Under the pieces are notes generated by a model. It had not been told where the DNA came from. It worked only from the letters and a program-made list of their open reading frames with translations, and searched no databases. A stretch of DNA of 64,000 bases. Origin: Mycolicibacterium sarraceniae. GTDB taxonomy: Bacteria > Actinomycetota > Actinomycetes > Mycobacteriales > Mycobacteriaceae. The first letter of the stretch is position 1; each line of letters begins with the position of its first letter. This document shows positions 1 through 64,000 of the stretch, piece by piece. Made by a program: the position numbers and the translations under genes. Location: positions 1 to 64,000 of the forward strand of contig NZ_AP022595.1 of assembly GCF_010731875.1 (NCBI RefSeq). Reading direction: 5' to 3'.

Positions 1-588
1 CTCGACGTCCGCATACTCCTTGCCGACCTCGGCGACCACCACGACCAGAGGCTGCCCGCGAAGGTCAGCGTTGGTCTTGTGCACCAGAGTCAGGTGCTTG
101 CGCCGGGTGCGCGGGCGAACGCGTCACGCACCACCGCTCGACACCGAAGGCGGTGTTGACGCTGACCTCGGTGGCCACCTCGTGCGGCGTGCCGACGCGC
201 AGCGCGCCGCCGTTACCGGTGTGGGGCCTTCGGTGCCCTCACGCACCACGACGAAATCGATATTCGTCACGCCGGCAAGCGGGCTGCTGACGCCGGAATA
301 GAGCGACCCGGCCGCAGGTTGACGTGATGGTCCAGCGCGAAGCGGAGTTTGAGCAACAGGCCGCGCTCGAGCACGCCGCTGGGCACCGAGGATCGCCGAT
401 CGCGCCGAGCAGGATCGCGTCGTAGCCCTGAGTTCTTCGATGGTCTCCGCGGTGAGCAATTCACCGGTCGCGTGGTAGCGGCGCGCACCGAGGTCGTATT
501 CGGTCTTGTCCACACCGGGCAGCACCACGTCAAGCACCTGCAGCGCTTCGTCGATGACCTCCGGGCCGATCATAACCGCCAACTTCAT
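1..588 (-). CDS. leuB: 3-isopropylmalate dehydrogenase, 3' end off window, frameshifted
   Basis: Oxidative decarboxylation of 3-isopropylmalate in leucine synthesis, cytoplasmic. Family blocks are readable across different frames: an N-terminus ending [19 protein letters not shown], then [17 protein letters not shown], then [12 protein letters not shown]. At least three frame changes break it between about 250 and 530. The ATG at 588-586 overlaps the serA stop as ATGA, which fixes the start and implies coupling. The 3' end lies beyond the left edge. The breaks look like sequence errors because the residues on each side remain conserved. Identity is secure; the true protein sequence is not. 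Confidence 0.88.
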
Positions 589-2127
589 GAGAGGTCAACC
601 ACTTCCAGTGTGGTGGCACCGACCGCCTCGGCGATCGCGACGCGCACGTTTTCGGGGACATCGGTGTCCAGGCGCAGGATGATCGTCGCGCTCTCACCGC
701 CGGCGTCCTGGGACAGCTGGGCGGCCAGGATGTTGACATCTGCTTTGCCGAGCTCAGTGCCGATTTTGCCCAGCGCGCCGGGCTGATCGGAGAGTTGACC
801 ACCAGGTTGAAACCCTCGGCGCGCAGATCGAAGTTGCGCCCGTTGATCTGCACCAGCTTTTGCACCTGCTGCGGACCGACAGCGTGCCGCCACGTTGAAC
901 GAACTACCGTCGGCGTACACCGCGCGCACGTCGACCACCTGCGGTGGTTCGGGCTCTCCGTGGCAGTGGAAATGTCGGCGGCCGCCACGATCCTTGGCAG
1001 TGCCGGGGCATTGACGAACGTCACCTGTTCGTCGACCACAGCCGAGAACAGTCCGCGCAGCTCCGAAAGCTTCAGCACCTCAACATCTTCGGAAGCCAGC
1101 TCGCCGCGAGCCTGCACGCTCAGATACCGGCGCGGCGTCGGACAGCGAACCGACCAGCAGGCCGAGCTTGCGCACCAGGTCCAGCCACGGTGCCACTTCT
1201 TCGCCGACCACACCGCGGCGACGTTGACCGCGTCCGGGACGAATTTGCCGGCCAGCGCCAGCTTCACGCTCGCCGCGACATCGGTGCCCGCCCGGTCCTG
1301 AGCCTCCTCAGTGGAAGCGCCCAAATGCGGAGTGACGACCACCTGCGGCAGCTCGAACAACGGGCTGTCGGTGCAGGGCTCAGTGCTGAACACATCGAGT
1401 CCAGCGGCCCGGACGTGACCACTGGTGATCGCGTCGGCCAGGGCCTGCTCGTCGATGAGCCCGCCGCGCGCGGCGTTGACGATGATCACACCGGGTTTGG
1501 TCTTGGCCAGGTTTTCCTTGCCGATGAGGCCGGCGGTTTCCTTGGTCTTCGGCAGGTGCACGGAGATGAAATCGGCGCGGGTCAAAGATCGTCAAGGCTG
1601 AGCAGTTCGATACCGAGTTGGGCGGCGCGGGCCGCCGACGTAGGGGTCGTAGGCCACGATATGGGCGCCGAAAGCGGCCAACCGCTGCGCGACGAGCTGC
1701 CCGATCCGGCCCAGGCCCACCACGCCGACGGTCTTGCCGAAGATCTCGATGCCCGAGAACGACGAGCGCTTCCAGGTGTGCTCGCAGCGTGGCGTCGGCG
1801 GCGGAATCTGCCGCGCGGCCGATAGCAACAGTGCCAGGGCATGCTCGGCAGCGCTGTGGATGTTCGACGTGGGCGCGTTGACCACCAGCACCCCGGCCGC
1901 GGTGGCGGCGTCGACGTCGACGTTGTCCAGGCAGGCGCGGCGGCCATGACCTCGCGGCTCCGGCGTCCGGTGGTGGCCGAGCGCACCAGCAGCGCGTCGG
2001 CATCGACCACCGCGGCGAGCAGTTTCGGCCGGGGGCCGTCGACCCAGCGGACTTCAACCTGGTCACCCAGGGCCTCGACGGTCGACGCGGCAAGCTTGTC
2101 TGCGATCAATACAACGGGCAGATTCAC
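585..2127 (-). CDS. serA: D-3-phosphoglycerate dehydrogenase, frameshifted
   Basis: First step of serine synthesis: 3-phosphoglycerate plus NAD to phosphohydroxypyruvate. The GTG start at 2127 gives VNLPVVLIADKLAASTVEAL. The nucleotide-binding domain is recognisable by VGLGRIGQLVAQRLAAFGAH (about 1690-1750), followed by ADFISVHLPKTKETAGLIGK and NAARGGLIDE. The C-terminal ACT domain ends in LEVVDLS at the TGA 585-587. Total length, about 514 codons, fits the long mycobacterial SerA with an intervening domain. It is split over at least four frames (breaks near 1590, 1200, 900 and 800). It overlaps leuB by 4 bp. Because SerA is expected to be essential for prototrophy, sequence error is more likely than decay. 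Confidence 0.9.
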
Positions 2128-2192
2128 GCCGGTCAGCCTAGTAGCTGTTGCCCAGTGCACGACCATCGGCTGCTGTGAGGTGTACTTGACAC

Positions 2193-3600
2193 GTGGACGT
2201 GACCGTCGTCGGCAGTGGTCCCAATGGGTTGGCGGCTGCCATCATCTGCGCCCGAGCCGGTTTGAAGGTGCGCGTCGTGGAGGGTCAGCCGACCTTCGGC
2301 GGTGGGGCCGCACCGCGGCCGATCCGGACTTCCCGATATCCGCCACGACATGCTCGGCGGTGCACCGATGGCGATCGCCTCGCCGTTCTTCGCAGAGTTC
2401 GACCTGGCGGCGCGCGGGGTGGAGTTGGCGGTCCCGGGATCTCCTACGCTAATCCGCTGCCGAACCGGCCGGCCGCGATCGCCTACCATTCGCTGGACCG
2501 CACGTGCGCCGAGCTAGACGACGGCCGCTCCTACCGCCGGCTGTTCGGTCCGCTCGTCGAGCATTCCGATGGCGTGCTCGGATTCTTCCTCGGCGACAAA
2601 CGTTCGCTGCCGCCCGATCTGCCCACCACCGTGCGCGCCGGTCTTCGGGTGCTCGCCCAGGGCAGCCGGCATGGGGCATGCTGCGCGGCGACGATGCTCG
2701 CGCTTTGTTCACCGGCGTTGGCACATGCGATTTCGACCATGCCGTCACCGGTGAACAGCGGCGCTGGCATCATGCTCGGTACGGTGGCGCACACCGCGGG
2801 CTGGCCGGTGCCGGTCGGCGGCAGCCAGGCAATCGTCGACGCCATGCTCGCCGATCTGCGGGCCCATGGCGGCGAATTGGTCGTCGGCGAGCCGGTGACC
2901 TCCCTCCCTGGGGTGGTGATCTACGACACCGCACCGACGGCACTGCTCGACATCTACGGCTCGTCGTTACCGGACGGGTACGCACAGTCGTTGCGGCGCT
3001 ACCGGTTTGGCCCGGGTGTGTGCAAGGTGGATTTCGTTCTTTCTGGCGAGATTCCGTGGCGCGACCCGCGGCTGGCGACACTGTGCCATGGGTGGGACCC
3101 GAGCCCAGATGGCGTACTCCGAGAAGGAGATCGCCGCGGGCGGGCACCCGCCTGGCCGATGACGTTGGCGGCGCTTGCGCATGTATGCGATCCGTCGCGC
3201 ATCGATTCGGCGGGGCGGCGGCCGTTGTGGACCTACGCCCACGTCCCAGCCCACTCGACCGAGGACCTGACCGAAACGATCATCGGTCTGTTCGAGAAGG
3301 CCGCGCCTGGGTTCCGGGATCTGGTGCTGGCTCGCGGTGCGTGACCGCTGCGCAGATGTCCAAGCACAACGCCAACTACGTCGGCGGGGACATCATCGTC
3401 GGCGGTGCCACACTGTTCGCCGCGATGGTCGGGCCGACCCTGCGGTGGAACCCGTGGTCCACGCCGATCCCGCAGGCGTATCTGTGCTCGGCGGCGACGC
3501 CGCCGGAACGGCCGTGCACGGATGTGCGGCTACTACGCCGCGCGCACGGTGCTCAAGCGCGAATTCGGGCTGCCGCTGCCGACGCTGGCCCGTAGTCGGC
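2193..3600 (+). CDS. FAD-dependent oxidoreductase, phytoene dehydrogenase-like, frameshifted
   Basis: Probable flavoprotein of the phytoene-desaturase/carotenoid isomerase-like superfamily (Rv2997 position). The N-terminus carries the dinucleotide-binding Rossmann motif VVGSGPNGLAAAIICARAGL. The middle (about 2700-3340) reads in one frame. The C-terminus CGYYAARTVLKREFGLPLP is typical of the family's last helix but lies in another frame. Breaks lie near 2320, 2440, 2920 and 3340-3520. The substrate cannot be read from the sequence. It is divergent from serA, with only about 65 bp between the starts, so promoters must overlap there. Confidence 0.75.
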
Positions 3601-3869
3601 GCAGCCGCCGCTGTTGGCACCCCGATCCCCCGGCGGGCGGCACCGATCCACTGCTGATCGCCAATCCCCGGTTCCTAAAGGTCGGCGCCAGCGTGTCCGC
3701 GATCGTGTTCGGAACGTTCAACGTGCTGCTCGTCTACTCGTTCGTCCGAGGACGCGAGTGGATCCGCAAGCCGTCCTTCATCCACACCGGCATGGCCGTC
3801 CAGACGACCTTCATCGTGGTGATGGTCGGATTCGCCGGTGACGCACGGATCGAGCCCGCGCAAAACTAA
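3600..3869 (+). pseudogene. C-terminal remnant of a membrane protein (Rv3000-like by position)
   Basis: After the oxidoreductase ends, the same frame continues with LLIANPRFLKVGASVSAIVF and a hydrophobic stretch, then a second apolar run (QTTFIVVMVGFAG) before the TAA at 3867-3869. This looks like the last roughly 75 residues of a multi-pass membrane protein, with two probable membrane segments. By gene order it sits where H37Rv has the transmembrane protein Rv3000. No N-terminal half is visible. It could be a true deletion remnant or an assembly collapse. Confidence 0.4.
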
Positions 3870-3897
3870 AGCCACGCGGGATGTCCTGCGTGGCTTT
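3868..3897. terminator. Bidirectional hairpin terminator between convergent genes
   Basis: AAAGCCACGC pairs perfectly with GCGTGGCTTT (10 bp, 10-nt loop). A-rich and T-rich flanks lie on both sides, so it can serve the leftward ilv operon and the rightward gene. Confidence 0.75.
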
Positions 3898-3909
3898 GTT
3901 TGGAAGAGA

Positions 3910-5456
<1,547 letters not shown>

Positions 5457-5457
<1 letters not shown>

Positions 5458-7292
5458 CAGGCGCGCCCTTCCTCGTTATCGTCGAACAGCGGGCGGATAT
5501 TGCGTGCCGCCATGATCTCGTCGTTGCCGCAGCCCGCAGCCACCATCGGCCACACCTGGGCGTCTGCACCGACGATGAAGTCGATCACCGGGCGGTCATT
5601 GATCGCTCGCGCCTGGTTGATCACGCCGATGACGTCTTCCTCACGCTCACAACGCAATCCAACGCATCCGTAGGCTTCGGCCAGCTTGACGAAGTCCGGG
5701 ATGCGACGGCTGTGGCCAGATCGGTTTGGCTGTAGCGCTCTTCGTAGAACAGCGTCTGCCACTGCCGCACCATACCCAGGTTGCCATTGTTGATCAGCGC
5801 GACCTTGATCGGCACGCCTTCAACCGCGCAGGTGGCCAGCTCCTGATTGGTCATCTGGAAGCAGCCGTCGCCCACACCTCGGCTTCGGGCCGGGCCATCT
5901 TGGCCCATGGCTGCCGGGACGGCGTAGCATGGTGCCCAGACCGCCCGAATTCAGCCAGGTGCGCGGCTTTTCGTAGGAGACGAACTGCGCGGCCCACATC
6001 TGGTGCTACGCGGCGACGTAGATGGCGTCCGGACCGGCGATCCTGCCCAACTGCTGGATCACGTATTCCGGGCTGAGGCTGCCGTCGTGCTGCGGGTCGT
6101 AGCTCAGCGGATAGGTGGCCCGGACCCCCGAAAGGTACTCCCACCAGCTGTCCTGGTTGGATTTCGGCGTACCGCCCAATTTGCGCAGAGACTCCGTCAG
6201 TTCCGTGATCGCCAGCTTGACGTCACCGACGATCGGCACATCGGCGTTGCGGTTCTTGCCGATCTCGGCCGGGTCGATGTCGACGTGGATCACCTTGGCG
6301 TCGGGGGCAAAGGAATCCAGCTTGCCGGTCACCCGGTCGTCGAACCGTGCGCCCAGCGCGATGAGCAGGTCGCTCTTCTGCAGGGCGGCCACCGCGGCGA
6401 CGGTGCCGTGCATGCCCGGCATGCCCAGATTCTGCGGGTGGCTGTCTGGGAACGCGCCGCGCGCCATCAGGGTGGTCACCACCGGAATCCCGGTCAGCTC
6501 GGCCAGATCCAGCAACTCCTCGGTGGCGTCACCGCGGATCACACCACCACCGACATACAGCACCGGCTTGCGCGCCGCGGCGATCAGCCGAGCTGCCTCC
6601 CGGATCTGCCGGCTGTGCGGCTTGGTGTTGGGCTTGTAGCCGGGCAGGTCGATCTGCGGCGGCCAGGCGAACGTGCACTGCGCCTGCAAAATGTCCTTCG
6701 GGATATCAACGAGGACAGCACCAGGTCGTCCGGTGGACGCGATGTGGAACGCCTCGGCGATCACCCGGGCGATGTCGTCGCCGTTGCGCACCAGGAAATT
6801 GTGCTTGGTGATCGGCATCGTGATGCCGGAGATGTCAGCTTCCTGGAACGCGTCGGTTCCGATCAGGGCGCGACCGACCTGTCCGGTGATCGCGACCACC
6901 GGGATGGAGTCCATCTGCGCATCGGCCAGCGGGGTCACCAGGTTGGTGGCGCCGGGCCCCGAGGTGGCCATCATCACGCCGACCTTGCCGGTGGCGTGGG
7001 CATACCCACTGGCCGCGTGTCCGGCGCCCTGCTCGTGACGGACCAGGACGTGGCGCAGTTTCTGCGAATCGTAGAGCGGGTCGTACACCGGCAGCACCGC
7101 GCCACCGGGGATCCCGAAGATGGTGTCGACGCCGAGTTCTTCCAACGAGCGGACTACCGCCTGGGCGCCCGTGAGCTGCTGCGGGGCGACGCGCTTGGCG
7201 GTGTTCGTGCCGGTCTTGGGGGCGGTGTGCGCCGCGGCCGCGCCGGCGGCGGGCGCCGTTGGCTCGGGCGGTCGCGTGGTGGGTGCACTCAC
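5457..7292 (-). CDS. ilvB: Acetolactate synthase large catalytic subunit, frameshifted 3' third
   Basis: Thiamine-diphosphate and FAD-dependent condensation of pyruvate, first common step of valine, leucine and isoleucine synthesis. From the GTG at 7292 an alanine/proline-rich leader precedes [19 protein letters not shown] and [17 protein letters not shown]. The catalytic glutamate is in [15 protein letters not shown]. The frame is open to about 6006. The C-terminal ThDP-binding part ([34 protein letters not shown]) continues through frame breaks near 6005, 5930, 5880 and 5715. Length of about 611 codons is normal. It heads ilvBNC and is controlled by an upstream attenuator. Confidence 0.93.
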
Positions 7293-7329
7293 GGTGTGTC
7301 CTCTTCCATCCTGTTCATCCTCGGGCAAG

Positions 7330-7366
7330 AAAAAACCCCCGTCAGCTCGGCGGCTGTACGAGGGTT
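7330..7366 (-). terminator. Attenuator terminator upstream of ilvB
   Basis: On the minus strand AACCCTCGT pairs with ACGGGGGTT (9 bp with one G-U) around a 15-nt loop and runs into six or more T residues. It lies about 38 nt before the ilvB start and just after the leader peptide stop, the place expected for a transcription attenuator. Confidence 0.75.
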
Positions 7367-7384
7367 GCGCGCTGGTGCGTGTGG

Positions 7385-7456
7385 CTATACCCGTGTCGGG
7401 GCAAGCGCGGCACCAACGCGCTGGCCAATTACTACGAGCATTCCGCCGGACTTCAT
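7385..7456 (-). CDS. ilvB leader peptide
   Basis: A 23-codon reading frame begins at ATG 7456 (or the in-frame ATG 7441) and ends at TAG 7385-7387. It reads [11 protein letters not shown], then [12 protein letters not shown]. The consecutive Leu-Val-Val-Ile codons, plus later Val and Leu codons, are what a branched-chain amino acid attenuation leader should contain. Its 3' half (7410-7420) can pair with 7368-7378 just after its stop, giving an 11-bp stem that could compete with pairing that prevents the terminator. Actinobacterial ilvB operons are known to use this form of control. Too short for routine gene callers. Confidence 0.65.
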
Positions 7457-7546
7457 AACCTGCGACGGTAGCCTCCGCACTGGTCAAGCGTCAAATCCCG
7501 GTACGAGCCTGCGCGGCGCCCGCGCCGGCGGTGGGAAGATGGCGCC

Positions 7547-7950
7547 ATGTCCTCGCGTCGCGCACCTGATGCGTCCACCGCCAAGCCCGTCGTGATCCGG
7601 ATGTCGCCGATGGCGCACTTCGCCTCGGGATTTCTCGCGCTGTGCCTGCTGGTGATGATCACGATGTTCCCCACCTGGGGTGCGGCGTGCATGGTGCTCC
7701 CGTTGTGGCGTCGATCGCGATCGTGCGGTTTCGCACAGTGGCCGACCGCGACACCGTGACCGCGCGCACCTTGTTGAGCAGTCGCACGGTGCGCTGGGAC
7801 GAGGTCGACGGTCTGCGCTTCGAACGCAGCGCATGGGCGCGGGCGCAACTGCGCGACGGGTCGCAGATGCTGCTGCCCGCGGTCACGTTCGCGTTACTAC
7901 CGCTGCTGGCTGAGGCCAGCGGCGGACGGGTGCCGAACCCCTACAAATAG
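7547..7950 (+). CDS. cfp6: CFP6-like small membrane protein with PH-like domain, one frameshift
   Basis: Homologue of the low-molecular-weight antigen CFP6 (Rv3004) by sequence feel and position. The N-terminal 40 residues include a hydrophobic stretch (HFASGFLALCLLVMITMF). The C-terminal part, TARTLLSSRTVRWDEVDGLR to GGRVPNPYK, resembles the bacterial PH domain found in mycobacterial membrane proteins. One frame change near 7690-7710 separates the halves; corrected length is about 134 aa. It is divergent from ilvB. Cellular role unknown. Confidence 0.7.
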
Positions 7951-7954
7951 GCGG

Positions 7955-8778
7955 TCACGCCAGCGGGTTGTTGCCGTGTAGGAAGAACCACGCCGCGACA
8001 CCGCCGCCGATCCCGAGCAGCAGTGCGATGAACGAGCCGATGAACGGTCGGCGGGCCCAGCCACGTCCGCCGTCGAATCCGTAGCGGCCCGGCCCGACCA
8101 GGATGACCGCGGACGTCGCGACGATCAGCACCAGCAGGTACTCGAAGCCGTCCGGACCGAAGACCGCTAGATAACCGTCCTGGCGTTGAGCGGCGACGAT
8201 CGTCAGCAAGCTGTTGACCAGATAGGCCACACCACCGGCAGCGGCCAGCGGGGCGAACAGTCCGAGGATCAGCAGGACACCCACCAGGATCTGGGCACCG
8301 GCGCCGACGTACATCAGCACGCCGGCATTCTGGTATCCGGCGTCGGCCAGCGCGGCGAAGCCGTTCAGGCCCTGCCCGCCAACCAACCGAACGCCTTTTG
8401 CAGTCCGTGGCCGATGAAGATCGCACCGATCACGATCCGCAACAACAGCAGACCCAGGTCCTGGGTGCCCCGCCGGCCGGCGGCCTTTGCGCGTTCCTCC
8501 GCGTCGATCGGCTCGATCTCCATCGGAGTGGCCAGCGACGGAGTCGGATCGATATGGGGTTGGACGTAGGGCAACGGCTCAGGATCGTGCAACAGTCCGT
8601 AGCCCGTCGACGGCGCGGACCCGCGCAGTCCGGAGCCGTAATGGGGAATCGTCGTGTGAAATCGCCACCGTAGGTGGCCGAGGGCAGATCGTCTTCCGGG
8701 TCGACCAGCTGGGCCGACGCCGGTCGACCGAGAGTCGTCGGGACGCTGCCAGTGCGGTTCGGGGCCTTGACTCGTCAC
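7955..8778 (-). CDS. DoxX family integral membrane protein, frameshifted
   Basis: Rv3005c-type DoxX protein; in M. tuberculosis this protein was linked to a thiol/superoxide-detoxifying membrane complex with SodA and SseA (recalled). From ATG 8778, an acidic proline-rich cytoplasmic region of about 100 residues precedes the first membrane segment (LGLLLLRIVIGAIFIGHGLQ). Three more segments follow, including GVLLILGLFAPLAAAGGVAY and LVLIVATSAVILVG. A break near 8385 (expected FGWLGGQGLNG) and a compensating pair near 8640-8710 disturb the frame. It ends HGNNPLA at 7955. Confidence 0.8.
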
Positions 8779-8911
8779 GAAAGCCAGAGTAGGTGCATCT
8801 GGGCGCTAATCGGGGATTTGAGCGGCGCTTTTAGCGGCCAATATTGCCTGGTTTTCGCGCCGAGCAGGGGCGTCGTGCGAACATCAACGCGATATCCGTA
8901 ACCTGGCGGGC

Positions 8912-10030
8912 ATGCAGGTACGCCGGTCGGTCCGTGGGGTGCTGGCCGTGTTCGTCGCAACGACGGTCGTGGCAGCTACGTCCGCGGGTTGCGCGAGGTT
9001 CAACAACGACATTTCGCAACCCTTCACCACCGCCCCGGAACGGGGACCCGGACCCAGCTCGCCGCCGCCCCCGCCGCCGCTGCCGCCCAAGCCGTTTCCC
9101 AAGGCCTGCCCCGCGCCGGGCGTGATGCAAGGGTGCCTGGAGAGCACCAGTGGGCTGATCATGGGCCCCGATAGCAAGACGGCCTTGGTGGCCGAGCGGA
9201 CCACCGGCACCGTCAGGACGTGTCGGTCAGCGCCGAGCCGAAGATCCACACCGTCATCCCGGTCGACCCGAGCGGTGACGGCGGACTGATGGACATCGTG
9301 CTGTCGCCCACCTACTCCCAGGACCGTCTGATGTACGCCTACATCAGCACGCCCACCGACAATGAGGTGATCCGGATCGCCGACGGCGATATCCCCAAGC
9401 CGATCCTGACCGGAATCCCCAAGGGCGCCAACGGGAATTCCGGCTCGATGATCTTCACCAGCCCCACCACCCTGGTCGTGCAGACCGGTGACGCGGGCAA
9501 TCCGGCACTGGCGGCAGATCCGAAGTCTCTGGCGGGCAAGGTCATCCGACTCGAGCAACCCACGACGGTGCACCGCGGCCGACGACCGCGCTGTCGGGGA
9601 TGGGCCCGCCGGCGGTATGTGCATCGATCCGACCGACAAGTCGCTGTTCATCACCGACCGCAGCCCCGCCGGCGATCGCCTGCAGCGCACCTCGCCGGAC
9701 GGCAAGACCACGACGGTGTGGACGTGGCCGGACAAGCCGGGCGTTGCGGGGTGCGCGGCGCTGGACGGCACGGTGCTGGTGAATCTGGTCAATGCCAAGC
9801 AAACCGTGGCGGTTCGGCTCGCCCAGGGCACCGGTGCGGTGACCGGCCAGCCTGAGGTGGTGCGCCAAGATACGCACGGCCACGCCTGGGCACTACAAGT
9901 GGCGCCGGACGGAAACATCTGGGGTGCAACTGTCAACCGCACTGCCGGCGATGCCGAGCTGGACGACGTGGTGTTCCCACTCTTCCCGCAGGGCGGCGGC
10001 TTCCCCCGCAGCAACGCCGACAATACCTAG
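8912..10030 (+). CDS. lppZ: Lipoprotein LppZ, glucose/sorbosone dehydrogenase-like beta-propeller, frameshifted
   Basis: Secreted, lipid-anchored protein. The signal peptide from ATG 8912 ends in lipobox TSAGC, followed by a proline-rich linker (about residues 45-65, PPPPPPLPPKPFPK). The rest resembles PQQ-type sugar dehydrogenase propellers: GLIMGPDSKTALVAERTTG, DIVLSPTYSQDRLMYAYIS, AGGMCIDPTDKSLFITD, ending GGGFPRSNADNT. Breaks near 9215 and 9570 split it into three frames. M. tuberculosis LppZ (Rv3006) has the same layout. Substrate and cofactor are unknown. Confidence 0.82.
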
Positions 10031-10306
10031 CCCATTAACCAAACTCATCCTCGTCGCGCTGCTGGGTCGCTATCACCAGGATCTGGATCGTATTGCCAGC
10101 GAGGCGCAGACCACTGAACGACCCGGGTTTCATCCGGCCTTCGGTCGATCTGGGTGAGTCGAGCGCCAAATAGCGCTGAACTCGTTGATAGGCAAGCGTA
10201 TCGGTTTCATAAAGGAATCGGTGCGATGTCGCTTTGAAGTTTAACCCGATACCGTCTTGTTGACCAATCACGATTGCACGGACAGTGGGCCGACGTGCAG
10301 TAACCG
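10031..10306. other. Intergenic stretch without a supported gene
   Basis: Between lppZ and the convergent histidine kinase. A short leftward open frame (10035-10271) has no recognisable domain and no good ribosome-binding site. H37Rv has Rv3007c and Rv3008 at this position; nothing resembling them is seen. Confidence 0.5.
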
Positions 10307-11510
10307 CTACTCCAGCGGAATCCTCACCCGCACAGTCGTACCCGATCCCGGAGCGGAGATGACACTCAGCCTCCCGCCGACGAGTTCGGCCCGCTCCGCC
10401 ATCGACAACATGCCGTAGCTCTCTGACGACGATGTCCCCGGGGCAGTCTCGAAGCCCACACCGTTATCGGCCACCTCCAGAAGCGCAACCCCATCGTCGA
10501 CGGCGAACCGCACCGTGGCGACCATCGCGCGGGAGTGCTTGACGACGTTCTGAAGTCCTTCCTGCGCAATGCGATACAGCGCCACTTCGATATGTTCGGG
10601 CAGCCGCTCGTCGACCAGGTCGAGGTCCAGATCGACCTCGGGGATAGAGGTGGCCAGGCTGGCCAGGCCACCGGCCAGGCCCAGGTCGTCGAGCACCGGC
10701 GGGCGCAAGCCGCTGATCGCCGACCGCGCCTCTGCGAGCGTGAGATCCACTAGATCCCTGGCCTTTTCGAGTTGTTCGGCGGCCGAGCTCTGGTCGGCAT
10801 CGTCGACGGCACGGGCGGCGGCATCGAGCCGATAGGTCAATCCGACCAGCCGCTGGGAGATACCGTCGTGGATGTCACCGGCGAGGCGGCGGCGCTCGCT
10901 TTCCTGGGCGGCGATCACCTGTTCGGCGAAGTTCTCGTGTGCGCGTTCACGGGCCGAAAGCTGGCGGTGCAGCCGAGCCTGGTGCAGTGCACCCGCGATC
11001 AACCGGCCGATCACCAGCAGCAGTTCGATATCGCGGGGCGTGAAATCACGCCGTTCGATGGTGTGTACGTTGAGCACGCCCACCAAGCCACCGGGCTCGG
11101 TCTCCATCGGTACCGACGCCATCGAAGCGAAGTCCTTGCCGCGCAACGCCGCAATCGGCATATACCGCGGATCAGCCTCCTTATCGGTAACGATCACCAC
11201 GGGCTCACGGTGGCTGGCCACCCACCCGGAAACCCCGGATCCCAACGGCATCCGAATCCGGCCCACCTGCTCGTCGAACGGCGGTGTGGCACCGGCCAAC
11301 GTCAACGAGCGGTCGGTGTCGTCGAGCGTGCACGAAACACACATCGGATGCGGTTGCGGCGGCGATCATTCGGGCTACCGCGGCGGCCATCGGCTCGACA
11401 CCGGGCCCGGTCGACGTCGCGGCGATGATGTCCAGCAGCAGGGCGACTTCCTGGTCGGCGTCGACCAGCCCATGCACAGCGTGCGGGCTGACCCCCTTGC
11501 AGCGATTCAT
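10307..11510 (-). CDS. GAF-domain sensor histidine kinase (NarX/DevS class), one frameshift
   Basis: Cytoplasmic sensor kinase partnered with the adjacent response regulator. From ATG 11510 the N-terminal helix leads into a GAF domain (about residues 20-150, including SGVSGWVASHREPVVIVTD and GVLNVHTIERRDFTPRDIEL). A HisKA_3 dimerisation helix carries the phospho-acceptor His in RRLAGDIHDGISQRLVGLTY. The HATPase domain has the N box around QEGLQNVVKHSRA and G1 box DNGVGF. No membrane segment is seen, so the signal is probably intracellular. A frame change near 11335 splits it. Its ATG overlaps the regulator stop as ATGA. Confidence 0.87.
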
Positions 11511-12151
11511 CGAAAAATGCCTTCCCGCAGGGCGGTTGCGGCTGCACTCGTACGGTCGTTGACACCCAGTTTGCGATAGATCGAGCTGAGGTGAGTTTTC
11601 ACCGTCTCTTCGCCGATCACCAGTTTGGCGGCGATACTGATTGGACAGCCCGGTCACCACCAGCGACAGGATCTCGCTCTCCGCTGGGTGAGCCCGTGCC
11701 GGGCACCCGGCCAGAATGGTCGCTCTGCAGGCGGGCTGCGGTCTCCGCAGCGCGCGCGGCCAGGCGGCGTCGATAGCCGTGGAGCCGGCGTGCACCCCTC
11801 GAGCTGCCGGACCAGCTCGTCACTGCTGATGCCTTTGAGGAGGTATCCGGACGCGCCGACCCGCATGGCTTGGAACAGGTACTGCTCGTCGTCGTAGACC
11901 GACAACAGGATGACCTTGCGGCCGGGGTCGCGTTCACGCATCTCCCGGCAGAGGTCGAGCCCGCTGGCGCCCTGCATCCGCACATCGCACAACACGATGT
12001 CGGGGTTCAGTTCGGCGATCACCGCCATGGCCTTCTCGGCCCCGATCGCAGCGCCCACCACGTCGACCCGCGCGGAGAACGGCGCGAGCATGGCCTTGAG
12101 GCCCTCGATGACCATTTCGTGGTCATCGACCAGCACCACCCGCACCGTCAT
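11507..12151 (-). CDS. NarL/FixJ-type response regulator, frameshifted
   Basis: DNA-binding partner of the kinase. The receiver domain (from ATG 12151) shows the acidic pair in VVLVDDHEMV, the phospho-acceptor Asp in DIVLCDVRMQG, and the conserved Lys in GYLLKG. The C-terminal LuxR-type helix-turn-helix is readable as SEILSLVVTGLSN and, in another frame, EETVKTHLSSIYRKLGVNDR, ending LREGIFR. Breaks lie near 11640-11800. Regulator then kinase are co-oriented with a 4-bp overlap, so they form one operon. Targets are not evident. M. tuberculosis lacks this pair at this locus. Confidence 0.87.
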
Positions 12152-12255
12152 GGACTTCACCGTAGTGCCGCCGCTGACCAGCCGGGCGAGGGATCCTCCC
12201 CCCACTCCCCTGATCGGGGGATGCCCCGGGGTGTGACCGGGGCCATACTTCGAGC

Positions 12256-12834
12256 GTGGCCACGATGACCCTGGACACGATCAGCCGGAACCAGTCCTTC
12301 TGGTGGGATCGAGCACGTTGCGCCCACGCCGACGTGCCCGCACTCCGAGCCGTCATCTTCGACCTCGACACCCCGCTGGCGGCCACCGAGCGCGCTGCCC
12401 ACATGTTCCGGGACCTGGTCTGGAGCCTGCATTGCGGCGATATCCGGGTCGGCATCACCGCCGCCGGGTCACGGGATCGGATCGAGCCGTTGGTGCGGGA
12501 CCTGATCGGGGACGGTGTTGTCGAGGTGATGATCACCGGCGACGACGTGGTGCGGCCCAAACCCGATCCCGAGGTGTACCACCGGGCGCTGTATGCGCTC
12601 GGGGTGGCCGTCGACGCTGCGATGGCCGTCGAACATTCGACGGCCGGCTTTCACACTGCGCGATCGGCCGGGCTGGCGACCATAGTCGTCACCACGCTGG
12701 GCACCAGCAACCTGGATTTCGCCGGCGCCGCCGCGGTCATGGACCGCTACGACTGCGACGAGCCGCTATCCGCAGGGCGCTGTCGCCGACTCCACGAACA
12801 GTGGTGGATCGACCGTTCGCGCCTGAGCGCTTAG
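12256..12834 (+). CDS. HAD-superfamily protein with reduced cap and altered motifs
   Basis: 192 residues. Motif I is VIFDLDTP, where CbbY-like HADs have DLDGTL. Motif III Lys is in [15 protein letters not shown]. Motif IV reads [17 protein letters not shown] where EDS is usual, so one of the acidic Mg ligands is His. Only about 15 residues separate motif I from the next recognisable block, so the usual four-helix cap is missing or deleted. The start is GTG 12256 or ATG 12265. It is divergent from the response regulator and convergent with gatB (stops overlap). It could be a divergent hydrolase, a pseudo-enzyme or a product of deletion. Confidence 0.6.
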
Positions 12835-14333
12835 CTCTGCCCGCAGGCCGCCATCACCAATTCGCGCACCCGCGCGGCGTCGGCTTGACCCTTGGTCGCC
12901 TTCATCACCGCACCCACGATCGCACCGGCGGCCTGCACCTTGCCGCCGCGGATCTTCTCGGCGATATCGGGATGAGCCTCGAGCGCTTCATTGACGGCGG
13001 CCTGAATCAGTGAGTCATCGCGCACCAGGGCCAGGCCGCGGTCGGCCATCACCTGGTCGGGCTCGCCCTCACCGGCCAGCACACCCTCGATCACCTGGCG
13101 AGCCAGCTTGTTCGAGCGTGCCCTCGTCGACCAGGGCGATGACCTTGGCGACCTGGGCCGGTGTGATGGCCAGCGCATCGAGTTCGACGCCAGCTTCATT
13201 GGCCTTCTGCACCAGGAAGTTTCCCCACCAGGCCCGAGCCGATTCGCTGGATGCGCCGGCGACGGTCGCGGTCACCAAGTCGACCGCACCGTTGTTGACC
13301 AGGTCGCGCATCACCTCGTCGGAGACACCCCACTCATCCTGAATTCGCTTGCGCGACAACCATGGAAGCTCGGGGATGGTCGCGCGCAGGCGCTCTACCG
13401 TTTCCTCGCTGGCGCCACCGGCTCCAGGTCGGGCTCGGGGAAGTACCGATAATCCTCGGCGGTTTCCTTGTCACGGCCGGGTGAGGTGAAGCCCGCCTCG
13501 TCGAAGTGCCGGGTCTCCTGGCGGATCGTGCCGCCGTCGGTGAGAACGGCTGCCTGACGGCGCATTTCGTAGCGGACCGCCACCTCGACGCTCTTGAGCG
13601 AGTTGACGTTCTTGGTTTCGGTGCGGGTACCGAATTCGGCCTGGCCGATCGGGCGTAGCGATACGTTGGCGTCGCAGCGCAACGAACCCTGATCCATTCG
13701 CACATCGGAGACGCCGAGCCCGCGCAGCAGTCGCGCAGCGCGGTCACATAGGCGCGGGCAACCTCAGGGCCCGCTCCCCAGCGCCTTCGATCGGCTTGGT
13801 GACGATCTCGATCAGCGGCACCCCGGCCCGGTTGACGTCCAGCAGCGAGGTGGTCGCACCGTGGATGCGGCCGGTGTCGCCGCCCAGGTGGGTGAGCTTG
13901 CCGGTGTCCTCCTCCATATGCGCCCGCTCGATGGCGACGCGGAAGGTGGTGCCGTCGTCCAGCGGGACCTCGGGTAGCCGTCGAACGCGATCGGCTCGTC
14001 GTACTGCGAGATCTGGTAGTTCTTCGGTTGGTCGGGGTAGAAGTAATTCTTCCGCGCGAACCGCGACCACGGGGCGATCGAGCAGTTCAGTGCCAAGCCG
14101 ATCCGGATGGCCGATTCGACGGCGGCCGCGTTGAGCACCGGCAGCGCACCCGGCAGGCCCAAGCAGACCGGGCACACCTGGGTGTTGGGCTCGGCGCCGA
14201 ACGTCGTCGAGCAGGGGCAGAACATCTTGGTGGCCGTCGACAGCTCGACGTGCACCTCCAGACCGAGCACCGGGTCGAAACGGGCGACGACATCGTCGTA
14301 ATCGAGCAGGTCGGCCTGCGTTGCGGCAGTCAT
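12831..14333 (-). CDS. gatB: Asp-tRNA(Asn)/Glu-tRNA(Gln) amidotransferase subunit B, frameshifted
   Basis: tRNA-binding and kinase subunit of GatCAB, which makes Gln-tRNA(Gln) and Asn-tRNA(Asn). From ATG 14333: [20 protein letters not shown], then the zinc-type cysteine cluster [40 protein letters not shown] follows, and the C-terminal YqeY-like tail ends [12 protein letters not shown]. Span of about 501 codons is normal. Frame breaks lie near 13980, 13800, 13720, 13420 and 13100. The gene is essential in mycobacteria, so these are likely sequence errors. It is last in gatC-gatA-pfkA-gatB. Confidence 0.92.
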
Positions 14334-14381
14334 GTCGCCAATCCTAGTGGGCCCAGATCCGCCGTCGGGCCCAGCAAGAAC

Positions 14382-15403
14382 TCAGCCGAAGAAGGCGGCC
14401 GCGTCGTCGTAGCGGCTCTGTGGCACCAGCGAGCTGACGCACCGCATCGGCCAGCGGCACCGCCCAATGTCCTGCCCGCGCAGCGACACCATCACCCCGT
14501 ACTCGCCGGCGTGCGCGGCGTCGGCGGCGTTGACACCGAACCGGGTGGCCAGCACCCGGTCGTAGGCCGTCGGAGTGCCGCCGCGCTGAACATGGTACGG
14601 TGACCCGCTTCCTTCTTGATCCGCTTCTCCACCTCATTGGCCAGCTGCTGGGCCACCCCGGTGAACCGCTCGTGGCCGAACTCGTCGGTGCCGCCCTGTC
14701 GTAGCTGCATCGACCCCTCGGCCGGCTTGGCACCCTCGGCGACCACGACGATGAAGCTGGATTCACCGCGCTGGAAGCGCTTCTTGACCAGCCGGCACAC
14801 TTCTTCGACATCGAAGGGCTGCTCGGGGATCAACGTCATATGCGCGCCGGAGGACAGCCCGGCGTTGAGCGCGATCCAGCCGGCGTGGCGGCCCATCACC
14901 TCGACGATCATCACCCGCTGATGCGATTCCGCGGTGCTGTGCAACCGGTCGATGGCCTCGGTGGCGATCTCCAGCGCGGTGTCGTGGCCGAATGTGACGT
15001 CAGTGCAATCGATGTCGTTATCGATGGTCTTGGGCACCCCGACGACGGGCACACCCTCCTCCGAGAGCCAGTGCGCGGCGGTCAGCGTGCCCTCGCCCCC
15101 GATCGGGATCAGCACATCGATCCCGTTGTCCTCCAGCGTCTGTTTGATGTCGTCGAGCCCGGCGCGCAGCTTGTCGGGGTTGGTGCGGGCGGTGCCCAGC
15201 ATCGTCCCACCCTTGGCCAGCAGCCGGTTGTTGCGGTCGTCGTTGTGCAGCTGGATCCGGCGGTCCTCCAGCAGGCCACGCCAGCCATCGAGGAAGCCGA
15301 CCACCGAGGAGCCGTAGCGGGCGTCGCAGGTCCGGACGACCGCCCGGATCACGGCGTTGAGTCCGGGACAGTCGCCGCCGCCGGTGAGCACTCCGATTCG
15401 CAT
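14382..15403 (-). CDS. pfkA: 6-phosphofructokinase, ATP-type, frameshifted near the 3' end
   Basis: Glycolytic phosphorylation of fructose 6-phosphate. Group III PFK features are present: [33 protein letters not shown], the catalytic loop [16 protein letters not shown], and [15 protein letters not shown]. The frame is clean from 15403 to about 14600. There, about seven bases appear to be missing in two places (expected [19 protein letters not shown]). The last codons, to [11 protein letters not shown] ending at 14382, lie in other frames. About 343 codons overall. It sits between gatA and gatB as in other mycobacteria. Confidence 0.93.
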
Positions 15404-15421
15404 GGGCCCTATCCTGCCCTG

Positions 15422-16915
15422 TCAGATCGCCGTTGGCAGCGGACCGCGTGCACTCTCGTAAGCCGCACCCACCCGGTAGAGCCGATCGTCAGCCAGGGCG
15501 GGCGCCATGATCTGCAGTCCGACCGGCAGGTTGTCGTCGGGTGAGAGGCCTGAGGGCACCGACATTCCGCAGTGTCCGGCCAGGTTCAGCGGCAGCGTGC
15601 ACAGGTCGAACAGGTACATCGCCAGCGGATCGTCGACCTTCTCCCCCAACCGGAACGCGGTGGTCGGTGTCGCCGGGGACACCAGGACATCGACCTTCTC
15701 GTAGGCCGCATCGAGATCGCCGGCGATCAGCGTGCGGACCTTCTGCGCCTGGTTGTAGTAGGCGTCGTAGTAGCCTGCCGACAATGCGTACGTACCGATG
15801 ATGATGCGGCGCTTAACTTCTGGGCCGAAACCGGCCGCCCGAGTCAGTGCCATCACCTCTTCGGCGGAATGGGTGCCGTCGTCGCCGACCCGCAGGCCAT
15901 ACCGCATGGCGTCGAAGCGGGCCAAGTTGCTCGACACCTCCGACGGCAGGATCAGGTAGTAAGAGGACAGCGAGTAGTCCAGGTGCGGGCAGTCGACTTC
16001 GCTGACCTGCGCGCCGAGGGCAGATAGCTGCTCGACGGCGGCGTTGAACGACGCCAGCACGCCGGGCTGGTAGCCCTCGCCGCTGCGCAGCTGCTTGACC
16101 ACACCGACGCGCACACCCGAAAGATCGCCCGCCGCCCCGGCCTTCGCCGCGGCGACCACGTCGGGAACCTCAGCCTCGAGAGAGGTGGAGTCGCGCGGAT
16201 CATGCCCGGCGATCACCGCGTGCAGCAGCGCGGTGTCCAGCACCGTACGGGCACACGGCCCGCCCTGATCCAGCGACGACGCGCACGCCACCAGGCCGTA
16301 GCGCGAGACCGTGCCGTACGTCGGCTTGACCCCGACCGTCGCGGTCAGCGCCGCCGGCTGGCGGATCGAGCCGCCGGTGTCGGTGCCCATCGCCAGCGGG
16401 GCCTGGAACGCGGCGAGCGCAGCCGCGCTTCCACCACCCGAGCCGCCGGGCACCCGGTCGGTGTCCCACGGGTTGCGAGTCGGGCCGTAGGCGGAGTTCT
16501 CGGTCGAGCTGCCCATGGCGAACTCGTCCATATTGGTCTTGCCGAGGATCGGGATGCCGGCGGCGCGCAGCCGGGCAGTCACCGTCGCGTCGTAGGGCGA
16601 CACCCAACCCTCGAGGATCTTCGACCCGCACGTGGTCGGCATATCGGTGGTGGTGAACACGTCCTTGAGCGCCAACGGAACACCGGCCAGCGGCGACGGC
16701 AGCGCCTCCCCGGCAGCGACGGCGGCGTCGGTGCGCGCGGCACTGGCCAGCGCCTGATCGGCGGCGACATGCAGGAAGGCGTGGTATTGCTCGTCGGTGG
16801 CGGCGATCTGGTCCAGGCAGGCCTGGGTCACCTCGACCGAGGAGATCTCCTTGGCCGCGATCTTTTCCGCCAGCGTGGCGGCGTCAAGGCGCGTGAGGTC
16901 ACTCATCGCACTCAT
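15422..16915 (-). CDS. gatA: GatCAB amidotransferase subunit A, intact
   Basis: Glutaminase/amidase subunit that hydrolyses glutamine and channels ammonia to GatB. 497 aa. The amidase-signature triad is visible: Lys84 in PLALKDVF, Ser159 in [13 protein letters not shown] and Ser183 in [13 protein letters not shown]. The start ATG 16915 overlaps the gatC stop as ATGA, which decides it over the upstream in-frame ATG near 17002. It is followed after 18 bp by pfkA. The clean frame contrasts with its neighbours pfkA and gatB. Confidence 0.97.
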
Positions 16916-17220
16916 TCTGATTCCCCCAGGATCTGCGGCACCGCGAACCGGCCGTCGACGGAGACCGGAGCCTCGGCGAGCGCTTGGTCCTGAGTCAGGC
17001 ACGGCTGAACCACGTCAGCGCGGGTGACGTTCACATTTGTCAACGGGTTGCCGGTCGGCTTCGCATCGCCGGTGTCGACAGCCTGGATCTGGCTGACGTG
17101 GCCCAAGATCGCGTCGAGTTGGCCGGCGAAGCTATCGAGTTCGTGGTCGGTCAACGCCAGCCGGGCCAGCTTGGCCAACCGGGCGACGTCGTCGCGGGAG
17201 ATCTGGGACACGGTGCTCAA
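16912..17220 (-). CDS. gatC: GatCAB amidotransferase subunit C
   Basis: Small scaffold subunit that wraps GatA and GatB. 102 aa: [20 protein letters not shown] at the N-terminus, then a helix ending [16 protein letters not shown], and a C-terminal extended segment with [17 protein letters not shown], all typical of GatC. First gene of the operon; it overlaps gatA by 4 bp. The promoter must lie in the 74 bp between its start and the divergent ACT gene. A second possible start is GTG at the fourth codon. Confidence 0.94.
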
Positions 17221-17294
17221 GCCTAGATGGCTGCGTTACCGGCACGCGAACCTGCCAGAATGCTGAGTCCAGGCGGCTATGAAAGGGTGGCGGC

Positions 17295-17946
17295 GTGCCT
17301 TCGTATCTGCTGCGGGTCCAGCTGGCCGATCGGCCCGGTAGCCTCGGCTCCCTCGCGGTCGCCCTAGGCTCGGTCGGCGCCGACATCCTGTCCCTCGACG
17401 TCGTCGAGCGCGGATCCGGATACGCCATCGACGATCTGGTGGTCGATCTGCCGCACGGCGCGATGCCCGACGCTCTGATCACGGCGGCCGAACGCCTCGA
17501 CGGTGTCCGGGTGGACACCATCCGGCCGCACACCGGGCTGCTGGAAGCCCACCGCGAGCTGGAGCTGATCGACCACATCGCCGCCGCCGACCATGATGAC
17601 CGATTGCAGGTACTTGCTGATGAGGCGCCGCGAGTGTTGCGGGTCGGCTGGTGCACGGTGGCCCGAATCTCGGAGTCGGGTCTGCGGCGCATCGCGGGCA
17701 GCTCTGGTGCGCCAGAGACTCAGGCGGAGTCGGCACCGTGGCTGCCGCTGGCCCATGCCGAGGCACTCGACGGCACCGCCGCGTGGGTACCGCAGGTGTG
17801 GCGGGACATGGATACCACGCTGGCGGCGGCGCCGCTGGGTGATCCCAACACCGCGGTCATGCTCGGCCGCCCGGGCGTTGTTCCGGCCCTCGGAAGTGGC
17901 CCGGTTGGGTTACCTGGCCGGGATTGTCGCCACGATCCTGCGCTGA
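17295..17946 (+). CDS. ACT-domain protein (Rv3013-like), one frameshift
   Basis: GTG start at 17295. The N-terminal ACT domain (SYLLRVQLADRPGSLGSLAV to about residue 75) suggests amino acid sensing. The rest, VGWCTVARISESGLRRIAGS to the end, has no recognised catalytic motif. A frame change near 17875 moves the last about 20 residues (RPSEVARLGYLAGIVATILR) to another frame, ending at 17946. It is convergent with ligA, with one base between the stops. Function unproven in mycobacteria. Confidence 0.72.
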
Positions 17947-17947
17947 C

Positions 17948-20074
<2,127 letters not shown>

Positions 20075-20108
20075 CTAGTCGAGCACACCGACGTGGCAAT
20101 CTTGAGCC

Positions 20109-20516
20109 ATGTCGCATCCGATCATGTTCGACGACGCCGACCCGATCCTGGCCAGGCTGCGCACGATCGCACTGGGATTTCCCGAGGCGGTCGAAAAGAT
20201 CTCGCACGGTCGGCCGACGTTCTCGGCGCCGAAGATGTTCGCGATCTACGGCGGCAGCCGCAAGAATCCCGATGGCCCGCATACGCCTTATGACCATGCC
20301 CTGCTGGTGAAGGTCGATGACAGCGAGCGCGAAGCGCTTCAGGACGATCCCCGCTTCTTCTACCCGGCCTATCTGGGCCCGTACGGCTGGCTGGGTTTGG
20401 ACTTCGATGCCGCGAAGGTCGACTGGGCCGAAGTGAAAGAGCTTGCGGACGCGTCGTTTCGGCTGCAGGCGCCGGCGGCCATTGCCTGGCCGCGGGGGAA
20501 CAGTGCCGCCTCGTAG
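20109..20516 (+). CDS. MmcQ/YjbR-family protein, C-terminus probably altered
   Basis: 135 aa. Begins MSHPIMFDDADPILARLRTI, then FPEAVEKISHGRPTFSAPKM and the family block HALLVKVDDSEREALQDDPR, FYPAYLGPYGWLGLDF. The family has a double-wing DNA-binding-like fold; its role is unknown. Family members usually end shortly after the helix matched here by VDWAEVKELADASFRLQAP. The last about 15 residues (AAIAWPRGNSAAS) run into antisense of a monooxygenase remnant, so the natural end was probably lost. Confidence 0.65.
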   Translation: MSHPIMFDDADPILARLRTIALGFPEAVEKISHGRPTFSAPKMFAIYGGSRKNPDGPHTPYDHALLVKVDDSEREALQDDPRFFYPAYLGPYGWLGLDFDAAKVDWAEVKELADASFRLQAPAAIAWPRGNSAAS

Positions 20517-20640
20517 TTGCCCAGCGCCGCTTCGATGTCGTGCGGATGGCCGGCGATCGCCGCGCCGAGTTCGGCGCCGTCGAGCATCGCCAGGTTTGCA
20601 CCGTCGCTGCTGCGCCCGTGGCAGGTCAACGATGCCGCAG
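20470..20640 (-). pseudogene. Fragment of an FAD-dependent monooxygenase
   Basis: On the minus strand, SSDGANLAMLDGAELGAAIA, then DIEAALGNYEAALFPRGQAM, matches the C-terminal FAD-contact region of aromatic/UbiH-type hydroxylases (usual form GEGANLAMLDGAELG). Only about 50 residues are present, with no GxGxxG domain upstream, so this is a remnant. Confidence 0.5.
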
Positions 20641-21066
20641 CTCTTGTAGAGGCATTCCTCGATCCGGGTATCCAGCGCTGGCACGCACACCGAGCCGACT
20701 CCCTGAGTGAGGCGCGCCAGTGGATCGGCGAATGTGTGGACGGATGGGCCACCGGGTCCCAGTTGAATTGGGCGTTGACCAATAACGCGAGCAACGAGCT
20801 GCTGGGGCGCGCGTCGTTGAAAGCGGTCAATCTCGATGACGGCTCGGCCGAACTCGCATACTGGATCACTCCGGCTTGGCGGGGCCGCGGGTTGTGCCCG
20901 AGCGCCCTGATCGCGCTGTGCCACACTTCCTGCCGAGTAGCCGTCAAGGCTGGATTTCAGGAGGAGGGCAACCCCAGACCGTCAACTCGCGGCACGACAG
21001 TCGGCCGCATGCACCGAGAATGTCCAAAAACTGTGCATAGGAACCACACTCGGCACCGCCGCGTTT
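20600..21066 (+). pseudogene. GNAT acetyltransferase remnant with internal deletion
   Basis: LLRPWQVNDAAALVEAFLDP, then WALTNNASNELLGRASLKAV and the acetyl-CoA loop AELAYWITPAWRGRG, then a jump to CRVAVKAGFQEEG, which is the family's C-terminal SxxVAxKxGF block. About 20-25 residues that normally separate these last two blocks are missing, and the tail beyond does not resemble a GNAT. No convincing start is seen. It ends at the TAG 21066. Confidence 0.5.
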
Positions 21067-22075
21067 AGATCGCTTCGGGGTCCTCGGTGACGGCGTCGCC
21101 GGCCCGCTGGCACAGGCCGATCGCGACGCGAGCCCACTGCGCGGTCGCACCGGCCAGCCCGCACGCCGGGCTGATGCCGACGCGACCGCGAACCGAACTG
21201 CGGGAGAAGCCGATCCGATCGGTGATCACAACCGCTGCCGCAGCCACCTCCTCGGCCGACGACCGCTTCGCCGGCGCGCTCGTCGGCACCAGGCCGAAGA
21301 CCACGGTGCGGCCCGAGTCGAGGAACTCCCCCAGCCCATCAAAGTCGGCCTCACCCAGCGTGCACACGTCCACCGAAACCGCATTGATCGCGCTGCGCTG
21401 CAGGACATTCCACGGCAATTCGGGCGAGCAGCTGTGCAGCAGCACCTCGGTGCCGGCACCGGCCACGCACTCATCGAGCAGACCGATCGCCAGCGGCTCG
21501 TCGACCGGATGCACCGTGTTGAGCGCACTGACCCCGCTCAACCGGCCGGCCAGCGCGGCGAACAGCACCGGCTCGTCGTACTGCACCACCACCGTCGTCG
21601 CCAACCGCCGCGCCACCTCGGCGCGGTGCCGCCCTACCCCCTCGGCCAGCGAAGACGTCAGGTCGCGGACGGCCCCGGCGTCGGTGAGCGCCCGATGGCC
21701 GTTGCCGAGCTCCAGCTGGGCGGCCAGCGTGATCGGGCCGGGTGCCTGGATCTTGACCGGGCGCCCCGACCCGGGTCCGCCGGCCTTCTCCCACGCTTCC
21801 TCAAGGGCGTCGATGTCCTCGTCGAGCAGGCTCTTGGCCCGGCGGGTGACAGCACCTGGCCGGGCGACGATGCGGTAGCCGCGCGGAACGGTGTCGATGG
21901 CGATGTCGACCAGCAGCGCGCCGGCGCGGCCGATCATGTCCGCACCCACGCCACGGGCCGGCAACTCGACCAGGTGCGGCAGCCGGTGCAGTTCCCCGAC
22001 GATGATTTCGGCGGCCTCTCGCGGCGAAGAGCCCGGCCACGAACCCATCCCGGTGCCCGCCGCGAAATCACTCAC
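21065..22075 (-). CDS. MetE C-terminal/UROD-like protein (Rv3015c-like)
   Basis: 336 aa from GTG 22075 (VSDFAAGTGMGSWPG). Resembles the catalytic barrel of cobalamin-independent methionine synthase: IQAPGPITLAAQLELGNG, VQYDEPVLFA, and the zinc-ligand-like His214 and Cys216 in LLHSCSPELPW and Cys305 in GISPACGLAG. It lacks the N-terminal half of MetE, so it is not the main methionine synthase. A methyltransfer role on an unknown substrate is plausible but inferred. Intact frame. Confidence 0.75.
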   Translation of the reverse strand: MSDFAAGTGMGSWPGSSPREAAEIIVGELHRLPHLVELPARGVGADMIGRAGALLVDIAIDTVPRGYRIVARPGAVTRRAKSLLDEDIDALEEAWEKAGGPGSGRPVKIQAPGPITLAAQLELGNGHRALTDAGAVRDLTSSLAEGVGRHRAEVARRLATTVVVQYDEPVLFAALAGRLSGVSALNTVHPVDEPLAIGLLDECVAGAGTEVLLHSCSPELPWNVLQRSAINAVSVDVCTLGEADFDGLGEFLDSGRTVVFGLVPTSAPAKRSSAEEVAAAAVVITDRIGFSRSSVRGRVGISPACGLAGATAQWARVAIGLCQRAGDAVTEDPEAI

Positions 22076-22134
22076 CGGCCAACCGTATTGGAAGGCCCGG
22101 CGACAGCACTGCACCGGGGGCCTACCGCGAGGTC

Positions 22135-22773
22135 ATGACGGTGCGGGCGGGGCTGGTCTGTTGCGCGGCGGCAGCCGTGCTGACCGGCTGCACCCACTGG
22201 CTCGACGGCGACGGGCTGCGCGCCTTGAGCGAGCCGCCGTATCGCCCACCCGGGATCGTCGACGTGGACCAGGTGCTGCTCACCCAGGCGCAGCTGCAGG
22301 CCATCACTGGTGGCGGCCAGGACCTGACGATCATTGCGACCATGGACGGCACAGCGCCGGTCGACATCGAGCCACTCGCCGCATCGGTCCCCACCGATTG
22401 CCGCTTCCTGTTCGCCGAGACCGACACCTTCGGCACCGATGTCGAGGACTTTCACAAGACCAGCTTTCAGCACCCGGCCCGGCGCGCGCTGATCTCGGAG
22501 GCGGCCGCCGCCTATCGCGACGATGCCAGCGCACGGCAGGCGTTCAACAGCCTCTCGACCACGGTGCATCGCTGCGAGGCCGGTCCGATGGGGCCGTATC
22601 TGGTCGGAGAAGTCACCGCGGACACCGAATCGCTGCGCACCCGACCGGGCCGGTGCGGGCGCGACTACCGACTCAAAGCCTCGGTACTGGTGGAAGTGAC
22701 ACTCTGCACGTATCCGGAGTCGGTCCCCGAAATCGTGATGTCCAACATCCTCAACAAAATTCCGGCCAATTGA
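22135..22773 (+). CDS. lpqA: Lipoprotein LpqA, sensor (PknH C-terminal-like) domain
   Basis: 212 aa. Signal peptide MTVRAGLVCCAAAAVLTGC with lipobox LTGC. The extracellular part (DVDQVLLTQAQLQAITGGGQ, ASVPTDCRFLFAETDTFG, FNSLSTTVHRCEAG, ALISEAAAAYRD) resembles the PknH-type extracellular sensor domain, including paired cysteines likely to form disulfides. It is transcribed divergently from the MetE-like gene. M. tuberculosis LpqA (Rv3016) sits next to Rv3015c in the same way. Ligand unknown. Confidence 0.8.
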   Translation: MTVRAGLVCCAAAAVLTGCTHWLDGDGLRALSEPPYRPPGIVDVDQVLLTQAQLQAITGGGQDLTIIATMDGTAPVDIEPLAASVPTDCRFLFAETDTFGTDVEDFHKTSFQHPARRALISEAAAAYRDDASARQAFNSLSTTVHRCEAGPMGPYLVGEVTADTESLRTRPGRCGRDYRLKASVLVEVTLCTYPESVPEIVMSNILNKIPAN

Positions 22774-22782
22774 GGCCCGACC

Positions 22783-23967
22783 TCAGCCGGCAAACGCCTT
22801 TCGCAGAAACGGTGTCGAGTCGGGCAGGGAGGCCAGCACGGTGCCGCTGTGGTCTTCTTCGGGATAGACGCGCAGCGTGACGTTCTCGTTGTTGGCGACG
22901 AGTTGGTCGTAGAACGACAGCGTTGAGGCCGGGGGGACGTCGCGGTCGAGCAGGCCTACACCGAGGAAGATCGGCCGGTCGAAACCCGTCGATGGGGTGC
23001 CCATGAAGTCGTGCAGCGCCTGCGCCATACCCGGGATCGAATTCAGCGGCGCGGTGAAGAACTGTGCCGGTTTCAGATGCGCGAGCTCATCGGAAAGGGC
23101 ATGGACGCAGAGGGTTTCGGCACGGTTGGCGGCGTTCAGTCCGGCGGGACTGAGAACGCTGTCAATGTTCAGGTCAGGGCGGACCTCGCGAAGGGCGGCC
23201 AGAACGTAGGCCGCGTAGGCGTTGGCAATCGGGCCGAGTTCAGGAATCTTGAAATCTGGGCCGGCCTCTTGGATGAGTTTGTCGATATTGGCCGGGGTTC
23301 CGGTCGCGACGACGGCGCGGTAGTCCAGGCCGCTGCCTTGACTGAACTCGGTGGCCCAGCGCGCGCTGCTGATCGCGGCACCGCCGCCTTGGGACTGGCC
23401 GACGATCGCCCATTGCGGTGACAGGGGCAGGCCCATCCGGTAAGCGGCGATCACCGAGTCGATCACGTTGTGGGCGGTGGCGACGCTGTTGAGGTAACTC
23501 ATCAGGCCAGGGGTGCCAAGCCCGACGTAGTCGCTCGCGACCACCGCATAGCCCTGTGCGAGCCAGTGCGACAGGTATTCGTCGTCACGCGCGCTGCGCG
23601 GCAGCGCCGAGGGGGTGCAGTCGTCGCCGAGACCCACAGTCCCGTGCGCCCAGGCGATGATCGGGAACCCGCCGTCAGGAGCCGGCCCCGGCGGCAGGAA
23701 CACCGCGGCGGTGCTGACAGCGGGCTGGCCGTGTTGGTTGAGCGTGGAGTAGAGCACGCGGTAGGCCGCGCCGGCGCCGCGGACCGACAGCGCCGGATCC
23801 AGCGGAACCGACTCTATGGTGTTTCCCGGCGGCGGTATCGGGCCGTCGTAGAACCGGGCATCCAGACCGGACCAGCGCGGCACGTCCGCGTGGCTGACGG
23901 CGATCGGGAGCACGCACAACGCCGCAATCAGCAGCGTCGACATCCAGGCAAGGCGTTGCCACCTCAT
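22783..23967 (-). CDS. Secreted lipase/esterase, alpha/beta hydrolase (secretory lipase family)
   Basis: About 394 aa from ATG 23967, with signal peptide MRWQRLAWMSTLLIAALCVL ending near SHA-DV. The nucleophile elbow is GQSQGG (Ser192). The Asp in FLGVGLLDRDVPP and the His in PEEDHSGTVLASLPD complete a triad. The layout matches fungal/actinobacterial secretory lipases (LIP family). An in-frame TTG at 23982 overlaps the mnmA stop as TTGA, so translation may be coupled and start there. The mycobacterial substrate is unknown; host or stored lipid esters are a guess. Confidence 0.85.
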   Translation of the reverse strand: MRWQRLAWMSTLLIAALCVLPIAVSHADVPRWSGLDARFYDGPIPPPGNTIESVPLDPALSVRGAGAAYRVLYSTLNQHGQPAVSTAAVFLPPGPAPDGGFPIIAWAHGTVGLGDDCTPSALPRSARDDEYLSHWLAQGYAVVASDYVGLGTPGLMSYLNSVATAHNVIDSVIAAYRMGLPLSPQWAIVGQSQGGGAAISSARWATEFSQGSGLDYRAVVATGTPANIDKLIQEAGPDFKIPELGPIANAYAAYVLAALREVRPDLNIDSVLSPAGLNAANRAETLCVHALSDELAHLKPAQFFTAPLNSIPGMAQALHDFMGTPSTGFDRPIFLGVGLLDRDVPPASTLSFYDQLVANNENVTLRVYPEEDHSGTVLASLPDSTPFLRKAFAG

Positions 23968-23978
23968 GGCGCGGAGGA

Positions 23979-25055
23979 TCAACGACCGAGGGTAATCGTC
24001 GCGCTGGCGATGACTTCGTCACCGGCCGGATCGGGTCGGTAGAGCACGAGCGTCTGGCCCGGTGCCACACCGCGGATCGGGGTCCGCAGCGCGACCCTCA
24101 GCTCGTCACCCACGACTTCGGCCACAGCGGGGACCACGCCGCCGTGTGCCCGGACCTGCACCTCGCACTCCACCGGACCCTGCGGCATGACACCGGAGGT
24201 GAATACCGGCTGAGTGCCGGTCAGCGACCGAATCTCGAGATCTTCTTTCGCGCCCACCCGCACCGTCTGGGATTCGGCGTCGATCGCGGTGACGTAGCGC
24301 GGCAGGCCATCAGGTCCGGGCCCGGCGATACCGAGTCCCTTGCGCTGGCCGATGGTGAACCCGTGCACACCGTCGTGCTCGGCCAGGACGGCCCCGCTGG
24401 CGTCGTCGACGACCGTCCCGCGCCGCACGCCGATCCGGGCGCCGAGGAAGGCCTGGGTGTCTCCGGAGGGGATGAAGCAGATGTCGTGGCTGTCGGGCTT
24501 TTCGGCTACCGACAGGCCGCGGCGGGCAGCCTCTTCGCGGATCGCCGGCTTGGGGGTGTCCCCGATCGGGAACGCGGCGTGGCGTAGCTGCCGGGCGCTC
24601 AGCACGCCCAGCACGTAGGACTGGTCCTTGTCGACGTCGACCGCGCGGCGCAGCCGGCCCTGCGACAGCCGGGCGTAGTGGCCGGTGGCCACCACATCGA
24701 AGCCCAGCGCCAGCGCCTTGACGGCCAGCGCGGAGAACTTGATCTTCTCGTTGCACCGCACACACGGGTTCGGTGTCTCGCCGCGCTCGTAGGACGCGAC
24801 GAAGTCGTCGATCACGTCCTCGGCGAACCTGTCGGCGAAATCCCAGACGTAGAACGGGATTCCGAGCACATCAGCAACCCGTCGGGCGTCGCCGGCATCC
24901 TCCTTGGAGCAGCAACCGCGCGAACCGGTACGCAGTGCGCCGGGCGCCTTGGACAGTGCCAGGTGCACACCGACGACCTCGTGTCCGGCGTCGACCATCC
25001 GGGCCGCGGCCACCGACGAGTCGACGCCGCCGCTCATCGCGGCCAGCACCCTCAT
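23979..25055 (-). CDS. mnmA: tRNA 2-thiouridylase MnmA
   Basis: Transfers sulfur from the IscS relay to U34 of tRNA Lys/Glu/Gln. 358 aa. N-terminal ATP-pyrophosphatase P-loop [20 protein letters not shown]. Catalytic Cys in [15 protein letters not shown], and the second Cys in [15 protein letters not shown]. Contains ATGHYARL and [17 protein letters not shown], all family signatures. The start overlaps the iscS stop as ATGA, so sulfur donor and acceptor genes are coupled. Intact. Confidence 0.97.
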
Positions 25056-26257
25056 CGCAGCGCTCCCAGTGCCGAACTGGCCAGTGCGGCCTGACGGGCC
25101 CGCTCGACGACCGCGGGCAGCACCCGCAGCACGGCGTCGATGTCGGCCTCGGCGCTGGTGTGACCCAACGAGAATCGCAGCGAGCCGCGGGCGGCTTCGG
25201 CGTCGGCGCCCATAGCCAGCAGAACATGCGACGGCTGGGCCACACCGGCCGTGCACGCCGAGCCGGTGGAGCATTCGATTCCGTTGGCGTCCAACAACAT
25301 CAGTAGGGAGTCACCCTCGCAACCGCGGAAGGTGAAGTGGGTGTTGCCCGGCAGCCGGCGATCACCAACGGCTCCATTGAGATGCGTGTCGGCGATGGAG
25401 CCCAAGACCCCGTTGATGAACCGCTCGCGCAACGTCCGCAGGCGCGCGCCAGTGACGTCCAGCGTGGCGACGGAGACGTCGAGAGCCGCCGCCATCGCGA
25501 CCGCACCTGCGACATCCGGTGTGCCGGAACGGATATCGCGTTCCTGACCGCCGCCGTGCAGCAACGGGACGCAGGCGGTGGTGCGGCGCAGCAGCAGGGC
25601 GCCGACGCCGGTGGGTCCGCCGAATTTGTGGGCGGCCAGGCTCATCGCCGACAGGCCGGAGGCGGCGAAGTCGACGGGGAGATGGCCGGCCACCTGCACG
25701 GCGTCGCTGTGGATCGGCACGCCGAATTCGGCGGCCACGGCGGCCAGCTCAGCGATCGGCATGACCGTGCCAACCTCGTTGTTGGCCCACATCACCGAGA
25801 CCACCGCCACGTCATCGTGCGCCTGCAGCACCTCGCGCAGCGCCCCGGCGGTCACCGAGCCGTCGCGCTCGGTGGGCAGGAACGTCACCTCGGCACCCTC
25901 GTGCTCGGCGAGCCAGGTGACCGCGTCGAGGACCGCATGGTGTTCGACGGCGGTGGTGACGATGCGGCGGCGGGTCGGCTCGGCGTCGCGACGTGCCCAG
26001 TAGCTGCCCTTGACGGCGAGGTTGTCACTCTCGGTGCCGCCGGCGGTGAAGATCACTTCGGACGGGCGGGCACCTAGCCGGGCCGCGATGCTCTCCCGAG
26101 CCTCTTCCATCCGGCGCCGGGCGTCGCGGCCCGCTGTGTGCAGCGAGGAGGCGTTACCGGCGGTGGCCAGGGCGGCCGTCATCGCCTCGATGGCAGCAGG
26201 ATGCATCGGGGTGGTGGCAGCGTGGTCGAGATACACCGGACCGGTGGTCGGGCTCAT
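25052..26257 (-). CDS. iscS: Cysteine desulfurase
   Basis: PLP enzyme releasing sulfur from cysteine for Fe-S clusters and tRNA thiolation. 401 aa, group I: N-terminal [19 protein letters not shown], His106 in VEHHAVL, Asp185 and Gln188 contacting PLP in [12 protein letters not shown] lysine K211 in LAAHKFGG, and the active-site Cys335 in [11 protein letters not shown] with a short loop. It is immediately upstream of mnmA, which favours a role in tRNA thiolation. Intact. Confidence 0.97.
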
Positions 26258-26287
26258 AGCCCGTCCAGGATACCGGCCCCCGCAGGC

Positions 26288-27124
26288 CTATCCAGCCAGG
26301 CCGTGAGCGTGCTCGAAGCGCGGTGCGATCTGCCCACGCACCGCCACCTCGCAGCGGGCGGCCAGTTCGCGCCGGTCGGCGCCGGGCAGCTCCAGGGAGG
26401 TGACCTCGACGTCGACGACGGTCAGCCGGGCCCGAACCGTGCGGCTCAGCGACTGCCACAGCGTGTCATCCCCGACGAACGCCGCCACCGTCGAGGGCCG
26501 TCCGTCGCGGTGGTGATAGGTCAGCCGCAACGGCTGGACCGGCCGGCCCGAGTCGACGGCGGCCTGGAACATCGCCGGACGGAACTGGCCGTAAGCCAGT
26601 CCGCACCAGGTGGTGCCCTCCGGGAAGGCGACGACGGTCTGCCCGTTGCGCAGCCGATCGGCCACCTGTGCGACCACGTGCGGCAGCCTGCGCAGGCTGC
26701 CGCGGTCGATGGGGATGACCTTCATGATCCGCGCGGCGAGCCCGACGGCGGGCCAGTCGATCAGGTCGGCCCGAGCAACAAAGGCACCGGGCAGTACCGA
26801 GCCGATGATGAAGATGTCGATCCAGGAGACGTGGCCGCTGACCACCAGGACGCCCCGCAGGTTCCGAATGGGGCCGCCCGACACGGTGATTCGCACGCCG
26901 AGACAGCGCAAGAAGGTCCGGCAGTACGCCCGCTGGATGCGTCCCCGCCCGGGCAGCGGCACCGCCAGCAGCGGCACCATCAGCAACAGCATCAGCGTCG
27001 CGGAGATGCGCAGCGTGGCGCGCACCGTCACGATCACCCGCCGTGCCGGGGGCGCGCCACCGGCACGCACACAGCTGTCGTCACACAGCGCCCGGGGCAA
27101 CCAGGCGTGATCCTGAACTGTCAT
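26288..27124 (-). CDS. PlsC/OlsA-like 1-acylglycerol-phosphate acyltransferase
   Basis: 278 aa, membrane-associated: an apolar helix near residues 40-60 (ATLMLLLMVPLLAVPLPG). HX4D motif in VVSGHVSWIDIFIIG, second block FVARADLIDWPAVGLAAR, and the substrate motif FPEGTTW. Its start overlaps the stop of the OlsB-like gene (ATGA at 27121-27124). Paired with an N-acyltransferase, it could O-acylate lyso-ornithine lipid; otherwise it makes phosphatidic acid. It corresponds to Rv3026c. Intact. Confidence 0.85.
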   Translation of the reverse strand: MTVQDHAWLPRALCDDSCVRAGGAPPARRVIVTVRATLRISATLMLLLMVPLLAVPLPGRGRIQRAYCRTFLRCLGVRITVSGGPIRNLRGVLVVSGHVSWIDIFIIGSVLPGAFVARADLIDWPAVGLAARIMKVIPIDRGSLRRLPHVVAQVADRLRNGQTVVAFPEGTTWCGLAYGQFRPAMFQAAVDSGRPVQPLRLTYHHRDGRPSTVAAFVGDDTLWQSLSRTVRARLTVVDVEVTSLELPGADRRELAARCEVAVRGQIAPRFEHAHGLAG

Positions 27125-27969
27125 GCTGTCTCCCCCATACCGCCGGCCATCTCGCTGGCCGCCGAGACTGACCGCAACCGGGTGAGGTAGCGGACGTCGG
27201 CATCCCGTTTGTCCAGCAGCGCGGGGAAATCGCCGACACCGAACTCCGGATCGTGGGCCGGCTCACCGCAGACCCGGGCGCCCAGCCGCAGGTAGCCGCG
27301 CATCAGGGGCGGGATCGTCGGCCGGGCCGGGGGCTCGATGTCGTCGAGGCCGACGCCGTCGAGAACGATCGGCCGGTACGGGTACACCGTGTGCTCGGGG
27401 GCCGCGGCATGGCGGCGCAGCACGAGGTCGCGGACCCCGCGGACCTGAGAGCCGGGAGCTGCCGCCGGGTCTTCTGGGTGAGTCGGCACCGAGACGCAGC
27501 CGGTGACATAGTCGTAGCCGCAGCGGTCCAGGTAGGCCAGGATGCCAGCCCACATGAGCAGCACCACCGCGCCGTTGCGGTGGTCGCCGCGCACGACCGC
27601 CCGGCCCATCTCCACCAGCGACGGCCGTAGCGCGTCCAGTGCGCTGACATCGAATTCCGTTGCGGTGTAGAGACTTCCGGCAGCAATCGCGCCGGGCGGC
27701 GGCAACATGCGGTAGCACCCGACGATCTCACCCGAGAGGTCTTCACGAACCAGAAGGTGGTCGCAGAATTCGTCGAAGCGATCCGCGTCACGGCCGTCGC
27801 CATCGGCGGGCAGGGTGTAACCGGGTTCAGTGGTGAACACCTGATAGCGCAGCCGCTGGGCCGCGTCGATGAGGGTGGGGTCGGTGGACAGCAGGAGCGA
27901 GTAGCGGGGGCCGCGCACGGCGGCAGTCTCGTTCTGGTCCGGGGCTATGAGTACAGAGGCAGTGCTCAT
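27121..27969 (-). CDS. OlsB-like GNAT N-acyltransferase (Rv3027c-like)
   Basis: 282 aa. YSLLLSTDPTLIDAAQRLRY, EFCDHLLVREDLSGEIVGCY and LVEMGRAVVRGDHRNGAVVL follow the acyl-homoserine-lactone-synthase/OlsB pattern (LExGRxCV-like block, RYRVF-like block). Known OlsB proteins N-acylate ornithine with 3-hydroxyacyl-ACP as the first step of ornithine lipid synthesis. The following gene is a PlsC-type enzyme, the OlsA position. Substrate assignment is an inference from this pair. First gene of the leftward run to the lipase. Confidence 0.7.
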   Translation of the reverse strand: MSTASVLIAPDQNETAAVRGPRYSLLLSTDPTLIDAAQRLRYQVFTTEPGYTLPADGDGRDADRFDEFCDHLLVREDLSGEIVGCYRMLPPPGAIAAGSLYTATEFDVSALDALRPSLVEMGRAVVRGDHRNGAVVLLMWAGILAYLDRCGYDYVTGCVSVPTHPEDPAAAPGSQVRGVRDLVLRRHAAAPEHTVYPYRPIVLDGVGLDDIEPPARPTIPPLMRGYLRLGARVCGEPAHDPEFGVGDFPALLDKRDADVRYLTRLRSVSAASEMAGGMGETA

Positions 27970-28053
27970 AGCTGAACGGTCGCTGAGGCGTTCGGCGGGC
28001 TGACAACGCCCGCGTGACGTGTTCGTGCACTCTCGATGACCAATAGATGCGAG

Positions 28054-28090
28054 AAGCCCCCGAACACCGGAAACCGGTGCCGGGGGCTTT
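28054..28090. terminator. Strong hairpin terminator after etfA
   Basis: AAGCCCCCG, CACCGG, AAA, CCGGTG, CGGGGGCTT form a stem of about 15 bp with one bulge. An A-rich left flank and T-run right flank let it act in both directions, though both neighbouring genes run leftward. Confidence 0.85.
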
Positions 28091-28101
28091 TCGGACGTTA
28101 A

Positions 28102-29058
28102 TTAACCCTTGCGGGCCTTGACCGCCTCGGTCAGCTGCGGGGTGACGTTGAACAGGTCGCCCACGATGCCGTAATCGGCGATCTCGAAGATCGGAGCTTC
28201 CTCGTCCTTGTTCACCGCGATGATCGTCTTCGCCGTCTGCATACCGGCGCGGTGCTGGATCGCCCCGGAGATGCCCAGCGCGATGTACAGCTGCGGCGAG
28301 ACCGTCTTGCCGGTCTGCCCCACCTGGAACTGGCCCGGGTAGTAGCCGGAATCAACGGCGGCACGCGAAGCCCCGACGGCACCGCCCAGCGAATCGGCCA
28401 GGTCCTCGACGACCGTGAACTTCTCGGCGCTGCCGACACCACGGCCACCGGAGACCACAACGCTGGCCTCGGTGAGCTCCGGACGGTCGCCGGCCACGGC
28501 GGGCTCACGCTTGGTGATCTTGGTGGCGTTCTCGTCCTGAGCCGGCACCTCGACGCTGACCTGCTCGCCGGCACCGGCCTCAGGTGCCGCGTCAACCGCG
28601 CCGGGACGCAGGGTGATCACCGGGGTGTCGCCGTTGGCCTTGGCCTCGACGGTGAAAGCACCGCCGAAGATCGAGTGGATGCCCACCCCGCCTTCTTTGA
28701 CCTCGATCACGTCGGACAGCACACCCGCACCGGTGCGGGCGGCCAACCGGCCGGCGATCTCCTTGCCGTCGGCGTTGGCGGCCAGCAGCACCGCGGCCGG
28801 AGCGGCCGACTCCACCAGCGACGCCAGAACGTCGACGAACGGGGTGATCAGGTAGCCCTCGGCGTCAGCCGATTCGGCGACGTAGATCTTGGCCGCACCG
28901 GCGGCCTTGAGATCATCGACCAGCGGCGCGGCGGTGCCTTCGGCACCGATCACGACGGCAGCGGGCTCGCCCAGTGCGCGGGCGGCGGTGATGAGCTCGG
29001 CGGTGACTTTCCTCACCGCACCTTCGGCGTGCTCGACGAGCACAAGTACTTCAGCCAT
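28102..29058 (-). CDS. etfA: Electron transfer flavoprotein alpha subunit
   Basis: FAD-carrying subunit of ETF, which takes electrons from acyl-CoA dehydrogenases to the respiratory chain. 318 aa: [80 protein letters not shown]; the last two are the FAD-binding signature. It lies 40 bp downstream of etfB, so the two are co-transcribed and end at the 28054-28090 hairpin. Intact. Confidence 0.97.
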
Positions 29059-29098
29059 AGCTGTTCAGCCTCTTAGTCTTTCGGGTCCGGGGAAGGAA

Positions 29099-29890
29099 CT
29101 AGATAATCTTCTGGGCAACCAGGTACTCGGCGATCTTCTTGCCGCCTTCGCCCTCGTCGGTGATCTTCTCGCCCGCGGTCTTCGGCGGCTTCGGCGTGGA
29201 CGCCGTCACCGTCGTGCCGGCGTTGGCCAGGCCGACCTCGTCGCCCTCGACACCGATCTCGGCCAGCGTGAGGGTGGCTACTTCCTTCTTCTTCGCGGCC
29301 ATGATGCCCTTGAAGGACGGGAAGCGCGGCTCGTTGATCTTCTCGGTGACGCTGATGACCGCGGGCAGCGAGGCCTCGACGGTGAACACGCCGTCGTCGG
29401 TCTCCCGCTCGCCGGTGATCTTGCCGCCCTCGACGGTGACCTTGCGCAGGTGCGTCAGCTGGGGCAGGCCCAGGTACTCGGCGATGATCGCCGGAACCGC
29501 ACCACCGGTGCCGTCGGTGGCCTCGTTACCGGCGATGACCAGCTCGGTGCCCTCGATAGCGCCCAGCGCGCGCGCCAGGGCCCATCCGGTCTGCACCATG
29601 TCGGAGCCGTGCAGGCCGGCATCCAGCAGATGCACGGCCTTGTCGGCACCCATCGACAGTGCCTTGCGGATCGCCTCGGTAGCGCGCTCCGGGCCGGCGG
29701 TCAGCACGGTCACGGTGCCCTCGCCGCCCTCTTTTTCCTTGATCAGCAGGGCTTCTTCGACCGCGCGCTCGTTGATCTCGTCCAGCACGGCGTCCGCGGC
29801 GTCGCGATCGAGCGTGTAGTCACCGTCGGACAGCTTGCGCTCGGACCACGTGTCTGGGACCTGTTTGATCAGGACCACGATGTTCGTCAT
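29099..29890 (-). CDS. etfB: Electron transfer flavoprotein beta subunit
   Basis: AMP-binding partner of EtfA. About 263 aa starting MTNIVVLIKQVPDTWSERKL. The ATG 29890 is chosen because AGGAGG lies about 13 nt upstream and the family begins here; an upstream in-frame ATG near 29941 adds an unlikely arginine-rich tail. Signature VIAGNEATDGTGGAVPAIIA and recognition-loop region are present. First gene of etfBA; the divergent region 29891-30094 must hold its promoter and that of the methyltransferase. Confidence 0.96.
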   Translation of the reverse strand: MTNIVVLIKQVPDTWSERKLSDGDYTLDRDAADAVLDEINERAVEEALLIKEKEGGEGTVTVLTAGPERATEAIRKALSMGADKAVHLLDAGLHGSDMVQTGWALARALGAIEGTELVIAGNEATDGTGGAVPAIIAEYLGLPQLTHLRKVTVEGGKITGERETDDGVFTVEASLPAVISVTEKINEPRFPSFKGIMAAKKKEVATLTLAEIGVEGDEVGLANAGTTVTASTPKPPKTAGEKITDEGEGGKKIAEYLVAQKII

Positions 29891-30094
29891 GAGTCTTCTA
29901 CGTCCTCCTGGCAGGCGTCTTGCGACCAGGGAAGGTCGCAAGACTTTTGGTCATTCCGCAATTCACATCATGTTACTGGGGAGTAACTTAGAGTGGTTCG
30001 CAGAAACACCATAGCTGGTCGAAGTTTGTGTATTGGCAGCCCATAGGTACCGAGCAGTTCGCGAACAGCCGACTTCGGGTTAGCCTGCCTTGCA

Positions 30095-30874
30095 ATGAGC
30101 GCATTCGTGACTGACGCAGGTGACAGCGGGCTGCCGCTGACCGGCGAGCGGACCATCCCCGGGCTGGCGGAAGAGAACTACTGGTTCCGCCGCCATGAGG
30201 TGGTTTACGGCCGCCTGTTGGACCTTTGCGCAGGTCGGGATGTGCTCGAGGCGGGTTGCGGCGAGGGCTACGGCGCCGATTTGATCGCCTCGGTTGCCCG
30301 CCAGGTGGTGGCCGTGGACTACGACGAGGCCACCGTGGCCCACGTGCAGGCTCGCTACCCCCGGGTGAAAATGCTGGCGGGCAATCTAGCCGCCCTCCCG
30401 CTGCCCGATGCCTCGGTTGACGTTGTGGTGAACTTCCAGGTCATCGAGCATTTGTGGGATCAGCCACAGTTTGTCGCCGAATGCGCGCGGGTGCTGCGAC
30501 CTCGCGGTTTGTTGTTGATGTCGACCCCGAATCGGATCACCTTCTCCCCCGGCCGTGACACCCCGATCAACCCTTTCCACACCCGCGAGCTCAACGCCGC
30601 GGAATTGGCCGAGTTGCTGACCGACGGCGGCTTCTTCGACGTGCAGTCGATGAGTGGGGTGTTTCACGGCCCGGGCCTGGTCGCGCTCGACGAGCGCCAC
30701 GGCGGCTCGATCATCGACGCCCAGATCGAACGCGCGCTGGCCGACGCCGCGTGGCCCGAGGACCTGCTGGCCGATGTGGCGGCGGTGCGCTGCGAAGACT
30801 TCGACCTGCTGGATTCCGGACAGCGCGATATCGACGACAGCCTGGATCTGGTGGCGATCGCGGTGCGCGCATGA
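30095..30874 (+). CDS. SAM-dependent methyltransferase (Rv3030-like)
   Basis: 259 aa class I methyltransferase: SAM motif DVLEAGCGEGYGADLIASVA, then VVNFQVIEHLWDQPQFVAEC and MSTPNRITFSPGRDTPINPF. Very similar in wording to M. tuberculosis Rv3030, which is proposed to O-methylate glucoses of methylglucose lipopolysaccharide (MGLP). The stop overlaps the GH57 gene start as ATGA. The three genes Rv3030-Rv3032 are conserved as a set. Confidence 0.82.
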   Translation: MSAFVTDAGDSGLPLTGERTIPGLAEENYWFRRHEVVYGRLLDLCAGRDVLEAGCGEGYGADLIASVARQVVAVDYDEATVAHVQARYPRVKMLAGNLAALPLPDASVDVVVNFQVIEHLWDQPQFVAECARVLRPRGLLLMSTPNRITFSPGRDTPINPFHTRELNAAELAELLTDGGFFDVQSMSGVFHGPGLVALDERHGGSIIDAQIERALADAAWPEDLLADVAAVRCEDFDLLDSGQRDIDDSLDLVAIAVRA

Positions 30875-32454
30875 GCGACGCTTGCGGAGCGAATCAACAG
30901 GAGAGCGCGAGCCCAATACCCGGCCAGTTCACCCTGGTCCTGCACACCCACCTGCCGTGGCTGGCCCATCACGGCCGCTGGCCCGTCGGCGAGGAATGGC
31001 TCTACCAATCGTGGTCGGCGGCCTACCTCCCGCTGATGCGGGTGCTGCGCACCCTGGCCGCCGAAGGCCGCCGCGGCGTGCTCACCCTGGGTATGACGCC
31101 GGTGGTCACCGCCCAGCTCGACGACCCCTACTGCCTGGACGGTATGCACCGCTGGCTGGCTAACTGGCAGCTGAGGGCGCTAGAGGCCGCAAACCTACGC
31201 ACCCCGACCGGTGCCGAGTCCGGTACCGCCACCGCCCCGGAAGCATTGCGCGAGTTCGGCATTCGGGAGTACGACGAAGCCAGCCGTGCGATCGAGGAGT
31301 TCGGCACGCTATGGCGGCACGGTGCCAGCCCATTGCTGCGCGAGCTGATCGACGCCGGCACCGTGGAATTGCTCGGCGGCCCACTGGCCCACCCGTTCCA
31401 GCCGCTGCTCAACCCGCGGCTGCGTGAATTCGCCCTGCGCGAGGGGCTGGCCGACGCCGGTCAGCGCTTCAATCACACGCCGAAGGGCATCTGGGCGCCC
31501 GAATGTGCTTATGCCCCAGGCATGGAACATGACTACGCGGCCGCGGGCGTCGGGCACTTCATGGTCGACGGGCCCTCACTGCACGGCGACACCACCCTGG
31601 GCCGGCCGGTCGGGTCGACGGATGTGGTGGCGTTCGGCCGCGACCTACAGGTCAGCTACCGGGTGTGGTCGCCGAAGTCGGGCTACCCCGGCCATGCCGC
31701 CTACCGCGACTTCCACACCTACGACCACCTCACCGGCCTCAAGCCCGCCCGGGTCACCGGCCGCAATGTGGACTCCGACGCGAAGGCGCCGTATGACCCG
31801 CAGCGCGCCGAGGCGGCGATCGACGCGCACGTCGCGGATTTCGTTGGCGTGGTTCGCCAGCGGCTGATCTCCGAATCGGAGCGCATCGGCCGTCCGGCCC
31901 ACGTCGTCGCCGCCTTCGACACCGAGTTGTTCGGACATTGGTGGTACGAGGGACCGATCTGGCTCGCGCGACTGCTGCGCGCACTGCCCGGGGCCGGTGT
32001 GCACGTCGGAACCCTGAACGACGCGCTGGCCGGCGGGTATGTCGGCACACCCGTCGAATTACCGCCCAGCTCTTGGGGATCCGGCAAGGACTGGCAGGTG
32101 TGGTCCGGTGAACAGGTGGCCGATCTGGTCCAGCTGAACACTGAGGTGGTCGAGACCGCACTGGCAACCATCGACAAGGCATTGGCGCACGACGTTTCCC
32201 CGGGAAGGGATTTCGTCGCCGATCAGATCCTGCGCGAGACACTGCTGACCGTGTCCAGCGACTGGCCGTTCATGGTCAGCAAGGATTCCGCGGCCGATTA
32301 CGCCCGCTATCGGGCGCATCTACACGCGCATGCCGCGCGGGAGATCTCCGATGCGCTGGCCTCGGGACGCCGTGACGCGGCAGAGCGGCTGGCCGCCGGC
32401 TGGAACCGCGCCGACGGTTTGTTCGGCGCTCTCGACGCGAGGCGGCTGCCGTGA
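30871..32454 (+). CDS. GH57 alpha-glucan branching-type enzyme (Rv3031-like)
   Basis: 527 aa from ATG 30871, chosen by ATGA overlap. Family GH57: FTLVLHTHLPWLAHHGRWPV at the N-terminus, GGPLAHPFQPLLNPRLREF, GIWAPECAYAPGMEHDYAAA with the nucleophile-region Glu, and AFDTELFGHWWYEGP with the conserved Asp. These match bacterial and archaeal 1,4-alpha-glucan branching enzymes. Proposed to branch the MGLP glucan. Its stop overlaps the next gene (GTGA). Confidence 0.85.
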   Translation: MSDACGANQQESASPIPGQFTLVLHTHLPWLAHHGRWPVGEEWLYQSWSAAYLPLMRVLRTLAAEGRRGVLTLGMTPVVTAQLDDPYCLDGMHRWLANWQLRALEAANLRTPTGAESGTATAPEALREFGIREYDEASRAIEEFGTLWRHGASPLLRELIDAGTVELLGGPLAHPFQPLLNPRLREFALREGLADAGQRFNHTPKGIWAPECAYAPGMEHDYAAAGVGHFMVDGPSLHGDTTLGRPVGSTDVVAFGRDLQVSYRVWSPKSGYPGHAAYRDFHTYDHLTGLKPARVTGRNVDSDAKAPYDPQRAEAAIDAHVADFVGVVRQRLISESERIGRPAHVVAAFDTELFGHWWYEGPIWLARLLRALPGAGVHVGTLNDALAGGYVGTPVELPPSSWGSGKDWQVWSGEQVADLVQLNTEVVETALATIDKALAHDVSPGRDFVADQILRETLLTVSSDWPFMVSKDSAADYARYRAHLHAHAAREISDALASGRRDAAERLAAGWNRADGLFGALDARRLP

Positions 32455-33686
32455 AGATCCTGATGGTGTCGTGGGAATACCCGCCGGTGATCATCGGCGG
32501 TCTGGGCCGGCATGTCTACCAACTCGCGACCGCGCTGGCCGCCGACGGCCACGACGTGGTGGTGCTGTCTCGTCGCCCGTCGGGCACCGATCCCAGCACG
32601 CATCCGACCACCGACGAGGTCCACGAGGGTGTGCGGGTGATCGCCGCCGCCCAAGATCCGCACGAGTTTGAATTCGGCACCGATCTGATGGCGTGGACCC
32701 TGGCGATGGGGCATGCGATGACCCGCGCAGGGCTGACCCTGCACGCCAAGGGTTGGCAGCCAGACGTGGTGCACGCCCACGACTGGCTGGTCGCCCACCC
32801 GGCGATCGCACTAGCCGAATTCTTCGACGTACCAATGGTTTCCACAGTTCACGCCACCGAAGCCGGTCGACATTCCGGCTGGGTTTCCGGGCAGATCAGC
32901 CGCCAGGTGCACGCCGTGGAGTCGTGGTTCGTCCGGGAGTCCGATTCGCTGATCGCCTGCTCGGCGTCAATGTCGGACGAGATCACCGACCTGTTCGGCC
33001 CCGATCTCGGTGAGATCGTCGTCATCCGTAACGGAATCGATTCGAGCCGTTGGCCGTTCGCACCTCGCCGCGCTCGCACCGGACCACCGGAGCTGTTGTA
33101 CATCGGTCGGCTGGAATACGAGAAGGGCGTGCACGAGGCGATCGCCGCACTCCCCCGCATCCGGCGCACCCATCCCGGCACCACGGTGACGATCGCCGGT
33201 GACGGCACCCAGCAGGACTGGCTCGTCGAGGTGGCCCGAAAGCACAAGGTGCTCAAAGCGGTTCGCTTCGTCGGCCGAGTCGACCACGACGAGCTGCTGC
33301 GCTTGTTGCATCAGACCGATGCCGCGGTGCTGCCCAGTCACTACGAGCCGTTCGGCATCGCCGCCCTGGAAGCCGCCGCGGCCGGGGCACCGTTGGTCAC
33401 CTCCAACGTCGGCGGGCTCGGCGAGGCCGTCATCGACGGCGAGACCGGGGTGTCCTTCCCGCCGCGCGATGTGGCGGCGCTGGCCGACGCGGTGCGCCGC
33501 GTCCTCGACGATCCTGCAGCCGCACAACAGCGGGCGAACGCCGCACGGGCACGGCTGAACTCCGATTTCGACTGGCACACGGTGGCCGCCGAGACGGCCC
33601 AGGTCTATCTGGCCGCCAAGCGCCACGAACGCGATCCGCTGCCCCGCCGGCCGATTATCGAGCACGCGTTGCCGGGACGCTCATGA
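32451..33686 (+). CDS. GT4-type alpha-1,4-glucosyltransferase (Rv3032-like)
   Basis: 411 aa from GTG 32451. Retaining GT-B fold: KILMVSWEYPPVIIGGLGRH with the Gly-rich donor loop, HAHDWLVAHPAIALAEFF, LLYIGRLEYEKGVHEAIAAL, and the EX7E region SHYEPFGIAALEAAAAGAPL. Rv3032 elongates the MGLP and glycogen-type alpha-1,4-glucan in M. tuberculosis (known). Translationally coupled to the branching enzyme. Intact. Confidence 0.87.
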   Translation: MKILMVSWEYPPVIIGGLGRHVYQLATALAADGHDVVVLSRRPSGTDPSTHPTTDEVHEGVRVIAAAQDPHEFEFGTDLMAWTLAMGHAMTRAGLTLHAKGWQPDVVHAHDWLVAHPAIALAEFFDVPMVSTVHATEAGRHSGWVSGQISRQVHAVESWFVRESDSLIACSASMSDEITDLFGPDLGEIVVIRNGIDSSRWPFAPRRARTGPPELLYIGRLEYEKGVHEAIAALPRIRRTHPGTTVTIAGDGTQQDWLVEVARKHKVLKAVRFVGRVDHDELLRLLHQTDAAVLPSHYEPFGIAALEAAAAGAPLVTSNVGGLGEAVIDGETGVSFPPRDVAALADAVRRVLDDPAAAQQRANAARARLNSDFDWHTVAAETAQVYLAAKRHERDPLPRRPIIEHALPGRS

Positions 33687-33725
33687 TTCTGCGGTCAGCG
33701 CATCGGTTCTGCGGTTAGCGCGTAG
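33687..33725. repeat. Two-copy 20-bp tandem repeat
   Basis: TTCTGCGGTCAGCGC at 33687-33701 and TTCTGCGGTTAGCGC at 33707-33721, period 20, in the short gap between the glucosyltransferase and the convergent acyltransferase. No function is seen. Confidence 0.5.
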
Positions 33726-33782
33726 GTCTTCGGCGTGTCGTCGTTTCGAGCGCAGACTCGATGTCGGCGCGCAGCACCGAAC

Positions 33783-34529
33783 CTAAGCCTGTAGACGAGA
33801 AGCCTTCTTGCGCTCTATGTCGGCCAGCGCAGCGGCCAGCTCGGCACGCTGGGCAGCGGAGGTGTCCCAGGCCAGTTTGCGGTTCTTGACCACCTTCGCC
33901 GGTGAGCCGACGGCGATGGAGAAATCCGGGATGTCGCCCTTGACCACGGCGTGGGCCCCGAGCACACAACCGCGCCCGACCGTGGTGCCCCGCAGCACGG
34001 TCACCTTCGCCGCGATCCAGGTGTCCGGGCCGATGCGGACCGGGCTCTTGACGATGCCCTGGTCCTTGATCGGCATCTCGATGTTGTCCATCTTGTGGTC
34101 GAAGTCGCAGACGTAGCACCAGTCGGCCATCAGCGCCGAGTCACCCAGCTCGATGTCCAGGTAGCAGTTGATGACGTTGTCGCGGCCCAGCACCACCTTG
34201 TCGCCGAAGCGTAGCGATCCCTCATGGGCGCGGATGGTGTTCTTGTCCCCGATGTGCACCCAGCGGCCGATCTCCAGCTGGGCCAGCTCGGGGGTGGCGT
34301 GGATCTCGACGTTCTTGCCGAGGAACACCATGCCCCGGGTGATGATGTGCGGGTTGGCCAGCTTGAACTTCAGCAGCCGCCAGTAGCGCACCAGGTACCA
34401 GGGCGTATACGCCTTATTGGCGATAACCCAGCGCAGCGAATCCTTGGTCAGGAACTTGGCCTGGCGCGGATCACGCAGGCGCGAGCCCACCCACCGCTTG
34501 TGGATCGGCGAACCCCACATCGACGTCAT
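33783..34529 (-). CDS. Left-handed beta-helix acyltransferase (Rv3034c-like)
   Basis: 248 aa. Hexapeptide-repeat acyltransferase: HIITRGMVFLGKNVEIHA, then IGDKNTIRAHEGSLRFGD, and RIGPDTWIAAKVTVLRGTTV, GCVLGAHAVVKGDIPDFSIA, VGSPAKVV. The catalytic His is probably in DFDHKMDN. The C-terminal helix is alanine and lysine rich. Its position beside the MGLP genes makes an acyl donor step on that polysaccharide possible, but this is inference. Intact. Confidence 0.82.
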   Translation of the reverse strand: MTSMWGSPIHKRWVGSRLRDPRQAKFLTKDSLRWVIANKAYTPWYLVRYWRLLKFKLANPHIITRGMVFLGKNVEIHATPELAQLEIGRWVHIGDKNTIRAHEGSLRFGDKVVLGRDNVINCYLDIELGDSALMADWCYVCDFDHKMDNIEMPIKDQGIVKSPVRIGPDTWIAAKVTVLRGTTVGRGCVLGAHAVVKGDIPDFSIAVGSPAKVVKNRKLAWDTSAAQRAELAAALADIERKKASRLQA

Positions 34530-34608
34530 GGGCTGAGAGCCTAACGTCAGCTGCGGCGCGGGTTACCCTCGCCTGTACTGTCCGGTTCTTCGATGGCGTG
34601 ATGGAAAG

Positions 34609-35901
34609 GTGACACGGGTGCTGCGGCGATTGCTGGTGTCGGCGTTGGCCGCGCTGGTCGCGACCGGCTTGGGCGGGTGTGGCAACACCGACTCCTGGGT
34701 TGACTCCACCGCGGCGCACGGCTGGTCTGCCCAATACGGCGACGCCGCCAACAGCAGCTACACCGCCACCGGCGGGGCGTCGGCGCTGCGGCTGATGTGG
34801 AGCCGATCAGTCAAAGGCGAGCTGGGTGCGGGTGCCGCGCTGGGCGATATCGGCTACCTCGCGGTGAACGGCCAGACGGCCGGCGGCTGCTCGCTGATGG
34901 TCTGGGAGAACGACAACAACGGCCGGCAGCGCTGGTGCATCCGGCAGGTGCTGGGCGGCGGGTTCGCCAGCCCGTTGTTCGATCAGTTCGACAATCTCTT
35001 CATCGGCCAGCCCGGGGCCATGCAGGCCTACCCGCCGACCCAGTGGATCCGCTGGCGCCGAAACGTCATCGGAATGCCTACCACCGCAAGGTTTCTCGGC
35101 GGCGGCCAACTCCTGGTAGTCACTCATCTCGGCCAGGTACTGGTGTTCGACTCGCATCGCGGCGACGTGACCGGAACCCCGCTGGATCTCGTCGAGGGGA
35201 TCGACCCGACAGACTCCACCCGCGGGCTGGCCGACTGCGCCCATGCCGGGCCGCAATGCCCGGTAGCCGCACCACCGGCCTACGCCGAGAAGACCCGCAC
35301 GATCGTGGTGAGCCTGTGGCAGCCGGGTGCCAAGGCGGCCACGCTCGCGGGCCTGCAGTATCACCCCGGCCAGACTCCGTTGCTCACCAAGGAGTGGACC
35401 ACCGACGCCATCGCTGCCGGAGTCTTGGCCGCGCCGGTAGCGTCCGCCGATGGCACCACCGTCTACATCACCGGACGCGATCAAAAGCTGTGGGCTCTGA
35501 ACACCTCTGATGGCAAGGTGAAATGGTCTGTGCCGCTGGATTTCCTGCCGCAGACACCGCCCTCGGTATCACCAGCGGGCCGTATCGTCGTGGGCGGCGG
35601 ACCGAACAACCACCTCGTCGCACTCACCGACGCCGGTAACCACGCCGACATCGCGTGGCGCCGCGAGGACGTCACCCCGCTGAGCTCAACGAGCCAGGCC
35701 GGCCCGGTGGCCTACACGGTGGTCGGCAGCCCGCCGTCGGGCCTGGCGTTGCTGGTGTTCGACCCCGCTAACGGCCGCACCCTGAACAGCTATCCTCTGC
35801 CCGAGGCCGACGGCTTCCCCGTCGGGGTCTCGGTGGGTGCTGATCGCCGAGTCGTGGTGAGCACCAGCGCGGGCCAGGTGTACAGCTTCGATCCGCAGTA
35901 G
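34609..35901 (+). CDS. Lipoprotein with PQQ-type beta-propeller (Rv3035-like)
   Basis: 430 aa. GTG 34609 starts a lipoprotein signal ending in lipobox LGGC. The mature part has blade-like repeats: LNTSDGKVKWSVPLDFLPQT, VVTHLGQVLVFDSHRGDVTG, VVVSTSAGQVYSFDPQ. The C-terminal LYSFD-type ending is typical of PQQ_2/BamB-like propellers. Probably a surface or periplasmic scaffold rather than an enzyme. Intact frame. Confidence 0.8.
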   Translation: MTRVLRRLLVSALAALVATGLGGCGNTDSWVDSTAAHGWSAQYGDAANSSYTATGGASALRLMWSRSVKGELGAGAALGDIGYLAVNGQTAGGCSLMVWENDNNGRQRWCIRQVLGGGFASPLFDQFDNLFIGQPGAMQAYPPTQWIRWRRNVIGMPTTARFLGGGQLLVVTHLGQVLVFDSHRGDVTGTPLDLVEGIDPTDSTRGLADCAHAGPQCPVAAPPAYAEKTRTIVVSLWQPGAKAATLAGLQYHPGQTPLLTKEWTTDAIAAGVLAAPVASADGTTVYITGRDQKLWALNTSDGKVKWSVPLDFLPQTPPSVSPAGRIVVGGGPNNHLVALTDAGNHADIAWRREDVTPLSSTSQAGPVAYTVVGSPPSGLALLVFDPANGRTLNSYPLPEADGFPVGVSVGADRRVVVSTSAGQVYSFDPQ

Positions 35902-36594
35902 CTACAGCAGCAACGGCGGTAGTGCCGACCGCGGCACCGACGACGATGTCGCACCGGCATCCGATGGCAGCAGCTCACCCTGGCTGAAGAAGAAGATCAC
36001 CGCATCGTCGGTGATGGCGAAGTTCTGGTAGTGCGACGGGTCCAGTGCGTCACTGGTGGCGATGACGCCGGTGAGACCGGTCTGGCGCTCCAGATCGCGC
36101 TGCACGATGGGGAATATCGCGTTGAGGGGTTTGGCCTCCGGCGCGAAGAGCGTGTCGAAGGTGACCGGTTTTTTGTGCGCCACGTCGTAGTTGAAGGCCT
36201 TGTACCAGGTCGTCGGGTGCGCGCCTCCGATGTCCTGGAACAGCTTGAGCACCACACTCTGGGTGCCGCCGGTGGGCGGCCCGGAGGTGAATGACTGTGT
36301 GGTGACGTCCATTTCGTAGGGCATGGCACGCACCGCCGGCATCTGCGCGACGTTGGTGAACCCGTCACGGTTTTGCGTCACATAGTCCAGGACGGCCTGC
36401 TCGTCGGCGTAGTTGGTGGGGAACCGCAGATCCATCGTGTAACTGGGTGCGCTGCTGTGCACGTAGCAGATGTTGCCGGCCTCAGGCGATCCGCCGAAGG
36501 CCGCGCAGTCGGTCCGCGCGCCGGCGACCGCGATGCTGTGCTCGCCCAGCAGAACACCGGCTGCCAGCAGTGCGGTCATGGAGAGAATGCGCAT
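35902..36594 (-). CDS. Secreted TB22.2-like protein (DUF3298/esterase family)
   Basis: About 230 aa from ATG 36594 (signal peptide MRILSMTALLAAGVLLGEH). The 90-bp extension upstream is rejected because it lacks a signal sequence. The mature region TMDLRFPTNYADEQAVLDYV, AFNYDVAHKKPVTFDTLFAP and ITDDAVIFFFSQGELLP fits the DUF3298 fold. M. tuberculosis Rv3036c (TB22.2) is a secreted antigen with reported esterase activity (recalled). It is convergent with the propeller lipoprotein, with stops adjacent. Confidence 0.8.
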   Translation of the reverse strand: MRILSMTALLAAGVLLGEHSIAVAGARTDCAAFGGSPEAGNICYVHSSAPSYTMDLRFPTNYADEQAVLDYVTQNRDGFTNVAQMPAVRAMPYEMDVTTQSFTSGPPTGGTQSVVLKLFQDIGGAHPTTWYKAFNYDVAHKKPVTFDTLFAPEAKPLNAIFPIVQRDLERQTGLTGVIATSDALDPSHYQNFAITDDAVIFFFSQGELLPSDAGATSSSVPRSALPPLLL

Positions 36595-36659
36595 TCGTCG
36601 ATGGTCCTCGCGCTGTGAAGACGGCACCAGCGCCGTCGCCGCCAGCGTACCCGCGTCAA

Positions 36660-37832
36660 TTAAGTGCCGGCAGATACTCGGCACAGGAACACAGAAGTGC
36701 GTTCGCCTGCGCCCGAGCCGATCCGGGTGATCACCAGCGACAACGGGGTGCGTCCTGTCACCCGCAGCCGCCGCCGCAACGCGTCGGGGTCGACATCGAC
36801 ACCGCGCACCAGGATCTCCAGCTGCCCGCAGTCGTGCTGCGAGAGCGCTTGCCGTAACACCTTTTCCCGCAGCGGCAGTTCGTCGAGCACTTCGAAACCA
36901 CGGACACCCGGGGGCACGTGATCACCAGTGAGATAGGCGATGTCGGGGTCTAGCTGCCACAGTCCGTGCCGGGCGGCATAGTGCCGGACCAGCCCGGCGC
37001 GCACGATCGCGCCGTCGGGGTCGACGATCCAGCGCCCGGCGGGGCCGGCCGGACAGTCGTCGGGGTCGGCATCGGTGATGACCTCGTCACGGTCCAGGAC
37101 GCAGGCCCGGCGACGCACTCCCGGCTCGGCCAACGCAGGCGACCACAGGCAGGCTTCCCGCACTGAACCACCGGCCGAGGTCACCTCGATCTCGCCGTCG
37201 AAGCCGAGGTGGCGGACGGCGTCGAAATCGATGCCCGGCGCACATTTCACCACGGTGGCCCGCCCGCGATAGGTGTCGAGCAGCCCGTCCAACGGTGGCA
37301 CGTAGGCGCGCGGGTCGAAGCGGCGCCGCCCGCCGGATCGGCGGGCCGGATCGAGCAGCACCACGGCATCGCGGCTGACCGGGTGCAGCGCGTCGGCGCG
37401 GCACAACGCCACATCGGGCACGTTGTGGCGGGCCATCGCCACCCGTACCTCGTCGATATCGCTTCCGAGCACCCATGCCGCGGTCGAGCGCAGCGCGGCC
37501 AGCTCGGTGCCGATCGAGCAGGTCGCGTCGTGCACCACGGCCCCGGCCAGGCGAACAGCCCGGTGCCGGGCCACCGGTGCCGCCGTGGCCTGCTGCAGCG
37601 CATCGTCGGTGAACAGCCAGCCCGATACGTCGGCCAGCCCGGCAAGCTTGATGACTGCCTTGCGGCGCAGCAGAGTGGTCTCGATCAGGGCGGTGCCGCG
37701 TTCGGCGAACCGGTTGCGGATGGCGGCGATATCGGCCACTCGGCTGCGGTCGCTCAGCGGATACTCGGCGACCTCGGCCAGCGCCGCCACACCGGCGTCA
37801 CTGGTGAGGTAGGCGACCTCGGCTCGCCCCAA
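36660..37832 (-). CDS. SAM-dependent methyltransferase with THUMP-like domain (Rv3037c-like)
   Basis: 390 aa. The Rossmann methyltransferase core includes VHDATCSIGTELAALRSTAA and AVVLLDPARRSGGRRRFDPR. N- and C-terminal extensions (QLEILVRGVDVDPDALRRRL) match the THUMP-like C-terminal domain seen in this family. Substrate unproven; proposals include rRNA/tRNA or MGLP. It lies 2 bp downstream of the next methyltransferase gene, so they are one operon. Intact. Confidence 0.75.
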   Translation of the reverse strand: MGRAEVAYLTSDAGVAALAEVAEYPLSDRSRVADIAAIRNRFAERGTALIETTLLRRKAVIKLAGLADVSGWLFTDDALQQATAAPVARHRAVRLAGAVVHDATCSIGTELAALRSTAAWVLGSDIDEVRVAMARHNVPDVALCRADALHPVSRDAVVLLDPARRSGGRRRFDPRAYVPPLDGLLDTYRGRATVVKCAPGIDFDAVRHLGFDGEIEVTSAGGSVREACLWSPALAEPGVRRRACVLDRDEVITDADPDDCPAGPAGRWIVDPDGAIVRAGLVRHYAARHGLWQLDPDIAYLTGDHVPPGVRGFEVLDELPLREKVLRQALSQHDCGQLEILVRGVDVDPDALRRRLRVTGRTPLSLVITRIGSGAGERTSVFLCRVSAGT

Positions 37833-37834
37833 GG

Positions 37835-38833
37835 TCAGGACGGTTTGACCCCGGTGATCATGACGTTGTAGTACCAGCCCTTGGGCACGACTCGACGCCA
37901 GACGTTGTCGTCGATCCAGCTGAGACCGATCCAGCTGGTGAACGCGAACTTCGCGTAACCCCAGCCCAGCTTGCCCGGCGGCACCGCGGCTTCGAAGGTG
38001 CGCAGCGGCCAGCCCAGCATCGCGGCCGTGAACTCTGTGGTGGACGTCGACACGTCGACGGCACCGGCACTGCGGGCCATCCGCTCGAGATCGTCGGGAT
38101 CGAAGGTGTGCAGGTCGACGACCGCCTCCAGCGCCGCGGCGCGCGACGATTCGTCGAGTTCGGCCTGCGGCCGTCGCCAGCCCTCCAGGCCGGGGATCTT
38201 GGTGGCATTGGTGGCGACCCGCCAGGTCAGCGTCGACAGCGACCGGGCGTAGGTATTGCCGACGCTGGTGGGCTCGCCGGCGAAGACGAAGCGGCCACCG
38301 GGCTTGAGCACCCGGACCACCTCGCGGAGCGACTTCTCCACATCCGGGATGTGGTGCAGGACAGCATGACCGACGACCAGGTCGAACGTGTCGTCCTCGT
38401 AGGGAACGCCTTCGGCATCGGCGACCCGACCGTCGATATCCAGGCCCAGGTTCTGGCCGTTACGGGTGGCGACCTTGACCATGCCGGGCGACAGGTCGGT
38501 GACCGAGCCGCGGCGGGCCACGCCGGCCTGGATCAGGTTGAGCAGGAAGAAACCACTGCCGCAGCCCAGCTCGAGTGCCCGGTCGTAGGGCAGCTCACGC
38601 AGCTCCTCCGGCGGCACGGTCGCATCGAAGAGGTTGCGGGCGTAGTCCACGCAGCGTTTGTCATACGAGATCGACCACTTGTCGTCGTAGGACTCCGCCT
38701 CCCAGTCGTGATACAGAATCTGGGCCAGCTTGGTGTCCTTCAACGCCGCTTCCACCTGCTCCGCGGTGGCGTGGGGTGTCGGAGCGGGGTCGCCCGCGAC
38801 ATCAGACAGAGTGTCGGAGTCCTTCGGATTCAT
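37835..38833 (-). CDS. SAM-dependent methyltransferase (Rv3038c-like)
   Basis: 332 aa from ATG 38833 (MNPKDSDTLSDVAGDPAP). Motif I LELGCGSGFFLLNLIQAG, then VTDLSPGMVKVATRNGQNLG, and post-motif AVLHHIPDVEKSLREVVRVL. Resembles UbiE/small-molecule methyltransferases with an extra C-terminal domain (TAAMLGWPLRTFEAAVPPGK). Substrate unknown. The upstream neighbour is echA17, 10 bp away, so it may share its transcript. Intact. Confidence 0.8.
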   Translation of the reverse strand: MNPKDSDTLSDVAGDPAPTPHATAEQVEAALKDTKLAQILYHDWEAESYDDKWSISYDKRCVDYARNLFDATVPPEELRELPYDRALELGCGSGFFLLNLIQAGVARRGSVTDLSPGMVKVATRNGQNLGLDIDGRVADAEGVPYEDDTFDLVVGHAVLHHIPDVEKSLREVVRVLKPGGRFVFAGEPTSVGNTYARSLSTLTWRVATNATKIPGLEGWRRPQAELDESSRAAALEAVVDLHTFDPDDLERMARSAGAVDVSTSTTEFTAAMLGWPLRTFEAAVPPGKLGWGYAKFAFTSWIGLSWIDDNVWRRVVPKGWYYNVMITGVKPS

Positions 38834-38843
38834 GCAGGGCAGC

Positions 38844-39557
38844 CTAACTGCTCTCGCCCGCAGCGAAGACCTCACCGTAGCGTTGCGCCTGCTCAGCGGT
38901 GTCGAGCCCGCCTTCGATCAGCGCCTTGACCCCGGCCAGCGCGCTCGGTGCGGCCTCGGCGAAGCGGCCCGCCCACACCGCGGCGGCATCGAAGACATGG
39001 TCGGGGGCCACCATCTCGTCGATCAGCCCGATCGCCAGCGCCTCTTTGGCGTCGACGAAGCGGCCACTGAACGCCAGGTCCTTCGCCCGTGCGCGCCCGA
39101 CCGCACCCGCCAGTCGCGGTGCGCCACCACCGCCGGGGACCAGGCCGGCCAGGATCTCGGTGGCACCCACCTTGACGTTGTCGCCGCTGACTCGCCAGTC
39201 GGCGGCCAGCGCCAGACTCAGCCCGGCGCCCAGGGCGTAGCCGGTGATCGCCGCGACCGTCGGCTTGGGAATGGCGGCGACCGCGTCAATCGCCTCGCGG
39301 CGCAGCAGGTCGGCGGCCTCGGCTTCGGCGCGGTTCAGTGTGCGCAGTTCCGGGACGTCGTCGCCGACGGAGAAGATCTCGTGCCCGCCGAACAGGACGA
39401 CCGTGATGATGTCGGCGCGCCCGGCCAGCTCGGTTGTCGCCGAGATGAGTTCCCGGTAGGTCTGCCGGGTCAGCGCGTTGGTCGGCGGCCGCGACACCAG
39501 TAGCACCCCAAGGCCCGGGTGCTGGTCGCCGACATGGATGCTGACGAACTCGCGCAC
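38844..39557 (-). CDS. echA17: Enoyl-CoA hydratase/isomerase family protein
   Basis: 237 aa from GTG 39557. Crotonase fold: [20 protein letters not shown], oxyanion-hole block [17 protein letters not shown], and second hole [20 protein letters not shown]. In active hydratases two Glu residues follow; here [20 protein letters not shown] carries Glu at the first position and Gly-Gly near the second, so it may be an isomerase or hydratase with relaxed chemistry. Follows the NUDIX gene with one base between stop and start. Confidence 0.85.
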
Positions 39558-39558
39558 G

Positions 39559-40377
39559 TCAGTAGCCGTCCGGCGCCCGGCGATTGCGGGCCTCGTTGTA
39601 GCGGTCACTGTTGAAGAACTCTATCTCCCAATTGCCTTCTCTGACAGCAAGATTGGGTTGAACGGCCACGATCTGACGGTCCAGGCCCAGCACCTCGCCG
39701 ACGGTGCGCCCGGCCAACGAGTCCAGCTGAGTCCAGGTCGGAGGAAGGAGGAAGCTGCGGGCCTCGGCAAAATCCTCGAGCGCCGCTATCGGGCTGGTCC
39801 ATGCCGCCTGCTCGGATTCGGTGTTGTGGCCGTCGGCGCGCTGGCCGTCCGGAAGTGCACCGACGAAGAAATAAGTGTCGTAGCGGCGGGTGCGCTCCTC
39901 TTCGGGAGTCACCCAGTTGGCCCACGGCCGGAGCAGGTCGGCCCGCAGCACCAGGCTTTCCCGGCGCAGGAATTCCGAGAACGACAGACTGCGGTCGACC
40001 AGGGCAGCGCGGACGCCGCCGTAGACCGACGCGTCGGCGACGATGCTGTCGGGATCACCGGCAGGGCCGGCGAACAGGACACCGGATTCCTCGAATGTTT
40101 CTCGGGCGGCGGCGCACACCAGCGCCTCGGCGAGGTCTTCGTCGATCCCGAACCGCTGCGCCCACCAGTCCGGCCCGGGGCCGTACCAGGCGATATCGGA
40201 GTTGCGGTCGCGGTCGTCGACCCCGCCACCGGGGAACACCATCACGCCGCCGGCGAACTCCATTGCGCGATGCCGGCGCATGAGAAAGACCTCGAGACTG
40301 TCCTCTGGCGTGTCCCGGATCAACATGACCGTGGCCGCCGGACGGACCGGCAGCGGTTCGGGTTTGTCGTCGCTCAC
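39559..40377 (-). CDS. NUDIX hydrolase (Rv3040c-like)
   Basis: 272 aa. Nudix box spread as [10 protein letters not shown] ... [15 protein letters not shown], with an insertion of about 35 residues between the Gly and the RExxEE helix, as in the CoA-pyrophosphatase/NUDT7-19-like branch. The latter often act on CoA or NADH, which would fit an operon with echA17. Overlaps the ABC ATPase stop by 4 bp (ATGA/TGAG region). Intact. Confidence 0.83.
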
Positions 40378-41213
40378 AAGCGCCTCCTGTGGGCCGCACG
40401 ACTTCGCACCCGCCGGGCAAAGTAACGGCCGTCAATGTTGTCCAGCGCGATCGATTGTCCGAACGCGGCGGACAAGTTCTCTGCTGTCAGCGTGTCATCC
40501 AGTAGACCAGCGGCCACCACCTGACCCTCGGACAGGATCAGAGCGTGGCTGAAGCCGGGTGGGATCTCCTCGACATGGTGGGTGACCAACACCAATGCGG
40601 GTGCGTCGGGGTCGGCGGCTAGGTCAGCGAGGCGGGCCACCAGCTCCTCCCGACCACCGAGATCCAGGCCGGCGGCGGGTTCGTCGAGCAGCAACAGCTC
40701 GGGGTCGGTCATCAGCGAGCGCGCGATGAGAACCCGCTTACGTTCACCTTCGGACAGGGTGCCGTAGGTGCGCTCAGCCAGGTGCTCGGCCCCGACGCCT
40801 TCCAGCGTGTCGACGGCCTGGGCGTAGTCGACGTTCTCGTAGGTCTCGCGCCAGCGGCCCAGTACGGCGTAACCGGCCGAGACCACCAGGTCGCGGACCA
40901 CTTCGTCATCGGGCACCCGCTGTGAGAGCGCCGAGCTGCTGAGTCCGACCCGCTGGCGCAGTTCGGCCATATCGGTGCGGCCCAGTCGCTCACCGAGCAC
41001 GTAGGCGGCGCCGGACGAGGGATGTTCCATGGCCGCCGCGATCCGCAGCAGCGAGGTCTTGCCCGCGCCGTTCGGGCCGATCACCACCCAGCGTTCGTCG
41101 AGTTCGACCTGCCAGGTGACGGGTCCGACCAGGACCTGCCCTCCGCGGCGCAGCGATACTCTCCGGAAGTCGATCAGCTGGTCGGGGTCGACCTCGTCGG
41201 CGGCATCGGGCAC
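40374..41213 (-). CDS. ABC transporter ATP-binding protein (Rv3041c-like)
   Basis: About 279 aa from GTG 41213. Walker A GPNGAGKTSLLRIAAAM, Q-loop region RQRVGLSSSALSQRV, signature TLSEGERKRVLIARSLM, Walker B LLLLDEPAAGLDLGG, and switch VLVTHHVEEIPPG. No permease gene is adjacent, and the protein resembles YlmA/ModF-like soluble ATPases, so the partner is unknown. The start lies inside the end of the yczE-like gene, in a different frame. Confidence 0.85.
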   Translation of the reverse strand: MPDAADEVDPDQLIDFRRVSLRRGGQVLVGPVTWQVELDERWVVIGPNGAGKTSLLRIAAAMEHPSSGAAYVLGERLGRTDMAELRQRVGLSSSALSQRVPDDEVVRDLVVSAGYAVLGRWRETYENVDYAQAVDTLEGVGAEHLAERTYGTLSEGERKRVLIARSLMTDPELLLLDEPAAGLDLGGREELVARLADLAADPDAPALVLVTHHVEEIPPGFSHALILSEGQVVAAGLLDDTLTAENLSAAFGQSIALDNIDGRYFARRVRSRAAHRRRL

Positions 41214-41887
41214 TGCACCATCGTGCCGCATTCGTCTGCGTCGGCACGGGTGGGGTCGTTGCGATTTCGGGTGTGTTCGATGATGTGCGCCCAGCCGCTG
41301 ACGGCCAGGATCGGGTTTGGCGTCAGCCGCAGCACCAGTTGCACCATGGGTCCGATCCCGAACGCGTAGATGACGGTCCCGACGCCGAGGCTTCCGCCGA
41401 GCAGCCAGCCAGCCGTCAGTACCGTCGCCTCGATCGCGGTGCGCACCAGCCGCACCGAAAGACCAGTGCGGGCAACCAAACCCGTCATCAACCCGTCGCG
41501 GGGCCCGGGCCCGAGCCCCGCTCCTACATACAACACGGTGGCCACGGCGTTGAGCACCACGGCCGCCAGCATCATCGCGATGCGGGCCGGCGTCGACTCC
41601 GGGGCGGCCAGTACGGCCAATCCGGCGTCGACGGTGATCGCGATGACGATGACGTTGGCGACGGTGCCGATGCCGGGCTTGTTCCGCAGCGGGATCCACG
41701 CCAGCAGTACGACCACGCCGACGACGGCCGAGGCCACCCCGATGGTCATCGGGGTGTGCCGGGTCAGGCCCTGGTGGAACACGTCCCACGGGTCCAGTCC
41801 GAGACCGGCGCGCACCATCATGGCCATCGAGAAGCCATAGCAGGCCAGTCCGGTGAGCAGGGCGACCGCGCGCAGCGTTGTCTTCAC
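41174..41887 (-). CDS. YczE/YitT-like integral membrane protein
   Basis: 237 aa with about five membrane helices (VALLTGLACYGFSMAMMVRA, VASAVVGVVVLLAWIPL, VIVIAITVDAGLAVLAA, MMLAAVVLNAVATVLYVGAG, AFGIGPMVQLVLRLTPN). The GLGLDPWDVFHQGL and GAGLGPGPRDGLMTGL duplications are hallmarks of the YczE family. GTG 41887 overlaps the upstream small gene stop (GTGA). It is paired divergently with a MocR regulator, the arrangement known for yczE/yczR, so it is probably the regulator's target. Confidence 0.82.
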   Translation of the reverse strand: MKTTLRAVALLTGLACYGFSMAMMVRAGLGLDPWDVFHQGLTRHTPMTIGVASAVVGVVVLLAWIPLRNKPGIGTVANVIVIAITVDAGLAVLAAPESTPARIAMMLAAVVLNAVATVLYVGAGLGPGPRDGLMTGLVARTGLSVRLVRTAIEATVLTAGWLLGGSLGVGTVIYAFGIGPMVQLVLRLTPNPILAVSGWAHIIEHTRNRNDPTRADADECGTMVQCPMPPTRSTPTS

Positions 41888-42057
41888 CGGTGGTCGGAGA
41901 ACCGGACGCGCAGGGCGTCCAAGTCACCGCGCAGCCGGCGGACGTCGGCGTCGACGTCGACGTCATCCCATCCGGTCGTCGTCGGATTCCACAGGCCGTG
42001 ATCGGTATCGAGCAACGCGGCCAACCGGTGGGACACTCGGGAGAACCAGGTACTCAT
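41884..42057 (-). CDS. Small hypothetical protein upstream of yczE-like gene
   Basis: 57 aa from ATG 42057: MSTWFSRVSHRLAALLDTDH, then an acidic, charged C-terminus (DVDVDADVRRLRGDLDALRV). No family recognised. It overlaps the membrane protein gene by 4 bp (GTGA), so it is translationally coupled and probably the first gene of that transcript. An alternative start is ATG 42066. Confidence 0.55.
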   Translation of the reverse strand: MSTWFSRVSHRLAALLDTDHGLWNPTTTGWDDVDVDADVRRLRGDLDALRVRFSDHR

Positions 42058-42075
42058 GACACCCATGGTTGCGAT

Positions 42076-42120
42076 GGACTGGCTTGCTCATCAATAGCCA
42101 GTTGACTCATACTGGCTTGC
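42076..42120. promoter_or_regulatory. Candidate MocR operator: three ACTGGCT half-sites
   Basis: ACTGGCT at 42078-42084, its inverted copy AGCCAGT at 42096-42102, and a direct copy at 42111-42117 followed by TGC in both direct copies. Direct copies are 33 bp apart, about three helical turns. They lie in the 65-bp divergent gap between the small gene and the MocR gene. MocR regulators are known to bind such direct/inverted triplets. Confidence 0.6.
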
Positions 42121-42122
42121 AA

Positions 42123-43568
42123 ATGGCGACACCAATGGCGACCAGAGCACTCGATGCGGACCTTTTGGCCCGCGAATTAGGCAACTGGCGCACCTCCAGC
42201 CGCAGTGGACCCACCTATCAAGCGCTGGCCGACGGGCTGCGGATGCTGATTGTCGACGGCCGACTGCCGGTCGGGTCGCGGCTGCCCAGCGAGCGGGTGC
42301 TGGCCGATGCACTGCGGGTCTCCCGCACCACGGTCACCTCGGCCTATACCGATCTCGGCGAGACCGGTTACCTGTATGCCCGCCGCGGCGCCCGCAGCAC
42401 GGTGGCACTCCCCCACACACCCGTCGCCGTCCCGTCGGACACACCGGCCAAGATCAACCTGGCCGCTGCGGCGTTGGCTGCACCTGCCAGCGCCGTGCAG
42501 GAGGCGTTCGCCGAAGCGGCCCGCCAGTCCGCCTCCTACCTACAGCACACCGGTCATGACATGCACGGGGTGTTGGGCTTTCGTACCGCAATCGCCGAAC
42601 GCTATTGCGCCAAAGGACTTCCCACCTACCCAGACCAGATCATGGTGACCAGCGGGGCGCAGCACGCGATCGCCCTGATCCTGGCAACCTACGTCCAACC
42701 CGGCGACCGGGTGCTCGTCGAGCAGCCCACCTATCACGGTGTGCTCACCGCAATCGCCACCGCCGGGGCCCGGCCGGTGCCGGTCGCGATGACCAGCGAG
42801 GGCTGGGAACTAGACGCCGTCCATGCCGCGGTGCGCCAACTGGCACCCACACTGGCATACCTGGTGCCCGACAACCACAACCCGACCGGTCTGTCGATGC
42901 CGGTGTCGGATCGAAAGCGCTTGTGCGACATCGTCTCCGAGACACGCACCCGTACGATCATTGATGAGACCCTGACCGACGTCTGGCTGGATGCGCCGGT
43001 GCCGCCGCCGGTTGCGGCATCGCTGAACTCACGCACCGATCTGCTGATCACGATCGGCTCGATGTCGAAATCGTTCTGGGGCGGGATGCGGATCGGCTGG
43101 ATCCGGGCCGAGCCGAATGTGCTGGCGACCATCCGGGCGGTCCGTCCGTCCATCGATCTGGGCACGTCGGTAGTCGAACAGCTGGCTGCCGCCTGGCTTC
43201 TCACCGAACGGGCCGACGACGTGTTGCCCGAACGCCGGGACATTCTGCGGGGCAGGCGCGCGCTGCTGATCGATCTGATCGCCGAGTATCTGCCTGACTG
43301 GCGTCCGCTGCCCGGCACGGGTGGGATGTCGATGTGGGTGCAACTGCCCGCCCCGGTGAGTTCGGCGATGTGCGCGTCAGCATCGCGGCTGGGGGTCGAG
43401 TTGCCGCCGGGCCCACGCTTCGGCGTCGACGGCACCCTCGAGAGGTTTGTCCGAATTCCGTTCGCGCTGCCCGACGAGGAACTGACCGAGGCCATCGAGC
43501 TGCTCGGCCGGGCGTGGCGCAGCATTACCGGATCGGCCGCGCCCGAGACCTCGTCGGTGGTGATCTAA
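42123..43568 (+). CDS. MocR-type regulator: GntR HTH fused to aminotransferase
   Basis: About 481 aa from ATG 42123. N-terminal wHTH: YQALADGLRMLIVDGRLPVG, SRLPSERVLADALRVSRTTV. The C-terminal fold-type I aminotransferase domain has PDNHNPTGLSMPV and the PLP-binding Lys in SMSKSFWGGMRIGW. Such proteins sense PLP or an amino-PLP adduct and regulate a divergent gene. The upstream in-frame start at 42069 would run through the operator repeats, so 42123 is preferred. Intact. Confidence 0.87.
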   Translation: MATPMATRALDADLLARELGNWRTSSRSGPTYQALADGLRMLIVDGRLPVGSRLPSERVLADALRVSRTTVTSAYTDLGETGYLYARRGARSTVALPHTPVAVPSDTPAKINLAAAALAAPASAVQEAFAEAARQSASYLQHTGHDMHGVLGFRTAIAERYCAKGLPTYPDQIMVTSGAQHAIALILATYVQPGDRVLVEQPTYHGVLTAIATAGARPVPVAMTSEGWELDAVHAAVRQLAPTLAYLVPDNHNPTGLSMPVSDRKRLCDIVSETRTRTIIDETLTDVWLDAPVPPPVAASLNSRTDLLITIGSMSKSFWGGMRIGWIRAEPNVLATIRAVRPSIDLGTSVVEQLAAAWLLTERADDVLPERRDILRGRRALLIDLIAEYLPDWRPLPGTGGMSMWVQLPAPVSSAMCASASRLGVELPPGPRFGVDGTLERFVRIPFALPDEELTEAIELLGRAWRSITGSAAPETSSVVI

Positions 43569-43575
43569 CGCCGAG

Positions 43576-46593
<3,018 letters not shown>

Positions 46594-46742
46594 TCATCAG
46601 CGCACCCGAGCACGTGTACCTGATCCTAGCCGCCCAACGCCGCCGATGGGCTGTGGGTCCTACATTCTGTCGTATTCGATTCCGCGACGCCCTGCCGTGC
46701 AGCTCAGGGGACCTGCGGCGGCCAGATGTTACGGTCGGCGGC

Positions 46743-47798
46743 GTGCTGATCGGCGGTAGGCGCTCGGGTGTCGTGATGGCGGCTGGCGCGATGCTCACAG
46801 CGGTCGTGATGACGATCACCAGCGGATGCTCAGGCTCAGCCGAAAAACCGGCACCGATTCCCGCGGGCAGTCTCGTCACCAGCACCACCAAGATCGCGGG
46901 TGCCGGCGTGCTGGGCAATCAGCGCCGGCCCGACGAGTCGTGTGCGCCCGAGGCGGCCCGCCTCGACCCGGGCGGACCCGACCCGCAGCGGATCGTGGTG
47001 CTGGCCGGCGACGAGCTCGACGCGCTGTGCGCACTCGGGCTGCAGTCGCGGATCGTGGCCGCCGCCCTGCCCGACGGATCGGCCAGCCAGCCGTCGTACC
47101 TGGGCACCGCCATCCACAACGTGCCCGGCGCCGGAACCCGCAGCGCCCCCGATCTGGCCGCGATCGCCGCCGCCAAACCCGACCTCATCCTCGGCTCGCA
47201 GGCGTTGACACCGCAGGCCTATCCAGCGCTGGCGGCCATCGCCCCGACGGTGTTCACCGACGCACCCGGCGCCAAGTGGCAGGACAATCTGCGCACCACC
47301 GGTGCGGCGACCGGACGCGCTGACGCCGCCGGCGATCTGGTCAGCGATTTCACCGAGCAGGCACGGCAGAAGGGCATCGCCAACGACGCCCCGCACTTCC
47401 AGGCCTCGATCGTCCAGTTCACCGACACCACGATGCGGGTGTACGGGGCCGAGAATTTCCCGGCCTCGGTGTTCGCCGCCGTCGGCGTGGATCGTCCTGC
47501 CGCACAACGGTTTACCGACAAGCCGTACGTCGAGATCGGAATCTCCGATACCGACCTAGACCGCTCGCCGGACCTCTCCCCCGCCGACGGCGACATCGTG
47601 TACCTGTCGTTCGCGTCGCCGGCGGCCAAGGACCGCGCACCGGTCGTCCTGGACAGTCCGGCGTGGCGCACGCTGTCGGCCAATCGCGACAACCGGGTGT
47701 TCGTCGTCAACAACGAGGTGTGGCAGACCGGTCAGGGCATTGTCGCCGCGCGTGGCATTCTCGACGACCTGCGCTGGCTCAACGCCCCGATCAATTAG
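46743..47798 (+). CDS. fecB: FecB-like periplasmic iron-siderophore-binding lipoprotein
   Basis: About 351 aa from GTG 46743. Lipobox TSGC (residues near 30). Type III periplasmic-binding fold: PQRIVVLAGDELDALCALGL, SAPDLAAIAAAKPDLILGSQ, NRVFVVNNEVWQTGQGIVAA. M. tuberculosis FecB (Rv3044) binds siderophores/haem and affects cell-wall permeability (recalled). It is divergent from ctaD with about 165 bp between starts. Intact. Confidence 0.87.
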   Translation: MLIGGRRSGVVMAAGAMLTAVVMTITSGCSGSAEKPAPIPAGSLVTSTTKIAGAGVLGNQRRPDESCAPEAARLDPGGPDPQRIVVLAGDELDALCALGLQSRIVAAALPDGSASQPSYLGTAIHNVPGAGTRSAPDLAAIAAAKPDLILGSQALTPQAYPALAAIAPTVFTDAPGAKWQDNLRTTGAATGRADAAGDLVSDFTEQARQKGIANDAPHFQASIVQFTDTTMRVYGAENFPASVFAAVGVDRPAAQRFTDKPYVEIGISDTDLDRSPDLSPADGDIVYLSFASPAAKDRAPVVLDSPAWRTLSANRDNRVFVVNNEVWQTGQGIVAARGILDDLRWLNAPIN

Positions 47799-47815
47799 CG
47801 GTAATCTTCGTCACT

Positions 47816-48091
47816 GTGTTCCATGTGTTGACAATCTCCTATGAGAAGCCGCTCGATATCGTCGACCAGACCCGGCCCGCCCATCTGGCCTTCCTGAACG
47901 ACGAGGTCGCCGCGGGGCGTCTGCTGCTGGCCGGCCGTCTACATGACGGTTCCGGCGGCGTCCTGATCACCGCGGATATCAGTATCGAGGACGCCCAGAG
48001 CATCATCGACCGCGACCCGTACACGCTGGCCGCAGTAGCCAGCTATTCGCGAGCGTCCTTCAACGGCGGGATTCGCGCAGCCGGGTTATAA
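47816..48091 (+). CDS. YciI-like protein
   Basis: 91 aa from GTG 47816: FHVLTISYEKPLDIVDQTRP, HLAFLNDEVAAGRLLLAGRL, HDGSGGVLITADISIEDAQS. YciI fold (alpha-beta, ferredoxin-like) with the conserved His-Leu-Ala-Phe region and Asp in the DPYTLAAV block. Biochemical role unknown; some relatives are dehydrochlorinases or ring-cleavage helpers. Follows fecB by 17 bp, so co-transcribed. Confidence 0.78.
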   Translation: MFHVLTISYEKPLDIVDQTRPAHLAFLNDEVAAGRLLLAGRLHDGSGGVLITADISIEDAQSIIDRDPYTLAAVASYSRASFNGGIRAAGL

Positions 48092-48220
48092 ATCTTCACA
48101 AGCGGGATTAGGCACCCGCCGCACTGGGTTATTCCTCTTGGTCGCAGCGTCGCGACACCTTTTATGACCGAAACGCTGAATCAATCAGTGCTGCCTAAGA
48201 CATCAATTCAAGGACTACCA

Positions 48221-49273
48221 ATGAGCACAGTTACCGCTTACGCCGCCACCTCCGCGACAGATCCCCTGACCAAGACCACCATCACCCGGCGCGACGTCGG
48301 TGCGCACGACGTCAAGCTCGACATCCACTTCGCCGGCATCTGTCACTCCGATATCCACACCGTGCGCGGTGAGTGGGGTGACGTGAAGTACCCGATGGTC
48401 CCCGGTCACGAGATTGCCGGTGTCGTAACCGAAGTCGGACCCGAGGTCACCAAATACCAAGTGGGCGATCGCGTTGGCGTTGGCTGCTTCGTCGATTCCT
48501 GCCGCGAGTGCGCCAACTGCAAAGCCGGCGTCGAGCAGTACTGCACCAACCCGGGAATGGTGGGCACCTACAACGGCACCGGCCGCGACGGTGAGCCGAC
48601 GCAGGGCGGCTACAGCGGCGCGATCGTCGTCGACGAGAACTACGTGCTGCGGATTCCGGACAGCATCGCGCTGGATGCCGCGGCCCCCCTGCTGTGCGCC
48701 GGCATCACCCTGTATTCACCCCTGCGGCACTGGAATGCCGGCCCGGACAAGAAGATTGCGGTCATCGGCCTCGGTGGCCTGGGCCACGTGGGTGTCAAAC
48801 TCGCCAAGGCGATGGGCGCGCACGTCACCGTGCTGAGCCAGTCACTGAAGAAGATGGAAGACGGTCTGCGCCTGGGTGCCGAGGAGTATTACGCGACCAG
48901 CGACCCGGAGACATTCACGAAGCTGGCTGGGACCTTCGACGTGATCCTGAACACCGTCTCGGCCAATCTCGACCTGGGTTCCTACCTGAAACTGCTGGCC
49001 CTGGACGGCACGCTGGTCGAGCTCGGCATGCCCGAGAACGCGATGGAGGTGCCGCCCGCTGCCCTGATCTTCGGACGCCACAGCCTGTCAGGCTCGCTGA
49101 TCGGCGGCATCGCCGAAACCCAGGAGATGCTCGACTTCTGCGCCGAGCACGGCGTGACCCCGGAGATCGAGGTCATCGAGCCCGACTACATCAACGAGGC
49201 CTACGAGCGGGTGCTGGCCAGCGACGTGCGGTACCGCTTCGTCATCGATACCGAGTCGCTGCGCGGCGAGTGA
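48221..49273 (+). CDS. adhC: NAD(P)-dependent zinc alcohol dehydrogenase
   Basis: 350 aa from ATG 48221, with AAGGA upstream. Cinnamyl-alcohol/aldehyde reductase type MDR: catalytic zinc region [19 protein letters not shown] and PGHEIAGVV, structural zinc cysteines [15 protein letters not shown], and nucleotide loop [22 protein letters not shown] preference is probable from family. M. tuberculosis AdhC is Rv3045. 130 bp with no gene precede it. Intact. Confidence 0.93.
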
Positions 49274-49603
49274 CTACTCGCTGACCGCTTCCTCGGTCAC
49301 GCCGGTCAGCGGCCACCCGGCCGCGGCCAGCGTGGCCGCCACGCGCTTGACGTTCTCCGGGCCCGCGTCATGGTGACTGACGTCCTTGATGAACTCGGCG
49401 ATCTCGTCCTCGCTGATCCCGCCCTCCAGCGCGGGTGAGTCCTTCGCGGTGAGGTGGGCGACCACCTCTTTGACCTGATCCTCGGTCAGCGGGGTGGAGC
49501 GGAGCAGTGCTAGCAGCGGGACCCGGTCAGGGCCAGGAACGCCGTTGGGGTAGCCGGCCCGGAGCCAGGTGAGAATCGACTGGAGAAGCGACGTAGCGGA
49601 CAC
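49274..49603 (-). CDS. DUF3349 protein (Rv3046c-like)
   Basis: 109 aa: LLQSILTWLRAGYPNGVPGP, DRVPLLALLRSTPLTEDQVK, LEGGISEDEIAEFIKDVSHH, ending TGVTEEAVSE. Helical DUF3349 domain, confined to actinobacteria; structure known, function unknown. Convergent with adhC, stops adjacent. Intact. Confidence 0.85.
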   Translation of the reverse strand: MSATSLLQSILTWLRAGYPNGVPGPDRVPLLALLRSTPLTEDQVKEVVAHLTAKDSPALEGGISEDEIAEFIKDVSHHDAGPENVKRVAATLAAAGWPLTGVTEEAVSE

Positions 49604-49677
49604 GCCGCTCAGTCTCTCGGTTGCGTCGGGGTTACGCCACCACCGGTGGCATAGTTCGCCGCCGATTCACGCCGCGT

Positions 49678-49939
49678 TCACCGTTCGTCGGGGCACCTGG
49701 CGAGGAATTCGACGACGGCCTCGGCGAAGACATCGTTGCGGTCACCGGCGACCATGCGCAGACCGTCGAGATCGGCGGGCTGCCACGACCACTATTTCTC
49801 GACCTTCGGGCGTCGGGGTCGCTACGGGCGACGCCGCACGCATGTCGCTCGTTCTCGTGGTGTCGGTGGCACTGTTGATTTCGCTGGCGACATACCGCAG
49901 CCAGGGGCGATTCACCCATTTCCGGGCGCCCTGTGACAT
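49678..49939 (-). pseudogene. Probable alpha/beta-hydrolase remnant
   Basis: The C-terminal end reads DLDGLRMVAGDRNDVFAEAVVEFLARCPDER to TGA 49678-49680, like the last strand and helix of an alpha/beta hydrolase. Upstream a possible start reads MSQGARKWVNRPWLRYVAS. The two are not in one open frame and most of a hydrolase would be missing. Weak call. Confidence 0.3.
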
Positions 49940-49952
49940 CCGAGGATTCCGA

Positions 49953-49969
49953 TCCCCATCCACCTCGGA
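49953..49969. other. Putative attachment site, left (attL core)
   Basis: TCCCCATCCACCTCGGA, repeated exactly in the same orientation at 63432-63448. Identity extends to CCGnTCCCCATCCACCTCGG-A-n-A. It marks the left edge of the mobile island. Here it is also half of a 7-bp inverted repeat (TCCGAGG 49939-49945 with CCTCGGA). No P'-arm repeats are seen beside it. Confidence 0.6.
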
Positions 49970-49988
49970 CAGCTAGCATCCCTGCGTG

Positions 49989-52623
49989 ATGCGGTTCACG
50001 GTCGTAGGTGGTGGAGCTGCGGGTGTGCTCGCGGCTATCCATCTCCGTCGTCACGACCCGAGCGCACAGATCACGCTGATCGACGCGTCCGGCCGCCCCG
50101 GCACGGGTGCGGCCTACGGTACGAGCGATCCAGCCCACTTGCTGAACGTTCCGGCGCCGCGCATGTCCGCATGGCCCGACGACCCCGACCACTTCTGCCG
50201 ATGGTTGAACGAACACGCCGTCTCGACGTTCGAAGGGTTCGCGCCGCGTCTCGCGTACGGCCGCTAGCTGCAAGAACAACTCGCCGCCGCCGAGGTACGG
50301 ATCGAAACCGCCGAGGTGGTCGGATTGGCACCGGGCGCGCCGGCGCAGGTGAAGCTCAGCGACGGGCGCTCGGTGTCGACAGACACCGTCGTGCTCGCGT
50401 CGGGGCGCCCCGATGGCGGCATGCCCGATTCACTGGAACGGGCATTCGCGCCGGTGCTGGCCGCCGACACCGACGGCAAGGTGGTGGTGGATCCATGGGC
50501 GCCCGGGGCGCTGGCCGCGTTGGGAGCACGACGCCCGTCCAACGTCATGGTGGATCGGCTCGGGACTCACCGGCATTGACGTCGCTCTGCATCTCATCGC
50601 GCGCGGTGCCACGATCACGTTGATCTCGCGGCACGGCGCTCTCCCGCACCGGTTCCGCAACATGGGTGCCCCCTGCGAGGTACCGCACCTCGATGCGCTC
50701 GGTTCCGACATCTCCCTGGAAAACGTGCGCGCCGCGCTGGCCGCGGACCTGGCCGATGCACGCGAGGCCGGCCTGAACTGGCGCCAGGTGATCGACGCGA
50801 TACGGCCGCGGACATCGCGGCTGTGGCGATCGCTGGGATGGGAAGACCAACGCCGATTCCTACGAGAAGACTTACGGCAGTGGGAAATCCTGCGTCACCG
50901 CATGCCGCCTACGGTTGCCGACGCGATAGACGCCGCCATCGGCGGTGGCCAATTGACCGTGGTGGCCGGCGAGGTAGCCGACGTGTCGCTGCGCGGTGAC
51001 GGCGTCGACTTGCTGCTCACCACCACCGACGAGTCGGTCCACAAACACGGTGACGCGGTGGTCGTGGCCACGGGCACCGCGTGGGACCGGCGATCGTTGC
51101 AGCGCTCCCCACTGTGGACGAACCTGTTGGCCTCGGGCGTGGCATCCGTGCATCCGTGCGGCATCGGCGTTCGACTCGACGCGGACGGACGCCTCATCGA
51201 CGACACCGGTGCGACGGTCCCGGGCATCGTCTGCCTCGGTTCGATCCGGCAGGGTGAGGAGTGGGAGACCACCGCGATCCCCGAAATCCGCGCGCAAGCC
51301 GCCGCCGTCGCCAAGCTGATCGCTGACGACACCTTCGACCGTCCGGCGCGTGGACCCGGCATCATCGGGGCACCGGCGCCGGTGTTGACCGGTGCGCCTG
51401 CGTCCTACGCCGAGGGCGTGCGTCGCCTGCTCGCCGTCCAGGACGGCGCGTCGGTCTCGTTCGCCACCGCCGTCGCCGAGGATCCGCATCAGGCGCGTGC
51501 GCACGTCGCGCTGGCCATGATCGCCACCGAGCGACCGGACCGCGCGGGTGGCCGCGATGCGGTTGCCGGGCATCTGGCGCGGGCGCGGGCCGCACTCGCC
51601 CATGGCTCCGCCGAGGACCGCAGCCACGTCGAGGCGATCGCGACGTGGTGCGAGGAGGGCAATGCCGCGGGCACTGTAGCCCTGATCGAACATCTCGACC
51701 GCGTGCCGGATGACGCGGTCGCATTGCTTGTGCTGGCCCCGTCGATCGCGTTCGCCGGGGCCGGCGATGCGTTGCCGGACACGTGGCAGTACGTCGAGCA
51801 GTTCACTGGTGTACACGGCGAGGCGCCGTGGTATCTGGGCTTGCGCGCGTACGGCCGCACCGAACAAGGACTCTGGTATGACGCGGCCGATCTGGCTGAC
51901 GCCGCACTCGAACTCGATCCGGGCAATGGCAATGCGGCGCATGCACTTTCACACGTCCACTACGAAACCGACGCGCACGGAGCCGGATTGAAGTGGCTGA
52001 CGGACTGGATCCCCAGCGACGGCAGCACGCAGCGCTACCTCCCCCATTTCCAGTGGCATGCGGCGCTGCACGAGCTGGCGATGGGCGACGCCGCCGCGGC
52101 CGCGCGTCGGTACGCCACGTTCCTCGCGCCGCCTCAGTCGCGGGATGTGCGCTGTCTGGTCGACGCCGGTTCGCTGGCCTGGCGGGCGCGCCTGCACCCG
52201 GATTGGGTGACCCCACCGGATCCGATGCCAGTGCTCGCCGAGGCCGGCTCGCTTGCGTATTCACCTCAAACGCCGTTCATCGCGTTCCACGCACTGCTGG
52301 TACTGGCTGCCGCGAATGATCCCGCGGCTATCCGCGCCATCAAGGTTCCCGGCGCGTCCGAAGAACAGGCCAACACGCTGCGTTTCATCGGCGAGGGCCT
52401 GATCGCGCTGACCGAAGGCGAACCGCGCGCCGCGCTCGACTACCTCCTGGAGTCGCTTCCCGGACTCCCCTCGATCGGCGGCAGTCGGGTACAGCAGGAA
52501 GTGATCCTCGAAACAGCCTTGGCCGCAATGCTTCAGCTCGGTGCACCGGGTCAAGCAGGTCGCTTGCTGTCGCGGCATCGGGCTACACGCGCGCCCCAAG
52601 TCACCCGCGGCGCGGTGAACTGA
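49989..52623 (+). pseudogene. FAD/NAD(P)-binding domain fused to TTC38-like TPR domain; stop and frameshift
   Basis: About 875 codons. N-terminal half resembles the NAD(P)/FAD-binding family of PF13454: FTVVGGGAAGVLAAIHLRRH, GTGAAYGTSDPAHLLNVPAP, then GSGLTGIDVALHLIARGATI and GIVCLGSIRQGEEWETTAIP. The C-terminal 390 residues resemble TTC38-type TPR proteins (WYDAADLADAALELDPGNGN, HALSHVHYETDAHGAGLKWL). An in-frame TAG at 50265-50267 interrupts codon 93 and an extra G near 50555 shifts frame. Either a pseudogene or sequence error. It begins 19 bp inside the attL repeat. Fused family members are not known to me. Confidence 0.65.
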
Positions 52624-52831
52624 CGCGCCGGCCGACGGCCGACGGCCGACTTGCGACTGCAGCCGTCGGGGCAAGACGCATTAATTGACGCATGCGCAAA
52701 CATTGCATTTCAACCCACGCCCGGCGGGCGCAGGAAGCGTGCCATTCCTGGCAAATTACGGTGTGAGCTTCCCCAGTTTGAGTGGACACCTGAGATAGCG
52801 GGGCCGAGGGTCCTGCTGGAAGGATGTCGGG

Positions 52832-53531
52832 ATGTCTCGAACTCGTCGGTCGTTTACACCGGAGTTCAAAGTGGAGGCTGCTCGGCGGGTGATTGATGGT
52901 GGCCGATCGGTCACTGAGGTTGCCCGGGAGTTGAACGTTCATGAGAATCTGTTACGTAAATGGGTTGTAGCTGAACGGGTTCGGGCCGGTGCCGCTCTCG
53001 ACGCGCGCGAGCTACCGCCGGACGGGGACCGGTCGGCGGTCGAGCACGCGGAGTTGGTGCGGTTACGTGCTGAGCTTGCCGAAAAGGACCGTGATATTGC
53101 GTTCCTGAAAAAAAGTATCGGCGTACTTTGCGGCACAGCAACACCGGTGAGTCGTTTCGAGCTCATCGCCGCGGAGTGCGCCGACCACGACATCTCGAAA
53201 CTCACCGAGCTGCTGGGTGTTTCGCGGTCCGGTTTCTACGCGTGGGCGGCACGGCAATGCCGGGTCGAGCTGTCTGCGCACCAGCAGTGGCGCCGGGATC
53301 TGGAGGTGAAGATCCTGTCCCATTGGAAGGCCTCACGCCGCACGTACGGGTCGCCGCGGATCACTGCCGATCTGCATGCCGAAGGCGTCACCGTCTCGGA
53401 GAACACCGTCGCCAAGGTGATGGCCGAGATGGGCGTCGAAGGCATCAGCCCGCGCACGTTCAAGGTCAAGACCACCGTTGTCGATCCGACCGCATCGTTC
53501 CCGCCGGACCGGGTCGGCCGGGTCTTTGACC
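52832..53531 (+). pseudogene. IS3 transposase OrfAB, 5' part
   Basis: OrfA helix-turn-helix (RRSFTPEFKVEAARRVIDGG, NVHENLLRKWV) and leucine zipper region (LVRLRAELAEKDRDIAFLKK). It is fused in frame to OrfB at a run of seven A residues (53108-53114). One fewer A would restore the separate OrfA end VSAYFAAQQHR. OrfB then runs RFELIAAECADHDISKLTEL to FPPDRVGRVFD, where the IS4 element interrupts it. Confidence 0.88.
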
Positions 53532-55154
53532 CAATGCCGTTAACTTTGTAGGCGGGTGAGTCGGATGTCGGGTGGCCCTCGGTGTCTGATGTTTTTGTGG
53601 TCCAGGGTTTTTCGCGGAAACTTTGTGCCGCTGGCTCGTTTGGTGACGCGGGGGTAGGTGCGGTGCCGTCTGGCCGGGTTGGGTCGCTGGAGGATCTCGG
53701 CGACGGCGTGACGCAGGCTGGTGGCGAGTCGGTTAGGGGGAAAAACCCGCCTGCCCGGTGACGTGGCGGCGGACGATGCGCAGGGTGCGGATGAACGACA
53801 TCCGTAGCGGGTCGAGTCCGTCGGGGTTGGTGGCCTCATACATCAGCGCGCGGATCGCGTAGTGGGTCAACAACAGCGCCCAGATCTCTTGGCGCACCAT
53901 CTCGGGCTGTGCGAGCGCAGGACCCGGTAGCTGCCGCGTTGGCGGGTTTCGATCTCGGCGAGGCTGGATTCGAATTCCCAGCGTTGGTGATAGACCGCGG
54001 CGAGCTCGGTGGCGGAGGCTAGCTCCGGATCGAGGATGGTGGTGATCAGCCGGATGGGCGATCCGCTGTGGGTCTCGCGGTTGGTGATGTCGTACTCGAT
54101 GACGCGCACCATGGGGCCTCGAGGGACGGCGTGCAGGCCGCGGGCCTCGTGGCGTCGCAGGCGTTGACGTTCGATGGTGGTCAGCAGCACGCTCAGATAC
54201 GAGCCGTCAGCCAGGTCGGTGACTACGTGCAATTTCAGTGCTGACTGCACCCGCCACAGCAATTCGGCGCCGGTCGCAGTGGCCTCCTGCCAGAATTCGC
54301 GGCTGTAGAACCCGCGGTCGGCAAGCACGAGCATCCCGGGTTCGACACTGGCCAGCAAGGGGCGCGAGTTCACGCTCGTCGACGAGGACGCCACCGAGGT
54401 GGGCGTCGATCACCGCGTGGGTGCCGCATTCGCCCAGTCCGAGCACCTTGACCTTCGGGTAGGGGGCGTCCAGGCCCTGGCTGACACCGCGACCGAAGGC
54501 GTCTTCGTTGTCGGCGGTGTCGGGAACGTCGAGTTGGACGCCGTCGATGGCCATCACCCGCAGATCCCCCAGCCACGCGCCCGGCGTGCCTGCCCCGGCC
54601 AGCGGCCGGGCGACCCGCGCGAGCTCGCGGATCGGTTCGGCACCCAGCCGGGCCCGGGCTTGGCACAGCGCTGAGGAGGTGGGCAGCTGCCAGTCCTCGT
54701 CCCAGGACCGCAGAAACCGCAACCCGTCGACGAGTTTGCGCATTACCTCTTCGTAGGCGTCGTCGAAGAACAACGTCATAGCCAGCACGAAGTAGGCGAC
54801 CACCCGGGCCGGCAGCAGCCGACGGCCGTTCGGTGCGGCCGGTGTCGGCGAGCACCTCGTCGACGAGATCGCGGTGCACCAGCCTGGTCAGCACACCAAG
54901 CCGATCCGGTCGGTCAACCGGTCCCTACGACCGCTTTCACCACCGGCACCCTCGTCGACCACACGAATAAGTGTGATGCGTAATCCTTTGCAGCGCAATA
55001 CTTCTAGGAGCCAATCTGAGGCGCGAAGAACGTGCCGGCCAACACATCACCTTCGCTCGATCGGCACCGTTCACATCCACTGAACACGCTCTACAGCAAC
55101 AGCTTTCGATCCTAATCCCGCTGACCTGCGACGACGCTAAAGTTAACGGCATTG
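53532..55154 (-). mobile_element. IS4-family element, complete, with 10-bp target duplication
   Basis: 1623 bp. Perfect 16-bp ends CAATGCCGTTAACTTT at 53532-53547 and inverted at 55139-55154. Target duplication GTCTTTGACC at 53522-53531 and 55155-55164. A 10-bp duplication is typical of IS4 elements. Confidence 0.9.
53540..54962 (-). CDS. IS4-family transposase, frameshifted
   Basis: About 474 codons from a GTG near 54962 (VVDEGAGGESGRRDR). N-terminal IS4 domain: LGAEPIRELARVARPLA. First catalytic Asp in LRVMAIDGVQLDVPDT, second in GMLVLADRGFYSREFW, and the Y-(2)-R-(3)-E signature in AAVYHQRWEFESSLAEIETR. The usual Lys seven residues after the Glu is a Glu here. C-terminus FRRHVTGQAGFPP region to TRLQS ends 8 bp from the element end. 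Breaks near 54890, 54380, 53890 and 53760. Confidence 0.85.
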
Positions 55155-55673
55155 GTCTTTGACCAAGGGCGTATCGATGCGGTGTGGACCTCTGATATCA
55201 CGTACTTGACCTGCGGTGAAGGGGATGCCTTCCTGTGTGCGATTCGCGATGAACACTCGCGGCGGGTGTTGGGTTGGTCGCTGGCCGACCACATGCGCAC
55301 TGAGCTGGTCGAAGCCGCCGTCGATGCTGCGGTGTTCATCCGCGCCGGCAACGTCGCCGGCACCATCCTGCATGCCGATCGAGGCGGTCAATTCACCAGC
55401 CACGACATGGCCCAGGTTTGTTCTGAGCATGGCTTACTGCGCTCTATGGGAGCGACCGGGATCTGCTGGGACAACGCCGGAGCCGAATCGCTATGGTCGA
55501 CGGTCAAACATGAGTATTACAAACGCCACGCGTTCACCACGTACGCGAATCTTACTGCAGGACTTGACAATTACATCAGATTCTACAACCATGAAAGGCG
55601 ACACAGTTCGTTAGGGATGATCTCACCCATCGACTTCGAGATCGCCTCACAGCCACGTCAGCAATCAAGCTAA
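55155..55673 (+). pseudogene. IS3 transposase OrfB, 3' part
   Basis: Continues the interrupted rve domain: first catalytic Asp in AVWTSDITYLTCGEG, second in ILHADRGGQFTSHDMA, Glu in WDNAGAESLWSTVKHEYYK, ending in the NHERRHSSLGMISPIDFE block. With the upstream part it completes a DDE integrase-like OrfB, so the host IS was intact before the IS4 insertion. Confidence 0.9.
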
Positions 55674-55835
55674 CCGTGTCCACTTTTTCTGGGGAACCTC
55701 AGTGGACCACTTCTTGCTGGGTTTGATATGACAAAAGAGTAAAGAATCACACACTTGGCTAATCTTGTGCTCGACCCGACAACGGCAAATGTTCCCGCGA
55801 TCAAGAAGGTCTGGCCATAACCAGAGGTCGCGTGC

Positions 55836-56102
55836 ATGGAGATAATCGCCTTGGGTTCTGCAGCTGCCGTTGCCGTCGCCGTGGTCAAGCTGGCTCGTGC
55901 GATACGTCGCGAGAATCGCCGAATCGACGGCCTGGTCGACAACGCTGACCAGATAATCGCGGATACCCGCCGACGGTTCGACGAGGCTCTCCGATACCGA
56001 GAGTCGAGGACCCGGTTGGTAAAGATGGTGGGCACACTGGGGGCACGACCCCGTCCGCTGGTCTCGGCGATACCGTCGGAGGATTCGACAGTCCAGGTGT
56101 AG
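55836..56102 (+). CDS. Small membrane-anchored hypothetical protein
   Basis: 88 aa: one N-terminal apolar segment (IIALGSAAAVAVAVVKLA) followed by a strongly charged amphipathic helix (RRENRRIDGLVDNADQIIAD) that could be coiled-coil. No family recognised. The 134 bp before it, after the IS3 end, is A/T-richer than the window and has no gene. Confidence 0.5.
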   Translation: MEIIALGSAAAVAVAVVKLARAIRRENRRIDGLVDNADQIIADTRRRFDEALRYRESRTRLVKMVGTLGARPRPLVSAIPSEDSTVQV

Positions 56103-56154
56103 CTTCTTAGCCTCGATCCACCGATTGACTTGATGAGGGTTCGGGTGTCGGTAT

Positions 56155-56296
56155 TAGAAAAGTGCCCTTTGAACTGGGATGATTGAAGTTCTCACACAAA
56201 CAATCGGACCAACTCGGAAGGGCACTTCGAGTGCAAGTTTCCCATAGGTTCGCCGCCGAGTCTGCGGTGTTCGATGAAGAGCATCGTCGCTGAAGT
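56155..56296 (+). mobile_element. IS1380-family left-end fragment
   Basis: GTG 56231 begins VQVSHRFAAESAVFDEEH, the N-terminus of IS1380-type transposases, then stops at TGA 56291-56293. The upstream AAAGTGCCCTT and inverted AAGGGCACTT (56158-56168, 56217-56226) resemble the element's end region. Only about 20 codons remain; the rest is gone. Confidence 0.6.
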
Positions 56297-56426
56297 GTGC
56301 CTACTTGCATGAAGTTGTCGTCCCGGCTATCAGTCTGGGAAGGTCGCTCGCACTAGACGGGGTTCAAGCGCCACAAGCAAGTCACGACTCGTAGTGGTCG
56401 GTCCATGGACGACATGTCGCGGAACA
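56294..56426. other. Gap between IS1380 fragment and repressor gene
   Basis: No gene, tRNA or clear hairpin seen. Confidence 0.4.
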
Positions 56427-57215
56427 CTAATCAAGTTCATCTGACGGCCAGCGCCAGATCTTCGCCCCTTCTTCTGAAAGATTGGTGAACTCGTTCTTCC
56501 GAATGATGAGGTCACCGTCCTCCGGGATTCGTTCCCGGTAGGCGAACCCTCCGTGGGGACTGATGCCCTTCTCCGGGGGGAGGTTGGGGTCGAACTCGAC
56601 GACGACGTTCTTGTCGCGGAGTGTGCGCCACCACGATTCGAGCAACTTGATCTTCGTCTCGTTCATACCGGAACCGCCAGTCGCGATGTATTCCCCGTGG
56701 TCACGTAGGCGTTGGTACACCTTGGACTTGCCGTGCAAGTTGGTCGTCTTCCACGGCCATGCTTTGTTTACCATCTGCCTGGTGGTCAAATGACCTCCGT
56801 AGGTCATTTTGTGCCACGACACCGCCTGCCGACTTACTCCATGCATGTCGGCGATCTCGCTCTGGTTGTAACCTCTGCGTCTTAGATCTTCGATGACGCC
56901 AAATACAAGCGGTTGACGGGTCATCTTGGCGCGGCGGGTCATCCGGGGTTGGCGGGTCTTCTCTGTCGGCGCTAGCTCAACAATCGCCGCGTACCCACGA
57001 CCGGGGTCCGGCTCGACAGAGTGCACGATCCACCCGTCCTCCTTGAGCAGCTCGGTGGCACGGTTAACGATGTCGTCCGAGCTGCCGGTGAGGGGGATGC
57101 CGGTGTCGGCACGGACTACCTCGATCCGCTGCTCAATTGGGTCCCAAACGGTGACTTCGGCGGTACCGGCATCGTTTATGTCAGGCTCGGTATTAATCCA
57201 TGCGATCTGCAGCAT
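56427..57215 (-). CDS. Mycobacteriophage immunity-repressor-like HTH protein
   Basis: 262 aa from ATG 57215, with GGGAGA 7 nt upstream. Residues 1-80 are an acidic domain of unknown type. A helix-turn-helix follows: LRRRGYNQSEIADMHGVSRQ, then AVSWHKMTYGG. The C-terminal half (LRDHGEYIATGGSGMNETKI, VVVEFDPNLPPEKGISPHGG, EFTNLSEEGAKIWRWP) resembles what I recall of cluster-A mycobacteriophage repressors. Lower GC than neighbours. Probably a lysogeny repressor left from a prophage. The extra N-terminal domain is unusual for those phage proteins, so the family call is tentative. Confidence 0.55.
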   Translation of the reverse strand: MLQIAWINTEPDINDAGTAEVTVWDPIEQRIEVVRADTGIPLTGSSDDIVNRATELLKEDGWIVHSVEPDPGRGYAAIVELAPTEKTRQPRMTRRAKMTRQPLVFGVIEDLRRRGYNQSEIADMHGVSRQAVSWHKMTYGGHLTTRQMVNKAWPWKTTNLHGKSKVYQRLRDHGEYIATGGSGMNETKIKLLESWWRTLRDKNVVVEFDPNLPPEKGISPHGGFAYRERIPEDGDLIIRKNEFTNLSEEGAKIWRWPSDELD

Positions 57216-57430
57216 CGTGTTCTCCCAATTGGCATCTGCGCCGAATCGCTGGCGCGGCCTTCCATCGTGCCGGGACGTTAGCCCGCGCCTCCGACAGGGT
57301 TGCGTCGACCCTCCTCCGCCCGTCCTCCCACCGGGTGTCCGGGCTTCGGGGTAACTTCCCCCATGTCACACACTGAAGCGAGGAGACCACCGCCTATGGC
57401 GCAGACCAATGCGAATCTGATCTGGAAGAT
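57216..57430. other. Repressor upstream region
   Basis: 215 bp between the repressor start and the second IS3 element. It should contain the repressor promoter; no operator repeat is clear to me. Confidence 0.4.
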
Positions 57431-58779
57431 TGAAACGCCCTGGAAATCCCGGAGGCTCCTGACCTTGGAAACGAGGATGCAGGTATGCCGAAGGAACAGT
57501 CTGCCGGGAAGCCCACGGCGCGTCGTTACAGCCCGGAGGAGAAGGCCGCTGCGGTGCGGATGGTCCGGGCTCTGCGTGCCGAGTTGGGGACCGAGCAGGG
57601 AACCGTGTCGCGGGTGGCCCGCCAACTCGGCTACGGGGTGGAGTCGGTGCGGTCCTGGGTGCGTCAAGCCGATATTGACGAGGGATGCGCTCCGGGAGTG
57701 TCCAGCGCGGAGTCGTCACGGATCAAAGAGCTCGAGCAGGAGATCCGAGAACTCAAGCGTGCCAACGAAATACTGAAACGTGCGGCCAGTTTTTTTCGGG
57801 GCGGAGCTCGACCGCCAACACAAGAAATAGTCGATTTCATCGACGCCCAGCGCGAGGAGTTCGGGGTCGAGCCCATCATCACCGTCCTGCGATCGGCAGG
57901 CGTGGTGATGGCCCCGAGCACTTACTACGACGCCAAGTCCCGCGGTCCGTCGGCGCGCGCGCAACGTGACGCCGAACTGGGGCCGGCCCTGGTGGCCCTC
58001 TGGGAGGACAACTACCGCGTCTACGGGGCCCGCAAACTGTGGAAGACCGCCCGCCGAAATGGCCACGACGTGGGCCGCGATCAGGTGGGCCGGTTGATGC
58101 GGGCTGCCGGTATCTGCGGGGCACGGCGCGGTAAACGGGTCAAGACCACGAAGCCAGATGCCAGCGCTGCGCGGCACCCCGATCTGGTGAAGCGCAAGTT
58201 CACCGCGACCGCGCCGAACCAGCTTTGGGTGACGGATCTGACATTCGTGCCGACTTGGGCCCGGCGTCGCGTACGCGTGTTTCATCGTCGATGCGTACTC
58301 CCGGATGATCGTGGGCTGGCGGGTGGCCGGCCATATGCGGACCTCGATGGTCCTCGACGCGTTGGAGATGGCGCGCTGGTCGCGCGGAAACCTGTTGGCG
58401 GGCTTGAGATGTCACTCCGATGCTGGGTCGCAGTTCACCTCCATTCGCTACGGCGAACGGCTCGCCGAGATCGGCGCGGTCCCCTCTATAGGTTCGATCG
58501 GGGACAGCTTCGATAACGCCTTGGCGGAGACGGTGAACGGCTACTACAAGGCCGAGCTGATCTACGGTCCCGCCCGCAGCGGGCCGTGGAAGACCGTCGA
58601 GGACGTCGAGCTGGCCACCCTCAGTTGGGTCTTCTGGCACAACACCAACCGCTTACACGGCTACCTCAACGACGTCCCGCCCGCTGAGTTCGAAGCCACG
58701 TTCTACGATGCCCAACGGAGCGACCAACACCTGGTCGAAATCCAATAGCCCGAGCCTCCGGCAGAACCAGGGCGTTTCA
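57431..58779 (+). mobile_element. Second IS3-family element (IS6110-like group), about 1349 bp
   Basis: Terminal repeats TGAAACGCCCTGG..T.CCGGAGGCTC at 57431-57459 and inverted at 58751-58779, 24 of 28 bases matching. No target duplication flanks it (GAT left, GTC right), so one side was probably rearranged. Confidence 0.85.
57485..58748 (+). CDS. IS3-family transposase OrfAB, frame-fused and frameshifted
   Basis: OrfA begins MPKEQSAGKPTARRYSPEEK with HTH VARQLGYGVESVRSWVRQA, and the zipper IKELEQEIRELKRANEILKR, like IS6110 OrfA. It reads in frame into OrfB across seven T residues near 57790; six T would end OrfA at GAELDRQHKK. OrfB: NRVYGARKLWKTARRNGHDV, first Asp in NQLWVTDLTFVPTWA, then a frame break near 58265. 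Second Asp in HSDAGSQFTS, Glu in DNALAETVNGYYKAELI. Ends at 58748. Confidence 0.87.
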
Positions 58780-59056
58780 GTCGGGGATGTTCTGGCTGCG
58801 GTGGGCGCGGCGAGGGCGGCGATGGTGTCCCGGTTCGGGCCGGGACGGCTGGTCGGCGCGGTGACGGCGGTTTCAGTGGCGGTGGCGTGCAGCGGTGCCC
58901 GGCTGCTCGCGCCGGAGTGGCCGCCGGTGTCGGGGTGGGTGGGTGCAACACCAGTTGCCCTCTGATGCGCGGTGGGGTCGATGGGCCATCGTCGCGGGGA
59001 TGACTGCCCTGGCAACGGGTTTGGGCGGCATCGCCAGCGGTGAAGGAGTCAGTGCG
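58780..59056. other. Stretch between IS3 element and DDE transposase
   Basis: 277 bp. A rightward frame to 58965 gives an alanine/valine-rich peptide (VSRFGPGRLVGAVTAVSVAV) with no recognised family. It may include the left end of the next transposon; no terminal repeat was found by eye. Confidence 0.35.
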
Positions 59057-60522
59057 GTGTTGGGTGAGGATGAGAAGCGCCGGGCGCGGGCCCAGGCGGT
59101 GGGGGTTGTTCCGCTACCAGTTGATCTGCCCGGCGTTGGATCAGGGCCTGTCGACGAAGGCCCGGGGCCGGCTGGTCCGCCAGATCGCCTCCGGTGAGCA
59201 CACCGACCCGTTCGGGACCCCGGTGCGGTATTCCCGGGACACCCTGGATCGGTGGATCCGCCGGTATCGGGCCGGCGGGTTCGTCGAGTTGGTGCCCAGC
59301 CCCCGGACGTGTGTGCCGCGCACCGATACCGCAGTGTTGGAGATGGCCGCGGCCCTCAAGCGGGAGAACCCGGCCCGGACCGCCGCGCAGGTGGGCAGGA
59401 TCCTGCGCACCGCGACCGGGTGGGCGCGCCCTCGGAATCGACCCTGCTGCGGCTGTTCCACCGCCTGGAGCTGATCGGCCCGGCCGCCGGGGATGCCCCG
59501 GTGGTGTTCGGCCGGTTCGAAGCCGCCAACCCCAACGACCGGTGGACCGGGGACGCCCTGCACGGCCCGCGGATCGGCGGGAGGAAAACCTATCTGTTCG
59601 CCTTCCTCGATGATCATTCCCGGCTGGTCTGCGGCTACCGTTTCGGCTTCGCCGAGGACGCCGTCCGGTTGGGTGCCGCGCTGCAACCCGCACTGGCCGC
59701 CCGCGGGTCCCGGCCAGCGTCTATGTCGATAACGGGTCGGCCTTCGTCGATGCCTGGCTGCTGCGGGCGTGCGCGAAACTCGGCGTGCGCCTGGTCCATT
59801 CCACCCGCACCGCCCCCAGGGCAGAGGCAAGATCGAACGGTTCTTCCGCACCGTGCGTGAGCAGTTCCTGGTCGAGATCGTCGATACCACCGCCGAACAG
59901 CTCGCCGCTACCGGGTTGATCACCGCACCGCGCTGCTGGAACTGAACCGGCTGTTCACCGCGTGGGTCGAAACCGAGTACCACCGCCGCACCCACACCGA
60001 GACCGGCCACGCCCCGCTGGACCGCTGGGAGCAAGGCTGGACCCGGCTCGGCCGCGGCCCGGCGGTACCGACATCCGCGGATCTGACCGAGGCGTTCCTG
60101 TGGTCGGAGCACCGCACCGTCACCAAAACGGCCACGGTGTCGTTGCACGGCAACACCTTTCAAGTCGATACGGCCCTGATCGGGCGGCGGGTGGAGTTGG
60201 TGTTCTCACCCTTCGACCTGGAAACCATCGAAGTCCGCTACCGCGAGGTCCGCTACGGCCGGGCCGTGCCGCACATCATCACCCGCCATACCCACCCCAA
60301 AGCCCGACCCGAAACACCCGAACCAGCCCCGGCGGCGACCGGGATCGACTACCTGGCGCTGACCGCCCAGACCCACCACGAGCAGATCCGCGCCGATCAC
60401 CGCATCGGATACAACGCCCTGTTCGCCACCCCACCACCGCGCGTACCGACGGCCAGATCCCCGGACAACTCAGCATCGACGACATCGCCAGCCTTGACGA
60501 CCAGGATGGGGTGTCGGCGTGA
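59057..60522 (+). CDS. DDE transposase with Mu-type C-terminal domain, frameshifted
   Basis: About 488 codons from GTG 59057. HTH region RYSRDTLDRWIRRYRAGGFV. rve core: first Asp in NDRWTGDALHGPRIGGRKTY, second in ASVYVDNGSAFVDAWLL, Glu in GRGKIERFFRTVREQFLV. C-terminal Mu-transposase-like part: HTETGHAPLDRWEQGWTRLG, SLHGNTFQVDTALIGRRVEL. Breaks near 59105, 59425, 59710, 59820, 59920 and 60440. The stop overlaps the ATPase start (GTGA at 60519-60522), so they form one two-gene module like TniA-TniB or IS21 IstA-IstB in plan. Confidence 0.8.
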
Positions 60523-61333
60523 GTATCGAACGGCTGCAACAGTATTACGGCTTCACCCGGATGCCCTTCGGCCGCGCTCTGGCCCCCGGGATGCTGCACC
60601 GCCACCCCGGCCACAGCGAAGCCGTCGCCCGGATCTCCTGGTGTGTGGACCAGCATGCGATCGGGGTCATCACCGGGAGGTCGGCGCCGGTAAGACCGTC
60701 GCGATCCGGGCCGCGACCGCCGCGCTCGATCCGGCCCGCCACGTCATCATCTACCTGCCCAACCCCTCGGTCGGGGTCCGCGGCATGCTGCACCACATCG
60801 TCACCGCGTTGGGGCGGGTGCCCAGTTTCTACACCGCCACCCTGGCCCCCCAGGCCGCCGAGGCCCTGGCCGCTGAACACGCCGAACGCGGCCGAACCCC
60901 GTCGTGGTCATCGACGAAGCCCACCTGCTCGACAACACCCAAATGGAAGCGATCCGCATGCTCACCAACCACGACATGGACTCCGGGTCACCCTTCGCCG
61001 CCCTGCTCGTCGGGCAACCCACCCTGCGGCATCGCCTGCGTCTGGGCGTGCTGGCCGCACTCGATCAGCGCATCGCGATGCGCTACGCGATCGCCGGCAT
61101 GGCCCCCCGCCGATACCGCCGACTACATCGGCCACCACGCCACGATCGCCGGCCGCACCGACACCCTGTTCTCCGACGACGCGATCACCCTGATCCACAA
61201 CGCCGCCCGGGGCTACCCCCGGGCGGTCAACAACCTCGCCGTGCACCCACTGACCGCGGCGTTCGCCGCGAAAGCCGCGATCGTCGATGAGAAAGCCGCC
61301 CGGATCGCGGTCACTGAAACAGGCCACGACTGA
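60519..61333 (+). CDS. ExeA/TniB-like AAA ATPase of the transposon, frameshifted
   Basis: About 271 codons. ERLQQYYGFTRMPFGRALAP is typical of ExeA-like ATPases partnered with transposases. Walker A (expected GEVGAGKTVAIRAATAAL) is split by a frame break at 60680. Walker B VVVIDEAHLLDN follows another break at about 60900; sensor region LLVGQPTLRHRLRLG, and a final break near 61110. It ends ARIAVTETGHD. Such ATPases select target and activate the transposase. Confidence 0.8.
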
Positions 61334-61383
61334 ATCACCGACCGTGCGACGTCACCGCACCGAGGACGCCGTCACCATGCAGA

Positions 61384-61418
61384 CGAAGGCCCTGCCCGCT
61401 ACGCGGACAGGGCCTTCG
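61384..61418. terminator. Perfect 11-bp inverted repeat after the transposon ATPase
   Basis: CGAAGGCCCTG pairs with CAGGGCCTTCG around a 13-nt loop. No T-run follows. It may be an intrinsic terminator of the mycobacterial type or an element end. It lies where the next transposase's missing N-terminus should be. Confidence 0.5.
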
Positions 61419-61419
61419 C

Positions 61420-62874
61420 TACATCAACACCATCGGCATCCACGATGACGCCATCAACTGCATCCACAGCGACGGTCAACAACTGGCGGCACTGAAGGCC
61501 GCAGCTGCCGAGCGGTTGTCTGCCGGACAAGCGGTGCTGGACCTTGGAGTGGCCGGGCCGCCCGGATCGGAGCCGTTGCCGATAACCTCCTCCCAGATGA
61601 CCCATCTGTGGGATGGGTTGTGTGCGGCTTACCGGATAGTGGGATTTGAGGTGGCAGCCAAGGGCGACAACGTGTTTCGTGACCTGGTACTCGCGCGGAT
61701 CATCGAACCGACCAGCAAGATCGACGCCGAGCGGGTCCTGAATGAAGTCGGCGTGCCGGCGGCCTCCTATGCCACCCTCAAACGCCGGCTGCCCAGCTAC
61801 GCGAAGCCGTCGTGGCGGCAAGCGCTGGCCGGGGCATCGGCACGGCACGCCAGACTCGGACCGGCATCGCTGGTGCTCTACGACGTCTCGACGCTGTACT
61901 TCGAAACCGATGCCGGTGACGGATTCCGCGAGCCCGGGTTTTCCAAGGAACGCCGCCTGGAACCTCAGATCACCCTCGGGCTGCTCACCGATGCGGCCGG
62001 GTTCCCGCTGACCGTGGAAGCGTTCGAGGGCAACAAGGCCGAGACCGCCACCATGCTGCCAGTCATCAACGCGTTCAAGGCTGCCCACCGGCTGACCGAC
62101 GTCACCGTGGTCGCCGATGCCGGGATGATTTCCGAGGCCAACCAGATCGCCCTGCAGGCTGCGGGGTTGTCCTACGTCCTGGGCACCCGCATTCCGTTCC
62201 TGCCCGACGTGGTCCGCGAATGGTGCGCCAAGCACCCCGACGAAGCTGTTCCCGATCTGCTGATGCTGACCCAGCCGTGGTCGGCGACCAGCAGCGAGAA
62301 GGCCCGCGGTATCCCCGACCGGGTCATCTACTACCAGTACCGCCACGATCGGGCCCGGCGCACCCTGCGTGGCATCGATGAACAGATCGCCAAAGCCCCA
62401 CGCGCCGTTGATGGCAAGGCCCCGGTCAAGCGCAACCGGTTCATCAAGCTCGCCGGCGCCACCAAGACCGTCAACCGCGAATTGGAGGCCAAGAACCGGG
62501 CCTTGGCCGGCTGGAAGGGCTACACCACCAACCTCACCGGCCAGACCCCGGAGTTCGTCATCGACGCCTACCACCAACTCTGGCGTATCGAGAAGTCCTT
62601 CCGGATGTCCGAGCACGACCTGCAGGCCAGGCCGATCTACCATCACGTCCGCGAATCGATCGACGCGCACCTGAGCATCGTCGTCGCCGCGATGGCTGTC
62701 AGCCACTGGATCGAAGCCCAAACGGGCTGGAGCATAAAGAAATTCGTGCGTACCGCCCGCCGCTACCGCACCGTCCGCATCAAGGCCGGCGAACAAACAC
62801 TGACTGCAGCCGACCCGCTACCCGACGACCTCCGCGAAGCACTCATCAAAATTCGTGCCGGCGGTGTGCACTAA
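61420..62874 (+). CDS. IS1634/IS1549-type transposase, N-terminally truncated
   Basis: From 61516 (TTG) 452 aa read cleanly. The same frame extends upstream through RYINTIGIHDDAINCIHSDG to about 61420, which looks like the middle of this family's N-terminal domain; about 40-60 residues and the start are missing. DDE core: first Asp in LVLYDVSTLYFETDAGDGF, second in VTVVADAGMISEANQIALQ, Glu in YHQLWRIEKSFRMSEHDLQ. Ends IKIRAGGVH. Truncation by the neighbouring transposon is the simplest reading. Confidence 0.85.
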   Translation, partial: YINTIGIHDDAINCIHSDGQQLAALKAAAAERLSAGQAVLDLGVAGPPGSEPLPITSSQMTHLWDGLCAAYRIVGFEVAAKGDNVFRDLVLARIIEPTSKIDAERVLNEVGVPAASYATLKRRLPSYAKPSWRQALAGASARHARLGPASLVLYDVSTLYFETDAGDGFREPGFSKERRLEPQITLGLLTDAAGFPLTVEAFEGNKAETATMLPVINAFKAAHRLTDVTVVADAGMISEANQIALQAAGLSYVLGTRIPFLPDVVREWCAKHPDEAVPDLLMLTQPWSATSSEKARGIPDRVIYYQYRHDRARRTLRGIDEQIAKAPRAVDGKAPVKRNRFIKLAGATKTVNRELEAKNRALAGWKGYTTNLTGQTPEFVIDAYHQLWRIEKSFRMSEHDLQARPIYHHVRESIDAHLSIVVAAMAVSHWIEAQTGWSIKKFVRTARRYRTVRIKAGEQTLTAADPLPDDLREALIKIRAGGVH

Positions 62875-62921
62875 TTTGAGCCGAGTCAGGACGCCCCTGC
62901 AACACGCCCCAACGGTCTACA

Positions 62922-63240
62922 GAACCCCCATTCGGCGTCGCCTGGAATACCCAGCAGAAGTCAGTCACCGACGAGTACGAACAACGTGGCTTCGCCGGAC
63001 GCTTCGGCCCCGGCTTGCCTCGCGTTTCCGACGGGTCGCTGCTGTTCCTGCTACACCTGATCTCCAAGATGCAGCCTGTCAAGAGTGGCGAGGGGGGCAG
63101 TCGGCTGGCCATCGTTTTGAACGGCTCACCGCTCTTCACTGGCGGAGCTGGTTCGGGTGAGTCGAACATCCGCCAGTGGATCATCGAAAACGACCTGCTC
63201 GACGCGATCGTCGCGCTTCCGACGGACATGTTCTACAACA
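62922..63240 (+). pseudogene. Type I restriction methyltransferase (HsdM) internal fragment
   Basis: About 105 codons. Begins at a damaged NPPF catalytic motif (one base short) and continues [85 protein letters not shown]. This is the N6-adenine methyltransferase core of HsdM downstream of the SAM motif. It stops abruptly at 63240, where an integrase stub in the opposite strand begins. No hsdS or hsdR is nearby. Confidence 0.75.
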
Positions 63241-63387
63241 CTTGGCCACCTCGACGGTGTTGGCGAACCGCTCGGCATCCCGCTTCGTCTTGAATCCGCG
63301 CTTGTCGGTCTGGCGGTTGTCCGGTGTGCGATAGCGAACCCGGTACCGCTTGCCCTTCTTGGTCTCGTAAGCCGCGACGACTGCCAT
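63240..63387 (-). pseudogene. Tyrosine integrase, N-terminal arm-binding domain stub
   Basis: ATG 63387 begins MAVVAAYETKKGKRYRVRYR, then [20 protein letters not shown] and FANTVEVAK. This is the N-terminal arm-type DNA-binding domain of phage/ICE integrases. The reading frame becomes HsdM antisense at 63240, so the core-binding and catalytic domains are lost. It lies 45 bp from the attR core, as integrase genes do. Confidence 0.72.
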
Positions 63388-63402
63388 GCCCACAGCGCAG
63401 AG

Positions 63403-63424
63403 AATGTGGGCAAAATGTGGGCAA
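63403..63424. repeat. Tandem 11-bp repeats, candidate integrase arm-type sites
   Basis: AATGTGGGCAA occurs twice in tandem (63403-63413, 63414-63424) between the integrase start and the attR core. Position and repetition fit arm-binding sites for the integrase N-terminal domain. Confidence 0.6.
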
Positions 63425-63431
63425 TAACCGC

Positions 63432-63448
63432 TCCCCATCCACCTCGGA
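63432..63448. other. Putative attachment site, right (attR core)
   Basis: TCCCCATCCACCTCGGA, identical to 49953-49969. It separates the integrase/arm-site side (island) from the nrdF terminator (core chromosome). Confidence 0.65.
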
Positions 63449-63453
63449 GAACA

Positions 63454-63485
63454 CTAAAGGCGGACCGTTTCCAGTCCGCCTTTAG
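63454..63485 (-). terminator. nrdF terminator
   Basis: CTAAAGGCGGAC pairs perfectly with GTCCGCCTTTAG (12 bp) with an 8-nt loop, about 28 bp after the nrdF stop. Confidence 0.85.
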
Positions 63486-63512
63486 GTCCAAATATCGCCC
63501 TGAGCAGGGAAC

Positions 63513-64000
<488 letters not shown>

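Follow-up and report, generated by a model that had tools for sequence, protein, structure and literature searches.

A decayed integrative element beside nrdF in Mycolicibacterium sarraceniae, very probably inserted at the 3' tail of the gene

Introduction

Surveys of mycobacterial prophages, in the sections consulted, place the attB sites of tyrosine integrases mostly in tRNA genes (PMC10654092, PMC8092301). Integration at the end of a gene, with repair of the gene, is already known from other systems, as described in the consulted parts of the reports on the phage Sleepyhead (PMC13313380) and on the dusA and trmE islands (PMC4482086, PMC8409611). The immunity repressors of Cluster A mycobacteriophages are likewise a known system (PMC6550527 and PMC9283540, consulted in part).

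Here we analyse positions 1 to 64,000 of contig NZ_AP022595.1 of M. sarraceniae (the window; genome G000), in which an island lies between a flavoprotein-TPR gene and nrdF (Table 1). We conclude that the stretch from 52.6 to 63.5 kb is very likely the wreck of an integrative element that was recombined into the 3' tail of nrdF by its integrase and then lost its left end and the catalytic part of the integrase gene (int), and that a 17-bp direct repeat flanking a larger interval is probably a coincidence.

Table 1. Coordinates of the features discussed, in window positions.
Feature	Position	Strand	Basis or remark
17-mer, left copy	49953..49969	+	upstream of native flavoprotein-TPR gene; probably chance match
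Flavoprotein-TPR gene, broken, native, outside island	49986..52623	+	877-aa ORF in G309, G346, G199
Left junction, 138 bp of unassigned origin	52626..52763	.	expected place of lost distal nrdF-tail copy
IS3-type element split by IS4-type element	52764..55713	+	left end: five copies elsewhere in genome, 100% (rounded)
IS4-type element lying within the IS3-type one; terminal inverted repeats perfect over 17 bp	53531..55155	-	repeats, Pfam
Cluster A-type phage immunity repressor, intact, 262 aa, conserved ~90-aa N-terminal extension	56427..57215	-	phrog_357 9e-77
IS3-type element with terminal inverted repeats	57428..58782	+	repeats, Pfam
Two-gene transposon-like unit: broken transposase (HTH, rve pieces) and AAA ATPase (below Pfam cut-off)	59040..61333	+	Pfam
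IS transposase, DDE_Tnp_1, 452 aa	61516..62874	+	Pfam
HsdM internal fragment, type I restriction-modification	62922..63242	+	PF02384 1.9e-12; MTase_I 1.2e-55
Integrase stub of ~57 codons (arm DNA-binding N-terminus), joined to hsdM near 63241	63211..63387	-	PF14657 above cut-off
Two tandem 11-bp repeats (TGTGGGCAAAA / TGTGGGCAATA), probable integrase arm-type sites	63405..63426	+	recur in related elements
17-mer, right copy	63432..63448	+	in the variable spacer separating nrdF from the arm repeats
Hairpin between nrdF and int, 12-bp perfect stem; terminator-like, no clear U tract	63454..63485	-	folding energy
nrdF 3' tail, last ~28 codons and stop; probable att core, chromosome side (attR)	63513..63598	-	duplicated at far end of related elements

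Results and discussion

An integrase stub next to nrdF

The first-pass annotation of this DNA described tandem 11-bp repeats at the right junction, followed inward by the start of a tyrosine integrase gene at 63387(-), with nrdF lying outward, and this arrangement is correct. The start of int lies 129 bp after nrdF (63516 to 63387). The encoded stub is 83% identical to a stub in the relative G034 over residues 2-57, and the DNA similarity between the window and G034 begins at 63241. None of the 11 matches to the catalytic domain PF00589 in the genome falls in the window. The earlier description of an integrated element whose integrase is truncated stands, and its being locked in place is probable given that only the arm-binding N-terminus remains; the boundaries and the attachment site assigned to it do not stand.

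When six junctions are aligned, the nrdF tail is conserved and is followed by a short C-G-TCAG-like block, also conserved, then by a spacer that varies and finally by the tandem repeats, of which G034 has one copy. In G138 (Mycobacterium sp. GA-1199) and in G405 both ends of the element carry the tandem, at the far end just inside the element, which suggests that the repeats are probably integrase arm sites. G392 and G291 also have it close to nrdF and int, and in G034 the repeat is single or degenerate at both ends. The hairpin between nrdF and int has a folding energy of -30.4 kcal/mol (z -8.7), and one in the equivalent position in G034 reaches -29.1 (z -6.5). Being common to G034, the hairpin was probably brought by the element, and nrdF transcripts may now end at it.

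Related elements duplicate the nrdF tail

Full-length integrases next to the same core gene, for which the first-pass annotation suggested a search, do exist. They lie beside nrdF and read in the same direction as the stub in G138, G405 and G392, at distances of 127, 129 and 132 bp, respectively. In G138, copies of the nrdF tail lie 16.6 kb apart at the two ends of the element (98.8% over 84 bp), and in G405 they lie 22.1 kb apart (94% over 100 bp). These two elements, of 16.6 and 22 kb, are apparently intact. G034 has an 86-bp copy of the tail 8.4 kb from the real one, with a truncated int in between. The G138 element encodes, besides the integrase, HTH excisionase-like, weakly primase-like, helicase-like and OLD/GajA-like proteins, and that of G405 an ApeA-HEPN protein, a bSEFIR/TIR protein, a resolvase and an HNH endonuclease. 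No clear virion gene, capsid included, came up when 19 of the 21 listed G138 ORFs and 19 of the 27 listed G405 ORFs were scanned against PHROGs; the weak matches, to an Rz-like spanin (G138, 4e-4) and a tape measure protein (G405, 1e-3), had no passing stretch.

A related integrase is found at E<=1e-90 in 61 of 396 genomes of the genus. Among the best 30 loci, taken with 1.5-kb flanks, nrdF is present in five, all within the six most similar integrases (>=68%); the sixth, in G279, has no nrdF within the 20 kb examined. An nrdF tail lies near int in at least nine of the best 80 of 94 relatives in IMG/VR, and in at least six of the best 80 of 445 in genome_contigs, three of which are the same mycobacterial contigs. 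In a quick integrase tree of 174 of 191 rows, from which identical, short and duplicate query rows were left out, nrdF-linked integrases form a mycobacterial cluster (5/5 rows, support 97) and a Microbacteriaceae-type cluster (11/14 rows, support 100). The nrdF-link label requires four changes on this tree and none of 500 shuffles gave as few, a result that near-copies alone can produce. We read the two clusters as separate adoptions of nrdF as a target. Within the mycobacterial cluster int points away from nrdF in G138, G405 and G392 and faces it in G175 and G291.

In the Microbacteriaceae-type cluster (Microbacterium, Leucobacter and IMG/VR contigs) int faces the 3' end of nrdF. The distance between the two genes is 117-122 bp in six of the 12 loci (L133, L138, L139, L140, L143, L145, L152, L155, L180, L256, L282 and L289) and 324-1113 bp in the others. 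M. sarraceniae itself encodes another integrase, open over its full length (G000:C1:4190558-4191643), which is 57% identical to that of G138, belongs to a different cluster and is not at nrdF. One locus filed under an Acidobacteria MAG (L219, JAKIXW010000114.1) carries a mycobacterial-type nrdF together with an nrdF-linked-type integrase; a genome search puts the contig in the genus of the window, and the Acidobacteria title looks wrong. Phage and plasmid records with an nrdF tail were also considered (the best 20 of 62, 60 of 75 and 20 of 88 matches): the annotated ones among those listed are nrdF genes and the rest are unannotated, with no clear attP.

The flavoprotein-TPR gene and the left boundary

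The first-pass annotation placed the left boundary at 49953 and regarded everything up to the right end as accessory, thereby making the flavoprotein-TPR gene part of the cargo. Comparison with 13 relatives speaks against both points. The gene lies at the same place in six of them (G009, G199, G309, G325, G336 and G346); the open 877-aa frames of G309, G346 and G199 correspond to two pieces of 93 and 736 aa in the window, which thus holds a broken copy. In G009 the stop codons of the flavoprotein gene and nrdF are separated by 12 bp and no island lies between them, and so a relative keeps the gene without any island, an outcome that the annotation itself had named as refuting its model. The examined stretch contains no match to the gene in the other seven (G004, G018, G024, G034, G067, G160 and G312), and since its left flank is present in G004, G067 and G312, the gene itself is absent there. 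Given its place in six relatives, in none of which the 17-mer upstream of it is kept, we regard the flavoprotein-TPR gene as native to the lineage, reject it as island cargo and start the island near 52625.

The lost left end itself was not located: between 49 and 64 kb of the window the arm repeats occur at the right end only, and a DNA comparison of five non-IS or boundary pieces of the island with the loci of relatives did not find it. Searches with DNA and protein likewise gave no second nrdF-tail copy in the M. sarraceniae genome, all 11 other matches being only 17-35 bp long.

In G309 a decayed nrdF-tail copy (71 bp, 83%) lies 2 bp past the flavoprotein stop (L313) and is probably the scar of a similar old integration. 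The window has no such stretch after its flavoprotein gene. The DNA directly downstream of nrdF differs in most species examined, several of which have adenylate cyclase-like and other genes there as judged by reading their ORFs; the place is a variable spot even without integrases.

The 17-bp direct repeat

An identical 17-mer does occur in the same orientation at 49953-49969 and 63432-63448, as first described, both copies being on the + strand. The genome (4.83 Mb) has no further copies at one mismatch or fewer, and the match stretches to 20 of 21 bp if one mismatch is tolerated. The annotation took this pair as the att core of a 13.5-kb phage or ICE spanning 49953-63448. In favour of that model, one exact copy lies beside the integrase stub and the other upstream of the flavoprotein gene, and for the interval 49.5-63.6 kb by itself only 0.015 (order-2), 0.045 (order-3) or 0.12 (order-5) such pairs are expected, so that within this 14-kb stretch alone the pair looks unusual. 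Across the window as a whole, however, exact direct pairs of 17 bp or longer number five against 1.2 expected (order-3 model), and 42 comparisons among 7-kb blocks of positions 1-49000 gave six shared 17-mers. Scanning a window by eye will therefore often turn up such a repeat, and the claim that the pair exceeds chance is not confirmed.

Neither copy is conserved. The 17-mer is absent at up to three mismatches from 20 loci, and its best matches in 13 relative and four element loci, partly from the same genomes, have 4-5 mismatches; the single uninterrupted copy that the annotation proposed to look for as attB is thus missing from the relatives examined. The right copy falls in the variable spacer of the six-junction alignment, inside DNA otherwise common to the G034 element. 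Together with the native status of the flavoprotein gene, these results lead us to reject the 17-mer as an att core. It is probably a chance match, and an integration bounded by it with the flavoprotein gene as cargo is highly improbable. The case is a caution for reading GC-rich windows, in which short exact repeats arise by chance and the eye readily passes over a gene tail of ~86 bp that has diverged and recombined.

Island contents

All the contents listed by the first-pass annotation (a phage repressor, an HsdM fragment and five IS or transposon units) are present. Pfam scans of 17 stretches of the window matched IS parts, HsdM, the integrase arm domain, AAA and, weakly, a flavoprotein, or nothing. 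Virion structural genes were not detected in these scans, PHROGs being run on the window repressor alone, and no FtsK-like Tra protein or relaxase was seen in general Pfam scans of the 17 stretches and of five proteins each from the G138 and G405 elements. The HsdM fragment, bordered on its left by an IS, would fit a pattern of defence cargo. The five non-IS or boundary pieces have no DNA match to the G138 and G405 elements apart from the int end; the integrative element may therefore not have brought in hsdM and the repressor.

Insertion sequences take up most of the DNA between 52.76 and 62.9 kb, and hence most of the island. This, the fusion of the stub to hsdM, the lack of a distal tail copy and the variable gene content of the gap among relatives would all suit a history without integration at this place, in which the stub arrived on a fragment borne by an IS or by recombination and the island is no more than an accumulation of IS copies in a variable gap next to nrdF. 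We consider such a history unlikely because the stub, the tandem repeats, the hairpin and the nrdF spacing run collinear with G034 all the way to nrdF and on into the gene, and the distance from nrdF to int agrees with that in G138, G405 and G392.

We therefore favour integration at the nrdF tail. Its direct basis in the window is a stub of the nrdF-linked kind with its spacing, direction and tandem repeats, joined by the tail duplications of related elements; with no second tail in the window, the att site is read from the duplications in G034, G138 and G405. The clustering of nrdF-linked integrases in the tree, the place of the flavoprotein gene in the six relatives and the decayed tail copy of G309 also count in its favour. 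Against it, the stub can be compared with its relatives over no more than ~57 residues, int is reversed in G175 and G291, and G279, nearly as close, has no nrdF within the 20 kb examined. A tyrosine integrase would have recombined an nrdF-tail copy borne by the element with the chromosomal tail, strand exchange presumably taking place within the tail. The last codons of nrdF would thereby have been swapped for element-borne equivalents, so that the gene stayed whole, and the integrase arm sites and int would have come to lie directly downstream of it. Deletions during IS invasion probably then removed the distal tail copy and the catalytic part of int, and these losses would have locked the remnant. 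With its left end gone and a single tail copy, the window copy is a dead remnant and not a working nrdF-targeting element.

The phage immunity repressor

The C-terminal ~165 residues of the repressor match 1082 phage records, 111 at 60-80% identity and 971 below 60%. The 12 best rows are 61-68% identical over ~163-182 residues and nearly all annotated as immunity repressors, which we take to be those of Cluster A phages. Six other proteins (74-87%; four of them inspected) and one in G024 (90%) are full-length repressors with the same N-terminal extension, and the G024 copy lies near part of a tyrosine recombinase, a transposase and a resolvase. L5-type stoperators are not in excess in the genome, with 20 sites at up to one mismatch against 32 for the reversed control, the consensus used being one that may differ from the repressor's own site. 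The repressor may be a mobile, free-standing phage immunity gene. DaVinci, among the listed matches, is treated in a Cluster A paper (PMC6550527, consulted in part). Compared with the Cluster A repressors in the consulted parts of that paper and of PMC9283540, the window protein differs in its ~90-aa N-terminal extension and in having no phage structural genes seen alongside.

nrdF as an attachment site

Our search of a library of open-licence papers found no report of nrdF or ribonucleotide reductase as an integration site, and neither of the strings 'nrd' and 'ribonucle' occurs in PMC10654092, PMC8092301 or PMC3218068 as far as their main texts go. Because gene-end integration is known and the surveys do not mention nrdF in these main texts, nrdF seems to extend a known kind of element to a new target. 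We put forward, as an evenly balanced proposition, that the nrdF 3' end is an attB hot spot of actinobacteria so far unlisted, and that related tyrosine integrases have adopted it on at least two occasions, once in the mycobacterial cluster, where int of three members points away from nrdF, and once in the Microbacteriaceae-type cluster, where int faces it. The mycobacterial elements would be small and mobile and carry replication and anti-phage genes, and int would be within possible reach of nrdF transcription, tying excision to nucleotide supply. This points to a conserved gene, and not a tRNA gene, as an attachment site, and the apparently intact elements of G138 and G405 could aid the design of mycobacterial integration vectors and the detection of islands.

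The PICI-like and other integrated elements of mycobacteria in the consulted part of PMC10654092 are likewise small and integrase-bearing, some with replication genes. The tyrosine-integrase PICIs described there use tRNA genes, unlike the nrdF elements, and candidate PICIs are defined by an integrase together with a capsid gene, which no scanned ORF of G138 or G405 matched. With the dusA and trmE islands, as far as the consulted parts of PMC4482086 and PMC8409611 describe them, the nrdF elements have in common that the integrase is linked to a single conserved gene of the host; the target here is nrdF, the hosts are actinobacterial, and dusA islands use the 5' end of their gene. A parallel in mode of insertion comes from the consulted part of the report on the Rhodococcus phage Sleepyhead (PMC13313380), whose attP likewise agrees with the 3' end of a protein gene of its host at 90/91 positions and restores that gene, although Sleepyhead is a full siphophage and its target is an acyl-CoA dehydrogenase gene.
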